The notes under the pieces were generated by a model that was not told the DNA's origin, ran no database searches, and was given only the letters and a program-made list of their open reading frames with translations. From Mortierella sp. BCC40632 (Eukaryota; Mortierellomycota; Mortierellomycetes; Mortierellales; Mortierellaceae), in NCBI GenBank assembly GCA_011634665.1, contig WAEK01000009.1:1231501-1295500 (forward strand): a DNA stretch of 64,000 bases, in the 5' to 3' direction. This document shows positions 1 through 64,000 of this stretch, one piece after another; the stretch's first letter is position 1, and every line of letters starts with the position of its first letter. Made by a program: the position numbers and the translations under genes.

Positions 1-1889
1 ATTTTCTTGTGACCGCTGGATGCTACTCCAAATGTGTCCGGGAGCCTTTGAATCCACTGTACCGGATATATTTGACAGCATTTTCCGGGTCCTACTTGAT
101 GGCTATCACAACCAGAAACATGCGACTTCTTTTCCCAACTTGGAGCGCTTACTGCAGGCTCGATTCCGCTTGGTTCAAGGCCTGCTCTCCTCGTACACCT
201 CTGACTCTCCACCTAGCAAATTTCTCATTATTCTTGATGAAGCCCAGACGCTAAGCAATCATGGAAAAGGTTTCTTCGTGTCTCACGCGGATTCCAGCGA
301 CTTGAGATCAATTCTATCCCCTATCATCCACGGATTGAGGAAGATTTCAAACGACACTCAGAGCTACTGTGTGGTGACATGTGGTACTGGGATTGGCGCA
401 GATGAACAGGACGTCCTGCAGGACTCAGGCGGCATTGGAAGCAGTTGGGAGCAGGTCAACCGCCGTATTGTCGACTTTCCGGGCTGGGAAACCGTGGACC
501 AAGTAGCAATGTACATCAACAATATCGGTGGTCTGTTGTGTGGGGACGACAAAGCCAGGCTTCACACATAGATACCGGAAGCAGCCGTTCATGAATTGTT
601 TTTCAGGCTTCGAGGTCGTTTTCGTCCAATCGTCTCGACAATCGAGGAGATTATCGCCAAAGGATGCCCGTCATACTGGAAGGAGGTTATCGAACAAAGA
701 GTCCACTCACTCGTGCGCTATCCTGAGCGTTTCCCAGTGCATGGGAAGCTTTGCTCTGATATCAAGAGGATGCTTAAAAAGGTCGCCAAGGATCCAGCCA
801 GGTTCAAGGATGCCGTCGACATAATGCAGGTTCTCAGACGGACTGTTGTCTCTCGAGCCTCGCTGGGACTCCCCTGGAGCCTGCGAGGAGAAGAGCCAAT
901 CTTGGTCGAGAGTGCTTTCGCCCGTCTCCGCGCTACTGCCGACCAGGCCGCAGCAGGGAAGACGATCAGCACGATCATCGACGAGCCATTCGTGTTCCAG
1001 GCTGCCTACAACTTTATCCGGAATGAAGACGAGGGATTCTACAATTACTTCAGAGAACAGTACCGAGACTTGCAGGATCCTCCTTCAGAAGGGAAGATCT
1101 TTGAGCGCCATGCACCCTTAGATTTGATCTACACTTTCCATCAGAAACAGCTCAAGCAGGAGTTGTTCTCGATCCCCAAACCCCGTACACCTGAAGCCAC
1201 CCAAAATTCCCATTCCCTCTTTTGAGCCCGTCATCTTCCCTCGGCATTTGTTTGACTATCCAGCAGCGATCGTCGGATGGGAAGGCTATGAGTGGGGAGA
1301 TTGGTATAAGAAAGCACTGACGATGCGAGATTTTTTAGAGGCGCACTACAGGCATGACTCGAGAAAGGATGGTTGCGTGGTGCCACCATTTTACTACCCT
1401 GAGCTGTCTCCTTCAGGACCCGACATCGTTTTTATTTTGCGAATCAACAATGAGCTCTACCCCGTGTTTGTGCAGACGAAACTTCTCAAGGACATTTATC
1501 CAGGAGATGTGGAGGAGGCTCGACTAACTGTCCATCACGGTAGGATCAAGGACTATCTGTCGAACTTGGACGAGTACTGCCCAGGTGGAAAGTATTTGAG
1601 CTTTATCTACGTTCATCCCACAATCAATAAGACTCTACGAGAAGGCTGGGATAGGGATAAACTTTGGGACATGGAGCCTGAGACTGGAACTGATCGTAGT
1701 CGTGCTTCCACGGATGTTGACGAACCATTGATGCAGCTTCTCATAATCATTGACGGGGGCAATATGCGGGATTTTAGGCCTGAAGGAGTGGTCGATTTGC
1801 TTGACAGCGTGAAGGGAACCAAGCGAGTCAGTGACCAAGCTGGCTCGTCTGAAAGGGCGGAAAAGAAACCCATGTTGGAGAAGCAGTAG
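1..1889 (+). pseudogene. Crinkler (CRN)-type protein, NTPase plus nuclease C-terminal part, 5' end outside window
   Basis: The segment matches 18020-19908 at high identity, so it is the 3' part of a second copy of that gene. Seen: a Walker B-like stretch FLIILDEAQ near 210-245, then SYCVVTCGTG, then a C-terminal domain with GPDIVFIL followed by PVFVQTK near 1410-1480. The last pair fits a PD-(D/E)XK-type nuclease core with Q in place of E. Known: fungal and oomycete CRN effectors often join an N-terminal header to a P-loop NTPase and a REase-fold domain and act in the nucleus. Breaks: an in-frame TAG at 569-571, where the other copy has TTG, and a 2-base loss near 1184 that shifts frame before the nuclease domain. 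The header and Walker A would lie left of the window. Homology with the second copy stops near 1973. Confidence 0.75.
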
Positions 1890-2149
1890 TGAAAACGAAT
1901 AAACGAATTTTGCAAGCTCTTTAGTAACACTAGCCGCTCTATTTCACATGGACACATGGATGCGACAATAGGATGATTTTATCAGACAGTTCGAGATTAC
2001 CAATAAGGGCACAATAGTCAAGTTCTGCTGTTTGTCGTTCATAATAATCGAATGCTGTTGCAAATGCCATTATGGAGACGTGCTCGGTGCTATCGATGAC
2101 ATGACTAAACCTACAACAAGAACAGTGGTAGATTAGAACGGACTTAACG

Positions 2150-2742
2150 ATTTGACAACCGGACTGTCAAGGATTGTTGACCCTATCACCTTTGCACAGA
2201 GTTAGCGCGGAAAATTTTACGCGGGGTTAGTACCAGAATGTCACACGGAATTAGTAGGAAACAGCTCTTTTTGTTTTCAGGCCCTGGAGACTCCTATTTG
2301 GGGCTCCATCGCCTAGAACTTCGCCATGTCGTGCATGAAGTAGTGCTGCGCCCACCTTGTGCTACTTGGTGGCACGCCACCATCTGCACCTCCAATATCG
2401 TTAGTAAAAATACCTGCCAACCACTATCTTTAATAGCTCGCACCTACACTGTCGCCTTTTCTGTTGCAGTACACAATGGTTGCTGTGATCGTAGTTGGCC
2501 AAAATAACAGGTAAATTGAGTTTCCAGATTTGATTTTCTGAATATCTCAGGAGTGAGATGTGAGAGTGGAAAAAAAAGGCAGAGAGAAAGAGCACATGGG
2601 ACTGGTTGACTTTTGGGGCAATTTGTACCCGGGATCCAATCATTCTCGGGACTTAGACAAATAAGAAAAGGATGGCTTCCGTACTAACTCCATGTAAAGG
2701 CCAGGGGTTGTCAAATAATCCTTGACAACCCGGCTGTCAAAT
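2150..2742. mobile_element. Short element with terminal inverted repeats
   Basis: The ends are imperfect inverted repeats of about 26 bases. The left arm starts ATTTGACAACCGG at 2150; the right arm read on the minus strand starts ATTTGACAGCCGG at 2742. Each arm also holds its own TTGACA...TGTCAA dyad. About 590 bases, no convincing gene inside. No clear target-site duplication is visible, so this may be a MITE-like relic or another kind of dyad-rich sequence. Its right end overlaps the left border of the Crypton-like element. Confidence 0.45.
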
Positions 2743-2744
2743 AG
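2741..2744. repeat. ATAG core at left border of Crypton-like array
   Basis: Left flank CGGCTGTCAA, then ATAG, then element sequence ATTATGTATT. Same four bases occur at 8080 and 13426. Confidence 0.6.
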
Positions 2745-2771
2745 ATTATGTATTTAAAGTTTGACAAGGTT

Positions 2772-2826
2772 CGGACATGGCCCTCCCATGTTCTCTCTCT
2801 GTGTCCGAGTCATGTCCGCATGTCCG
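2772..2826. promoter_or_regulatory. Cluster of TGTCCG motifs near the left element end
   Basis: CGGACA at 2772 and TGTCCG at 2802, 2813 and 2821 lie 30-85 bases inside the left end. The right end has the same motif in TGTCCGGACA (7955) and TGTCCG (8006). Copy B repeats the pattern. Matching subterminal motifs at both ends are a common layout for binding sites of an element's own recombinase; that role is inference. They also lie upstream of both genes and could act as promoter elements. Confidence 0.4.
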
Positions 2827-3076
2827 CCAAAAAACCCAACCCAATTCTCCATTTGAATACATAATCTTCTCTGAGCCTCTCGAAATTTGATACTCAAGCC
2901 ACGAATTCGGGTACCGTTTGTCTGGCGGGAAAAGGCGTGACAAATCCATCTCTCCCCCATGACCATTTTGTCTCCATTCGATTGACCTTTCGCACTTTCC
3001 CAACCCACGCCTCTTTACTTTTTTATACCACACTCCCTCATCTCGCGCTTGCACCCCCCTTCTGCAACATCCCACC

Positions 3077-4637
3077 ATGATCACAAGCAAATTGACGCTG
3101 TTCTGTCTCGTTGATGGAGAGACAGCATCCCGGGCCTTCTCAGTTGAAATCGAGCCAACAAAGACTGTGGATTACCTCAAGAAGCTCATCAAGGCCGAGA
3201 ATCCTGACACCTTCAATGGAATTGATGCCAAGGATCTCATCCTCTGGTGTGTCTCCATACCAGTCACAGAAGAGGATGAGCACCCTGTCTTTCTTGACAG
3301 TCAGGATGAGAAGCAGAAACTCAATATTCCGACAGCACGACTTTTCAAGGTCTTTACAGGAGAGCTGTCCGACGAGACAATCCACATCGTCGTTGAACCG
3401 CCTTCGCAACCGAAAGGTAATGATTCTTTTTTTGTTTCTAGGTGTAAACCATTGCTGAAGGACCTGTCACTGATACATGACTAGAGCGCCAGTTTCGCAC
3501 ACATCCACCGCACAATGCTTCCCTAATCATTTTCTGGTTTTTTTTTATAGACTTTGAAGTGGTCATCGCACCCGATGGAGGATTTGTGGCCGAGGAGATC
3601 AGGATCCCCTGGGTAGTCAACGAGAATACTGCGACTCTGGATGACTTGTGGTCGATCATCTTTCAAAACTGGAGTTTTTGTTCTGATTACAAACAAGCCG
3701 ACTTGAGAATAGTATTAAAAAACAAGGAATCCAGGTCAACAGCCCCAACACCCCTAGGCAGCGACAAGGACGTACAAAAGTCACTTCGAGATGCCATACG
3801 GTTAAAAATACCGAAATCTCTATTGGTTTAGAGATAGCACCAAAGAGTTTTGCCAAATGGTCTTTCAAAGACGTCTGCAGATCGTTTGGCTTCTCAACGG
3901 CAGCCGATCCCGACCTTGATGTCCTCCCCCCATTTGACGATATACAACAAGCTCAGCTGAACCCGTCTCAAACAATAATTTTGGATGATCTTATCAAGGA
4001 CGTTATGATGAAGAAGGAGGTTTTGAAACTAAGTAGCGCAAATGAGGCTACTAAGTCGCTCATGGTCTTTTTGTTTTTGGCAGCAGCAACATACATATTC
4101 AAAAAAGATCTTTATCTTGCATCTCAGCAAAATCTCACCGGATCGCGAGGAAAAGGATCGGCCGACTTTTCTGTGATTTCAAGGAAAGATAAATATCTCA
4201 CTTTGGGCGTGACAGAGGTCAAAAAAAAGAGAATTTCAATCAAGGATATGCTCAGAATATTCTTCAGCTAGAGACGACTATGAAATCTAGGAAGCGCAGG
4301 CGCGAAATGGATGATGTTGATGGTGGAGAGGAAAAAGAGCCTCTGAAGAACTTTGGGATTGTCACGGATTCTGAAACGTGGGCTTTTCTTGAGTGCAGAT
4401 TACATACCAATGGGAGAATGGATTATAGGGCGAGTGTACTTCCAGACAAAGTCAACTACAACAAGTGTGACGAGGAAGATATCAAATCAATATTCAGGAA
4501 AAAAATGGTATGGCTTTGGTCACAGATGAAGAGTGAGGCTCACCGATTCCATTGCCCCCGAATACAGCTGCTCCCTTAACCCCAAGCATCGAAGCATCTC
4601 GCCAGACATCAAGAGGCCAAGACCATATCTGCCTTAA
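3077..4637 (+). CDS. Crinkler-like protein with PD-(D/E)XK nuclease domain (element copy A)
   Basis: Exon 1 is 3077-3416 and exon 2 starts at 3551 (GTAATG...TATAG intron, phase 1). The N-terminus MITSKLTLFCLVDGE followed by a ubiquitin-like stretch and LILWCVSIP is a CRN header, about 110 residues. The C-terminal half has KGSADFSV and, about 20 residues on, TEVKKENFNQGYAQN, the D...ExK...Q core seen in the nuclease domain of many fungal CRNs; FGIVTDSETWAF follows. A basic KSRKRRRE stretch could be a nuclear localisation signal. The copy B comparison gives about 473 residues. Copy A carries one-base homopolymer differences near 3807, 4070, 4095, 4223 and 4500 that break its frame; at each, copy B or neighbouring context gives a continuous frame. 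Expected role, from family knowledge: host- or self-nucleus-acting effector nuclease. Stop TAA at 4635. Confidence 0.75.
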
Positions 4638-4720
4638 TAGGTCTCTCCTCTCCCATTCTCAAAACAACCTCTTTACCAACTAATAAATGCTTGTTAATAC
4701 TTATGACTAGTCTAGTCTTT

Positions 4721-7700
4721 CTAATGCTTTTCAAGGAGCTCTTGCAAGATCGAGTTAATCGTCCGGTCTTTGTAAGTGTCGGACAGGTCATTAATCACAT
4801 CATCAGCCGGTCTTGACTCTTTTGTTGCGATACCTTCCACAAGCTGGATGAATTGTTTTCTGCGCCTAAAAGCCTCCGACGCGCCTCTGTGTGTGGCCAT
4901 GCTTTGTCGAGCTGTCTTGCCTCTGTAACAGGACCATGGAACTCGTCCCACGCCTTTCGAACAGTTAGACCTTTATCGGCAAGCATAACATAATCCGATG
5001 AGACTGACTCAGCTCGCAAGTCTTCTTGTCGCTGTTGCTGCCGTAGCTGTTGTTGATTTTGGAATGGGGAAAATCGCTGCTGTTGCTGGAGCAGTTGAAA
5101 TTGCTGTTGCTGGAACAATTGGAACTGCTGCTGCTGGATTAGATGAAACTGCTCCTGAAGTCGCTGTGAAGTTGACTCCTGACTGGGCAAGTGGGGCGCC
5201 ACATTGGAGGATGACTGCCTCTGAAAAATTGCTTCCATCTTTTGGCTCACCTCCTGTAGTGCGCGCCTCATCTCCACCATCTCACTTTGAACAACTCTTG
5301 ATAGTCCTTTCACATCATGATCCGTGGCATCTGTCCGTTTTGAAACAAGACTCTGCTGCCCAGACAAAACATTAATCGCGTCTATGATAGTACGGGCATT
5401 GACAGTAACATTGGCGCTGATGGCACAAGCTCGACTTTGGTGTGCAGTAATTGCTTGAAACAGATCGTACTGAAATTCCCGAAACAGCGAACTGTTAAAG
5501 ATGTCTGGCATTGCTTGAAGGAGCTTGTTTGTCAGAGATCGACCATCAGCACAGGGCTTCAGAAAGAGAGCAGCGTCCTGGAGAATTACCCGCCTTAGTC
5601 GGACCAAGAGCTTAAGGAAGCCAATCCGTGTGATCAGAGCATCTGTAGAGAACGCACGGGCAAGTCTCTTTGTCGCTGTCGATTTTTCCGGCTCACTCCA
5701 AAAAATATGTCCTCGCTCGATGCGACATTTGGGTCTGCGCCGAGCATCTCCCTTTTCACATTGGTCACGCCAGGACTGAGCCTTCTCTGGCATGTCAGAG
5801 TCAAAATTCGACTCGATCCATGGGAAAACCAAACGCTGAAGATCCAGTGGGGGCGTTACCAAATCGCGCTCCAGAACGTATGGCTCGTTAGGCCCAAAGT
5901 GCGCCATGCAAAAGGCTCCTCTTGTGGGATTCTTTGGTGCATAGAAATTCTCCATTTGACCCATTACCCACCGGCCAAGATGACGAATATCCTCCATGGG
6001 TAGTCCGCGCTCATATGCCTCAGTACATCCAGCATGGCGGCCTGAATGTGTCAGTTTCGAGGAATAGACTTCACACGAGTGCATAACAGCTGCTGTAGCA
6101 TCCATTTGTGTCTCACCGCTTAGAGCAGTCTCTCGCCGACGCGTTCTCTCTTCTGGTGTACCTCCGATAGTCAAGACCTTGATCTTGTACCAATTGTCAG
6201 GACATGAGAAGTTTGGGATAGGCTCCTTTTCAACCTAGTATTGGGAGTAATGATGGGCAAAAAAACTTGGTAAATTTTTTTTTTTTTTTTTTTGTTGTTG
6301 TTATTGTAATACTAGACTAGTTACCTGAAAGCGCTCCAACATATAAAAAGCGAATCCTCCAACAGTACATCGGAGAAAGTTCTTGTGCCGATATGCCGTT
6401 GCGTACAATTCAACGCCCTTCTTGTTTGTTATTCCACGGTTGATACAAAAGACGATGCCCGATGCTAATGTTGATCCAGGGGCAGGGTGTCTGGTCTGGA
6501 CGTTGAAGCAGTTGGACAGATTCAGGTTCCTAATGTCTTCGTCTCTCAGCAGCATGTGATGGCGAGCAAGCAAACACAGTCGCTCTCGAGTAAACTGAAA
6601 ACGCCTTTTGTTGTTGTATCCACGCCTGCCTTTGACTTGTCGAGGTGTAACCATCCGCCATGCAAATGACAGCATCCGCAGGAATTGTTTTTCCTTGTAT
6701 GGATCGCGGGTGGTACATGATGCCGTCCGATTCGTAGAGCCTGTAGTCATTCTATCATAGACGACAGACTCCCCGTACTTTCTTATGGCTTCTCTCAGAG
6801 GAACGTCTTTGTTGGGGTCAGGTGCGATACTTGGGCAAGACGCTGTCCGTGCTGCTTGATGTCTCCACAAATATGCGATAGCCTTTCTGGCATTTTCCAC
6901 TGATCCTGGACTCAGAGGGACAGCAATTGTACGAGCACCATCCTTGTCGACAGGGGCGCTTTGAAAAACTAAATTCAACCAAATCATGTTAGCGCCACAC
7001 TTTGTACACGGACATTTAAGCAATTATGTTGGGAGTATATTACCTTGCTCCTTCTCAGCAAGGCTTCTGATGATGCTGACCTTTGCTTTTTGCCTTGGGG
7101 GTTTTCTGACATGCACCTCCTTAGGTTTAGGCTGATCGTCAGTGGAAATTGTTGCTGTTAAAAGCTCCCCATCATCCAAGGCAAGCCGAGTATGCCAGTC
7201 TGATATATTTACTCCAGAAGGAGGGTCAAGTGACCATCGATGTCGATCTTCCTGGGGCTCCTCCAGCTCTTCATCCGAGTCATCCAGTTTTTCCTAGGTC
7301 TTCCTCCTCCTCTTCCTGATCATGGTTTTCCTCGATCCGATCCTGATCATCCTGAGTAGATGTAGCATCTAAGCCAACTGCGCCATGGTACTCTCCTGAA
7401 TATACATGCCTGGTCACTATGTGCTGAAAAACAACGGAATTGAAGTACTCTAGCATTCGTGCAGCATCAACAGTGCAGTCGCCATCATACTTTCCTTCAC
7501 AAAATATCTATGTCCATGCCGATAAAAAGCAATGAGTGTTAAAGTCAAGGGAAACAGAACACAATGCATCAACTGTTCAGTAAAAGTACCTTCCATCTCC
7601 TGAGGTGCACTTTGTAGTTCTTTATTGTGCCGGACGCCTGGTTGTCTTCCAAAATCGCGGTGAGGACAGTATTTGCAGAGTCCTTCCGCGCCTGAGCTAA

Positions 7701-7877
7701 CTCATCAGGAGGCAGAGAATGAGATTGATTGATCTCATTCTCCCCCTCTCCATTTTGCTCACGTCGTTTGCGCCTGGGGGCTTTTTTCTGCTGGAAAAGG
7801 TCTGTAACTGAAGTCTGAGAGGGGGGCGCTCGGGCACGCTTCTTCGGAGCCGTAGAGGACTCTGCTTGCACCGACAT
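4721..7877 (-). CDS. Crypton tyrosine recombinase with GCR1_C-like DNA-binding end (copy A)
   Basis: Four exons on minus: 7877-7590, about 7507-7044, about 6970-6326, about 6236-4721; the third intron holds a long T run. Roughly 950-980 residues. Order: basic N-terminus with a PIP-box-like QTSVTDLF; acidic Glu/Asp stretch; core domain with first catalytic Arg region LLRDEDIRNLNL (near 6540); HxxR in THSGRHAGCTEAYERG; LGRW; nucleophile Tyr in ENFY (near 5945); Gln-rich stretch (5020-5160); then GLTVRKAWDEF...RRRKQF, which looks like the GCR1_C domain found at the end of fungal Crypton recombinases. All catalytic positions I can look for (R, HxxR, W, Y) are present. Small homopolymer indels against copy B disturb the frame near 7295 and at about 4880. 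Confidence 0.8.
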
Positions 7878-7954
7878 TGAGAGGAAAAAAGGAAATGGGC
7901 GAAGCTGATGCTGGCACTTGGGTGCATTTCAGGGACATTAGAGCCAATGTGAGG

Positions 7955-8011
7955 TGTCCGGACATTGGTGGGCCAAGCCTCCAATTCAAGCCACAAATGG
8001 ACTCATGTCCG
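7955..8011. promoter_or_regulatory. TGTCCGGACA palindrome and TGTCCG motif near the right element end
   Basis: Perfect ten-base palindrome TGTCCGGACA at 7955-7964 and TGTCCG at 8006-8011, 70-125 bases inside the right border and just upstream of the recombinase start codon. Same motif as in the left end. Could be recombinase binding sites or an operator for the recombinase gene. Confidence 0.4.
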
Positions 8012-8079
8012 GCGGAGATGGGCGGAGAAAGACTGACCAGTAACATCAAAAAAGAGAGAATTTCGATCGATAGTCTGTT

Positions 8080-8083
8080 ATAG
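8080..8083. repeat. ATAG core at junction of the two element copies
   Basis: Left side ...AGTCTGTT is the right end of copy A; right side ATTATGTATT is the left end of copy B. Confidence 0.6.
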
Positions 8084-8416
8084 ATTATGTATTTAAAGTT
8101 TGACAAGGTTCGGACATGGCCCTCCCATGTTCTCTCTCTGTGTCCGAGTCATGTCCGCATGTCCGCCAAAAAACCCAACCCAATTCTCCATTTGAATACA
8201 TAATCTTCTCTGAGCCTCTCGAAATTTTGATACTCAAGCCACGAATTCGGGTACCGTTTGTCTGGCGGGAAAAGGCGTGACAAATCCATCTCTCCCCATG
8301 ACCCCATTTTGTCTCCATCTGATTGACCTTTCGCACTTTTCCCAACCCACGCCTCTTTATTTTTTTATACCACACTCCCTCATCTCGCGCTTGCACCCCT
8401 TCTGCAACATCCCACC

Positions 8417-9972
8417 ATGATCACCAGCAAATTGACGCTGTTCTGTCTCGTTGATGGAGAGACAGCATCCCGGGCCTTCTCAGTTGAAATCGAGCCAACA
8501 AAGACTGTGGATTACCTCAAGAAGCTCATCAAGGCCGAGAATCCTGACACCTTCAATGGAATTGATGCCAAGGATCTCATCCTCTGGTGTGTCTCCATAC
8601 CAGTCACAGAAGAGGATGAGCACCCTGTCTTTCTTGACAGTCAGGATGAGAAGCAGAAACTCAATATTCCGACAGCACGACTTTTCAAGGTCTTTACAGG
8701 AGAGCTGTCCGACGAGACAATCCACATCGTCGTTGAACCGCCTTCGCAACCGAAAGGTAATGATTCTTTTTTGTTTCTAGGTGTAAACCATTGCTGAAGG
8801 ACCTGTCACTGATACATGACTAGAGCGCCAGTTTCGCACACATCCACCGCACAATGCTTCCCTAATCATTTTCTGGTTTTTTTTTATAGACTTTGAAGTG
8901 GTCATCGCACCCGATGGAGGATTTGTGGCCGAGGAGATCAGGATCCCCTGGGTAGTCAACGAGAATACTGCGACTCTGGATGACTTGTGGTCGATCATCT
9001 TTCAAAACTGGAGTTTTTGTTCTGATTACAAACAAGCCGACTTGAGAATAGTATTAAAAAACAAGGAATCCAGGTCAACAGCCCCAACACCCCTAGGCAG
9101 CGACAAGGACGTACAAAAGTCACTTCGAGATGCCATACGGTTAAAAAATACCGAAATCTCTATTGGTTTAGAGATAGCACCAAAGAGTTTTGCCAAATGG
9201 TCTTTCAAAGACGTCTGCAGATCGTTTGGCTTCTCAACGGCAGCCGATCCCGACCTTGATGTCCTCCCCCCATTTGACGATATACAACAAGCTCAGCTGA
9301 ACCCGTCTCAAACAATAATTTTGGATGATCTTATCAAGGACGTTATGATGAAGAAGGAGGTTTTGAAACTAAGTAGCGCAAATGAGGCTACTAAGTCGCT
9401 CATGGTCTTTTTTGTTTTTTGGCAGCAGCAACATACATATTCAAAAAGATCTTTATCTTGCATCTCAGCAAAATCTCACCGGATCGCGAGGAAAAGGATC
9501 GGCCGACTTTTCTGTGATTTCAAGGAAAGATAAATATCTCACTTTGGGCGTGACAGAGGTCAAAAAAGAGAATTTCAATCAAGGATATGCTCAGAATATT
9601 CTTCAGCTAGAGACGACTATGAAATCTAGGAAGCGCAGGCGCGAAATGGATGATGTTGATGGTGGAGAGGAAAAAGAGCCTCTGAAGAACTTTGGGATTG
9701 TCACGGATTCTGAAACGTGGGCTTTTCTTGAGTGCAGATTACATACCAATGGGAGAATGGATTATAGGGCGAGTGTACTTCCAGACAAAGTCAACTACAA
9801 CAAGTGTGACGAGGAAGATATCAAATCAATATTCAGGAAAATGGTATGGCTTTGGTCACAGATGAAGAGTGAGGCTCACCGTTCCATTGCCCCCGAATAC
9901 AGCTGCTCCCTTAACCCCAAGCATCGAAGCATCTCGCCAGACATCAAGAGGCCAAGACCATATCTGCCTTAA
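8417..9972 (+). CDS. Crinkler-like protein with PD-(D/E)XK nuclease domain (element copy B)
   Basis: Exon 1 8417-8756, intron 8757-8889, exon 2 8890-9972. Same protein as at 3077: CRN header, linker, then a nuclease domain with GSADFSV (about residue 313) and TEVKK (about residue 336). Copy B reads through the 3807-equivalent position (six A) and gives the continuous nuclease frame ENFNQGYAQN. It carries an extra T or two near 9410-9420, which shifts frame once; with that resolved the product is about 473 residues. Stop faces the recombinase stop 83 bases away. No signal peptide is seen, which is usual for fungal CRNs. Confidence 0.75.
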
Positions 9973-10055
9973 TAGGTCTCTCCTCTCCCATTCTCAAAAC
10001 AACCTCTTTACCAACTAATAAATGCTTGTTAATACTTATGACTAGTCTAGTCTTT

Positions 10056-11605
10056 CTAATGCTTTTCAAGGAGCTCTTGCAAGATCGAGTTAATCGTCCG
10101 GTCTTTGTAAGTGTCGGACAGGTCATTAATCACATCATCAGCCGGTCTTGACTCTTTTTGTTGCGATACCTTCCACAAGCTGGATGAATTGTTTTCTGCG
10201 CCTAAAAAGCCTCCGACGCGCCTCTGTGTGTGGCCATGCTTTGTCGAGCTGTCTTGCCTCTGTAACAGGACCATGGAACTCGTCCCACGCCTTTCGAACA
10301 GTTAGACCTTTATCGGCAAGCATAACATAATCCGATGAGACTGACTCAGCTCGCAAGTCTTCTTGTCGCTGTTGCTGCCGTAGCTGTTGTTGATTTTGGA
10401 ATGGGGAAAATCGCTGCTGTTGCTGGAGCAGTTGAAATTGCTGTTGCTGGAACAATTGGAACTGCTGCTGCTGGATTAGATGAAACTGCTCCTGAAGTCG
10501 CTGTGAAGTTGACTCCTGACTGGGCAAGTGGGGCGCCACATTGGAGGATGACTGCCTCTGAAAAATTGCTTCCATCTTTTGGCTCACCTCCTGTAGTGCG
10601 CGCCTCATCTCCACCATCTCACTTTGAACAACTCTTGATAGTCCTTTCACATCATGATCCGTGGCATCTGTCCGTTTTGAAACAAGACTCTGCTGCCCAG
10701 ACAAAACATTAATCGCGTCTATGATAGTACGGGCATTGACAGTAACATTGGCGCTGATGGCACAAGCTCGACTTTGGTGTGCAGTAATTGCTTGAAACAG
10801 ATCGTACTGAAATTCCCGAAACAGCGAACTGTTAAAGATGTCTGGCATTGCTTGAAGGAGCTTGTTTGTCAGAGATCGACCATCAGCACAGGGCTTCAGA
10901 AAGAGAGCAGCGTCCTGGAGAATTACCCGCCTTAGTCGGACCAAGAGCTTAAGGAAGCCAATCCGTGTGATCAGAGCATCTGTAGAGAACGCACGGGCAA
11001 GTCTCTTTGTCGCTGTCGATTTTTCCGGCTCACTCCAAAATATGTCCTCGCTCGATGCGACATTTGGGTCTGCGCCGAGCATCTCCTTTTCACATTGGTC
11101 ACGCCAGGACTGAGCCTTCTCTGGCATGTCAGAGTCAAAATTCGACTCGATCCATGGGAAAACCAAACGCTGAAGATCCAGTGGGGGCGTTACCAAATCG
11201 CGCTCCAGAACGTATGGCTCGTTAGGCCCAAAGTGCGCCATGCAAAAGGCTCCTCTTGTGGGATTCTTTGGTGCATAGAAATTCTCCATTTGACCCATTA
11301 CCCACCGGCCAAGATGACGAATATCCTCCATGGGTAGTCCGCGCTCATATGCCTCAGTACATCCAGCATGGCGGCCTGAATGTGTCAGTTTCGAGGAATA
11401 GACTTCACACGAGTGCATAACAGCTGCTGTAGCATCCATTTGTGTCTCACCGCTTAGAGCAGTCTCTCGCCGACGCGTTCTCTCTTCTGGTGTACCTCCG
11501 ATAGTCAAGACCTTGATCTTGTACCAATTGTCAGGACATGAGAAGTTTGGGATAGGCTCCTTTTCAACCTAGTATTGGGAGTAATGATGGGCAAAAAAAC
11601 TTGGT

Positions 11606-11636
<31 letters not shown>

Positions 11637-13223
11637 GTTGTTGTTATTGTAATACTAGACTAGTTACCTGAAAGCGCTCCAACATATAAAAGCGAATCCT
11701 CCAACAGTACATCGGAGAAAGTTCTTGTGCCGATATGCCGTTGCGTACAATTCAACGCCCTTCTTGTTTGTTATTCCACGGTTGATACAAAAGACGATGC
11801 CCGATGCTAATGTTGATCCAGGGGCAGGGTGTCTGGTCTGGACGTTGAAGCAGTTGGACAGATTCAGGTTCCTAATGTCTTCGTCTCTCAGCAGCATGTG
11901 ATGGCGAGCAAGCAAACACAGTCGCTCTCGAGTAAACTGAAAACGCCTTTTTTTGTTGTTGTATCCACGCCTGCCTTTGACTTGTCGAGGTGTAACCATC
12001 CGCCATGCAAATGACAGCATCCGCAGGAATTGTTTTTCCTTGTATGGATCGCGGGTGGGTACATGATGCCGTCCGATTCGTAGAGCCTGTAGTCATTCTA
12101 TCATAGACGACAGACTCCCCGTACTTTCTTATGGCTTCTCTCAGAGGAACGTCTTTGTTGGGGTCAGGTGCGATACTTGGGCAAGACGCTGTCCGTGCTG
12201 CTTGATGTCTCCACAAATATGCGATAGCCTTTCTGGCATTTTCCACTGATCCTGGACTCAGAGGGACAGCAATTGTACGAGCACCATCCTTGTCGACAGG
12301 GGCGCTTTGAAAACTAAATTCAACCAAATCATGTTAGCGCCACACTTTGTACACGGACATTTAAGCAATTATGTTGGGAGTATATTACCTTGCTCCTTCT
12401 CAGCAAGGCTTCTGATGATGCTGACCTTTGCTTTTGCCTTTGGGGTTTTTCTGACATGCACCTCCTTAGGTTTAGGCTGATCGTCAGTGGAAATTGTTGC
12501 TGTTAAAAGCTCCCCATCATCCAAGGCAAGCCGAGTATGCCAGTCTGATATATTTACTCCAGAAGGAGGGTCAAGTGACCATCGATGTCGATCTTCCTGG
12601 GGCTCCTCCAGCTCTTCATCCGAGTCATCCAGTTTTCCTAGGTCTTCCTCCTCCTCTTCCTGATCATGGTTTTCCTCGATCCGATCCTGATCATCCTGAG
12701 TAGATGTAGCATCTAAGCCAACTGCGCCATGGTACTCTCCTGAATATACATGCCTGGTCACTATGTGCTGAAAAACAACGGAATTGAAGTACTCTAGCAT
12801 TCGTGCAGCATCAACAGTGCAGTCGCCATCATACTTTCCTTCACAAAATATCTATGTCCATGCCGATAAAAAGCAATGAGTGTTAAAGTCAAGGGAAACA
12901 GAAACAATCATCAACTGTTCAGTAAAAGTACCTTCCATCTCCTGAGGTGCACTTTGTAGTTCTTTATTGTGCCGGACGCCTGGTTGTCTTCCAAAATCGC
13001 GGTGAGGACAGTATTTGCAGAGTCCTTCCGCGCCTGAGCTAACTCATCAGGAGGCAGAGAATGAGAGATTGATTGATCTCATTCTCCCCCCTCTCCATTT
13101 TGCTCACGTCGTTTGCGCCTGGGGGCTTTTTTTTCTGCTGGAAAAGGTCTGTAACTGAAGTCTGAGAGGGGGCGCTCGGGCACGCTTCTTCGGAGCCGTA
13201 GAGGACTCTGCTTGCACCGACAT
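10056..13223 (-). CDS. Crypton tyrosine recombinase with GCR1_C-like DNA-binding end (copy B)
   Basis: Same four-exon gene as copy A, start ATG at 13223-13221. The HxxR motif, LGRW and ENFY are all intact, as are the Gln-rich stretch and the GLTVRKAW...RRRK end. Copy B has no extra base in the acidic stretch (12590-12660), so that exon reads openly. Near 10150 a run of T longer by one than in copy A shifts the last 35 codons; copy A shows the likely true C-terminus ending at 10056. The third intron's T run is longer than in copy A. Family role: cuts and rejoins DNA at the element borders by a phosphotyrosine intermediate. Confidence 0.8.
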
Positions 13224-13425
13224 TGAGAGGAAAAAAAAAAATGGGCGAAGCTGATGCTGGCACTTGGGTGCATTCAGGGACAATAGGAGCCAATGTGAGG
13301 TGTCCGGACATTGGTGGGCCAAGCCTCCAATTCAAGCCACAAATGGACTCATGTCCGGCGGAGATGGGCGGAGAAAGACTGACCAGTAACATCAAAAAAG
13401 AGAGAATTTCGATCGATAGTCTGTT

Positions 13426-13429
13426 ATAG
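13426..13429. repeat. ATAG core at right border of Crypton-like array
   Basis: Preceded by GTCTGTT (element end) and followed by TATCTTGCG (flank). Confidence 0.6.
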
Positions 13430-13939
13430 TATCTTGCGTTTAGTTACTCATTTCCATGTATGTGTCACTGTGAATCATGGCCTGTGGTTTATTCTGCTGG
13501 TTCATTTGTAAACTAATCTAACGCTAAAAACCACAGCTTCCAGAAGCTTGAAATGTCACCTTTCACCTTGCGGACAGGGTTGGTTGACATACTAAGTCAA
13601 GGTGCTACTTAAGGTAAGCAATCAGAGCGCTACTGCATAAGCTAGAAAAAGGGCCGTTGACCTGGGCTTAATTCAGATGGTTTACCGACTTTGTTGTCTC
13701 CAATGTGGGTTGGGTTAGTCATGCAACAGACATCAATATTATCCAGGTAGCTCTATAAAATAAAAATGACGTACGAACTATTCTCCATTTCAGATGTTTT
13801 TGACCTCAGATTGCGCTGCTTATTTGAAGATTAACACCCCCCTTCGCAGTAACCCCGTGCAACGGACCGTGCATAATCCTCGAAAATAAGAATGGAAAAA
13901 ACAAAAACAGATGAAATGGAGAATAGCTGTTAAAGTCAG
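13430..13939. other. Intergenic sequence between element array and next gene
   Basis: About 510 bases with no supported gene. A/T-rich, short ORFs only. It contains the right flank of the Crypton-like array and the 3' side of the gene ending at 13940. Confidence 0.5.
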
Positions 13940-15819
13940 TTACACAACAAACTGAAGCTTTGTTCCCAAACGGACAGCACATACTTCGAGTGTTCTCAAC
14001 AGCTCCAGGCATGGAAAAATCCTGCCACCATCTGTCCGATCAACAGGTAAGTAGCATGCACCGAGCTGGGACCAATGATAAATTCCGTTTTTGAATTCCA
14101 TTGTGTAAACCGACAGTTGGTGGCCTATTTCAAAGTGGAGATTGAAATATTAGATCAAACACCCAAATTACATGCGCTTCAATAACCGGCCAATAAAATA
14201 ATAATAATTTACCGAACACTTGCACTGCAGCCATTTTCTCGACACAGCGGCGATGATAGAGGTGGTTGTCGATGTTATCCTTGCAGAAATTTGCAAGTTT
14301 CCAATAATCTTCAATGAATGCTCTATCGGAGTGCGTTTGGCGAGGCGACTTTATCTCCACAACACACAGGCATAGGTCCAGCTTCTTCAGATAGCCATCT
14401 GGTTTAAAACCATCTCCCCGGCGAGCACGGGAACCTTCGTCCACCTCATTTGCCCATCCAAATGAATACTCTGAGTCCCGTGGAAACACCTGTGTCCAAA
14501 ACGGGTCAAAGGTTGTATGAGCAAACGTATCCTCGTTCTCTTTGTCGGACGGCATAGCTTTTCGATTCAGTTTTGGAACTCTAGCATTATAAAACATCGA
14601 CTCGTTGTGTGATCAATCAATAAAGACCGCAGTTAAATTGATATGATAAAAAAAAAAGTCAATCCACTTACAAGGTTTGAAAAAAGAAGTAAAATATCCA
14701 TCAACAGAGGATCATCCATTAACCGAGAAATAACTCGGCCCGTTCGCGCTAGCTCTCTCCCCAAGTTAACGCACAGTGTCGCTTGTTCTATGGGTAACTC
14801 CATGAACGGTATAGAACAGGAGTTTTTGATAGTTTCAAATGTTTCCAAGCTCACTCCTTGTGGGGCACGGCTAGTCAAATCGAAAATATAATTTATCGCA
14901 CTGAAACAAAAGCACAAGAGTATGATTTGTAAATACAACTAAACACACGTGAAAATGTAGAGTGAACCTGGTACATTCTACGTTGCATAAATCAGGTACT
15001 CACAGAAAATAATGAAGATTTTTCATGGTCACCTTTACTGATAATTGATTGACCATTTTTGCTGCTGCATGCTGGAAATTGTAGAAGACTTGTCCTACAT
15101 CGACTGAACCAATCCAGTAATGCTCCTTTTCAAACATCGATGGGTTGATATGGAAGTTGGACTCAGTGATTGATTGTGAGGTGATCGAAGGTTGTCGAGG
15201 GCGAGTTTGGCGTGAGTTAGAGGTGGTCAGTGTTGGGGTAGATGCTGACGATGCAATAGAAATTGGCAATTCCTCGCATTCATTTCCACTTCCTAATGAC
15301 ATTAGGTGAGGATTTGGTTGCAAAAGTGTGAATACTTCCTCACATTCACCAAATAATTGCCAGTGCCATGTTAACAAACTACCTACCAGTGATACCAAGT
15401 ATCTCCTGCTCTACCTCTTTCCGAATACGTTTGTTCCAAAGTGAATCAACGACTGCTTGTACTTCTAATGTTCCTTTATCCAACTCGCGCTTTCTCCTGA
15501 CTTTAGTCCAGAATACCTCCGCTTCTTCAGAATGCTCCTTACGTTTCCACTCCTTTTTCAGAGAAAAAGCCTTCCTCTGAAGGCCAGCATGGCCGCTGGA
15601 CATTAGCCGATCAATAGCTTCATTCCATCGCGCCTCGCATTGATCTTTGGATAGTCGTTCATTTTCCGAGAATCTAAGAAAGTTCATGTAGCTGATCTCT
15701 GCCATGGTTCTGCAGCTTTCCAAGTAAGGGCGCGCTGTCAAGTTTTCCAGAAAGGACTTCCATGATCCTGCTGCCAATTGCTTCATCTTTCCTCCTTTTG
15801 CCTTGTTTGAGGTCGCCAT
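13940..15819 (-). CDS. Unrecognised protein with PD-(D/E)XK-like domain, 507 residues
   Basis: Five exons with clean phases: 15819-15387, 15292-15004, 14900-14672, 14600-14213, 14124-13940, giving 507 residues without any frame repair. The N-terminal half is basic and helical, with FWTKVRRKRELDKG. The C-terminal half has FKPDGYL, then about 10 residues on CVVEIKSP, a textbook PD...ExK spacing for a restriction-endonuclease fold, then a Tyr/Trp-containing helix. The closing strands match in pattern the gene at 20516-22457 (aromatic Y-M, late QL, PCLELLRTLE), so the two look like distant paralogues. I do not recognise a named family. The start at 15819 was chosen because a 99-base MITE lies immediately upstream. 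Possible roles (nuclease effector, element-derived protein) are inference. Confidence 0.7.
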
Positions 15820-15839
15820 TGTGGGCCGGAAGGTCAATA

Positions 15840-15938
15840 CAGTCGCCTCTCTTTCTAAGAAACGGTTCGGGACAGGCTCTCCGTTTCGTACAAAGGGAGT
15901 GTTCCTTAAAAGCCGTATCTTATAGAGAGAGGCGACTG
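15840..15938. mobile_element. Tc1/mariner-type MITE, 99 bases
   Basis: Ends CAGTCGCCTCTCT and AGAGAGGCGACTG, flanked on both sides by TA (15838-15839 and 15939-15940). The inverted ends stay similar for about 30 bases with a few mismatches. TA duplication and a CAGT start fit the Tc1/mariner superfamily. It sits 20 bases upstream of the start codon chosen for the gene at 13940-15819. Confidence 0.75.
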
Positions 15939-16039
15939 TATATCGAACATTGTAACGTATAAAGGCAATAAGAAAGATGATTAGAGAGCGTAGAACATTA
16001 TCGTCAATCCACGAGTCCCTAAATATGAACATGCTCTAC

Positions 16040-16205
16040 TCAAGAACCCTCTGCTAGAGCGTTAATGAAATCCAGGATCTCAAAGCATGCTGCCACTCAT
16101 CGCCTCTAACATAACAAGGCTTTAAGTGGTGTTCGATGTGGCTAGGAGTAAACCAACGAGCCACAACTAACGCGTAAGGAATGAAACCTCGACAATCTAT
16201 TACCG
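16040..16205. repeat. Direct repeat, first copy (about 165 bases)
   Basis: Contains AGAACCCTCTGCTAGAG, CATAACAAGGCTTTAAGTGG and CAACTAACGCGTAAGGAATG. The second copy at 16249 shares these blocks with scattered substitutions. Non-coding. Confidence 0.65.
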
Positions 16206-16248
16206 TCAGCAATAGATGTGTTGGATAGAGCTCTACGGCCCAAGAACT

Positions 16249-16400
16249 CTCTGCTGGAGAGTTAATGAGATTCCAGGATCCCAATGCATGCTACCACTCA
16301 TTGCCTCTAGCATAACAAGGCTTTGAGTGGTGTTAGATGTACTCAAAGCACGCCAACGAGAACCAACTAACGCGCAAGGAATGGAACCACATCTGTCCAA
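16249..16400. repeat. Direct repeat, second copy
   Basis: Shares CATAACAAGGCTTTGAGTGG, CAACTAACGCGCAAGGAATG and other blocks with 16040-16205. The repeat pair sits just upstream of the dinucleotide tract and the CRN header. Confidence 0.65.
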
Positions 16401-16500
16401 TCAGTGGACAGCAGGAATAGTATTCAACCCCGTATGTCACTAATTTTGAAAGCATGGAGAGAGTACATGGAACACATTACCCGTCGATAAAAGGCACCAG

Positions 16501-16656
<156 letters not shown>

Positions 16657-16915
16657 GTGTGTAGGAGGGGCACGAAATCGCGAGGCGCAAGCCACTCTGT
16701 TACGTCGCCGAATTTCTTCCATGCTGCAGCTACTGCGTCGCCCCCCCACGCATCTCCCTCCCATCAACCTTGCCTCCACTCTCTCTTTACAATGTCACTC
16801 TTCTTCCTCCTTTTTACTCCCATCCTTTTCTCCTTTCCTTCAACCTCGCTTTCTCTGCAGCTCACACTTCTTCGTATCTCCCTTCTCCATCTTTCTATTG
16901 ATGCTTCGTAACATC

Positions 16916-19908
16916 ATGACCGACAAATACTTGACTTTGTTCTGCCTTGTTGATGGAGAGGGTACCTCCAAAGCATTCCCTGTCTAGATTTCTCCTGAAG
17001 ACTCGATTGGTGATCTCAAGGAGCACGTCAAGACCAAGCAGAGTCCTGACTTTGACGACATTGTTGCCAACAGCCTCACTCTCTGGCGTACATCAGTTCC
17101 TGAAGATGGCCAGTCCACTCCTGTCACGATTGACGCCCTTCATGACAAAACAGAGCTGAGCAACCCGCGGACACGGCTCTCAAAGTTGTTTCCTGAGTGT
17201 CCTGATGATGAAACCTACATCATTGTCCAGCGGCCTCCTCCTCAAGGTAATGACACGCATCCGCTGATTGATCCTGCTAGCATGAGCTTGTTCACCCCGC
17301 TAACCCTATTCTTTCTCATATCTAGTGCATGCGCTCGTCCCCGCTCGATCACCAGCACCGCCGTCGGAAGCACAAGTGACCGAAGCATGTAAGAGAAAAG
17401 CAGGATCATTCGAGTTCTGGTTTACTCATTCTTGATGGAATGGAATGCGAACATACTGCTTGCCTGCTAGTCCAAATACGCATAGAAAGGAGTTCTTCCA
17501 GCCAGGAACTGTTATTTCAGACTTTCTTCGCATGTTCGTGGAAGGCGAGATCTCTCTTCCTGAGGCAGACTGCTGTGTCAAAGGATAGCCAAAGGCATGG
17601 TTACGATCAAGCTCCTTTGCCCAAAAGTCTGCTCGACCTGCTCTGTACCTACTGCACCCAACGCAACCACATCAGACAACATCAACAACGACATCTCCAT
17701 CAGTGGCAGCCCTAGAAACGATCAGCAACCTCCAGAACAACGACTTGATCACTTTCTTCGGCGTGAGTGGCTGTGGGAAGACTCGAGCTGTTGTTGAAAT
17801 GCTTGCACAGACATGGGGATTCTATCTGAACAGCAGTCAAGATGACCGAGGCTCAAAGGATGTCGCCACTTTGTTCGAATCAGCAATGCAAATGCCGGAG
17901 AGATATCTGTCGTCGGACAGAGTACAGAATGGGCTCAATGTCCAGGCGATCACGGGCTGTCTCCTCTTTGCACGCCTTCTCGTCCTACAATACTGTCTGA
18001 GTCTCGGCCACCGTGACAAATTTTCTTGTGACCGCTGGATGCTACTCCAAGTGTGTCCAGGAGCGTTTGACCCCGCTGTACCGGACGTTTTTGACAGCGT
18101 TTTCCGGGCCCTACTTGGTGGCTATCACAACCAGATGCTTGCGATTTCTCTTCCCAACTTGAAGTGCCTACTGGAGGCTCGATTCCGCTTGGTTCAAGGC
18201 CTGCTATCTTCGTACACCTCTGACTCTCCATCTAGCAAATTTCTCATTGTTCTCGATGAAGCCCAGACGCTAAGCAATCATGGGAAAGATTTCTTCGTGT
18301 CTCACGTGGATTCCAGCGACTTAAGGTCAATTCTATCCCCTATCATCCACGGATTGAGGAATATTTCAAACGACACTCAGAGCTACTGTGTGGTGACATG
18401 TGGTACTGGGATTGGCGCAGATGAACAGGACGTCCTGCAGGACTCAGGCGGCACTGGAAGCAGTTGGGAGCAGGTCAACCGCCGTATTGTCGACTTTCCG
18501 GGCTGGGAAACCGTGGACCAAGTAGCAATGTACATCAACAATATCGGTGGTCTGTTGTGTGGGGACGACAAAGCCAGGCTTCACACATTGATACCGGAGG
18601 CAGCCGTTCATGAATTGTTTTTCAGGCTTCGAGGTCGTTTCCGTCCAATCGTCTCGACAATCGAGGAGATTATCGCCAAAGGATGCCCGTCATACTGGAA
18701 GGAGGCTATCGAACAAAGAGTCCACTCACTCGTGTGCTATCCTGAGCGTTTCCCAGTGCATGGGAAGCTTTGCTCTGATATCAAGAGGATGCTTAAAAAG
18801 GTCGCCAAGGATCCAGCCAGGTTCAAGGATGCCGTCGACATAATGCAGGTTCTCAGACAGACTGTTGTCTCTCGAGCCTCGCTGGGACTCCCCTGGAGCC
18901 TGCGAGGAGAAGAGCCAATCTTGGTCGAGAGTGCTTTCGCCCGTCTCCGCGCTACTGCCGACCAGGCCGCAGCAGGGAAGACGATCAGCACGATCATCGA
19001 CGAGCCATTCGTGTTCCAGGCTGCCTACAACTTTATCCGGAATGAAGACGAGGGATTCTACAATTACTTCAGAGAACAGTACCGAGACTTGCAGGATCCT
19101 CCTTCAGAAGGGAAGATCTTTGAGCGCCATGCACCCTTAGATTTGATCTACACTTTCCATCAGAAACAGCTCAAGCAGGAGTTGTTCTCGATCCCCAAAC
19201 CCGCCGTACACCTGAAGCCACCCAAAATTCCCATTCCCTCTTTTGAGCCCGTCATCTTCCCTCGGCATTTGTTTGACTATCCAGCAGCGATCGTCGGATG
19301 GGAAGGCTATGAGTGGGGAGATTGGTATAAAAAGCACTGACGATGCGAGATTTTTAGAGGCGCACTACAGGCATGACTCGAGAAAGGATGGTTGCGTGGT
19401 GCCACCATTTTACTACCCTGAGCTGTCTCCTTCAGGACCCGACATCGTTTTTATTTTGCGAATCAACAATGAGCTCTACCCCGTGTTTGTGCAGACGAAA
19501 CTTCTCAAGGACATTTATCCAGGAGATGTGGAGGAGGCTCGACTAACTGTCCATCACGGTAGGATCAAGGACTATCTGTCGAACTTGGACGAGTACTGCC
19601 CAGGTGGAAAGTATTTGAGCTTTATCTACGTTCATCCCACAATCAATAAGACTCTACGAGAAGGCTGGGATAGGGATAAACTTTGGGACATGGAGCCTGA
19701 GACTGGAACTGATCGTAGTCGTGCTTCCACAGATGTTGACGAACCATTGATGCAGCTTCTCATAATCATTGACGGGGGCAATATGCGGGATTTTAGGCCT
19801 GAAGGAGTGGTCGATTTGCTTGACAGCGTGAAGGGAACCAAGCGAGTCAGTGACCAAGCTGGCTCGTCTGACAGGGCGGAAAAGAAACCCATGTTGGAGA
19901 AGCAGTAG
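16916..19908 (+). pseudogene. Crinkler (CRN): header, P-loop NTPase and PD-(D/E)XK-like nuclease, disrupted
   Basis: Header exon 16916-17246 (MTDKYLTLFCLVDGE; LTLWRTSVP), Pro/Ala-rich exon 17326-17388, then the main exon to 19908. Domains: header 1-110; NTPase with Walker A GVSGCGKT near 17765 and Walker B FLIVLDEAQ near 18245; C-terminal nuclease-like domain with GPDIVFIL and PVFVQTK near 19440-19500. Breaks: TAG at 16985 where the related header in the Crypton cargo has Glu; TAG just before PKAWLR near 17588; and loss of bases near 19330 and 19350 compared with 1310-1340, which throws the nuclease domain out of frame. Two in-frame stops are harder to blame on homopolymer error than single indels, so a decayed gene is likely. 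The exon 2-3 junction does not resolve cleanly. An upstream in-frame ATG exists at 16901. Confidence 0.75.
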
Positions 19909-20515
19909 TGAAAACGAATAAACGAATTTTGCAAGCTCTTTAGTAATACTAGCTGTTCTATCTCACATGAACACACGGATGCGACAATAGGATGCCTTGA
20001 ATTAGACAGCTATAGCCGTACTGTGATCGAGCTTCTGTCCCAATGAAGCTCGCCGCAAGAACACAACATCCGTATGCCATATGTTCCCTTAAGCTGACGC
20101 CAGCCCAGATTCCGAGGACCGACACAAGTGGCATGCGCTACATCCACCTTGCACATGTCCATTGTACATACACCAACTTGCTCTACCTATCCAATCGCAC
20201 TAACATAGTCCATTCTCCTACGCCATCTCGCTCATTGACTCCACTTCCTGGTTACCATTTGGATGGTTCTCGTCCCAGTTCGCCGCTGTTTGATATGAGT
20301 TCACTCGAACTTTCTTGTTTTTGTCTTTTTTTTTTGCTCCTGTATACTGACTCCGAGAAGCTCAATTTCACGACGCAAGTTTCCTTGGATTGATACTGTG
20401 CTTGAAGTTGTGAGAGAGAGGAAAGTACCTGAAACCACAAAAACTACACATTTTGGACGCACAACTCAGGTGAAGAGAGCGACATACTTATGCAGTAAAT
20501 TGATATCGGTCCATG

Positions 20516-22457
20516 CTATCTCAATCGCTTCTTGATGTCCTTGATATCTCTGTGACCCCACGACCTTTTCAAACCACTGGCCTTTCCGTCCATTTTACTA
20601 CTCACCTCCTTCACATGTTCCTGATTGAAGGGGAAAAGAGAAGTGAGTTCACATTCATACCTAGCCGCTCTCCAAGGTCTTATTGAGTTCACAGTTTACC
20701 TTCAGTAGTTCCAAAGTTGGCAGTGTAGCTACCAGAGAAGGCACCATGGCTTTGCACGTTGGAACGATGAATGTATCGACTTCCTCCAAAATCATCACGC
20801 CTCTGATTTTCAGATACAGCTTCATGTATGTTCCCAGACTGCCGACTATCTGAACCAAAGGCGCAGATTCGTTTCCGGCTAATATGAAGCATTTGCCGAA
20901 GCGGGCAAGCTTGTACGTATCCCAGCACACCTTTGCCATATTCCGTGCTTGAGCAGGTCTGGTTACCTCTCCCCACAAAGCTCTTGTCCAAGAGCTGTGG
21001 CTCTGATATCCGGTCTATCCACCTTCACGCTCTGATTCCTCTGTGTGGTTGAGTCAGTATTGGGACTATAGCTACAAAATTAGTCGGAGAGGAAATTGGT
21101 TGAAATCGAGCCTGATAGAACGTGCAATTGACAAGATACTCACAAATCACTGACAACCCTCTCGTTATTGACGTATGCCTGGATGATGGGTGCCACGCAT
21201 TTTACGGTGAATGTACTCTCTGACGCTGTGTAATCTGTCTTCAAAGGTAGATACTCCAACCTTGAAAAATAATGGCTATGTCAGAAAATATACCTTTGAA
21301 TCCGAGACTAGGTTATAAATATTCAATGTAATTTCCACTTACAAAGTCTCCAACATGATCCTGATTTTCTTTTCTATCCCGGTACGTGGCATCTCAGCCT
21401 CTTCACCTTTCATTCTGAGGTACATTTATCAACAACACGGAAAAAAAGAGAGTTATGAGCTGAAAGGTTTGCAAAGGAGAGTAGCAGTTTTCGCTCGCTT
21501 TTGAAAGACTTACTCGAACGGTTTTCATGATTGCTGCGTCATCAATAGCAACATCTGGTAACTCGGTTTTTGGTTTTAGGATATTCTCCAACTGCTGCAG
21601 CGAAAAAAACCTAAGCATCCTGTCTGTGGGCATCGAAGGCGCTAAGATACCGATGATGGCCATAATGTCGCTCACCTCCGCCCTTTTGATCTCGTGAGCA
21701 AGAAGCGATCCTAAGCAAGCCCGTCGATATTTTGTGAAGACACATGCCATGCATTTTTCGTCTATTGTCCAGTCACATTGCGGGTGGGTAACATCGTCAA
21801 CGTTACGTAACAGTTCCTCACGCTCACAATCTGAAAGTTGCTCTGATTCAGCGTACAATTCAGCAGGCCTATCATGTATAGATGCTGTCGTCGAGTTAAG
21901 TGGTAATGTCGTTGGTGTTGATGGTGAGGACGATACCACTTGCGATGATGACTGTGATGCTGAAAACAATGCCGTTTGCTGATTTGTTGTTAGTGACATA
22001 TGCTCAAGGATGATAATAGGTATAACATGTTGGTACGAACTGAAACAACAAATAAGGCAAAATTTTCTGCTGTGGACAAACCTTCGATTTGCTGGGTGTC
22101 CTTTGTAATGCTTTGCATGGTCGATATATAGCTGTCGAATGCAGCCGAGGACGTCGCCTCCCCTACATCATGTACTTTGAGTCCTGCACGATGTGCAATT
22201 TCCTCAGTTCGAATCTTTAAAGTGTGTTTAGACCAGAAACGCTCCTCGTGATGTTTTCGGAACCGAGTGTATGCCTCTTTCAGAACCTCCCGTCGTTTGG
22301 TACGAATGGCGTTACACCCTAGCAAGGCCGAATATGCTTCGTTCGCGGACTCCCTATCAGTCAGGTTGAACTTTTCGACAAAAGCTCGAAACGAGACATG
22401 TTCAGCAAGACCTGTGTGCAGCGCCCATGCTTGGTACTCAGTGGGTGTGGTCGGCAT
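20516..22457 (-). CDS. Unrecognised protein with PD-(D/E)XK-like domain, distant paralogue of 13940-15819
   Basis: About six exons on minus. The first is 22457-22082 (starts MPTTPTEYQAW; contains RFRKHHEERFWSKH). The second runs to about 21514 and is Ser/Thr-rich, then CDWTIDEKCMACVF. Then come short exons near 21350-21415 and 21140-21260. A large exon to about 20698 has RPDIRATALG, then GEVTRPAQARNMAKVCWDTYKLARFGK. A last short exon ends with TAG at 20516. The RPD...GEV pair, the following Trp/Leu helix and the terminal LPTLELLK match the layout of the gene at 13940, although the second acidic motif ends in T rather than K, so catalysis is uncertain. The joins between exons 1-2 and 2-3 do not give a perfect frame, so there is either an unusual splice site or a sequence error. 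Family unknown to me. Confidence 0.6.
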
Positions 22458-22594
22458 AATTTCTAAAGGGAGACTCGAGAGACAGAAAATGAAATTACTA
22501 TAATAGATCTCGATCTCGATTCGCATGCAAGATGCTATCGTGCTGAGCAGACAGCTACAAAGCGCCCTAAAGAGCGCCCATCTGATGACCATAC

Positions 22595-22678
22595 TGTCGT
22601 AACCACTTCAGCACTCGACAGAGCCTAGAAGAATCCCAGTGTATCTGCTGGAGTTAAGGAAGCGGGCCACGCATGACA
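22595..22678. repeat. 84-base repeat with inverted ends, copy 1
   Basis: Starts TGTCGTAACCACTTC and ends GGGCCACGCATGACA; with flanks the ends read CATACTGTC and GACAGTATG, a perfect nine-base inverted pair. The second copy lies at 22744. MITE-like in form. Confidence 0.6.
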
Positions 22679-22743
22679 GTATGATTCAGCATGGAGAGCA
22701 CGCAAGACGTCGAGTCGAACACTATAGCATTCACGACCACGAT

Positions 22744-22827
22744 TGTCGTAGCCACTTCAGCACTCGGCAGAGTCCAGACCACGTCCGGTGTATCAGCTGG
22801 AGTTAAGGAAGCGGGCTACATGTGACA
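22744..22827. repeat. 84-base repeat with inverted ends, copy 2
   Basis: Starts TGTCGTAGCCACTTC and ends GGGCTACATGTGACA, same length and orientation as copy 1, start-to-start distance 149 bases. Shares the block GGAGTTAAGGAAGCGGG. Confidence 0.6.
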
Positions 22828-22977
22828 ATGTGTTCTTGCGCGACATTAATGAGACGAAGTCATCTACCTTTGAGAGAGAATGGAGAGGGATAAATGAAGA
22901 ATCGAAGTAGAACAGAGAGAGATGGACAAGTGGGTGTGATTGGTGATGAGACCTGTGCGCAAAGCTTCAAATTGAGA

Positions 22978-25900
22978 GAGAGTCCTTATGTTCCAACCCA
23001 TCCCCAAGCCATCCGCCACCCTCCCTCCAAAATTTGACTTTTTCTAAGTAAAATCAATGGGTATCAGATAGCCAATCAGCGTTCACCTAACGCATAGTCA
23101 AAGGTGAAGGTACTATTCCAGCAGTTGTCTCTAAGTGAAGTACCCTTGGGAGTGGATTTTAGATGTTGAGTCCTAAAGAGATATTGTAGAGATGATTTTT
23201 TTACACCCGTCTATGTAAATTTTTCAGGTGGAGAGAAAAGTATGGATCTCCCCTGGACAAAAAACTGGGGTTGAGGGACACGTCTAGCAAAAAAAATAGT
23301 CTATTGACTAGAAATCAAAAGTGCACTTTTTGTTCAATCAATTATTGATATTCAGAACTTCTCTTTTTTCTTCATACTTCATTAACAAAAGTATTAGAGT
23401 AGAGTCTAGAGAACTCATAAATACCATTATCTCTGAGATTGCTTAGCTGGTTGAGGAGAAAATGCGATTTGAAGCCGGTGATGGACGTCAAAAATCCTTA
23501 CAAGTCAAGATACTACCATAGAGTAGCTGCTGTTTCGCCCAAAATTGCCTACTTACTCGCCCCGGACATTAGCTAGACGCATTTTCTATCCTTCCAGTTA
23601 ATAACTCGTGCCTTTAGATAGGAATTGGCCAAGATCTGGGGGACTGAATAAAGAAAAAATGATGTCAATCATCATTCTTTAAAGTCGCCTAAGAAAGGTA
23701 TTGGGACTTCTTAGGCTGAGTTAGCGTTAAGAGACGAGGGAACAGAGGGTTTGAGATGCAGTCGCTCCTACGCAGACGTTTATTGATTACAGTAATCTAG
23801 TATTTCTGTCGCTGCCTCTTGAACTTCAGCTGAGTATGCTCTTCGACTAAGCGGACCAGTCTTGCTAGAGTCTCATCTATCGCTTCTTCACCTGCCTGGG
23901 GAACATCTTTATCTAGGAGGGGCAAAAGGGTGCCAAGACGCTGGAAATTGATGGATCGAGAATTTGACCTAGGCTCCGGCTCTGGATCGTTGATATGGTC
24001 CATATATACTCCAGGTAATCGTTATGAGCTGCATCCAACAATGAGCGTTTGTTGTCCGGCCTGTCAACTTGATCTTGAGAATAAATGTCATCGCATCGTA
24101 ACTGTAGCTCTGGTATTTGAATCATGACGAGGGCTATATGCTTGCAGGAACTGGCATTCATACGGAAATATGGACATGTACAGCTGATGATCTCGCCAAA
24201 CGCCAGTCTACTAAAATCGATCTGAATGTCATAAGTCGTCCCTTCTGCCGTAAAAAGACTCCACTCGAAGCAATGTATCATTGATCTGCGTCATTGGTTC
24301 ACCAACAAATCCATAAGACTCTCTTGTTTGAATGTGTTTTTCGGCCACAATTCTGAAGCGCGCCTCAATCTTCTGCGCAGGGTTCATGCGACCTGATTTC
24401 ATGATACCACGGATACACTTTTGCTGAAAGTGGGGGACAGCCATGAAAGCCAGGATGTAAATGACGGTGTCTGGGCGCCGCTGATGCCGATCTCGGAAGA
24501 AATGTCGCTTGAGGATGTTGTGCCAGGACTCAATAAAGTTGTTTGTGTCTATGGACGAGTACGAAACTTCCTGTCGATAGCATAGCATCCAAGGGCTCTG
24601 AATCCGGGCGACATCCTCATCTTGCTCTGATCCAAAATATCGCTTGTTCAGGTAGTGTATTAGATCGGTCTGTTCTTTCCATTTTTCTCGGTACTCTTGA
24701 ATACGCAACATGGCTTTTGAGTGAGTAGGCTCTCTCTGGATCATGCGAAGCTCGGCAACCACCTATCACAGAGCAAGGTATGTTAGTGGCCAATAGCACT
24801 AGGAAAGTACCAAAAGGCATCTTAGCGACGCCTACCTCATCCCTCAGAGCTTTTCTCTGCTCCACAGGAAGGTGGGAAATGCCACTCAAACGAGTTCTAG
24901 CCTCGCGTTCCCAAATACGATACACATGCCAAGCGCAGAAGAAAATGGGGACGTGATTTTCTGCGAAAGCCGTCTTGATTGCCAGAATCTCAACGTTGCC
25001 TTGATCCGTTATCACAGCGTTCGGCTTGTATGTGTACAAGCTGCCAGGCGAGGAAAAGATTTCAGTCATCTTGCTTCGAAGGGCCCTTAGCCATCCAACG
25101 AGGGTAGAGTTCTCTGTTGTCTTTGTCAAGAGGAATGCCACTGGAACCCCGAATCCTGTACTCGTATTCTTGACGACGAGGGTGAAAAGATTGGTCTTTT
25201 GCCTATGCACACAGAAGTACCGCATATAAGTGCTCTGGCTCAAGAAGGAGAGCTAGCTGACAGTCAAAAAGAATCGCACGTATGCACAGTACCCGAAAAT
25301 GTCATGAGTCCCATCAAAGCAGATGGTTCTTCCATGCGCCTTCAACTGTGTCATTTGCCACATTGTGGCGAACCCAAAGTAGAGGCCACTGGTTCGGTCC
25401 TCCTTGTCGTAGTAGGTGAACCCGCCGTCATGCTCAAGCTCCTCCATCCACTTCATTGATGATAGCACGGGGTCTTTGTCTTTTTCCTCATCTTTTTGGC
25501 CATTACGGAATGCCAGATGTTGTAGACATCGTCGTATGTAATAAAGTCGTCGCGAGAGAAGCGGTCTTTTGCTCGCATGACCTGCATAAACTTGTCATGC
25601 TCCATTGTGAGTTGATTCATCACCATAGAGATTGTTGAGCCCCCCAGAATAAGCTTCCTAATAGTCTCCTTGATAGCAGCAGACTTTTGGCGAGTTCCCA
25701 GGCCAGTAAAGCTTCCCACGTCGTGATTATGGCCGAAACGATAGGCAATCTGGCATACAGTTTGACTTGTCCCATCTGTTCCAGGTACCTTTTGAGTAAT
25801 GACCCGAATTTTTGATTGACATCCTTTCCTAATGCTCTGTTTGCGGACTCTAGGCTTCCCAGACTTTCCTCCGAGCTTCCTGCCTTTGATGACTCGCTTT

Positions 25901-26877
25901 TGGCCGGCACACTGGCATTGCAGGTACGACCGCGTGTCTCCTTTCTTCTCCTCACTGACATACTTGTAAGCACTCTTCACCTGGACAAAGTTGGTAGATA
26001 TCTCGGCCTGATGTTGTTGTAGCCATTCCCCGTACTTGTCGGCGGCTATCGTGAAGTGAGCTACCTTTGTCTGTAACATGAAGTCCTTCTTGTTGAATGA
26101 AATCATCCTTTAACAATTTTTCCTGAATCTTCTTTTAGCGCAAACTCGTGCAAGTCTTCAGATATTTGTTTTTGCATTCGCTGAAGAATTAGCGGAAGCA
26201 GTTGTTTTTTATTAGGTCTTTTCAGTGTACGGTCGTATTGAAACGAGGGCCAAGGTAGTCGAGTATTACGCTTACTCACCTCAATCGGCGTCCCTTCTGC
26301 CATAGCTATCTTGGGCGCAATGTCGAAGATGGAATCAATCGAGCCTGTATCAGCCTCGACCTCACATATTTCATCTTCAGCGGGATCGGCCTCGCGTTCC
26401 TCAGAACTGCCCATGTCTTTTTCTTCCGGACTAATGCTACATTCATCGGCAGGGTCAGGGCTTTCGGTGCTATTAGAATCATCATGAAAGTCTAGACTTG
26501 ATTCGCTCTCGAAAAGGGCGGCCTAAAGGGAGGAGAGAAATATGGATTACCAGACCGATGAAGGTGTATCATCCTCTTCATTCAATCCAAGGCAAAGGCA
26601 AGGGAGGCTTACCAGCTTCCGCAGACTACTAACGACAAGCATCTCGATCTCAGCAGCTTCCTTTTCGTTGTTTATTCGAACAGTGTCTTCAATGGTGTGG
26701 GGCATTGTCTCGGCTGGCAGCTCGCTTTGGATGCGAGACTTGACCATTCTTATGGGACGCGAGGGAAGTGATGGAAGGAGTGATTGTGAGTATGGGTGGG
26801 CGATGGACTTTTGTCCTTGAAGTGACGTAACAGAATTTAAAAAATGCCGACCTTGTGGGGTTGGAACATAAGGACAC
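22978..26877 (-). mobile_element. Mutator-like (MULE) DNA transposon, complete copy
   Basis: The element starts GAGAGTCCTTATGTTCCAAC at 22978; its other end, read on minus, starts GTGTCCTTATGTTCCAACC. The terminal inverted repeat is about 17-18 bases. An 11-base direct repeat TCAAATTGAGA flanks it at 22967-22977 and 26878-26888, a typical MULE target-site duplication. Length 3,900 bases. The left border is confirmed by the second copy at 60412, which shares the sequence only from GAGAGTCC on. About 800 non-coding bases separate the left end from the transposase stop. Confidence 0.88.
23797..26747 (-). CDS. MULE transposase with N-terminal zinc-cluster and C-terminal SWIM finger (frame disturbed)
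   Basis: Exon 1 26747-26613 (MVKSRIQSELP...), exon 2 from 26522, further introns near 25200-25260 and 24765-24835. Order: acidic N-terminus; WRKY/GCM1-like zinc-binding region with CQCAGQKR, GCQSKI and FGHNHD (25700-25920); DDE transposase core with CFDGTHDIFG (about 25300), VITDQGN followed by FFCAWHVYRIWE (about 24930-25010) and NNFIESWHNILKRHF (about 24510-24545), the expected D, D, E positions; SWIM finger CTCPYF...CKHIALVM (about 24120-24165). The stop is at 23797. Relative to the copy at 61224-63950 this copy has several one-base indels that shift frame (for example near 25480 and 26120). Cut-and-paste transposition of the element is the family role. Confidence 0.75.
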
Positions 26878-27227
26878 TCAAATTGAGATGTCACAGCCCA
26901 TTTTGGCTATTGTAGACAAAAGAGGGTGTGAGGCTACACGTCCCTGGTAGATCAGGCTTGACTATGAGCAGCAAGAGGAGGAGAGGATTTGAGGTAAGAC
27001 ATGCGATTTTTCAAATACAAACATTAGACATGCGACCCTCCAATTTTCTCTTCTGCAAGCTTTTCGAATACGCCCAGAGGACTGCCAGAGGATGTACTCT
27101 CTGTACCAAAAGTTCTCCATACTCATTTCAAAACGTATCCTTCCGATCAGACCAACTTCAGCTGCGCCCATTCCTGTGTTCAGTCGCGATGCCGCCAACA
27201 GTACCTCAAACCAGCCAACAATATCAA

Positions 27228-27241
27228 TACACATTCTCTCT

Positions 27242-27242
<1 letters not shown>
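27228..27242. repeat. Target-site duplication of LINE, 3' side
   Basis: TACACATTCTCTCTG, repeated exactly at 28560-28574. It abuts the poly(T) run that is the LINE's poly(A) tail on the minus strand. Confidence 0.75.
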
Positions 27243-27287
<45 letters not shown>

Positions 27288-28559
27288 CAGTGAGTCCTCG
27301 GCCAATAGTCAACGACCTAACCAAATAAACACTATCTGCTAATGTCTACCAGACTGCCACTGTGAATACTTCGTCTTCTCTCTCAGAACCGCCATCTTGC
27401 GATTCCACTCATTCGCTCCATAAATGAAGCTGTGGTTTTCCCACAAAGACTCTGCAGTAGAGCTTTATCTCCGTTCTTACTCGTCTCTGCACCTGGGCAT
27501 CTGATGTTTCCTTGTTGGTCGGTATTGTGTAACTCCAAACTTCTGCCACAATTACAAAGATCGCCCATCCCGTCTGGCTCGAAACCGCCTTTGAACCAAC
27601 TGTTCCATTCTTCCTTTTCCTCCGAGTTGTCCGGTCTCACTCTTGAGTACTTTTGTCCTGTCGTTATGCCATTTTCACGCTCCCATTCTATGACAGCATT
27701 GCAACGCGGAATCCAAATGAGGTCGTAAGCCTTGTCAGCAATACTTCGACAGCAATTGTAAGTTACCTCCCTCCCAATACCGCGCGGGACATCGCTTGCC
27801 GTCCGAATCATCTCAGTGAGCCAAGAGGGAATTATCCCGCGATAGAAATCCTCTACTGTCCATCTGTCATAATCGATTCGATATAGTCGCTCTTTGTCCG
27901 ACTGATCATCATCTGCCATAGTCTCTGAGAGTCCATCTATCCTATCTTGTAAGAGGGAGCTTAAAGAAGCAATTGGTCTCCATACCGATGGTGGGCGATC
28001 TGGGTACTTGTTGTTGTATCTTGTCGTTGCTAAAATCCCGGCCTCATTCACCGACGAAATGATAGCCTGCCATATCTCTTTGCGCACTTGACGTGTTGTC
28101 GGACAGCGCCAGATATGGTCATTATCCTCAACCGCCTCCGAGCAGAGCCTACAGTTGTCATCCAGATAAGAATAAGGATGCCTGTTGTACATCACAACCA
28201 TCACTGGCAGGGAGTCATGGATTCTCTTGATGTTGAATGTTCTTTTTGCACTATTCTTACGGGACGTAATCCATGTGACCATTGGGACATCATCGTGAAC
28301 CAGATCGTGAGTTGCTTGCCAGTCAATGTCAGGACGCAGTGGGCGAATTGCACGTTGAACTCTGTGTGATGAAAGCCACGAGGAGTGCGCTCGACGACAA
28401 GACTGCATCCTGAGCACCTTCCTGAACTCACTATCGATTATTTCCTTTCCAAAATGAACTTGAAAAATAATATCGGATTGTTGGCGCACATCTAATTGCC
28501 AAGAGAGTGTATCTCTTTCTTGAGCTGCATTGGCAACACGGTCTGCAATTTCATTTCCG
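27243..28559 (-). mobile_element. 5'-truncated non-LTR (LINE) retrotransposon
   Basis: Minus-oriented insertion ending in a pure T run (27244-27284 on plus, that is, poly(A) on minus) and bounded by a perfect 15-base duplication. The body codes for the end of a LINE ORF2: it starts inside the RNase H domain (GNEIADRVANAA), followed by a reverse-transcriptase zinc-binding region CRLCSEAVEDNDHIWRCP near 28130-28180 and a C-terminal domain. The stop is at 27383. 5' truncation is normal for target-primed reverse transcription. Confidence 0.82.
27383..28559 (-). pseudogene. LINE ORF2 C-terminal fragment (RNase H end, zf-RVT)
   Basis: One open frame of about 390 codons with no start of its own. 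It begins at GNE of the RNase H motif. The residues immediately before it (VVDHNRENVY) read in frame but come from the duplicated target site and the neighbouring LTR-like repeat, not from the LINE. CxxC...H...C of the zf-RVT module is intact. The protein cannot support retrotransposition alone because reverse transcriptase and endonuclease are missing. Confidence 0.75.
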
Positions 28560-28572
28560 TACACATTCTCTC

Positions 28573-28850
28573 TGTTGTGATCCACAACATTTTTCTAGGC
28601 TAAGTCGATAAATAGGAACCTAAATAGAGCCAGAGGAGACGTTTATAGGGCCTCTGCAGCGAGAGCTGCAGATAGGACCATTTTTACTCCCCTGGCTGGC
28701 TTAGTAGGGCCATTATAAACACTGACCCTAGCCATTGAATAAACCACACACCTTATCTCACCGATTCTTACTCCCGAAACACAGCACTCTCTATCCTAAT
28801 AAAGCAGACTCACATTCGCCTTCTGTTGCAGATTATTACCCTCCGAGCCA
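28573..28850 (+). repeat. Dispersed LTR-like/promoter-like repeat, copy 1
   Basis: Begins TGTTGTGATCCACAACA, an inverted TGTTG...CAACA start typical of LTRs. It shares GGAGACGTTTAT, a CTGCAG block, a TATAAA box (28714) and TCTCACCGA with 33714-33980, in the same order. No coding domains of an LTR element are seen next to it, so it may be a solo LTR, or a promoter carried by another repeat. The right border is not defined. Confidence 0.5.
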
Positions 28851-28945
28851 AGTGCTCTTTATTGGCACACGTCTGGATGACAAAATGGAAATGGACACAG
28901 ATGGGGTAGTTCACTATACTTTGTGGGGGTTGGGCTGACAGGGAG

Positions 28946-29197
28946 TTAACGGCATGTAGTTTCCCATTCTTTTTTAGTGCAACAGCTCTCGAGTTTCTTC
29001 TTCACCTCTTCGGTAGCTCCCACGTCGCAATACTTGATACCAAAGTGCCTCTTGACAGTCAAGCTCAAGTCAGCGCAACAGTCAGTTGTCGCACCCTGAG
29101 AGGGTCCGGAGTTGACAATACCCATGCACTTGCACCACGCGGCGCTGACTCCGGATGCGTAGGTCAACATGAGGACGACGATAAGCATGTACTTCAT
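28946..29197 (-). CDS. Small secreted cysteine-rich protein, 83 residues
   Basis: Single exon. The N-terminus MKYMLIVVLMLTYASGVSA is a clear signal peptide with a likely cut after SGVSA. The mature part of about 63 residues has eight cysteines in the order C-C-CC-C-CC-C (WCKC, TDCC, KYC, SCC, TTC), which suggests four disulphides. This is not the hydrophobin order (C-CC-C-C-CC-C). Lys-rich C-terminal half. No family recognised. Size, secretion and location among repeats fit an effector-like or antimicrobial-like secreted protein; that role is inference. A TATAAA lies 164 bases upstream and a 41-base minisatellite about 345 bases upstream. Confidence 0.75.
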   Translation of the reverse strand: MKYMLIVVLMLTYASGVSAAWCKCMGIVNSGPSQGATTDCCADLSLTVKRHFGIKYCDVGATEEVKKKLESCCTKKEWETTCR

Positions 29198-29360
29198 TGT
29201 GGATTGTTCAGGTCTTTTGAAGAGTGTTTTCGGTAGGGATCTGTGGTACTCCTATTAGAGTTCTTGCAGCAGATGTTGCGATTGTTGAGCGTGTTGTTGC
29301 GAGTCGCCTTGAGGTAAAATCAGTTTGTGTGCTGGTGAAATAAGGCAGGGCACATGCGCC

Positions 29361-29366
29361 TTTATA
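29361..29366 (-). promoter_or_regulatory. Possible TATA box of the secreted-protein gene
   Basis: TATAAA on the minus strand, 164 bases upstream of the ATG at 29197. Distance is long but compatible with a leader of about 130 bases. Confidence 0.3.
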
Positions 29367-29540
29367 AACATGACGAGAGCCATTAGAGATGGTATTGTTG
29401 GATTGCTCTTATCCCTCACTTTTTCTCTCCCATGGGCTTTCTTCACGCAGGCTCAATTGAGGGTAGTGATTCTTTGATTTGTTCTCTTTCCTTTTGTCCA
29501 AATGGTAGTAACTCAAAAGATACACTAGAGATAGATAGGA

Positions 29541-29727
29541 GGGATGCATAATAAAGACCCAGGGCAAAAGTGGGAGAGGTAGAATGCGTAATAAAGATCA
29601 AAGGAAGGAGTGGGAGAGGAGGAACGCATATAAAAAGACCAAGGGCAAGAGTGAGAGAGGAGGGATGCATAATGAAGATCAAAGGAAAGAGTGGGAGAGG
29701 TGGCATGCATAATAAAGATAAAGGGTG
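29541..29727. repeat. Minisatellite, about 41-base unit, 4.5 copies
   Basis: Units of the form GATGCATAATAAAGA then CCAAGGGCAAGAGTGGGAG with substitutions between copies. It produces long open frames on both strands that are not genes. Confidence 0.8.
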
Positions 29728-29739
29728 GACTACACAACT

Positions 29740-30480
29740 ACTGGCTTGTGGCAGCCAAGCGTTCATAGCGACGTTGCTTTTTGATCCTTCGATGTCGGCT
29801 CTTTCTCTCCTCCTTGCAGGAGAATTCGTCGTGCCGCATTTGGCTACATGTACTAGTATAGGTGGTAGACGCTTCGGTGCCTTTGCCTCCCTCCACGATA
29901 TTCCCAGTTCGAGTGTCAGTTTCTTCCTCCACCGCGAGTTGGATCGCTAAACCTCCACAAACTTGGTGATGACACAACATTCGTGGGACACCTGGCGCTA
30001 TCTGGGTTCAATTGAAAAGGGACTTTTGACGATGGTTGTGATCTCCTGGCGACTGTATATGACCGCCTCTGTTGGAAACACAAAAACGAACCCTCCTAGA
30101 CACGTGGAGGAACATTGTCTTTAGGAGCAGCACTTTTTCTTGGACTTTTGCTCATCGAGCTGGAAGAACTGGACCTGCCGTACGTTGCGACCGCCAATGG
30201 GTTGACAGCAACATTCACTCGTCGCTTTTGCCACGACATCCAGAATTCTCTAACCTCTTCCCAACTTGTACTCTGAAATGCCTCTGTGGATCACAAGAGT
30301 ATCGGCAGCAAACACTTCAAATCTGGACCTGCAACTTGTATTAATTAAGTTTGCGTTTAAATTGTTTAATCGCCAAGATCGGAAGAACCCTGTCCATACG
30401 AATTTTGCACGGCAGCTAGATTACATGTGTCGTTGATCGCCTTTTTTAAGATACTCGCAGCCTCTCTCCGTCTGTGTCAG
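29740..30480. other. Region without a supported gene
   Basis: Short ORFs on both strands, none with a recognisable domain or clean splice structure. It lies upstream of the SWIM relic on the minus strand's 3' side, so some of it may be element sequence. Confidence 0.4.
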
Positions 30481-30483
30481 CTT

Positions 30484-30770
30484 TCACTTCTTCGTCCCTA
30501 CTCCCGGATCATTGACAATCGACAACACCCGTTCGGTACGCTCGGCAGCGTCAGATAGATCATTCACTCGAGCCTCTGGAATGTCGTAGTTGTTGAGCCA
30601 CAGCGATTTGAACATGCGATCGACCAAGAACAAGTGCTTACATGGCTTTGGTTGATGTTCAAAATAGTCAAAGCAAGTGCATGAAAGAAGTAGCTTCTTC
30701 TCAATCGATGCAGTAGCGATGTATTCGATGCCAGGGGCCTCAGAGGATTTGACAGAAAATTGCAAGACCT
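30484..30770 (-). pseudogene. MULE-type transposase relic (SWIM finger end)
   Basis: A minus-strand frame ends at 30484 and has the SWIM pattern CTCFDYFEHQPKPCKHLFLV (CxC...CxH). No upstream DDE core can be read; the region before it is repeat-like and opens no matching frame. Different in sequence from the SWIM of the 3.9 kb element, so a separate family. Confidence 0.55.
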
Positions 30771-30779
30771 GATGAGTAG

Positions 30780-31959
30780 TTAGCTCTGTGTTTGTATTAT
30801 TTTTTTTCTTCTTTGGTCGGCTACCCAGCCTCGACGATGTGTTGAATATGAGTGACCAGAGAAGAGGAAGGGGTGGACCAGAAATTTCTATGAAAGCGAA
30901 GGTGGTGAGACAGCTGTAGGAGGGGCAATGTGTTAGAACAGTGTGTGAGTGAGAGGATAAACTTTGGAAAGAAAGCACAGAGGGGAGAATGGCGACGACA
31001 CCGAAGGATATTAGCAACAAGCTTGAGGGTGAACAACGACAAGAGTAACGATAGTGATAAGGGAGAGCAGCGACAGGTGGTTAGTACAGTGTTAGCACAA
31101 TGTTAGTTGGCGATGGGATATCAGCGAAAGATGAGGGGTCAATCTTTGCTTTTGCTTTGTTTATTGGCTTGTTTTTTTGGATCTAGCGTTGTTGGCTGCA
31201 TCAAAAAGAAAAAATCGTTTTGATTCTATCAGTTGAAAATCAGAAGGTGAGGACGAGAGGTTAGTGCTGCTTCTTCATCATTTTGGCACTCCTTTTTTAC
31301 ATGTTGCTGAGTTTCCTCCTGAGAGTGGCGCCGGTCATATGCTCCGGTGGCGTAAGTCAGATGCTCCGATTGTAAGAATGCACAGCCAGCATAGTTCGTT
31401 AATCCCTGACGCTGATCAGATGCCCCGGTGGCGTTGGTCATGAAAGACTAGCCAGGAGGATCTCTGTTGACCACACTCATTTTCTGCGATGGCTGGCGAC
31501 AATTCCATACTCTGCACTTGAAGTAATACTCTCCTTTTCTCTCTTGAGGAGCTTTTGATCTGCTCACAAGCGGAAAGAACCAGCGAGCCAGGCTCATCCA
31601 ATCCAAACACTGGCTTCGTAAGACTCGACTAGCCATTACATTAAATGGCAACACGTTTTCGTCCGTATGAGTCCGATGGTGCCTCTCGCTGCTGTGAAAA
31701 ACCAGGTCACACAACAACAGTGAGCAGAAGAGACAAGCTTCAGCTTTTGTTATTTTTATTTTTATTTTTTTTTTTTTATATTTTTTAATTTGAGTACGCT
31801 AGTTGAATGTAAGTTGCTAGTAGATAGGGGGAGTGAGTCTGAACGTGCCTGTTGGGTGGGGTAAAGAGGAAATGATCGTGCAATCAACAATAGGGGGCGA
31901 GGGAACCATATCCTTGTATTCAACAGCCCAAATCCGCGATCGACATGCAGTCTGACATC

Positions 31960-32009
<50 letters not shown>

Positions 32010-32640
32010 GATGGGCTATGAGCCTCTATCAATTGTATAGCACCTGTAGTATGAATGCCGTCTCCAAAGTGGAGTGCCAAAATGGAGACCGTCGGAATAA
32101 TCATGCCTGTACCGCGTCACCTTGTCTGCTGAGTGTTTAGTTTCTTTTTTTGGAATTTGGCTTTGAAGTGCCTTGAGGTGAAGAGTATCACAGGAGGCGG
32201 TTGGCAATACTGGTTCAGCGCTCGGGTCATTGAAAAGTCTACTGACGGATGCGTTTGACTCCGATGTTGATTGCGCAACATTCGTCGAGGTGGCGCTCGC
32301 AGGAATTGTTGAAGGGCTCGAATCGATGGCTTCTAGACGCGACAGCCTTCCAGGGGGAGGGTGGGGGTGACTGAAGTGTTTGGAAGAGGTCGCAAAATAA
32401 TACTTGACCCTTTGGATCCTGCTCGTCCTGAACCACTATCGACCCCTGAATAAGTAGCGTCTTTGTCTGTCACGAGTCCTCCGTTATGGCTAGAAGGTCA
32501 TGTTGGCGCACGTTAGTGGTTTGGTAGAGCATGCTATCCAGCTGGGTGCCTTAGCCGAAGGGCCTTGTCTCTTTACACAAAAGCAAAAAAGACTACATCG
32601 GTTTATTTCAGCTGATCATCATACTTGATGCTCAGTCTTT
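30780..32640. other. Repeat-rich, gene-poor stretch
   Basis: A/G-rich degenerate repeats (30840-31130), short ORFs with no domain (31229-31717), and an A/T homopolymer island at 31961-32007 (about 10 T followed by more than 30 A), which may be a retrotransposon tail. No gene supported. Confidence 0.4.
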
Positions 32641-32661
32641 CACCCACACCTTTTTTTTAAG

Positions 32662-33099
32662 ATGTCAAGATCGAACCAAGTCCATCTCTTTGAGAATTCA
32701 ATGGATATTCCGAATACCTCCCATTTCCTGAACACCGCTCCGTCTCGATATGCTGCTGGGGAATATTTTAGGACATTTCTGGATCTAAGCTCTTCTAAAA
32801 GAGGTGTCCTACACAACTGCTGGAGCCGTGCACTCAAGGTTCTTCTCACAAGCAACACATCTGTGTTTCAAGATGCTGGTCGCATGCTATCATCAGTTCG
32901 GAGGTCTCCAGGGAGAGGATTGAATGGATTTTGGCTGCGACAAGAGAAACGGGAGTCTGCGAAGGAAGACCTCAAAAAAAAGTCGTCCATGGTCCACAAA
33001 TGGTCATACAGATCACCTCGACACCATATCCTCCAGGCCTTCAACGCCTTTGACAACCGTAAGACAGCCACAGAGCTGCATAATGAAGTCTCTTTCTAA
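32662..33099 (+). CDS. Possible small protein, 145 residues, unrecognised
   Basis: An open frame MSRSNQVHLFENSMDIPN... to TAA at 33099, hydrophilic and basic, no signal peptide or membrane segment, no known domain. The downstream 33120-33660 region reads as fragments in several frames. It may be a relic of a larger gene. Low confidence. Confidence 0.25.
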   Translation: MSRSNQVHLFENSMDIPNTSHFLNTAPSRYAAGEYFRTFLDLSSSKRGVLHNCWSRALKVLLTSNTSVFQDAGRMLSSVRRSPGRGLNGFWLRQEKRESAKEDLKKKSSMVHKWSYRSPRHHILQAFNAFDNRKTATELHNEVSF

Positions 33100-33713
33100 G
33101 ATCCCTCAATAATACCCCATGTTTCTATCACTATTACTATTTTCTCATAGACACTACGTATGGCAACTCATATTCAAAGAGAGAGTACTTCCCGGGTGGA
33201 GCGAAGCCTCAGTCATCCGCGACTCTTTACTCTGCTCACTATCTTTCTGGCGATGGCAGCATAGACTGCTCCAGGAATCTCCGGACCTCATGGATTATCG
33301 AAGGAGAAGACCTTGCTGGCAAGATTTGGACCTATAGAGAGGTGGTGTTTCCAATGGGATCCAAGCCGACCCAAAAGATGCACGGCTTCAAAATGAAGTA
33401 TGTGCTGTAATCCCTTTCAAGGACTGAGTTGAAAACTGCTTCTCATTGCATCCATTCATTCATAACCGAGAACATCTATTATTGGCAGACTTCAGGCTTG
33501 AAGCACGGTAGCGACAGGCTTGATCAGGATGAGGTTGATGAACTGGTGTCATCAATCACATCTATTAAGCATAAGGAGTCCAACAAGGCAGCCGCTCCTG
33601 CTATTTATTTTATAACTACCTATCAAATGTACTTCGGCTTACCTCTCACAATGGAGTAACCTTGACTTATTGAATGTCAATAGAATTGTATCAAATGACT
33701 AGAGGGTCATACA

Positions 33714-33980
33714 TGTTGTAGATCAACATTTGTACAATATCTAGTAAAAAAGCTATAGGGACCTAAAATTGACAGCCAAGGAGACGTTTATGGGCGGTCT
33801 GCAGCCACGCTGTAGACAGCGTTCTTACTCCGAAGGCGGACTGCTCAGGGCCAGTATAAATACAGGCCTTGTGCCCAGAAAAAATAAGAAAGACTGATCG
33901 CATCTCACCGAACACACATTACCCCGAGTTTACATTTTTCTCAACACAGACTCTCTTATAAGATCGTGGACATTTGCAGA
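33714..33980 (+). repeat. Dispersed LTR-like/promoter-like repeat, copy 2
   Basis: Begins TGTTGTAGATCAACA and has GGAGACGTTTATGGG, a CTGCAG block, TATAAATA at 33855 and TCTCACCGAACACAC in the same order as 28573-28850. Divergence is high, so these are old relatives. Right border unclear. Confidence 0.5.
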
Positions 33981-33999
33981 TCTCAAGCAATCAAGAAAT

Positions 34000-36800
34000 A
34001 TGTCACTTGAGGCACGATGAACACATTCAGGCACTGGTGCAGCTATTTGGAAGCGACATCAACTTCATTTACTCATCCACTGGTAGAATTATCGTGATAC
34101 GAAGCTTCAACAACTTGCGATGTTATCAATCAACAATAAAGTTATGCACTACGGTAAATGTTCTATGCTTGGCTGCCTTCTGTGCAATCTTTACAAATAC
34201 CATATACTATACTAAGACTGTCCTAGTTTCGCGTCACTTGATGTAAAATCTTCCTTTTCATTTTTGGTTTTGTTCTCCATTATTCCATCCCCCCTTGAAT
34301 CTGTACTTCAAGTTTTTTCAGGTGCGGGTGCCATGGCCACCATTATCCAAATAACAATTATGCCTGGAGAACAGAGCCATTGGAGAGTCGTGGAATATTT
34401 GAGACGTCGTCGAAGAAGACTATTGGATAGCTGTTAGTCCGCACCCACAGAATCTTCGTCTTCTGATGACTAAAAAGACTACAAAAGGCTCCTCCAAGGG
34501 AGCCTTTGACTGGACCCGTGTTGGCTGCTTCTCTTGGATGAGACTCGTACTTCCACCATTTCCTCAGTTGTCTCGAATAAAAAAAGTCCGCTCAAATGAA
34601 ACTATGATAAACTAAAAAAAACTTGTATTCGACAGAGAATGGGATCAGAAAGAGAGAGAGTAAGGATTGAAAATATATATATAAACCAAAGGGGCTATTT
34701 GCTTCATGACTACCAGGCTGTCTCTGGCCTTGCAAGAACCTGAGGCGCCACCTCGAAATCGAGAAATGTAAGCTCGATCTCGCATCGGAGCAGATTCTCT
34801 TGGTTTATTCATTGATTGACTTTACATTGATCCATGAGGACCAATGCAGCCTCGACTTGTTTTTTGCGATATGGAGAGGTTAGGGGAAATATGGCGGCCA
34901 AAAAGCTGAGTAAGTAGAAATGGCCAAGTATCTGAACAGGTGCCTTCTTGAGTCAGTACTCCACCAACTGAGTCAGATACTTGTGTTGGATGGATGTGGC
35001 CACGGTATCTGGATCAAGGACTTGTCTTTTGGGTCATGCATGCTTAAAGCCCAATCTCAGATTTTTCAGATGATGGTTGAGCGCTTGCCGTTGACCACCA
35101 TTGTCCAGGTAGCATGCGCTAATACAGCCGAATCAGCTCCGTCATTCATGTTGTTCGGCTCATAACGCCACACCAAAGCCCTTACAAAGGTTACAAGTAT
35201 CTTTCCTATTGCTTGGGGTTCATGGACACAGACCATCGGCAAGGACGGCGCTCACCAGGTCTTCCCCCTTTGAGTGCATTGATGGACGTGAGCCATTGCA
35301 TTGTCTCGCCCTGTTCCCCTACTGTACCACCGGTCTCATCGCTATCTTCCCGCGGTTGAAAAAGGTGGAATCATCGGTCTTGAACGTATTGTTGAAGCAA
35401 TGCTTGTAACCGGAAGTCACCATTTCAAAATTCTTTAAGTTGAGATTTACAGCAGAGATCGACAAGAGAACCCACACGCAAAATCCTACACCGCATTTCC
35501 TTTAAGTATTCCAACCGATGGAGCGACTACTCAGTGCAAAGGCGAATCAAAGATCGTCCATACTAATGGCGAATTTAACAACAAGAAACTGGTAATCGGG
35601 ACGAGGAGTTACAATTACTTGGTGACTTCAGGCATTTACAACGGAAGACCACTTGTAGGAACGGGTTGATGTGCCGAGTTTCCAGTCAACCAAGGAACAA
35701 AGATTTACTTCAGGAAGGAAAGTCAGGATATGACTTTACTTGATGGCGACATTTTAGGCCTTGCACAAGTCAGAACGAACTTTAGATAGGTGGTAACCTG
35801 TTCCACATGTTGAGCGGCCCTTAGTGGCTATGCATCGATACTATTAATGCCCATTACTGTCTTCGCTCCCTTCCAGCCTGGAGTGAGGCACAGTCGTGTC
35901 TTCAGAGAACTCTCTGTCAGATCAATGAAGAAAAAAAGGTCAAAATTCAGCCTTTATTTAAAGGACTTGGATGCTCCTCAAACGACAAGCACCACTGACC
36001 CTGCAAAATCACGTGGAAATTGATGAATCTGTTTTCTCAGAACAGGAAACTTGTTGTCACAGGGAATGAACAGATGGAGACACCCCTATCTGAACTTGCG
36101 AACGCCTTTTCGAATACGATCTCTGATAGAAATCCGACGATCGCAAGATGAATTTCGTCTTCGCTGTAATAATTAATGATAACAAGCAAGCCAGCTAAAT
36201 AAAACCGACCGGTCGACAGCAACTAGCGAATAAACAGTGTTAAATCGGCGGCGCTTAAACAGCCTTTGAGCAAGGAGAGATGTATTAAGGCAAAGGGAGA
36301 ATATGGATAGCATGGTGGGAGAATTATGATAGAATGGGGAGAGAAGAGGACTTGTTGGAACAGTGATAGGACAGGTAGAGATATGCTGAGCTAGTGGAAG
36401 ACCAGCGACAGCATGGAGGGAGATTAGCGTCATACTTAGGTGTAGCAGCGAAAGCTTGAATAAGACAGTAACAACGTGGAGAGAGGTCAGTGACAATGAC
36501 GCTAGAAAGGTCTAATGTAGACACGTTGCATTGCAGACGTGAGGGTTAAATTTGCTCCGATTGAACATGTCTGCTTTCATAATTTTTGCTCTTTTCGAGC
36601 ACACGATGTTGGATAGTTAACTAGAGAGATACCTCTATTTGAGACAGACAGGGACATAAATTGAACTAGTCAAGCCTATAGAAGATGGTTATAGACACAT
36701 TCTCCTAAGAGAACTAGTGGCTGGGGATGTGTGTGGTCTTCTTTTAATTTCTGACCGAGAAAAATAAAATAAAGTACTGCCAACGAGACTTTGTCGATCC
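34000..36800. other. Gene-poor stretch with decayed coding traces
   Basis: No intact gene seen. A coding trace at 35519-35788 on + reads openly except for one in-frame TGA at 35668-35670 (CAEFPVNQGTKIYF... after it), and may be the end of a dead gene. 36250-36510 is an A/G-rich degenerate repeat of the same style as 30840-31130. Confidence 0.35.
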
Positions 36801-38641
36801 CTATCTTCTTTTTTGAGTGGAGAAAGGGTGGAGAGGGGGGGGATCCCCGGCCACTAGCTCTCCTTCGATGTTTGGCGACAGGCTCCTTCTGAATTTTGAT
36901 TCAATAATCATATCGGCTATGCCATCGCGCGCAAGTCTTGTAAATTTTGGGCCCTGAAATCCCAGAACTTCTGGACGAGATCTACACTCTCCACAATTCA
37001 TTTCACACCCTGATTCAACGCCATGAAGTGGTTTAGATTGTTGACGGGATCTATAAAAAAATAGGACATAGCAGGTCCGAATCAGCTCCTTCTGACCAGC
37101 ATTGTACAAACTGTGCATTTTCTCTGCATCGCGCTTGTACCTGATATTCCGGACTTAGGCATGGTTTCTCCGCCAATGGTACTAGGGTTTCCGCTGTTTA
37201 TTCTAGTAACTTTACTACTATTGCCGTGGGTCTCTGGATTTTTGGCCATATCCTTGATGTGCTTGCAAATACAGCAACTGGTCCTACTGTCCAATGGCGA
37301 TGACCCCTCTATGTTGATATCAAGGCTGGTGACGAACGACGTTTTCTCAAACCATGATACGACTGACAGCTACTTTCAAGATCGACGAAAACAAACGGAC
37401 ATGGTTCGCTTCTCTATCTCCTAGGGATCGCACCTCCTGATCATTGTCTGACTCGGCGTCTGTGGGCGAGGCCTTGCGACTCGACTCAGGCCTCCATGTT
37501 TTAAGGAACGGGTTAATCGGCTCATGGAATACTAGATAATAGGGTATAAGCACCATAATTTCAATACTATGCGTTAAATTAAAGTCACCAAGGTCCAAAG
37601 CTTCGTCGTGTCATCGCGTTTTGGTTGCATATCCTCTAGTTCGCCTGATGGAGAGTGGCGATGCTTCTGGATGGCTAATAAAGTGTATTAACAAGGCCCC
37701 AAGATACCTATGCATAAATAACGTAGTATATTTGCAGATTCCCTAGATTCTTTGATACCTGGCAAGCTGTTTACCGCAACGCTGACCCAACGAAGGTGAC
37801 AATGATGCGGTGGCGGTAGAGTTCAAACGACTTCATTCTAATATATTATACAATCCAAAAAATCCTCCTAGAAAGGCATTAGATGATTAACAGTGAGCAT
37901 AATCAGGCGCAGAGGGCTCCTGGAAAGTGGCTGAAAGGCGCCCATCCATATAGACTGACAGCTCAAGACTGATCGGCCCCACCCTCACGAACACGTTGGG
38001 AGCAGACTGATTACAAAAAATGAGACGAAAAAAACTGTGCCTGAAACTCAAACACTTTGAGAAGTGAGAGATAGAGTGATCGGAGACTAAATCTTTATTT
38101 CTTTCCACTTCAGTAATTCCTAATGGTCAGACCAAAAGGACACTCAGGGTAAAGTGTCGACCGCGACTTGTAGAGGATAAAAAGCGACAGAGGAAGGACT
38201 CGGCAGCTTGAGGATTAACTGCGACAGGGAATGAACTGTAACAGGGGATGAACTGCAACAGGTGGAGGGACAGTGCCAGCTGGAGGATGTAGCGCTAGCT
38301 GGAGGGATAAGGGGAAGCAAGTAAGCTCTATTAACAGACCCTCTCCCTCATAGGAAATGGGGAAAAAACTATGCAAGTCGCTTGTAGGAGAAATCCCAGG
38401 ATTCAATCTCATCAAAGAAGGGGGGTAGCGCGCCAAGCTTTGCCCTCGTCCTCATTTTACTGTGTTACAACATGTTGCCCACAAGGTCCAACCGCAAAAG
38501 AAGCAACGTGACAATGCCAAGAATGCCAATACCTCATTGCCACATGGGGCTAAAGAGAAGAAACCTCATCTTGGAACAAGCTCATGAGGTCTCCGCCCCT
38601 CTCTTACAATCCATTCTCCATCTCATTCCTCCCTCCCGGCA
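36801..38641. other. Gene-poor stretch before the Hsp70-like gene
   Basis: Short ORFs only. 38215-38320 holds a degenerate repeat of GGGATGAACTGCAACAGGTGG type. The last 150 bases are the likely promoter of the gene at 38642. Confidence 0.35.
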
Positions 38642-40688
38642 ATGATTCTTGCAAGCTATAATCCCGAAGACTACCCAATTGTTGTCGCCATCGACTTTGG
38701 CACCACGTATTCGTAAGTCAAAGAGTCACTGGAGTACCAGCTAAAACCCTTCTGCTCCTTCGTTGTTATCTTATGCCCTCCTGGCCTCTAATTTTTACCA
38801 TATAGGGGGTGTTCATACGTCTATACCCTCGACGAGAAGAAGGAGGTGTACGATGTATCGACCTGGTGAGTTCACATTATTGGCTAGAAAGAAAGAAACG
38901 CGCCTACAGGTCTCCTATCTCTCTCGACTCCTAAACAGGAATCTACGCCATATTTCCTCCTTTTCTCTCTCTCTCTAGGCCAAAGCAACCCGAAAACTAT
39001 TCCAAAACCCCAACCCTCACGCTTTATCAGGCCAAACAAGACAGTAAACCCGTGGCAGTGGCATGGGGCTGGGATGCCAAAGTCATTGGAGAGAAATTTC
39101 TTCCAAATCAAATCCTTTTACGTCAATTCAAGCTTCACCTCGACGAAACCTTTGCCTCGGAGCCAATTCCTTTCCGATCCAATGCAACCCAGGTTATCAC
39201 AGATTACCTAAGACTCTTTCACGAGTATGTGGCCTCCAAAATCTTGTATGGTTTTGGAAAAGATTTTGATCGGTCCAAGTTTCGCTATTGTCTGACCGTG
39301 CCTGCCATGTGGTCGGACAAGGCCAAGAGTACCATGCGACGGGCGGCAATTCAGGCTGGACTCATCAGCGAGATAGACCACCCTAACCGACTTCACTTTG
39401 TCACAGAACCGGAAGCAGCCGCCCTTTACTGTCAATTGAAATGCGATCAATTCAATTTGGGTCATCAGGATCGATTCATGATATGTGACGCTGGAGGAGG
39501 TACCGTTGACTTGATTGTCTATGAAATAGAGGAATCGAGCCAAGGCAGGACCCTTTCGGAGGTGACTAAAGGACAAGGAGCTTCCTGTGGGTCCGTCTTC
39601 ATCGACCAACGATTCGAGTCTCTGATCTTGGAAAAGTTTTCAAGTCAAAACGTAATCCTTTCCTCCAAGGCCAAGGTCAAGATCATGGAAAGATTCATTA
39701 CCTCGGTCAAACCCATCTTTGGTCAAGAATCTAATCATTATATCGACATTCCACGCGATAATTGTTTCAATGCCCTTGAGGACGAATCTGCTATCGGGAT
39801 GGAAGACGGTGTGATGGAGTTTTCATTTGAGGAACTGGAGAAAAAAGTGTTCAAGCCAGTGGTGAATGAGACACTTGCTCTGATTGAACAACAACTTCAA
39901 AATGCAAAGGAGTGTTCCGCCATCTTTCTCGTTGGCGGCTTTGGATCATCGGAATACCTTCGGTCATGTGTCGTTCAAAGGTTCCAGGGTTCTGTCAAAA
40001 ACATCTATGTACCACCCCGTCCAGAGATGGCTGTGGTTCGAGGAGCAGCCTATGCTGGCTTGAATCCCAAGTATGTGACGGCACGCATTTCTCGTCGACA
40101 TTACGGAATCGGTACCATTAAGAAATTTCGGGAAGGCATTGATTCCCCAAGTCGCTTGAAACTCGGTTTAGAAGGCGAAAGGATATGTACTCGCTTCCAC
40201 AGCTTGGTATTGAAAGGTCAAAAGCTAAAGCTGGACCAGTCCATCACGGTTCCCCTTACAGCAGAAAAATCGCACAAGGACACCAAGTTTGCTATGTTTA
40301 TCTATTCTTATAGTGGAGACGATGGGGTCCCGGACTATTTTGACCAAGCCGGTGTTGTCCGGCTAGGGTCTGTCACGGTTCAAAGCCCCTTCAAAGAAAC
40401 AGATGCTGTTGGAAGCAAGGTAGAGTGTCCCTTCCTCCCCCCTTCTCTCCTCCTTCCACCTCTGGTGATATATTGCTAATCATGTTGCATGGCTTAAGAA
40501 GAGGGTTTTGATGTTGTTTGGTATCTCTTTTCTTTTCACTCATCGATCCTCTACATCAACATGTCACCATTTAGATTCGATACAGCTGCATATTACGCTT
40601 TGGTTCAAACGAGATCCAAATTGAAGCGAGTCGACCGGGAGAACAGTACTCTACATGTGTGGCCTTTGAGGCGGAGGATGTTTATTAA
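38642..40688 (+). CDS. Hsp70-12A/B-like ATPase domain protein, 561 residues
   Basis: Four exons: 38642-38712, 38806-38865, 38979-40419, 40575-40688, all phases consistent. Actin/Hsp70-fold signatures: phosphate-1 loop AIDFGTTYSG (residues 16-25, split by intron 1), phosphate-2 loop CDAGGGTVDL (about 39486), adenosine loop FLVGGFGSSEYL (about 39931). There is no canonical substrate-binding domain with a lid, as in the divergent HSPA12A/B group, which is expanded in many fungi. Cytosolic; the client is unknown. The first exon is short, but it carries the nucleotide loop and so fixes the start. Confidence 0.88.
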
Positions 40689-40689
40689 G

Positions 40690-40902
40690 CAAGACTGAGC
40701 GTTATAGATATCTATAGACATGCGACACTGGAGAATACACTCACTCATCCCAGTCAAAATAGAAGAGAAAGTAAATATCAAAGGATGTGCGGATCAAAAT
40801 AGGTGTCGCAATGTTCTTCTATCCCTCTTACCTCACTCCCCCACTTTACCTTTTTCCCCACAACAGGTGCATAGCCAACCTGTGTTTGGCGAGAGCTTTA
40901 TC

Positions 40903-40938
<36 letters not shown>

Positions 40939-41227
40939 AAAGACCCCGAGAGAATGGGGAAAGCGTGAATGCTGTCAATCTCTTTCCTGTTATTCGTGTA
41001 GAGCAGAGTCTATCAGTATCGTAACGACATGATTAATTCGGTTCACGCAACATTTGTGTTTTTGCTCTGAGCTAGAGTCGTTTTATTACAAGAGATTCTA
41101 ATAGTACAATGGGAGAGGGAGAGAGAAGCTGATAGGAAGAAAGGATTTCATAGGTGTCATGAGCATAAGAGCTGGGTAGGGGGGGGGACATGCGTAGTCT
41201 CAAGAGGAGAGGGTGACGCCAAGTCTT
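40690..41227. other. Convergent 3' region
   Basis: Space between the stops of the Hsp70-like (+) and LITAF (-) genes. Contains an A run of about 30 at 40904-40934. Nothing coding seen. Confidence 0.4.
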
Positions 41228-41968
41228 TTAGTGATGGTGTCTATTGGGCTTCACTGGAAAAGTCTTTTCCTTGATTCTACTATAGAGGCCAATATCCTCA
41301 TGACAGGATGGACAAGAGTGCATAATATCCTTGCAAGAGGTTAGGCACAGAGGGAGTAAGCAACATCCGCAAGAGGTGACTCCTGCCAAGAGTAGACCGA
41401 GAACTCCAAGATATGTGCAGGATCCTATAAGGATGGAAGAAGAAGAAAAGATATAAATAGTTAGGTCGCTGGTCTATCTTTGGTTTTGACTTGGACCGTG
41501 CTTCAAGGGTGCTGATGAGTGATGTAACTTACCATTCTCGGGTGTAGTCTCGGTCAGGACGAGGAAATGACAGTGTTGACAGACAACGACACCTGGTTTA
41601 CTCTTGAGTTCCTCAACACGGGTAGGAGGGCTCATGAGGATAAGAGGAGAGGCCATACAGTGCGAATCCTGTGCTTGGCGCTGCTGCTGTTGCTGTTGTT
41701 GGTAGTGTTGATAGTGAGGCATGGGAGGTGGCGGCTTGGAAAGGTCGGTTGGTTGAGGATACAGTGGCTGAGGCTCATCTGAACCATGGGGATGCAGCTG
41801 GGGGTAGAGGCCGGTCGAGGCAGCAGCAGGCAGGTGTGGCGAGGAGGCAGCGGTGGAAGGGGTGTATGGTGGGGGCTGGAAACCCTGAGTGAGCGTGGTT
41901 GGCTGATAGACATGCTGGTCAGGGTCAGCGGCAGGGATGCGCGAGTAGTTGCCTTTGCTGTCGGACAT
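41228..41968 (-). CDS. LITAF-domain protein, 210 residues
   Basis: Exon 1 41968-41533, exon 2 41424-41228 (GTAAGT...ATAG). The N-terminal 110 residues are Pro/Gln/Tyr-rich with PPPY-type motifs (PQPPPYTPS region) and a CAG-like Gln run. The C-terminal LITAF (SIMPLE-like) domain has the first zinc knuckle CQHC, then a hydrophobic membrane-inserting stretch around YLGVLGLLLAGVTSCGCC, then the second knuckle HSCPSC and a conserved GLY end. Known: LITAF proteins sit on late endosome or lysosome membranes as monotopic proteins and bind Nedd4-type E3 ligases through PPxY. Both zinc knuckles are intact. The size is usual for fungal members. Confidence 0.9.
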
Positions 41969-41989
41969 GGCTGTGTAACTGCGAGTTTG

Positions 41990-44563
41990 AGTGAGAGAGA
42001 GAGAAAAAGAGAGTTGTGATGAGAGTTGGTGATCAGAGAGTAGGAGAGCAGAGACCTTTTATATTTCTTTTAAACTCCAGAGAGGCGGTCTCCTGTGCAA
42101 TGCCAAGAAAAGAAAAAGGAAAAACCCCCCAAATCGACTTTGCCCTTCACCTCTCTCTCCTCTGTGACGGGCTCTTTGAGCTCTTGGCAGCTCCTCTTTC
42201 TTCCTGGCAAACAACTGATCGAAATGGCAATCAGGGCTAGAGCATTCTCTCTCTCTCTCCACCATCTACGTACTGCCCGCAGTCGTCCTAAACGACCCTA
42301 TCCCCGCAATCCACATGCCTTAATCGGAAATAAGCTGAGGGAGGCTGAGAAGAACAGGCTACTTGGTATGTGGACACTACTAGTGCGTCAAAGAACCCCT
42401 CCCAGCCCCAGGATCACTCCAACAGTCATTCTCAGTCTACCTCCACCCCTCACAGTCTACCAGTCGCCAGGTTTAGTCCGTGCCAAGTGACTCCCTGCAA
42501 GTCTGGCCGTTGTCCGCTTTGGGTAAAGTCTACAGCGTGGCATTGTTGCTCGAGCTACATATATTTTTTTTTTCTTAGAATGTTCTCATACACATAACTC
42601 ATTCCCCATCCTCCATTCCCAACACCCCGCCCATTGCTTCAGCACTTGCCAAAGACCACCCGAAACGGTTATCCGCCTACTAGCTACTAGCTACGCCTGT
42701 TACCTACAAGTCTCCACTTGGGAAGGCGTCCATCGTTGCCTAGTGTTCATAAAAGCAACTACTGGCTTGAGAGAAGGTGTAACAGCCACTACAGTGGCAA
42801 CAAGATATCAGAACTAAGATTACAGAATAACCATGCAATGACACCTGCACTTCAGAAAGCAGGTAAGCACATTTATGCGCGTGTCTTGGACATCATGATT
42901 TGTCTTTGGTTTGACCTGGTATCTGGACCCTTCAGGATTGAATAGACAAAAGTCCTTCGAACACGTCTTCCCAAACATTTTAAGGTTACACTTGAACTGC
43001 GCTCGATAGAAGATATAGATTTCGTGTAGATATCCCAACTAACCATTGGTGTTTTTTTTTGTTGTTGTTGTTTTCGTAAGTGCTGTTGACGAGAAGGGAT
43101 AGAATTTTTCAATGCCACAACAGCCTTGAGATCTGCAACAATATGATCACTGTGGAAACAAACGCATGTCCACTCTGATCAAAAGTCGATCGTACTGACA
43201 GGACTTGTTGCAGGCCAAGCGCCTTGGCACCCATTATCAAGACACATCTACCAATCCTCTGCAAAGTCCAATGCAGATGGAGCGCAGTCCAGGAGGTCGA
43301 CCTTGCCCAGTCATGAAGGCAAGGCTCTTCCAACCTATTGCTAGATATTCAAGTGAAGGTTCCTCACCAGCTGGGATGGATAGCGCAAAGGTGACCACAA
43401 GAGTCAACGGGAAGAGATCAACTTTAGTGCAGCTTTATGATCTCAAGGCAAGTATCTCCACATTCTCCGGGAAAGCCCCACTTCGCATTTTGAAATTGAA
43501 AGCTTTTTGTGTCGGCAAGACGCATCCATTCCTGGAACTACTTGGTGCTTCATTGTTTAAGGTCTTCCCTTCAAAATTTGTATCTCACACAAGGATCTCT
43601 TTGCGTGGATTGTTGGTTACTAAAGAATGCGACAAACCTTTGCCTTACACAAGAGTGGCTATGGAAAAGCTACGGAGAGCGCTAACAGGAATCGAAGACA
43701 ATATATCGGCCACTTCCTGGCTAGAAGCACAGGGAGGTAGACCTTCGCAGACTGATGAGATTGTAGATCGTCAGTCTCTGGTCGATGGCAAAGCATTGTA
43801 ATAGAAGGATGGATAATGGATCAGCAAGTATGCTTTGCATGGCACCTCTTGATCCCTCACTCTTCCATAGCTCAACACTTTTGTAGTTGTATTCAAAGGA
43901 GAAGGGGGCAAGGACTAAGATTAGGTGATCATCATATCCTCGATGGCTAGCCTTCATCTCCGAGCTCAAGTCTCTGATCCTCCTACCTGAGCTCGGCCTC
44001 CCATCAAAGTCTGTTCTGCTGGCCTTGTTCATCCGGCTCGAGGCTGTTCAAGGCGCTCAAACCTAACCTAGTGGTTGTATAAGCTAATAAGACTTTGTGA
44101 AAAACGACTTTTACTGAGGAACAAAGTTTGATCTGCTGCGCTCCGGAGCTGGTTTCAATGCGATCCCACTGTCTTTCTGGAGCCAGGAGGATCGCGAAGC
44201 ACAAACGCTAGATTCTGCTCAGCCCTTCTTCTGATCCGCTAAACATTCCAAGCCACACGCACCCTTTTTTTTTTTTTTTTTTTTTTTTGTCTTCCAGTTT
44301 GCAGTAGGGAGGTCTGGGGTCCCACTCCTTAACGGTCCATTTCTTTTGGTCTTGGACTTTCATCTTTCTCGAACATCTCTCCAACCATCCCTTTGTTCTT
44401 CCATTTTCACTAAATTGCAAGCCTGCACCTCATAGAAACGGTACCACTCCAGCTTCTCTCTCATTATTTCATTCCCTCCAACCTCAACAAACGCCCATCC
44501 CATTCTCAAAAAAAAGAAAAAAGAAAAAAGAACAGAAAAAAGAAAAAAGAAAACGACAGACCA
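41990..44563. other. Long intergenic stretch between LITAF and mex67
   Basis: No convincing gene. A 198-codon open frame on + at 43205-43801 and shorter ones around 42700-42950 have no recognisable domain; the former has even amino-acid use and could be a real orphan, but it lacks supporting signals. A T run at 44264-44288 is present. Confidence 0.35.
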
Positions 44564-45147
44564 ATGTTTGGCAGGAACGCATCAACGGGAGTCTCAGGAA
44601 ACGAGCAGTCCGGACTCTTCACTGCAGCCGGACGGGATCGTCTTGGACCCGATGGCGCCAATGGTGGTGGTCGCAGTGGTGGTGGCGGCCGTAATGGAGG
44701 AGGACCCGTTCGTGACAGTGGCCGAAGGAGAGGAGGCGGCCCCAGCGGCGGAAGGAGACCAGGCGGACCTCGTGGCACATCTTCTGTCTTGCCAGACGTC
44801 AGACGCGTACGCTCTTCTGATCAAGACGGTGATATGGATATGGGAGGAGAGAAAAAGAAGAACTTGTAAGTTAACTTGTGTGAAAAATGCCTTGCCCCTT
44901 CCTCCCTACACCCCAGTACTTTCTACCTGTCAGGGTTTGACGTTTGTAGCTTTTCTGTATACTATCCTGTAATATATGTGCTTTTCTACTATCCGGTTGT
45001 TACTGGGGATTATGGCCCGTGGAAAGGAAAATGTGTTGGATTGCTTTTATGGGTTAGGTGTTGTAAAGTAGAGAGTAGTCAAGGGCGAGATATGCTTCGT
45101 CTTTGAATCTTTCTGAAGCAAAAGTGAAAAATCAAAGGCATCCTGGG

Positions 45148-45184
<37 letters not shown>

Positions 45185-47945
45185 GAGATCTGTTATTGAA
45201 ACTAACTCAAACGACCACACTCCTTTCTCTAACTCTTAACCCAATTATCATAGTTCACCATACCAACGTCCTGGACGTGGCGCTCGATCTTCAGCAACTT
45301 CTTCTGGCACAACCTCATCAGGGAACTTTGTGGTTTTTGTAAGGCGAAAGGAGGCATCGTGGGCTCTGAAATACCAACGAGTGGCATGCAATGTCTCTAG
45401 GATTTATAAGCACCGTTATTTAGTCGACTCTATTACTCTCTACGCTAAACTGGATGATCAAACATTCAACGAACATTAGGTTACAGGACCTGGCATTGGC
45501 ACAGATCCATCGTTGTTCGATTTCCTTAATCGCAAAACTTCGCCAGTGAAACTCAATGTCTCCAATGTATGTTAATCCAGCGTGTCGCCGTCCGTCAGCC
45601 CAATAATATGAGTTGGTCAAGCTTTGCTCGAAATTCACAGAAATGAATCCTGACTTTTGATCCCCCATCTAGAAACGACCAGGTTCCGATGGGAGCACGA
45701 TATCGTTCGAAGTCCCAACTGTAACACAAGCAAAAGCGTTGAAAGCTCTTAGCGGGATCAGATACAAGCAAAAGAAGGTTGGTTAAGGATTCATACCAGA
45801 GGTTTTTTTTTTTTTTTTTCTAGATTTTTTACAAGATCGTTTCTTGGATATCTTTCGCACTGTTTGGTCTCGCTCACTGTTTAACCGCGAGGTTCCTCGA
45901 TCTGACTTTGGCCCTTTAGATAATTATCAAGACAACTGGCGACATCTCTGCAATGGAAGATTCTTCAGAGCCAGCATCTAGATCGCCACTATCTTCATCA
46001 TCAGGAACCATTGATACCATACGCACGTTTATCCGGTCTCGCTACAGCAATGGGTTCTTGAATCTCGAAAACATGGCCTCTGATGAAATCCTGCGAGCTG
46101 CATCTATTTCTCCACCAGGTCGCAGAAGTGGGCGTAGTGATGTTGGAGCTGTGATGATGAAGGTTGCTGCAGAGCTCTTTCCTGAGGTACACTCACCAAC
46201 GATTATTAGGATGATCCTGAGGAAATAGAGGGCAGAGCAAACTGTTTTTTATTTATATTTTTGTGTGTACTTTTATTGTCACCTAACGCACCATTATTTT
46301 CTTACTAGACGACAACCATTTCGTTCGACTCGAACAGCCTGCGATCACTCCAAGCTATATCGGCTGTAGCCCAGTTTTTCCCCAATGTCCAAAACTTGTC
46401 CTTCAAGAACAACGATATCCGTGATTACAAAGACTTGGAGTATATCAGTGGCAACAAAAAGCTTCCCAACCTTCGTGAGCTCATCTTGTTGGATAACCCT
46501 CTCAGAGATCGCATCGTTTCCAAGGACAAGGATGATATATCGTACAGGAGTATGATCACAAAGCTTTTCCCCTCGATCCAAATGCTTGACCTGACACCTG
46601 TTGCGCCCAAGATCTCGTTTGGACTGGGTGATATTGTCAAGGAAGCGATCGAGAAGCCAGCACTACCTGCTCCGATCCGAGGCAACTTTTTCGATAGTCC
46701 AGGAACACAATCCATGGCCTTTGAGTTCTTGACAAGGTGAGGGTTTTATTCCTATACATATACTTTCCTTGAGATATACAGTAGGTGAGAAAATATCTAT
46801 TACTGAAGGCTAACCCCATTGTTCATTACTATGGGAAACACAGTTACTTTAAGTTATTTGATACGAATAGGAGTGCATTGGAGCACATGTATGACAACGG
46901 CGCCACTTTTTCTTATACAACCATGGTCAACATCTCGCCTCTCCAAAAGAGCTTGGGCAAACCTGGAGACAATTGGAACGAATACAAACTCTCTCGGAAT
47001 CTCAATCGACTCGGAGATTTGACACAGCGCACCAACCGTATCCATGTCGGAAACTCTTCCATTGTGAAACATGGCTTGATCCCTTTTCCGGGCACAAGAC
47101 ACGACCTAAGCGATGGCACCAAGTTCTGCGTGGATGCTTGGCAAACAGGCGGATTATTGCCAGCAATCTGCATTTATATTATGGTCCATGGAGAATTTGA
47201 ACAAGTCAGCAGCAGTCGATCATTGCGCAAATCGTTTGACCGCTCGTTTGTCATTGCCCCTGCTCCACCCAACTCCCAGTAAGTGAAACGCTTCATAACG
47301 GTGTGATCAAGGTTAATAGTACAAACTTTTAGTTGATACAAAGGAAAGCGTTTATTCAAATGATATCTTGATTATTATTGAAACCATGTCATCTTAGGGC
47401 TGCTCTTCATGGATGGAAGTGCTTGATCATCTCTGACCAGCTTACAATCCGACAATACAATGGATCTGAAGCATGGAAGCCTGAGCCTGAGGCTACGGCT
47501 TCATCAAGTGCCCCAGTCGCTCCTGTTACACCTATCCCTGGCGCTCTACCATCAACAGCAGCTGCACCTGTACCTGTAGCAAATCCAGCACCTGTCGCAA
47601 ATGCAGGACCAGCTGTCCAACAAACACCCATGCCAGGCATTGTAAGTTTATCTGAAGATTGCTCGGGGGATGGGAGATAATACCCTTTTTTAAACATTTG
47701 CTAAGAAAGAGTGGCATTCTGTTGCTGACAATTTACTCCGCATTGATTTCCACAAACCTATATAGTCGCCAGAACAGCACGCCAAGGCTATCGAACTCCA
47801 AGGTCGCACAGGATTAACCTATCCATATGCGGTCCAATGTCTTTCTGCTGTCGGATGGGACATTCAAGCAGGCATCACTCTTGTAGAACAAGAACGAGCC
47901 AATATCCCTGCCGATGCTTGGCAACAACCACCAGCTCAGTTCTGA
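44564..47945 (+). CDS. mex67: mRNA export receptor Mex67 / NXF1-like, 710 residues
   Basis: Nine exons: 44564-44865, 45254-45338, 45480-45566, 45673-45777, 45920-46186, 46309-46736, 46844-47278, 47398-47641, 47766-47945; every junction keeps frame. Domains: RGG/Gly-rich N-terminus (1-75), which should bind RNA or adaptors; a small RRM-like module ending SGIRYKQKK (130-195); leucine-rich repeats (NLSFKNNDI, LPNLRELILLDNP; about 290-390); NTF2-like domain (SYFKLFDTNRSALE to IMVHGEFEQ), the Mtr2/p15 partner surface; Pro/Ala/Val linker; TAP-C/UBA-like end (GLTYPYAVQCLSAVGWD) that binds FG nucleoporins. Essential mRNA export at the nuclear pore. Intron 4 uses the weaker donor GTTGGT. The start is preceded by an A-rich leader. 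Confidence 0.93.
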
Positions 47946-48283
47946 GAAATGAGGAAGGACCTCTTTTCCCTCTCTCCAATCTGCGCTGAGGATAATGGGT
48001 TTGAAATCCCTATCCCTTTCTCTCTTCCTTCGCCTTTGCTCTTAATTTTTTCGCAGCATAGATGGGTTGAATATAGTATTAAAAAAAAATAAAAAATAAA
48101 AAAAATCATGCAATTGAATATTCTATAGCTTTTTTTTTTTTTGAGAATGGTACCCCTCGCCCCTTGTTTTATTACAAGACGTTAATGTGGCATAGGTTTT
48201 GATCCGGGTTTGGGTTATCAAGCTGTTTTGTTGAGAGGTGAAAGAGATTAAACGACAACAAGCGGTATTGAGACAACAGACGC
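47946..48283. other. Convergent 3' region of mex67 and RPP2
   Basis: A/T-rich, including A runs near 48082-48105 and a T run at 48129-48142, likely polyadenylation context for both genes. No gene. Confidence 0.4.
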
Positions 48284-48744
48284 TTAATCGAAGAGACCGA
48301 ATCCCATATCATCATCGGACTCCTCCTTGGCCTCCTCCTTCTTCTCCTCCTTCTTCTCCTCGGCAGCACCACCGGCAGCGGCAGCACCGGCAGCGGGGGC
48401 AGCAGCACCACCAGCGGGGACGGAAGCGAGCTTGGAGGTACCCTCAGCGATGAGCTAGTGAATTTAGGGTGAGGGAGAATAAATCAAAATATAACATTGA
48501 GTATAAACTCGCTTCAAATAATCCGAATATTCGCCAATTCGTATGATCCAATTTGCTTTAAAAAAAACAAAATAAAAATAATTACCTCGTCAACGTTCTT
48601 GCCAGAGATCTCAGCGATCAAGGCGTTGATGCGCTCAGCCTCGGACTCAATGCCGACGGTGGCAAGGAGAGCGGAGACATCGGCAGCCTTGGGGGCAGCG
48701 TTGCCGCCCTGCTGGAGCAAAAGGTAAGCAGCGAGATACTTCAT
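48284..48744 (-). CDS. RPP2: 60S acidic ribosomal protein P2, 109 residues
   Basis: Exon 1 48744-48586 ([15 protein letters not shown]...), exon 2 48454-48284 ([16 protein letters not shown]...). Helical dimerisation domain 1-65, Ala/Gly hinge, Lys/Glu-rich segment and the conserved tail [11 protein letters not shown] that contacts elongation factors. Length is exactly that of eukaryotic P2. The lateral stalk of the large subunit carries P1-P2 heterodimers. The intron lies at the same boundary as the GKNVDE/LIAEG junction. Confidence 0.96.
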
Positions 48745-49669
48745 ATTGACTGGTAGAGAGAAAGAGTATGCCGAGAGAGTCGAGAATTGAAGAATTTGAT
48801 CCGCAAGAGAAAAAAGGAAAAAGAGCAGAAGTGGGTGGTTGGAGGTAAGAAAAAAAGAAAAAGAAAAAGAAAACAATGTTAGACTCTTGTACCACGGCTT
48901 TATGCAAAATCGAGGGTTGGAGTGAAAGAAAGTGTGGGGTTCAGTCCTGCCCGCCCATTCTTTCTCGGATTCGACTACGGCATTCTAGCTTCACTGCGCC
49001 TCAATCCAAAGATGTGTTGGGACTTGCTGAAATAAAGAGCTGTTTGAACTGCGGCGTGTTCTGCGAGGTCCGTGTTTGATTCGCAGAATGTTGTGGCGAT
49101 CCCATGAACAAGGAGGGAGGGAGGGAGGGGGGGTAGGAATAGCCAAGATTCCATCCTGCTTATGAAACCGATGAAAACGAGAGGACGATGCGTCTCATGT
49201 GTTCAAGTTGCTTTTTTTTTCAAGTTGACAGTTGTACAGCTCTGCTGTTCCTGAGGTCGGTCATGAGCCTGGCTGTCAAGAGAGAGGATTGGGGATAGGA
49301 GGATCGGATCGGATCTGTTCACACAGACATCATTCATGGCGAGCAAGAGTCATGACTGATCACTGCCAGAAAGAGCATCGAGTCCCTTCTCCCATGAGTT
49401 GTCTCCAGGTTCGTCTTCTTGGTCCCTCTCCTTTATCGGTGGCTCGCACGAGTGTTGGTAGTGCAGATCAATGGATCGATGGACGATGTATCCAAGTTGG
49501 ATCGATGGATAGATATCTTTTTTTTTTTCACTCCAGATAGTAAAAAAAAAAAAAAAAAGTCCGCCCAAGTGAAATTATTCTAAGTGTCCTTACAAGAGAC
49601 TGAAATGAGTTCAAGAGGAGGAAACAAGCTGTCCCCAGGCTAGAACTCCTTTTAACCTCCTCATTTGGT
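48745..49669. other. Divergent intergenic region between RPP2 and COQ7
   Basis: Holds the RPP2 upstream region (A-rich in plus at 48845-48880), several homopolymers and low-complexity (GGGA)n at 49111-49131. No gene seen. Confidence 0.4.
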
Positions 49670-49675
49670 CACGTG
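49670..49675. promoter_or_regulatory. CACGTG E-box upstream of COQ7
   Basis: TGGTCACGTGCTAG, 127 bases upstream of the COQ7 start codon. CACGTG is the site of Cbf1/USF-type bHLH factors, which control respiratory and sulphur genes in fungi. Function here is inference. Confidence 0.4.
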
Positions 49676-49801
49676 CTAGTCCAGACAATTTAGTTTCTTT
49701 TCTTTCCCTTTCCTCCTCCTCCCGCTCTCATAAACACCCACCTCACGCCTTCCTCCTGAAGCTACAAAAAGAAAAAGAAAGAACCTCCTTCCCCCCTCCC
49801 C

Positions 49802-50193
49802 ATGCACACGACAATGACCCATTCAGTACTTCGCCGAGCAATCACCAGCCGTCCTTTTGGCTCATCTCATTGGTCTAAACCTTTAGCATCCGTCCCCACA
49901 ACACGCGCATTCCGTAGCTCATGCTATGCCTATTCAACCTCTCCTTCCTCCGAAACCTCCAACAACAAACACCAGAACTCAGATACGACCACGCCAACAG
50001 AAGGCACCACCACAGAAGCCCCTCTTCGTCTCTCTAAGGAACAACGAGATATGCTGGAAGAAATGATTCGTATCGACCAGGCAGGAGAACTTGGCGCCAA
50101 TTGGATCTATCGTGGACAGTACGCTGTTCTGGGTTCAGACAAGAAAATCGGGCCTTTGCTTGAGGTACTCGATTTGTATGCTACTAGTAAAAG

Positions 50194-50232
<39 letters not shown>

Positions 50233-51174
50233 CACTTTCCAATAGCTCACAACTACCGATGTTCTTCTTCTCCATAGCACATGTGGGATCAGGAGAAGCA
50301 CCACTTGAGGGTCTTTGACGACATGGTAAGCAGGTACCGTGTACGACCCACAGCATTGCGGCCTATGTGGGAGGTGGCAGGGTTCCTTCTTGGTGCAGGT
50401 ACTGCCATGATGGGTAAAGAAGCCGCCATGGCCTGCACAGAAGCCGTCGAGACTGTCATTGGAGGACATTACAATGAGTATGAATTTTGCAAGAAAAAAG
50501 AAGAGCATTTGTAACCTTGAAGTTTGGATCATGGACATAGCAAGTAAAGGTTTAGTTGCTTATTATCCCTCTTCTTCTTTTGCAATCTTGGTGAAATAGC
50601 CAACTTAGGGAGTTGCTCAAGATTGACCACCCAGACATTGCAGAACTGCGCAAGGTAATAGAGAGGGCTCGGCAAAGGCTAAATTTGGGCAATGATTTTT
50701 TTTTTGTTTTTGTTTTTCGTGCTTTTCAATGAAGTGGAAGAGTTGATGAAGGCTAAGCGAGTGTTTCTCTCTTCTCTTTCTTTTTCTTTTTCTTTTTTTT
50801 TATTTTTTCTTTTCTTTTTTTCTTTTTTTTTTCGCGCATACACGAACATATAAAAAAAAATAGGTCGTGAAAGAATTCCGCGATGACGAGCTGGAACATC
50901 TCGAAACCGCTATTGAGCATGATGCTCAAAAGGTAAAGTGACAGGCACCATGGCGCCTGCCCATGAATATTTTTTGGATATTCTCGACGCCAGGAGATAT
51001 ATCTTCTTTTTTTTCCCTAAAGGAATGGGCCAATCACCCTTTCTTACTTTCTTACTCTTTTTCTTTCTTTTTATTGGATTTCGGTGGTATCTCTAGGCAC
51101 CACAGCACGAGCTCCTGAGTAATTTGATCAAGCAAGGATGCCAGACAGCCATCTGGATTTCGGGCAAAGTCTAG
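49802..51174 (+). CDS. COQ7: 5-demethoxyubiquinone hydroxylase COQ7, 254 residues
   Basis: Five exons: 49802-50164, 50278-50477, 50600-50654, 50864-50932, 51097-51174. N-terminal residues 1-45 are Arg/Ser-rich without acidic residues, a mitochondrial presequence. The di-iron ligands are visible: E96 in IDQAGE, E127-xx-H130 in WDQEKHH, the Glu of CTEAVE, and DELEHLE. The C-terminus [14 protein letters not shown] is family-typical. It catalyses the penultimate step of ubiquinone synthesis, on the matrix face of the inner membrane in the COQ complex. Intron 1 has an A run of about 35. The gene converges with the thioesterase-like gene 154 bases downstream. Confidence 0.94.
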
Positions 51175-51328
51175 ACTTTAGAGCTATACCATTACATTAC
51201 GCATTCAACTGTAGCAAACAACAATGACTTTCAAAAAGAAGAAGAGAGAGAGAGAGAGAGAGAAAAGGAAAAGGAAAAGTTTTTGAATGGAGGATATGAT
51301 ACAGTGTGGGTTGGAGAAAAGGTGTTGG

Positions 51329-52293
51329 TCATTCTTCTTTAAAGTCCATCTTCCAGGTCAAGGTGACTTTAGTCACAGTATCGAACGCGGCATTCTTGAT
51401 CAGGACCTCGTTGACTACCGTATCTGGTCGATCTTCCTGAAAAGCTGGAACGCAGGAACTGGCCGTGAGTAGACCTCGTGCTACCTTCAAGTACTGTGTA
51501 TGAGGGAGAGAAGGAAGGGGGGGGGGGACGAGGCCACATTTTTAGAGAGCAAAAAGTTAGAAAATGCCCTAGGAATCTAGTCGCCATTATTTTCAGAACT
51601 TAATCCGCGTTCTCTTCTGGATCTAACGTCCTACTTGCCTCAGCATGAAGGTCAACCAGGATCGCGCGGTCCTTCTTTCCTAGTCGTGTGAAGAGGGCAA
51701 GACCGCCCACCGTCTCGCCAAAGGCGACCAATGCCGCGGCATGGACGCATCGGAACGGATTCGAGATCTTTGCCGTCTCCTATTTTTTTTTTTCCGATGC
51801 ATCAGTTGGTACTCTGATTGACCCCACTATTCTCCTTTCTCTCTGTCTCTTTCTTTCTTTCCCCTTTCCCTTTGCATCCTGCACCTTCTCCACATCTCTA
51901 CATCTCCACAAAGGAGGATGAGTCTGCGGTACACAATCCAGGGAAAGGAGCGAGGAAAAGTAGATAGAACCATTTTTTTTTTTTTTTTTTTTTTTTTCCT
52001 TCTCCCAGGTTGATATCGCTTACCTTCATGACACCACAAACTCTACCCTTCTCAATCTCTGTGATCCGACAGTTGATCGACCGAGAGAAAGGATTGACAA
52101 ATCCGAGGATGACAGTAAAGAGCCAGTTCCGCAAACGAACAGGGAGTAGGTCCAGGTGACTGTGGATAAACTCCCAGACTTGAAGTGGATCTCTCAACCG
52201 TGAAAACTTTCTGAAAAGGTGAAAGAGACCCATGAACAGGATGACGAGGACAGCGATCAAGATCGCGCCAGGATAGGAGATGGAGAGCTGCAT
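51329..52293 (-). CDS. DUF4442 hotdog-fold thioesterase-like protein, 191 residues
   Basis: Three exons: 52293-52024, 51779-51639, 51493-51329. An N-terminal membrane segment (AILIAVLVILFMGLFHLF, residues about 10-27) is followed by the DUF4442 hotdog domain: INCRITEIEKGRVCG, then NPFRCVHAAALVAFGE (the conserved N-x-x-R-C-x-H-A helix) and an ARGLLTASS strand. Residues of PaaI-like thioesterase active-site helices are present; the substrate is unknown. Intron 2 begins with GC (GAG|GCAAGT), a GC-AG intron, and this choice gives VDLHAE-YLKVARG, which fits the family. A longer ORF start at 52380 is low-complexity and rejected. Confidence 0.82.
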
Positions 52294-54681
52294 CCGGATA
52301 GAGAAGAAAAAAAACGATACTTTTTCTTTTCTTTTACTTCTTTGGAGAAACACCTTTCTTTTCCCTTGGCCAAGCACCACACGGAACTCAAAGCTGCTCG
52401 TAGGTATGTTATGTTAGAGTTTTACGAATAGTTGAATCGTTTTAGGACGGAAGTCGCCTAGTCCCTGTAATAGAAAATAATGTGGTCTTCCTGGAACACA
52501 AGTATAAGTCGTGCCTGATTCCTTAGGGTGTAGAGTCCGGTTCTTGGCGTTGGCTTGTTGGTTGGTTAATGTCCATGAATAAAACGTATGAGAGACTGGT
52601 CATGACGAGAGAGAGAAAGAGAAAGAGAAAAAGAGAAGAAAAAAAGATGGTGTTGGGTGATCCTGTGGGAGAATACAGAGGAAGTTAAGGGGTGAGTGGA
52701 TACCCTTTCCTTTCATGCCAGGGCAGCCAGTGAAAGGTGTGTCTCGTGGCCTGTTATTTCTGTTATTTTTTTTTTTTTCAGCAAGACATGGAAGTACCTG
52801 CTTACAGACCTTTGGGGTGAAAAACTACACAGTACCCATCATTAGGAATCCCCTCTAATTCAAACTGTCATAGTTGTGAAAACTGGTGTTCGAGAATGGT
52901 CTGAAGTAGCCTCAAATGCCAGACTTGCATTGAAATCCAGTCTGCTGGAATAGTACATAGCTCTACCTAAAAGAAACCAAATCCATTCAAACAGACACAA
53001 GGGAGACTGGAGAAGAAGGAGGTGGGTCAGGCGGGACATCTAGAGTCCCTGGCAGTGTCGAATAATAAGCGAAAACCTTCATGTTTTTCGACTGCGCAGG
53101 AAATATTACCTCCCAGTGGCGAATGACCCTCTCAAGAATGGGTTTAGTGGTGTAATGAGGGAGACGTTCAAAGAAGTAGCCTTGTGCTATCCCAATTTGT
53201 TTACCTGTTATCTGCCCCATATTTTTCAACAGACGGGCAGAACGATACTGGAAGCATTCGGAGGACCACATCATATAGGAACTTGAACCGCATCAATTAT
53301 GACCAGCCGTGGTTTCTACCCAGCAGTACAACATTGATTTGGTGCCAAGGGCAAGGATAACACCGACAAGATCATCGCTAAGATATCACTGTGAGATAGA
53401 AACTATTGTAGCATCTTGGAGTGCTTAAGATGTCGCTCTAGTAGAAGCATTGACGGCTGCTGGTCTGTACCATGGTCTCTTCGTCTTCTAAAGACTTGGT
53501 AGGATTTACAAAAGGCTTGTCTGAGATGGTCGTCGGCTGAGCTTGTTGTGGAAAGTTCAAGCTATCTTTGAGCTTCATTGCTCGAGCCTAATTGCTTACC
53601 ATCTAGGGCGACTCTGCATGAAGGATAGAAAGAGTATAGGGAGACTCGTTTAAAAAGTGGAGCAATATCCAAGACTGAATGAACAACAAATTGCCAGCGA
53701 ACCCGATCCACGAGAGGGAAAGAACCAGTACCGCTTAGAAATAAGCCCAGGGAGATGAAGTGGGCACTCTCAAAGACGAACGGTGGTCATATCAACTGTC
53801 CAAGCCAGGAGGCATGTCTACAATGACAGGAAAAAAAAAAAAAAAAAAAGGATTGTTGGAGAAAGGACTCTTTAACGATCGAGATGGGTGGTGCGAGCAG
53901 CAAAAGGCATCCAACCCGATCAAGGCGCAAGACACAAACGCAGCAATGTATATTGTCATTGCTGGAGCTTTCAGCTTTTATTGCCAGAGCGACGGATTCT
54001 AGAACCACTCAGTAGAGTTACATAACCCTCTTTAACACCAGTTTATTGAGCTGGAAACAAGATACAAATTTTCGACACCCAACGCTCCAGCCAGATGCTA
54101 TGGAGGCTCTAGTGGAAGCTTCGGACTGAGACTACTAGTATTGAAGCGGTCCCACGATCTGCTATCCAAGCATTTCATTATTGGCAGGGATAGTGCTTTC
54201 GTAATTAGACAGCCTATTTGTAGAGATTTAAGAGGCGGTTCAATTGATGTCGTGATAGGTCAGAGTGTCTTTCTAAGCTGCGTCGGCTGCTTTCACGTCT
54301 TTTGTCTCGGCCTCGGCTTTCCAGACTTCTCATCCCATTAGAGTCTGTATCTGATCCATTCACGACAACTCGTTTGGCTTTTCAGTCAGAACTTTTTCGA
54401 TCGCTGCCTGGCTTATCTGTCGGGTGCTAGAGACTTGAAGTTAGGGTATTCCACTTAAAAGAGGCTCGAAAGGTCAGCCGTAGCTCGCCGCTCATGTCAG
54501 AGAAGCACGTCTGTTGGGGATGTACCTGAGGCAAGATTAATGATGTGATGTGTTGAAAGGTTGAAAGCCATGTAGAGTCCATATATCTGGTCTATGCAAA
54601 TGGGGAAATGAGAGAGGGTTTTCAGGAATAGCCTCAAGCATATGGTGACCAGGAAGCGCCAAGAACCTTCACGCTTGCTGG
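52294..54681. other. Gene-poor region
   Basis: A 95-codon minus frame at 52987-53274 has an ordinary composition and might be a small gene or relic, but no domain is recognised. 53760-54002 on + contains an A run. The rest shows nothing that I can support. Confidence 0.35.
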
Positions 54682-54840
54682 TTGGTGGCGCGTGTGACGG
54701 CGCTGTGTTTCGCTCTTGGCACCAAACGTCTCTCTCCTACTCTCCTCTCTTTTCTTTTTTTTTCTTCTTCACATACTCTTCTCACCTTGCACACGCTACC
54801 ATCCCCTACTCCTGCCCAGGATTACAGCCCGTTCAGAGCC

Positions 54841-57496
54841 ATGGACCAGGACCACCGGGGACTCAGTCAGGACGATTCAGGGCCCGAGGACGGTGACCCT
54901 AGCCCTCCTTCCTATGAGGAGGCAATCAGTCACATCGGATCCCAGTCTGCACAACAGGCTCCATCCCATTACACCCCTGCAGCTACTGCCGCTCCAGTAG
55001 CAGCAGCAGTAGCGGCAGTAGCGGCAGCAACGGCAATGGATCCACATCAAAGCAATCCTTCATTCCAAGATGTCAATGTCCCTGAAGTGGCCACTGCTGC
55101 TCTCTCGACATCTGCCTCTACTCCAATTCCCGCCTCTACCCCAGCTTCGACAGCTGCAACTGCAGCACCTGTAAACCCTCCCCACCATCATCCTCTCGGG
55201 CACCAGATGCATCGTCCACATGCACATCATCCTCACCAACACCAACACCAACACCAGCACGAGCACCAGCACCAGCGTCAATCGCACTCTCATCGGTCTC
55301 GGTCGGTACACGCAGATCCCGAGCATGAAGACTCTTACGGTTCCTATCCGAGATGGCCAGGCGCGTTTTTTGGACATTGGCCTGGAAGTTGGCGCGGAGG
55401 ATTTGGACGTCCACCTGGACGAGGTCGTCACAGGCATTCCTCGAGCTCAGATAGGTCCCAGGGAGACCGAGAGGAAGGAACTAGGGAAAGACACGATACC
55501 CCGCCTACAACGGATTTTGGACCTGGGTACTTTCCACCTGGGTTTGGACCAGGACAGGGATTTCCAGGCAGCTTTACGCCATTTATGGGGGGTGCTGAGG
55601 GAACAATGCCACCAATGCCTTCTCTTCCGTCATTTCCGTCGCTTCCATCGCTTCCATCGTTCATGGGTCGGCCACCGCCTGGCCCATTCCCGTTCCAGCT
55701 TCCTCCAATGCCACCAACACCACCACAGCCGCCAAGACCTCCACAACCCCCAGGTCAAAAGAAAAGCACCGACAGCGCCTCAGGTATCCGATCATTTGCT
55801 CCTCCTCCTCCTCCTCCTCCTCCTCCTCCTCCTCCTCTCCTCCTCCTCCTCCTCCGCCACTTCCAAACCCCCATCAAGGGGATCAAACATCAACGTCGGC
55901 CTCTGGCTCGACTGTATCGGGTACAGATAGTGGACCCCAGTCTTTAGCCACTGTATTAGATTCCTCAGCACCAGAGCAGGATTCTGTCGACTCTTCTTTG
56001 CCACTGTCAACACAATCATTGTCACAACCAACACTTCGCCAACGCAATGTCCCAACGACGGCAGGTATTGTGGAAAATACGACAAGCCCCAGCTATATAC
56101 TTCAGAGTTCGCATCAAGTATCCGAGGCAAGATACGAGCGCACTGAGAAGGGTATAGAGACTCGGGACCCTATTTTGGACGATCCTTTCCATCTTTACCG
56201 GTTCTTTGTCGGACACAACTATCCACCAACGATGTATATCCTGATAACAGGTTAGTAGTGAATTTTTGCTTGTTTTCTGCGTATTATTATTTCTATTATT
56301 TTCCTCCGCATCTTTACCATGGGGATCTCGATACTAAAGCACAACAATCTATTAATATTGATCATCATTTTTTGGATGATGTCAGGTTCTCATGTTGAGA
56401 AACAGGAATCGGACCGTCGAGAACCCGATGGGACAGTCCGACTTGTCCACAATAAAATAAAAGTGACTGACTTTAGAATTGCATTGGATCTGACAAGACA
56501 TATTTCGACCAAGGGTATTATTACTGCCTTGAGTGATCCCATTTCAGGACGCACTCCTTCTCTTCGTGAGGTCATGGAAGAATATTCGGACTTAGATAAT
56601 CCTCTAAAGGAACTTTGCATGGAAAAGGTATATTTCTTCACTTTTTCGTTATTTTCTTCTTCTTGGGGGAGCCTACTGAGCTTCGTGTTGTATAGAGATC
56701 AACCCAATAACGGACAAGATGCCTCTTCTTCTGGTCTCGCTATCTTCTTCTTTAGAGAGTCGATTTTGATTTTGAGGAACTGACAAGGTTGATTACATAT
56801 ATTGTCCGATCTGTCAGCTACCCATACACGATCGAGATTTCGTACCCGACTACAAACTATTCTGTGAATGTTCGATCCTCTTCACCCTTGACAGGTCTTA
56901 TGAAGAATGGCTGGAATATGATTGCATATGCCATGTCCCTTGCAGGAGTTTACACTTCTCCTCTCGTATGTATTGGTGTTTATTGAGTCTATGCTTTGCT
57001 GATACCCTTGCTTCTTGTACCTTTCTGACGTTTGGAAATTTACATTTTCTTTTTCTTTCTTTCTTTTATTTTATTTTATTTTTTTATTTTTATTTTTATT
57101 TTTTTCCTTTTCTTTCCTTCTGAATCCTATATAGGGAAAGATGCTCAAGGTAGACATGAGAAACAGGATACAATCAGAATTCAAGATGAACATCACTCCA
57201 GAACAATTTTATGAACAATACTTCTGGACCATCGCCGAGAAAGTTCAACTCAAAAAAAAAAAAAAAAAAAAAAACAGCACTAGTATCCCTCTCTCCAAGC
57301 CAAAACTTTCATTTGATTCCTCGTCCATCATGTTCATACCCTCCCCTCCCCCTTTTCCTATTAAATATACCAGAAACCCTCCTTTTGTTGTTGTTTTGCT
57401 TTGCTTTGTTTATTGCCACATGGAGCGGCTACTACAAAAGTGAGATAGAAATATACAGCAAGGAAGCCATTGCAACCTTGATATCGGAGGAATGAA
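54841..57496 (+). CDS. Proline-rich PPxY protein with an unrecognised conserved C-terminal domain
   Basis: Start ATG 54841 (MDQDHRGLSQDD); upstream in-frame alternatives are T/C-rich leader. Exon 1 to about 56250, then exons 56386-56628, 56756-56966 and 57135-about 57250, with a last exon ending near 57496. N-terminal half: PPSYEEA, an Rsp5/Nedd4 WW-binding motif at about residue 21, Ala-rich tract, His/Gln repeats, Gly/Arg stretch, Pro-rich stretch. C-terminal half: PFHLYRFFVGHNYPPTMYIL, VEKQESDRRE, IALDLTRHI, GWNMIAYAMSLAGVY, QFYEQYFW. I do not know this family. A single missing C in the CCT tract at about 55836 shifts frame between the halves; probably an error or microsatellite slip. The last intron and its 20-base A run are not resolved. 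Confidence 0.6.
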
Positions 57497-57527
57497 TAAG
57501 AAAATATGTGAGAGTGTAAGTGTATGA

Positions 57528-57528
57528 G

Positions 57529-57571
<43 letters not shown>
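57528..57571. repeat. (GA)n microsatellite
   Basis: About 44 bases of GA repeats between two convergent genes. Confidence 0.85.
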
Positions 57572-57573
<2 letters not shown>

Positions 57574-57608
57574 ATCCACTGTCCCATAATCCCCCCCTTT
57601 TTTTTCGT

Positions 57609-60217
57609 TTAGTGATGGAAGAGGCGGAGAGAGGTGTGGGCAAGAACCATGTTGTGCGAGTCAGCAGCAGCAATGACAAGGTCATCTTGGATCGATCCAC
57701 TGGGGGCAGCAATGTACTTGACACCCGACTTGTGAGCACGCTGGATGTTGTCCGTGAAGGGGAAGAAGGCATCCGAAGAAACAATCACATCGCTCAACTC
57801 CTTCATGTGAGCAGCACGCTCCTCAGCCGTCAAGGGCGAAGGAACAGTCTCGAACTGGGCCTCCCATGCAGCGCGCTCTTCACCCTCGCCAATCTTGTCC
57901 AACACATAAAGATCAATGGCGTTCGACTTGTCAGCACGCTTGGTTTCCTTCTTAAAGTCAAAGGCCAAGACCTTGGGGTGGTGACGCAACCACCAGTTGT
58001 CAGCCTTGTCACCGGCAAGACGGGTGCAGTGAATGCGAGACTGCTGGCCAGCTCCGAGACCAACAACCATTCCATTCTTAGCGTAGCAGACAGAGTTGGA
58101 TTGGGTATACTTGAGCGCAATCGTGGCAACAATCAAGTCACGGATGGCACTCTCGGGAAGCTAATGAGACAAGGTAAGGCAGAGAGAGGAGGGGAGGGAG
58201 TTTTGGTCAGCGACATGTCCTCTTCGAAAGCATTGACAATGCTTGATCACATCCATGGAATGTAAAAATGCAACTTACGTCCTTGTTCTTGGTGACGAGG
58301 TTCTTGAACAAGTTAGCGTCGATATGAGCATCATTGCGCTTCTGCTGGAGAGTGAGGCCATACACCTGGCGAGACTCCAAATCCTGAGGCTCGTAGTTAG
58401 GATCCATCTGGAGGACAGTGTACTTGCCACCCTTCTTCTTGCGGAGGAGCTCCAAGGCATCAGCATCATAGGCAGGGGCAATGATACCGTCCGAGACCTC
58501 ACGCGAGATGATCTTGGCAGTCACCAAGTCAACAGTTGAGGAGATGGCGATCCAGTCTCCAAAGGAGCTCATGCGATCAGCTCCACGAGCACGAGCATAG
58601 GCGCTGGCGACAGGGGTGAGAGGAAGCTTGAGGTCGTCGACGTGGTACACCTTCTTTTCAATATCAGACAGAGGGACGGCGACGGCAGCACCGGCAGGAG
58701 AGACGTGCTTGAACGAGGCAGCAGCAGGAAGACCCAAAGCCTTGTGGAGATCCTTAACCAATGGCCAGGCGTTCAAAGCGTCCAACAAGTTGATGTATCC
58801 AGGAGAACCGGACAAGACTATCCATAGGTTGAAAAAAGACCAATTGCAAGAGAAGAAAAACAAAAACAAAAAAGAGTCATTAAAAACTTCCAAGTTCCGA
58901 CCGAGAGAGATAGTGTGGGCGCGGGACCTCATGGTAGTTTCGATAGGGTACTGCATCTTAAAAAGGAAAAGAGCGGGGTAACCGAAGCTGTGGCCGAACC
59001 GTAAACAAAGACGGAGGCGGAATCCAACGATCTCACGATTTTCAAAGCCAGATCTTGTCTTCTCGCACGCTCTTTATCAGTGGACGCTGTGGCTGTTTGG
59101 CTTTACCTTTGATGGGAAGCTCGCCTTCCTTAACAAAGACCTGGGCAGGCTTCTGGTGGGGGTTGGCACCGTAGCGAAGAGTGAGCTGCTGGGTACCGGC
59201 AGCGTACTGCTGTCGAAGGTAGTTGGCGATGGCCTCGTCGTACTCGGACGTCTGGTTGAAGGCCTTGAGAGCGAGCTTCTGGCGAGTCTCATCCGAGACC
59301 TTCTTGTTCTCCTTGAGCTGGGCAATGACCGTAGCATAATCCTTGGGGTCCGAGAGAATGCTCACACGGATGTGGTTCTTGGCAGCAGCACGAAGAAGAG
59401 TGACTCCACCTTTTTAACAAGATACAGTGCAAAGAAAGATTGTTAGACAATGTCAACCTACTCGAATCGCATCTCGCTCTTTACCCTTACTAATAGTGTG
59501 TTAAGTATTGCGAACAGAATTCATCATACCAATGTCAATCTCTTCAACAGCCTGGGGGATGGTAACACCCTCCTTGGCAACAGTCTCCTTGAAAGGGTAC
59601 AAGTTGCAAGCAACAATGTCGACCTTCTCGATAGCCTGGGCAGCAAGATCAGCCTCGTCCGAAGGAATATCGCGGGCCAAGATACCGCCATGGACAGCAG
59701 GGTGCAGAGTCTTGACACGGCCACCGAGGATCTCTGGAGCCTTAGTAATAGCAGAGACATCCCTATTTATGGTTCCAATGAAACAATACCATGGCATGAT
59801 GTTTAGGATCCTATCACTGTAGCCTTATTGTCGCTACGAATGCATTCCAGGAGCATTCTGTTTGCTATTCGCCCCGTGGGAAAGATCCTGCTCGGCTGAT
59901 GGGCGATGGAATGAGAAAGGGGCTTACTCGACAGGCAATCCAGCGGCAGCAATGGCCTTGGAGGTACCGCCAGAGGCGAGAACACGGAAATCCAAGGCAA
60001 CGAGCTCCTTTGCAAGGTCAATCAGACCGGTCTTGTCATAGACAGAGAGAATTGCTGTTGCGACGGAAGGAAAGGAAGAAACGCGGTTTAGAGTCGACTA
60101 GAGGCAAGAGTTTTTTTTTTTCCCTCACCCTTACTCTCTCTCTTTCATTGTACAGAGGAGTAAGTAAGGTGTCCTGAGAGAGATGCAATCGGAGGAATTA
60201 CCAATCTTCTTGGCCAT
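57609..60217 (-). CDS. ADE17: Bifunctional AICAR transformylase / IMP cyclohydrolase (ATIC), 589 residues
   Basis: Six exons on minus: 60217-60202, 60054-59928, 59762-59530, 59411-59107, 58817-58279, 58160-57609. The first codes only for MAKKI plus one base. IMP cyclohydrolase half: [44 protein letters not shown] transformylase half: [21 protein letters not shown] with the Lys-His pair, [22 protein letters not shown] and the family end [10 protein letters not shown]. It performs the last two steps of purine synthesis to IMP. Oddity: the sequence near 59395-59402 has two extra bases (CT) that break the invariant [13 protein letters not shown]; with them the frame stops 15 codons later. For an essential gene this points to a sequence error. 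A MULE copy begins 194 bases upstream. Confidence 0.93.
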
Positions 60218-60411
60218 TGCGCGTGAGAATGATGTGGATCAAGGGAGAGAGAAGGAATGAGGAGTGTGAGGAAGAAGAAGAAGAAGAAGAAGAAGAGTCT
60301 ATTTCTGCTCTCTTTAAAAATTTTCCTGTCCTCCCGTCTCTCTCCTTCCACTCGTTTCTCTTCCCCAAACCCTGCCCAGGCTTCTCCCCATCAGCAGTCA
60401 CCCACCCCGTC

Positions 60412-63400
60412 GAGAGTCCTTATGTTCCAACCCATCCCCAAGCCATCCGCCACCCTCCCTCCAAAATTTGACTTTTTCTAAGTAAAATCAATGGGTATCA
60501 GATAGCCAATCAGCGTTCACCTAACGCATAGTCAAAGGTGAAGGTACTATTCCAGCAGTTGTCTCTAAGTGAAGTACCCTTGGGAGTGGATTTTAGATGT
60601 TGAGTCCTAAAGAGATATTGTAGAGATGATTTTTTACACCCGTCTATGTAAATTTTTCAGGTGGAGAGAAAAGTATGGATCTCCCTGGACAAAAAAACTG
60701 GGGTTGAGGGACACGTCTAGCAAAATAGTCTATTGACTAGAAATCAAAAGTGCACTTTTTGTTCAATCAATTATTGATATTCAGAACTTCTTTTTTTTCT
60801 TCATACTTCATTAACAAAAGTATTAGAGTAGAGTCTAGAGAACTCATAAATACCATTATCTCTGAGATTGCTTAGCTGGTTGAGGAGAAAATGCGATTTG
60901 AAGCCGGTGATGGACGTCAAAAATCCTTACAAGTCAAGATACTACCATAGAGTAGCTGCTGTTTCGCCCAAAATTGCCTACTTACTCGCCCCGGACATTA
61001 GCTAGACGCATTTTCTATCCTTCCAGTTAATAACTCGTGCCTTTAGATAGAATTGGCCAAGATCTGGGGACTGAAAAAAAAAAAATGATGTCAATCATCA
61101 TTCTTTTAAAGTCGCCTAAGAAAGGTATTGGGACTTCTTAGGCTGAGTTAGCGTTAAGAGACGAGGGAACAGAGGGTTTGAGATGCAGTCGCTCCTACGC
61201 AGACGTTTATTGATTACAGTAATCTAGTATTTCTGTCGCTGCCTCTTGAACTTCAGCTGAGTATGCTCTTCGACTAAGCGGACCAGTCTTGCTAGAGTCT
61301 CATCTATCGCTTCTTCACCTGCCTGGGGAACATCTTTATCTAGGAGGGGCAAAAGGGTGCCAAGACGCTGGAAATTGATGGATCGAGAATTTGACCTAGG
61401 CTCCGGCTCTGGATCGTTGATATGGTCCATATACTCCAGGTAATCGTTATGAGCTGCATCCAACAATGAGCGTTTGTTGTCCGGCCTGTCAACTTGATCT
61501 TGAGAATAAATGTCATCGCATCGTAACTGTAGCTCTGGTATTTGAATCATGACGAGGGCTATATGCTTGCAGGAACTGGCATTCATACGGAAATATGGAC
61601 ATGTACAGCTGATGATCTCGCCAAACGCCAGTCTACTAAAATCGATCTGAATGTCATAAGTCGTCCCTTCTGCCGTAAAAGACTCCACTCGAAGCAATGT
61701 ATCATTGATCTGCGTCATTGGTTCACCAACAAATCCATAAGACTCTCTTGTTTGAATGTGTTTTCGGCCACAATTCTGAAGCGCGCCTCAATCTTCTGCG
61801 CAGGGTTCATGCGACCTGATTTCATGATACCACGGATACACTTTTGCTGAAAGTGGGGGACAGCCATGAAAGCCAGGATGTAAATGACGGTGTCTGGGCG
61901 CCGCTGATGCCGATCTCGGAAGAAATGTCGCTTGAGGATGTTGTGCCAGGACTCAATAAAGTTGTTTGTGTCTATGGACGAGTACGAAACTTCCTGTCGA
62001 TAGCATAGCATCCAAGGGCTCTGAATCCGGGCGACATCCTCATCTTGCTCTGATCCAAAATATCGCTTGTTCAGGTAGTGTATTAGATCGGTCTGTTCTT
62101 TCCATTTTTCTCGGTACTCTTGAATACGCAACATGGCTTTTTGAGTGAGTAGGCTCTCTCTGGATCATGCGAAGCTCGGCAACCACCTATCACAGAGCAA
62201 GGTATGTTAGTGGCCAATAGCACTAGGAAAGTACCAAAAGGCATCTTAGCGACGCCTACCTCATCCCTCAGAGCTTTTCTCTGCTCCACAGGAAGGTGGG
62301 AAATGCCACTCAAACGAGTTCTAGCCTCGCGTTCCCAAATACGATACACATGCCAAGCGCAGAAGAAAATGGGGACGTGATTTTCTGCGAAAGCCGTCTT
62401 GATTGCCAGAATCTCAACGTTGCCTTGATCCGTTATCACAGCGTTCGGCTTGTATGTGTACAAGCTGCCAGGCGAGGAAAAGATTTCAGTCATCTTGCTT
62501 CGAAGGGCCCTTAGCCATCCAACGAGGGGTAGAGTTTCTCTGTTGTCTTTGTCAAGAGGAATGCCACTGGAACCCCGAATCCTGTACTCGTATTCTTGAC
62601 GACGAGGGTGAAAAGATTGGTCTTTTGCCTATGCACACAGAAGTACCGCATATAAGTGCTCTGGCTCAAGAAGGAGAGCTAGCTGACAGTCAAAGAATCG
62701 CACGTATGCACAGTACCCGAAAATGTCATGAGTCCCATCAAAGCAGATGGTTCTTCCATGCGCCTTCAACTGTGTCATTTGCCACATTGTGGCGAACCCA
62801 AAGTAGAGGCCACTGGTTCGGTCCTCCTTGTCGTAGTAGGTGAACCCGCCGTCATGCTCAAGCTCCTCCATCCACTTCATTGATGATAGCACGGGGTCTT
62901 TGTCTTTCCTCATCTTTTTGGCCATTACGGAATGCCAGATGTTGTAGACATCGTCGTATGTAATAAAGTCGTCGCGAGAGAAGCGGTCTTTTGCTCGCAT
63001 GACCTGCATAAACTTGTCATGCTCCATTGTGAGTTGATTCATCACCATAGAGATTGTTGAGCCCCCCAGAATAAGCTTCCTAATAGTCTCCTTGATAGCA
63101 GCAGACTTTTGGCGAGTTCCCAGGCCAGTAAAGCTTCCCACGTCGTGATTATGGCCGAAACGATAGGCAATCTGGCATACAGTTTGACTTGTCCCATCTG
63201 TTCCAGGTACCTTTTGAGTAATGACCCGAATTTTTGATTGACATCCTTTCCTAATGCTCTGTTTGCGGACTCTAGGCTTCCCAGACTTTCCTCCGAGCTT
63301 CCTGCCTTTGATGACTCGCTTTTGGCCGGCACACTGGCATTGCAGGTACGACCGCGTGTCTCCTTTCTTCTCCTCACTGACATACTTGTAGCACTCTTCA

Positions 63401-64000
63401 CCTGGACAAAGTTGGTAGATATCTCGGCCTGATGTTGTTGTAGCCATTCCCCGTACTTGTCGGCGGCTATCGTGAAGTGAGCTACCTTGTCTGTAACATG
63501 AAGTCCTTCTTGTTGAATGAAATCATCCTTTAACAATTTTTCCTGAATCTTCTTTAGCGCAAACTCGTGCAAGTCTTCAGATATTTGTTTTGCATTCGCT
63601 GAAGAATTAGCGGAAGCAGTTGTTTTTATTAGGTCTTTTCAGTGTACGGTCGTATTGAAACGAGGGCCAAGGTAGTCGAGTATTACGCTTACTCACCTCA
63701 ATCGGCGTCCCTTCTGCCATAGCTATCTTGGGCGCAATGTCGAAGATGGAATCAATCGAGCCTGTATCAGCCTCGACCTCACATATTTCATCTTCAGCGG
63801 GATCGGCCTCGCGTTCCTCAGAACTGCCCATGTCTTTTTCTTCCGGACTAATGCTACATTCATCGGCAGGGTCAGGGCTTTCGGTGCTATTAGAATCATC
63901 ATGAAAGTCTAGACTTGATTCGCTCTCGAAAAGGGCGGCCTAAAAGGGAGAGAAATATGGATTACCAGACCGATGAAGGTGTATCATCATCCTCTTCATT
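60412..64000 (-). mobile_element. Mutator-like (MULE) transposon, second copy, runs off the window
   Basis: Starts GAGAGTCCTTATGTTCCAAC at 60412, with flank CCACCCCGTC different from the first copy, and is colinear with 22978-26565 to the window end. Nearly all differences are homopolymer length changes. The right end and target-site duplication lie beyond 64000. Confidence 0.88.
61224..63953 (-). CDS. MULE transposase, second copy (first exon outside window)
   Basis: Same protein as at 23797-26747: zinc-cluster region (CQCAGQKR, GCQSKI, FGHNHD), DDE core (CFDGTHDIFG, VITDQGN with FFCAWHVYRIWE, NNFIESWHNILKRHF) and SWIM finger. This copy reads openly through the 25480-equivalent (MRKDKDPVLSSMKWMEE) and the 26120-equivalent (ALKKIQEKLLKDD), where copy 1 is shifted, but is itself shifted near 61765, 62145, 62525 and 63390. 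Taken together the two copies imply an intact source element of roughly 780-800 codons. The start exon corresponds to 26613-26747 and is not in the window. Confidence 0.75.

Follow-up and report, generated by a model that had tools for sequence, protein, structure and literature searches.

Organization of the tandem locus

The window analysed here, a stretch of 64,000 nucleotides (C9:1231501-1295500), belongs to a genome of 49.9 Mb in 62 contigs, which was searched as a whole. Two head-to-tail units fill positions 2741-13425 of the window. They are 5339 and 5346 bases long and 98.9% identical to each other, in agreement with the first-pass annotation, which had described two near-identical units of 5.34 kb. 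In each unit, a CRN gene (plus strand) and a tyrosine-recombinase gene (minus strand) converge. Both genes start inside the unit (in unit 1, the CRN start codon lies at 3077 and the unit begins at 2741), four copies dispersed elsewhere in the genome also hold both genes, and the description of the pair as lying wholly within the repeated unit was confirmed. No terminal inverted repeat was seen in the unit, either in a search for repeats of at least 40 bases or when the termini were compared by eye. The features are as follows.

2741..2747, plus strand: left coupling (crossover) sequence ATAGATT, followed by the left end ATGTATTTAAAGTTTGAC at 2748 (six-copy comparison)
2741..8079, plus strand: unit 1, complete copy of the element; identity 98.9% with unit 2 and 98.8-99.1% with the four dispersed copies
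3077..3484, plus strand: unit 1 CRN header exon (PF20147, E 6e-26)
3481..4576, plus strand: unit 1 CRN nuclease part, from open frames and homology; interrupted in this copy (more than one reading frame)
4795..7928, minus strand: unit 1 tyrosine recombinase, divided into a catalytic exon (4795-6174), an upstream piece (6301-7023), and an N-terminal piece (7572-7928)
8069..8086, plus strand: junction of units 1 and 2, right end GATAGTCTGTT plus ATAGATT (copy comparison)
8080..13425, plus strand: unit 2, whole element copy; four variants common to units 1 and 2 alone
8417..8797, plus strand: unit 2 CRN header exon (PF20147, E 4.9e-26)
8898..9972, plus strand: unit 2 CRN PD-(D/E)XK nuclease part (ADFSV ... 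GVTEVK), two overlapping frames; fold from a homologue
10138..11508, minus strand: unit 2 recombinase, catalytic exon with HSGRH, W, and Y; NDC10_II match, and a weak GCR1_C match at its end
11664..12800, minus strand: unit 2 recombinase upstream pieces
13415..13432, plus strand: unit 2 right end GATAGTCTGTT plus right coupling sequence ATAGTAT (copy comparison)
Predicted circle joint: GATAGTCTGTT-ATAGATT-ATGTATTT

Other repeats are also present in the window. Two copies of another CRN-type gene, 97.4% identical, flank the tandem (1-1975 and 18020-19994); their headers lie at C9:1230405 and C9:1248431, and a P-loop-like stretch was read by eye. A 3.6 kb repeat, 99% identical, occurs at 22978-26582 and 60412-64000. 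Its second copy contains an open frame resembling a MULE-type transposase, as read by eye rather than by family search, and a similar frame adjoins a CRN gene on contig C8. The whole window gave no Rfam match at gathering scores.

The CRN nuclease and the tyrosine recombinase

The assignment of the first gene to a CRN header with a PD-(D/E)XK nuclease was borne out by the PF20147 matches in both units and by the D and ExK residues of the nuclease domain, whose fold was seen in the structure of a homologue. The plain Foldseek ranking placed ubiquitin-like folds on top, and the nuclease fold was found on re-inspection of Foldseek's own list. A Pfam search of 35 CRN homologues gave no convincing model for the nuclease part, and of 45 pattern matches to CRN homologues in IMG/VR none was confirmed. 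Among the six unit copies compared, only the one on contig C5 has a nuclease part that is open throughout; homopolymers account for over half of the indels among the copies, so the present coding capacity is uncertain. The same nuclease class also occurs in Kalaharituber (Ascomycota) and in Syncephalis, a patchy distribution that could reflect horizontal transfer.

The recombinase matches NDC10_II (PF16787, E 8.7e-9). The HxxR, W, and Y residues lie in the aligned catalytic exon and the first catalytic R, read by eye, in an upstream exon, so that the complete set of residues named by the first-pass annotation was recovered. The GCR1_C-like end that it also named was seen as a weak match, but at 16.1 bits this falls below the cut-off of 23. 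The top-scoring named relatives are from Mortierellaceae, the first being Actinomortierella ambigua (68% over 59% of the query), which makes a Mortierellomycotina fungus the probable host.

Values of dN/dS were calculated for related loci described below. For CRN pairs, in which paired and unpaired genes are mixed, the NG86 values are 0.22-0.42 in six of seven comparisons, the seventh being saturated, and the YN00 values are 0.19-0.73. For the C8 and C11 recombinases the values are 0.19 and 0.30, and three other recombinase pairs are saturated. These values fit past purifying selection, less clearly so for C25 versus C12.

Dispersed copies and an occupied insertion site

The DNA search of the genome identified four further whole copies of the unit, on contigs C32, C14, C5, and C23, which are 98.7-99.1% identical and all contain both genes; the search for other 5.34 kb units that the first-pass annotation had called for was thus positive. 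In all six copies, the CRN and recombinase genes lie between the same ends. The left end ATGTATTTAAAGTTTGAC is preceded by ATAGATT, TTAGATT or GAAGAAT, and the right end GATAGTCTGTT is followed by ATAGATT, ATAGTAT, ATAAATT or ATAAGTT. The flanks of the copies are unlike, save for scattered short repeats, with the exception of C32 and C23. These two have 8 kb of left flank in common at 98.4%, whereas their right flanks do not match. One of the two copies was therefore probably moved by host recombination, acting inside the element or next to it. The C32 copy is directly adjoined at its left end by a 2.19 kb stretch (C32:8639-10829) with identical inverted ends of 103 bp, which the C23 counterpart lacks; both ends of this stretch were found again at five further places, with a spacing of about 2 kb.

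The C5 copy interrupts a repeat, and the joint of its flanks, without the element, aligns at 73-96% to 12 further genomic places. Four of these places were fetched. Those on C25, C27, and C30 are continuous through the insertion point, and the one on C18 matches the left side only, plus 3 bases. The uninterrupted paralogues read GTTCA or GTCCA, then ATAAGTTATTGAG (two printed alignments), and the C5 copy has GTTCA-ATAGATT at its left and CTGTT-ATAAGTT at its right. The two sides have only ATA in common, therefore no target duplication extends beyond 3 bp. Because the C5 copy interrupts a repeat whose unoccupied paralogues cross the insertion point, the CRN gene lies inside the mobile unit. The joint entry of both genes at this site, together with the same ends in six of six copies, supports the proposal that CRN and recombinase move as one unit. 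The first-pass annotation had further described an ATAG end repeat and asked for empty ATAG sites. ATAG is indeed present on both sides in the window, and unoccupied paralogues exist for the C5 site; however, the sequence common to both sides there is ATA rather than ATAG, and no unoccupied paralogues were found in the genome for the window, C14, C32, and C23 insertions (one of five sites had them).

A decayed relative was also observed at C13:204987-205932. There, 52 bp matching the unit's left end at 92% adjoin a CRN-nuclease remnant (about 63%), and no recombinase was evident in the fetched 9.5 kb.

Origin of the tandem and alternatives to mobility

Four variants, at columns 53, 1637, 3755, and 5414 of the alignment, occur in units 1 and 2 and in none of the other four copies. 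These exclusive variants suggest that the tandem arose by one duplication or from a dimer, a sequence comparison made with no outgroup. In the six-way alignment, the raw differences run the other way: unit 1 differs from the C5 copy at 12 positions and from unit 2 at 23. A few alignment columns group unit 1 with other copies, mostly in one stretch that is hard to align. The two units do stand head to tail, as the phrase 'integrated twice in tandem' in the first-pass annotation implied, but the exclusive variants favour duplication or a dimer over two integrations, without proving it.

It is very improbable that the pair is an assembly artefact, in which a single copy was assembled twice. Many of the indels between the units are in homopolymers, as such an artefact might produce, and the analysis was made on the assembly rather than on reads; yet the units differ at 23 positions in addition to 31 indels, of which 22 are in homopolymers, and four single copies exist elsewhere in the genome. 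Since these four exist anyway, the main claim is independent of the tandem. Equally improbable is a segmental or subtelomeric duplication in which host recombination spread the unit and the Crypton within it is dead. The left flank common to C32 and C23 beside unlike right flanks, and the sister-like resemblance of units 1 and 2, would fit such a process. It is opposed by the ends, which, beyond a coupling sequence of a few bases, fall at the same bases next to four left flanks and five right flanks that are unrelated to one another, by the empty-site paralogues of the C5 copy, and by the right end of the unit, which was found again at a diverged relative. At this relative, a CRN-less locus at C9:2024k, the right end TAGTCTGTTATAGA lies beyond the recombinase start; it was the sole match among five loci scanned.

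The same gene pair with other recombinases

Diverged genes in the same convergent arrangement were found near C25:169-172k, C8:1785-1788k, and C24:215-218k, and decayed pairs at C3:508k and C30:177k. In the C25 recombinase, HSGQ stands in place of HxxR (Q replaces R). No close match to the unit ends was found at the C25, C8, C24, and C17 loci, and the pairing at C25, C8, and C24 is one of gene adjacency. Decayed CRN and recombinase neighbours at C4:2958.7k-2959.2k were left out of the pair count.

A CRN nuclease of the unit's class lies within 1 kb of 5 of 40 listed non-unit recombinase loci, always on the 3' side and convergent, and the other 35 have none within that distance. With random placement on the same contigs, the mean was 0.066 pairs and none of 20,000 trials reached 5; the list of non-unit recombinases (at least 40) was compiled by hand and contains several fragments, and seven contig sizes were guessed for this comparison. 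Seen from the CRN side, 105 CRN-header loci were identified, of which 15 adjoin a nuclease match of the unit's class. Eight of these 15 are less than 2.5 kb from a recombinase, six of them being the unit copies, versus none of the other 90 header loci. The linkage to recombinases is limited to the unit's nuclease class and extends to no other CRN class, and the broader suggestion that such an element explains the spread of CRN genes in general is not supported. When the locus tags of recombinase and CRN matches in other species were inspected by eye, no neighbours were found.

CRN-less relatives and phylogenetic analysis

Elements of 4.8 kb at C11:703k, C4:1511k, and C6:407k are about 99% identical, have AAAGTG at both ends, and show no CRN match; four more loci of this type are known from matches. 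This recombinase-only element has recently spread, and its parts are those of a canonical CryptonF. At the DNA level, the recombinase region of C8 shows 89-90% identity with it, and the likeness ends 2 bases past the C8 recombinase frame, at the start of the CRN tail. Recombinase copies that exclude the CRN gene, which the first-pass annotation had said would count against its reading, do exist among the relatives; however, they belong to other families and are not copies of the 5.34 kb unit, their nucleotide identity being at most about 90%, to the C8 type.

Phylogenetic trees were reconstructed for 24 recombinases and 25 CRN proteins, with long branches in both. The four paired recombinase types fall in four lineages that have CRN-less relatives, and well-supported branches force at least four changes of the pairing label; repeated gain of the CRN gene is therefore possible. 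The CRN tree unites the unit, C25, and an unpaired C12 gene in one clade (100/100) and joins C8 to an unpaired C4 gene (96/52), while C24 remains unplaced. Since the trees scatter the paired types, the CRN gene was lost, gained or exchanged more than once.

Proposed mechanism and the origin of the pair

The unit is CryptonF-like, with most of the features tested, and its novel trait is the CRN nuclease as a second gene. It is highly probable that the unit is a CryptonF-type mobile element with two convergent genes, one for a tyrosine recombinase and one for a CRN-header PD-(D/E)XK nuclease. Circle excision has been proposed for the CryptonF family. By analogy with this family, the recombinase would excise the unit as a circle and join the circle to short ATA(R)-like sites. 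The junction of units 1 and 2 has the form that the joint of such a putative circle would have. Rather than a chance passenger, the CRN nuclease is probably a second gene resident in several Crypton lineages, because the convergent pairing is found again with recombinases whose likeness is only about 22-40%, and because the residues of the nuclease are conserved. Its role can only be guessed: a nucleus-targeted nuclease might act on behalf of the element, either against rival elements or against nuclei within shared hyphae, or might aid insertion of the element. Stand-alone CRN genes of the unit's class might be survivors of dead elements, or their source.

It is less likely that separate Crypton lineages each took up a neighbouring CRN gene at the 3' end as a passenger, with no role of the nuclease in the element. 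The distribution of paired recombinases among four lineages with CRN-less relatives would be expected from such captures, as would the C8 region, where the likeness to the 4.8 kb element stops at the CRN tail, and the existence of unpaired CRN genes of the same class. Independent captures account less readily for the class, side, and orientation, which are alike in five of five non-unit pairs, or for the lack of any other CRN class near a recombinase. The deepest split, {unit, C25} versus {C8, C24}, also agrees between the two trees, an agreement with a chance of 1 in 3. A wider reading is tentatively put forward: an old two-gene class, built on the cooperation of a CRN-type nuclease with a Crypton recombinase, might possibly be the natural home and source of the nuclease-type Crinklers in early-diverging fungi, with the stand-alone genes of the class left behind or domesticated.

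Comparison with known systems

Starships are fungal tyrosine-recombinase elements with cargo genes and a DUF3435 captain recombinase. The unit resembles them in having a tyrosine recombinase and a cargo gene, but it consists of two genes in 5.3 kb, in a Mortierellaceae-like genome. No DUF3435 was present among the Pfam matches (E up to 1, recombinase exons given), which distinguishes the unit from the Starships.

CryptonF elements occur in fungi and oomycetes, and their end repeats are 6 bp in most fungal ones, according to Kojima and Jurka (2011, PMC3212892). The features compared were a recombinase with R, HxxR, W, and Y; GCR1_C; terminal direct repeats of 4 to 6 bp with no terminal inverted or long terminal repeats; and no further target duplication. 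Judged against this description, the unit agrees in its tyrosine recombinase and in the lack of visible terminal inverted repeats, and it may agree in its weak, sub-threshold GCR1_C end and its short direct end repeats. The C5 copy, at the one of five sites with paralogues, entered a short site with no additional duplication of the target. It differs in its end repeat of only 3-4 bp and in the added CRN-header PD-(D/E)XK nuclease gene. The same paper describes CryptonF as well as CryptonS elements that encode a C48 peptidase, which contradicts the view of the first-pass annotation that Cryptons carry only the recombinase. A second enzyme in a Crypton therefore has a precedent; the further enzyme is a peptidase there and a CRN nuclease in the unit.

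In the openly licensed PMC literature searched, no paper was found linking a Crinkler with a Crypton or tyrosine recombinase as one element. A transposon origin of Crinkler effectors was previously proposed from domain history. A transposon link of CRN domains is cited as a proposal in the review PMC5289972 (on Zhang et al. 2016), which also places CRN genes in helitron-rich regions of an oomycete. The nuclease-type Crinklers described there likewise combine a ubiquitin-like header with a restriction-endonuclease-like domain. Their link to transposons, in that text, is by location and domain history, whereas the CRN gene here lies inside a tyrosine-recombinase element. A CRN gene inside a Crypton may be a spread route for one class of Crinkler genes. 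Because the unit is an element that still holds a CRN gene between its own ends, and the same pair recurs in several divergent recombinase lineages, the question of a transposon origin of Crinklers becomes testable.
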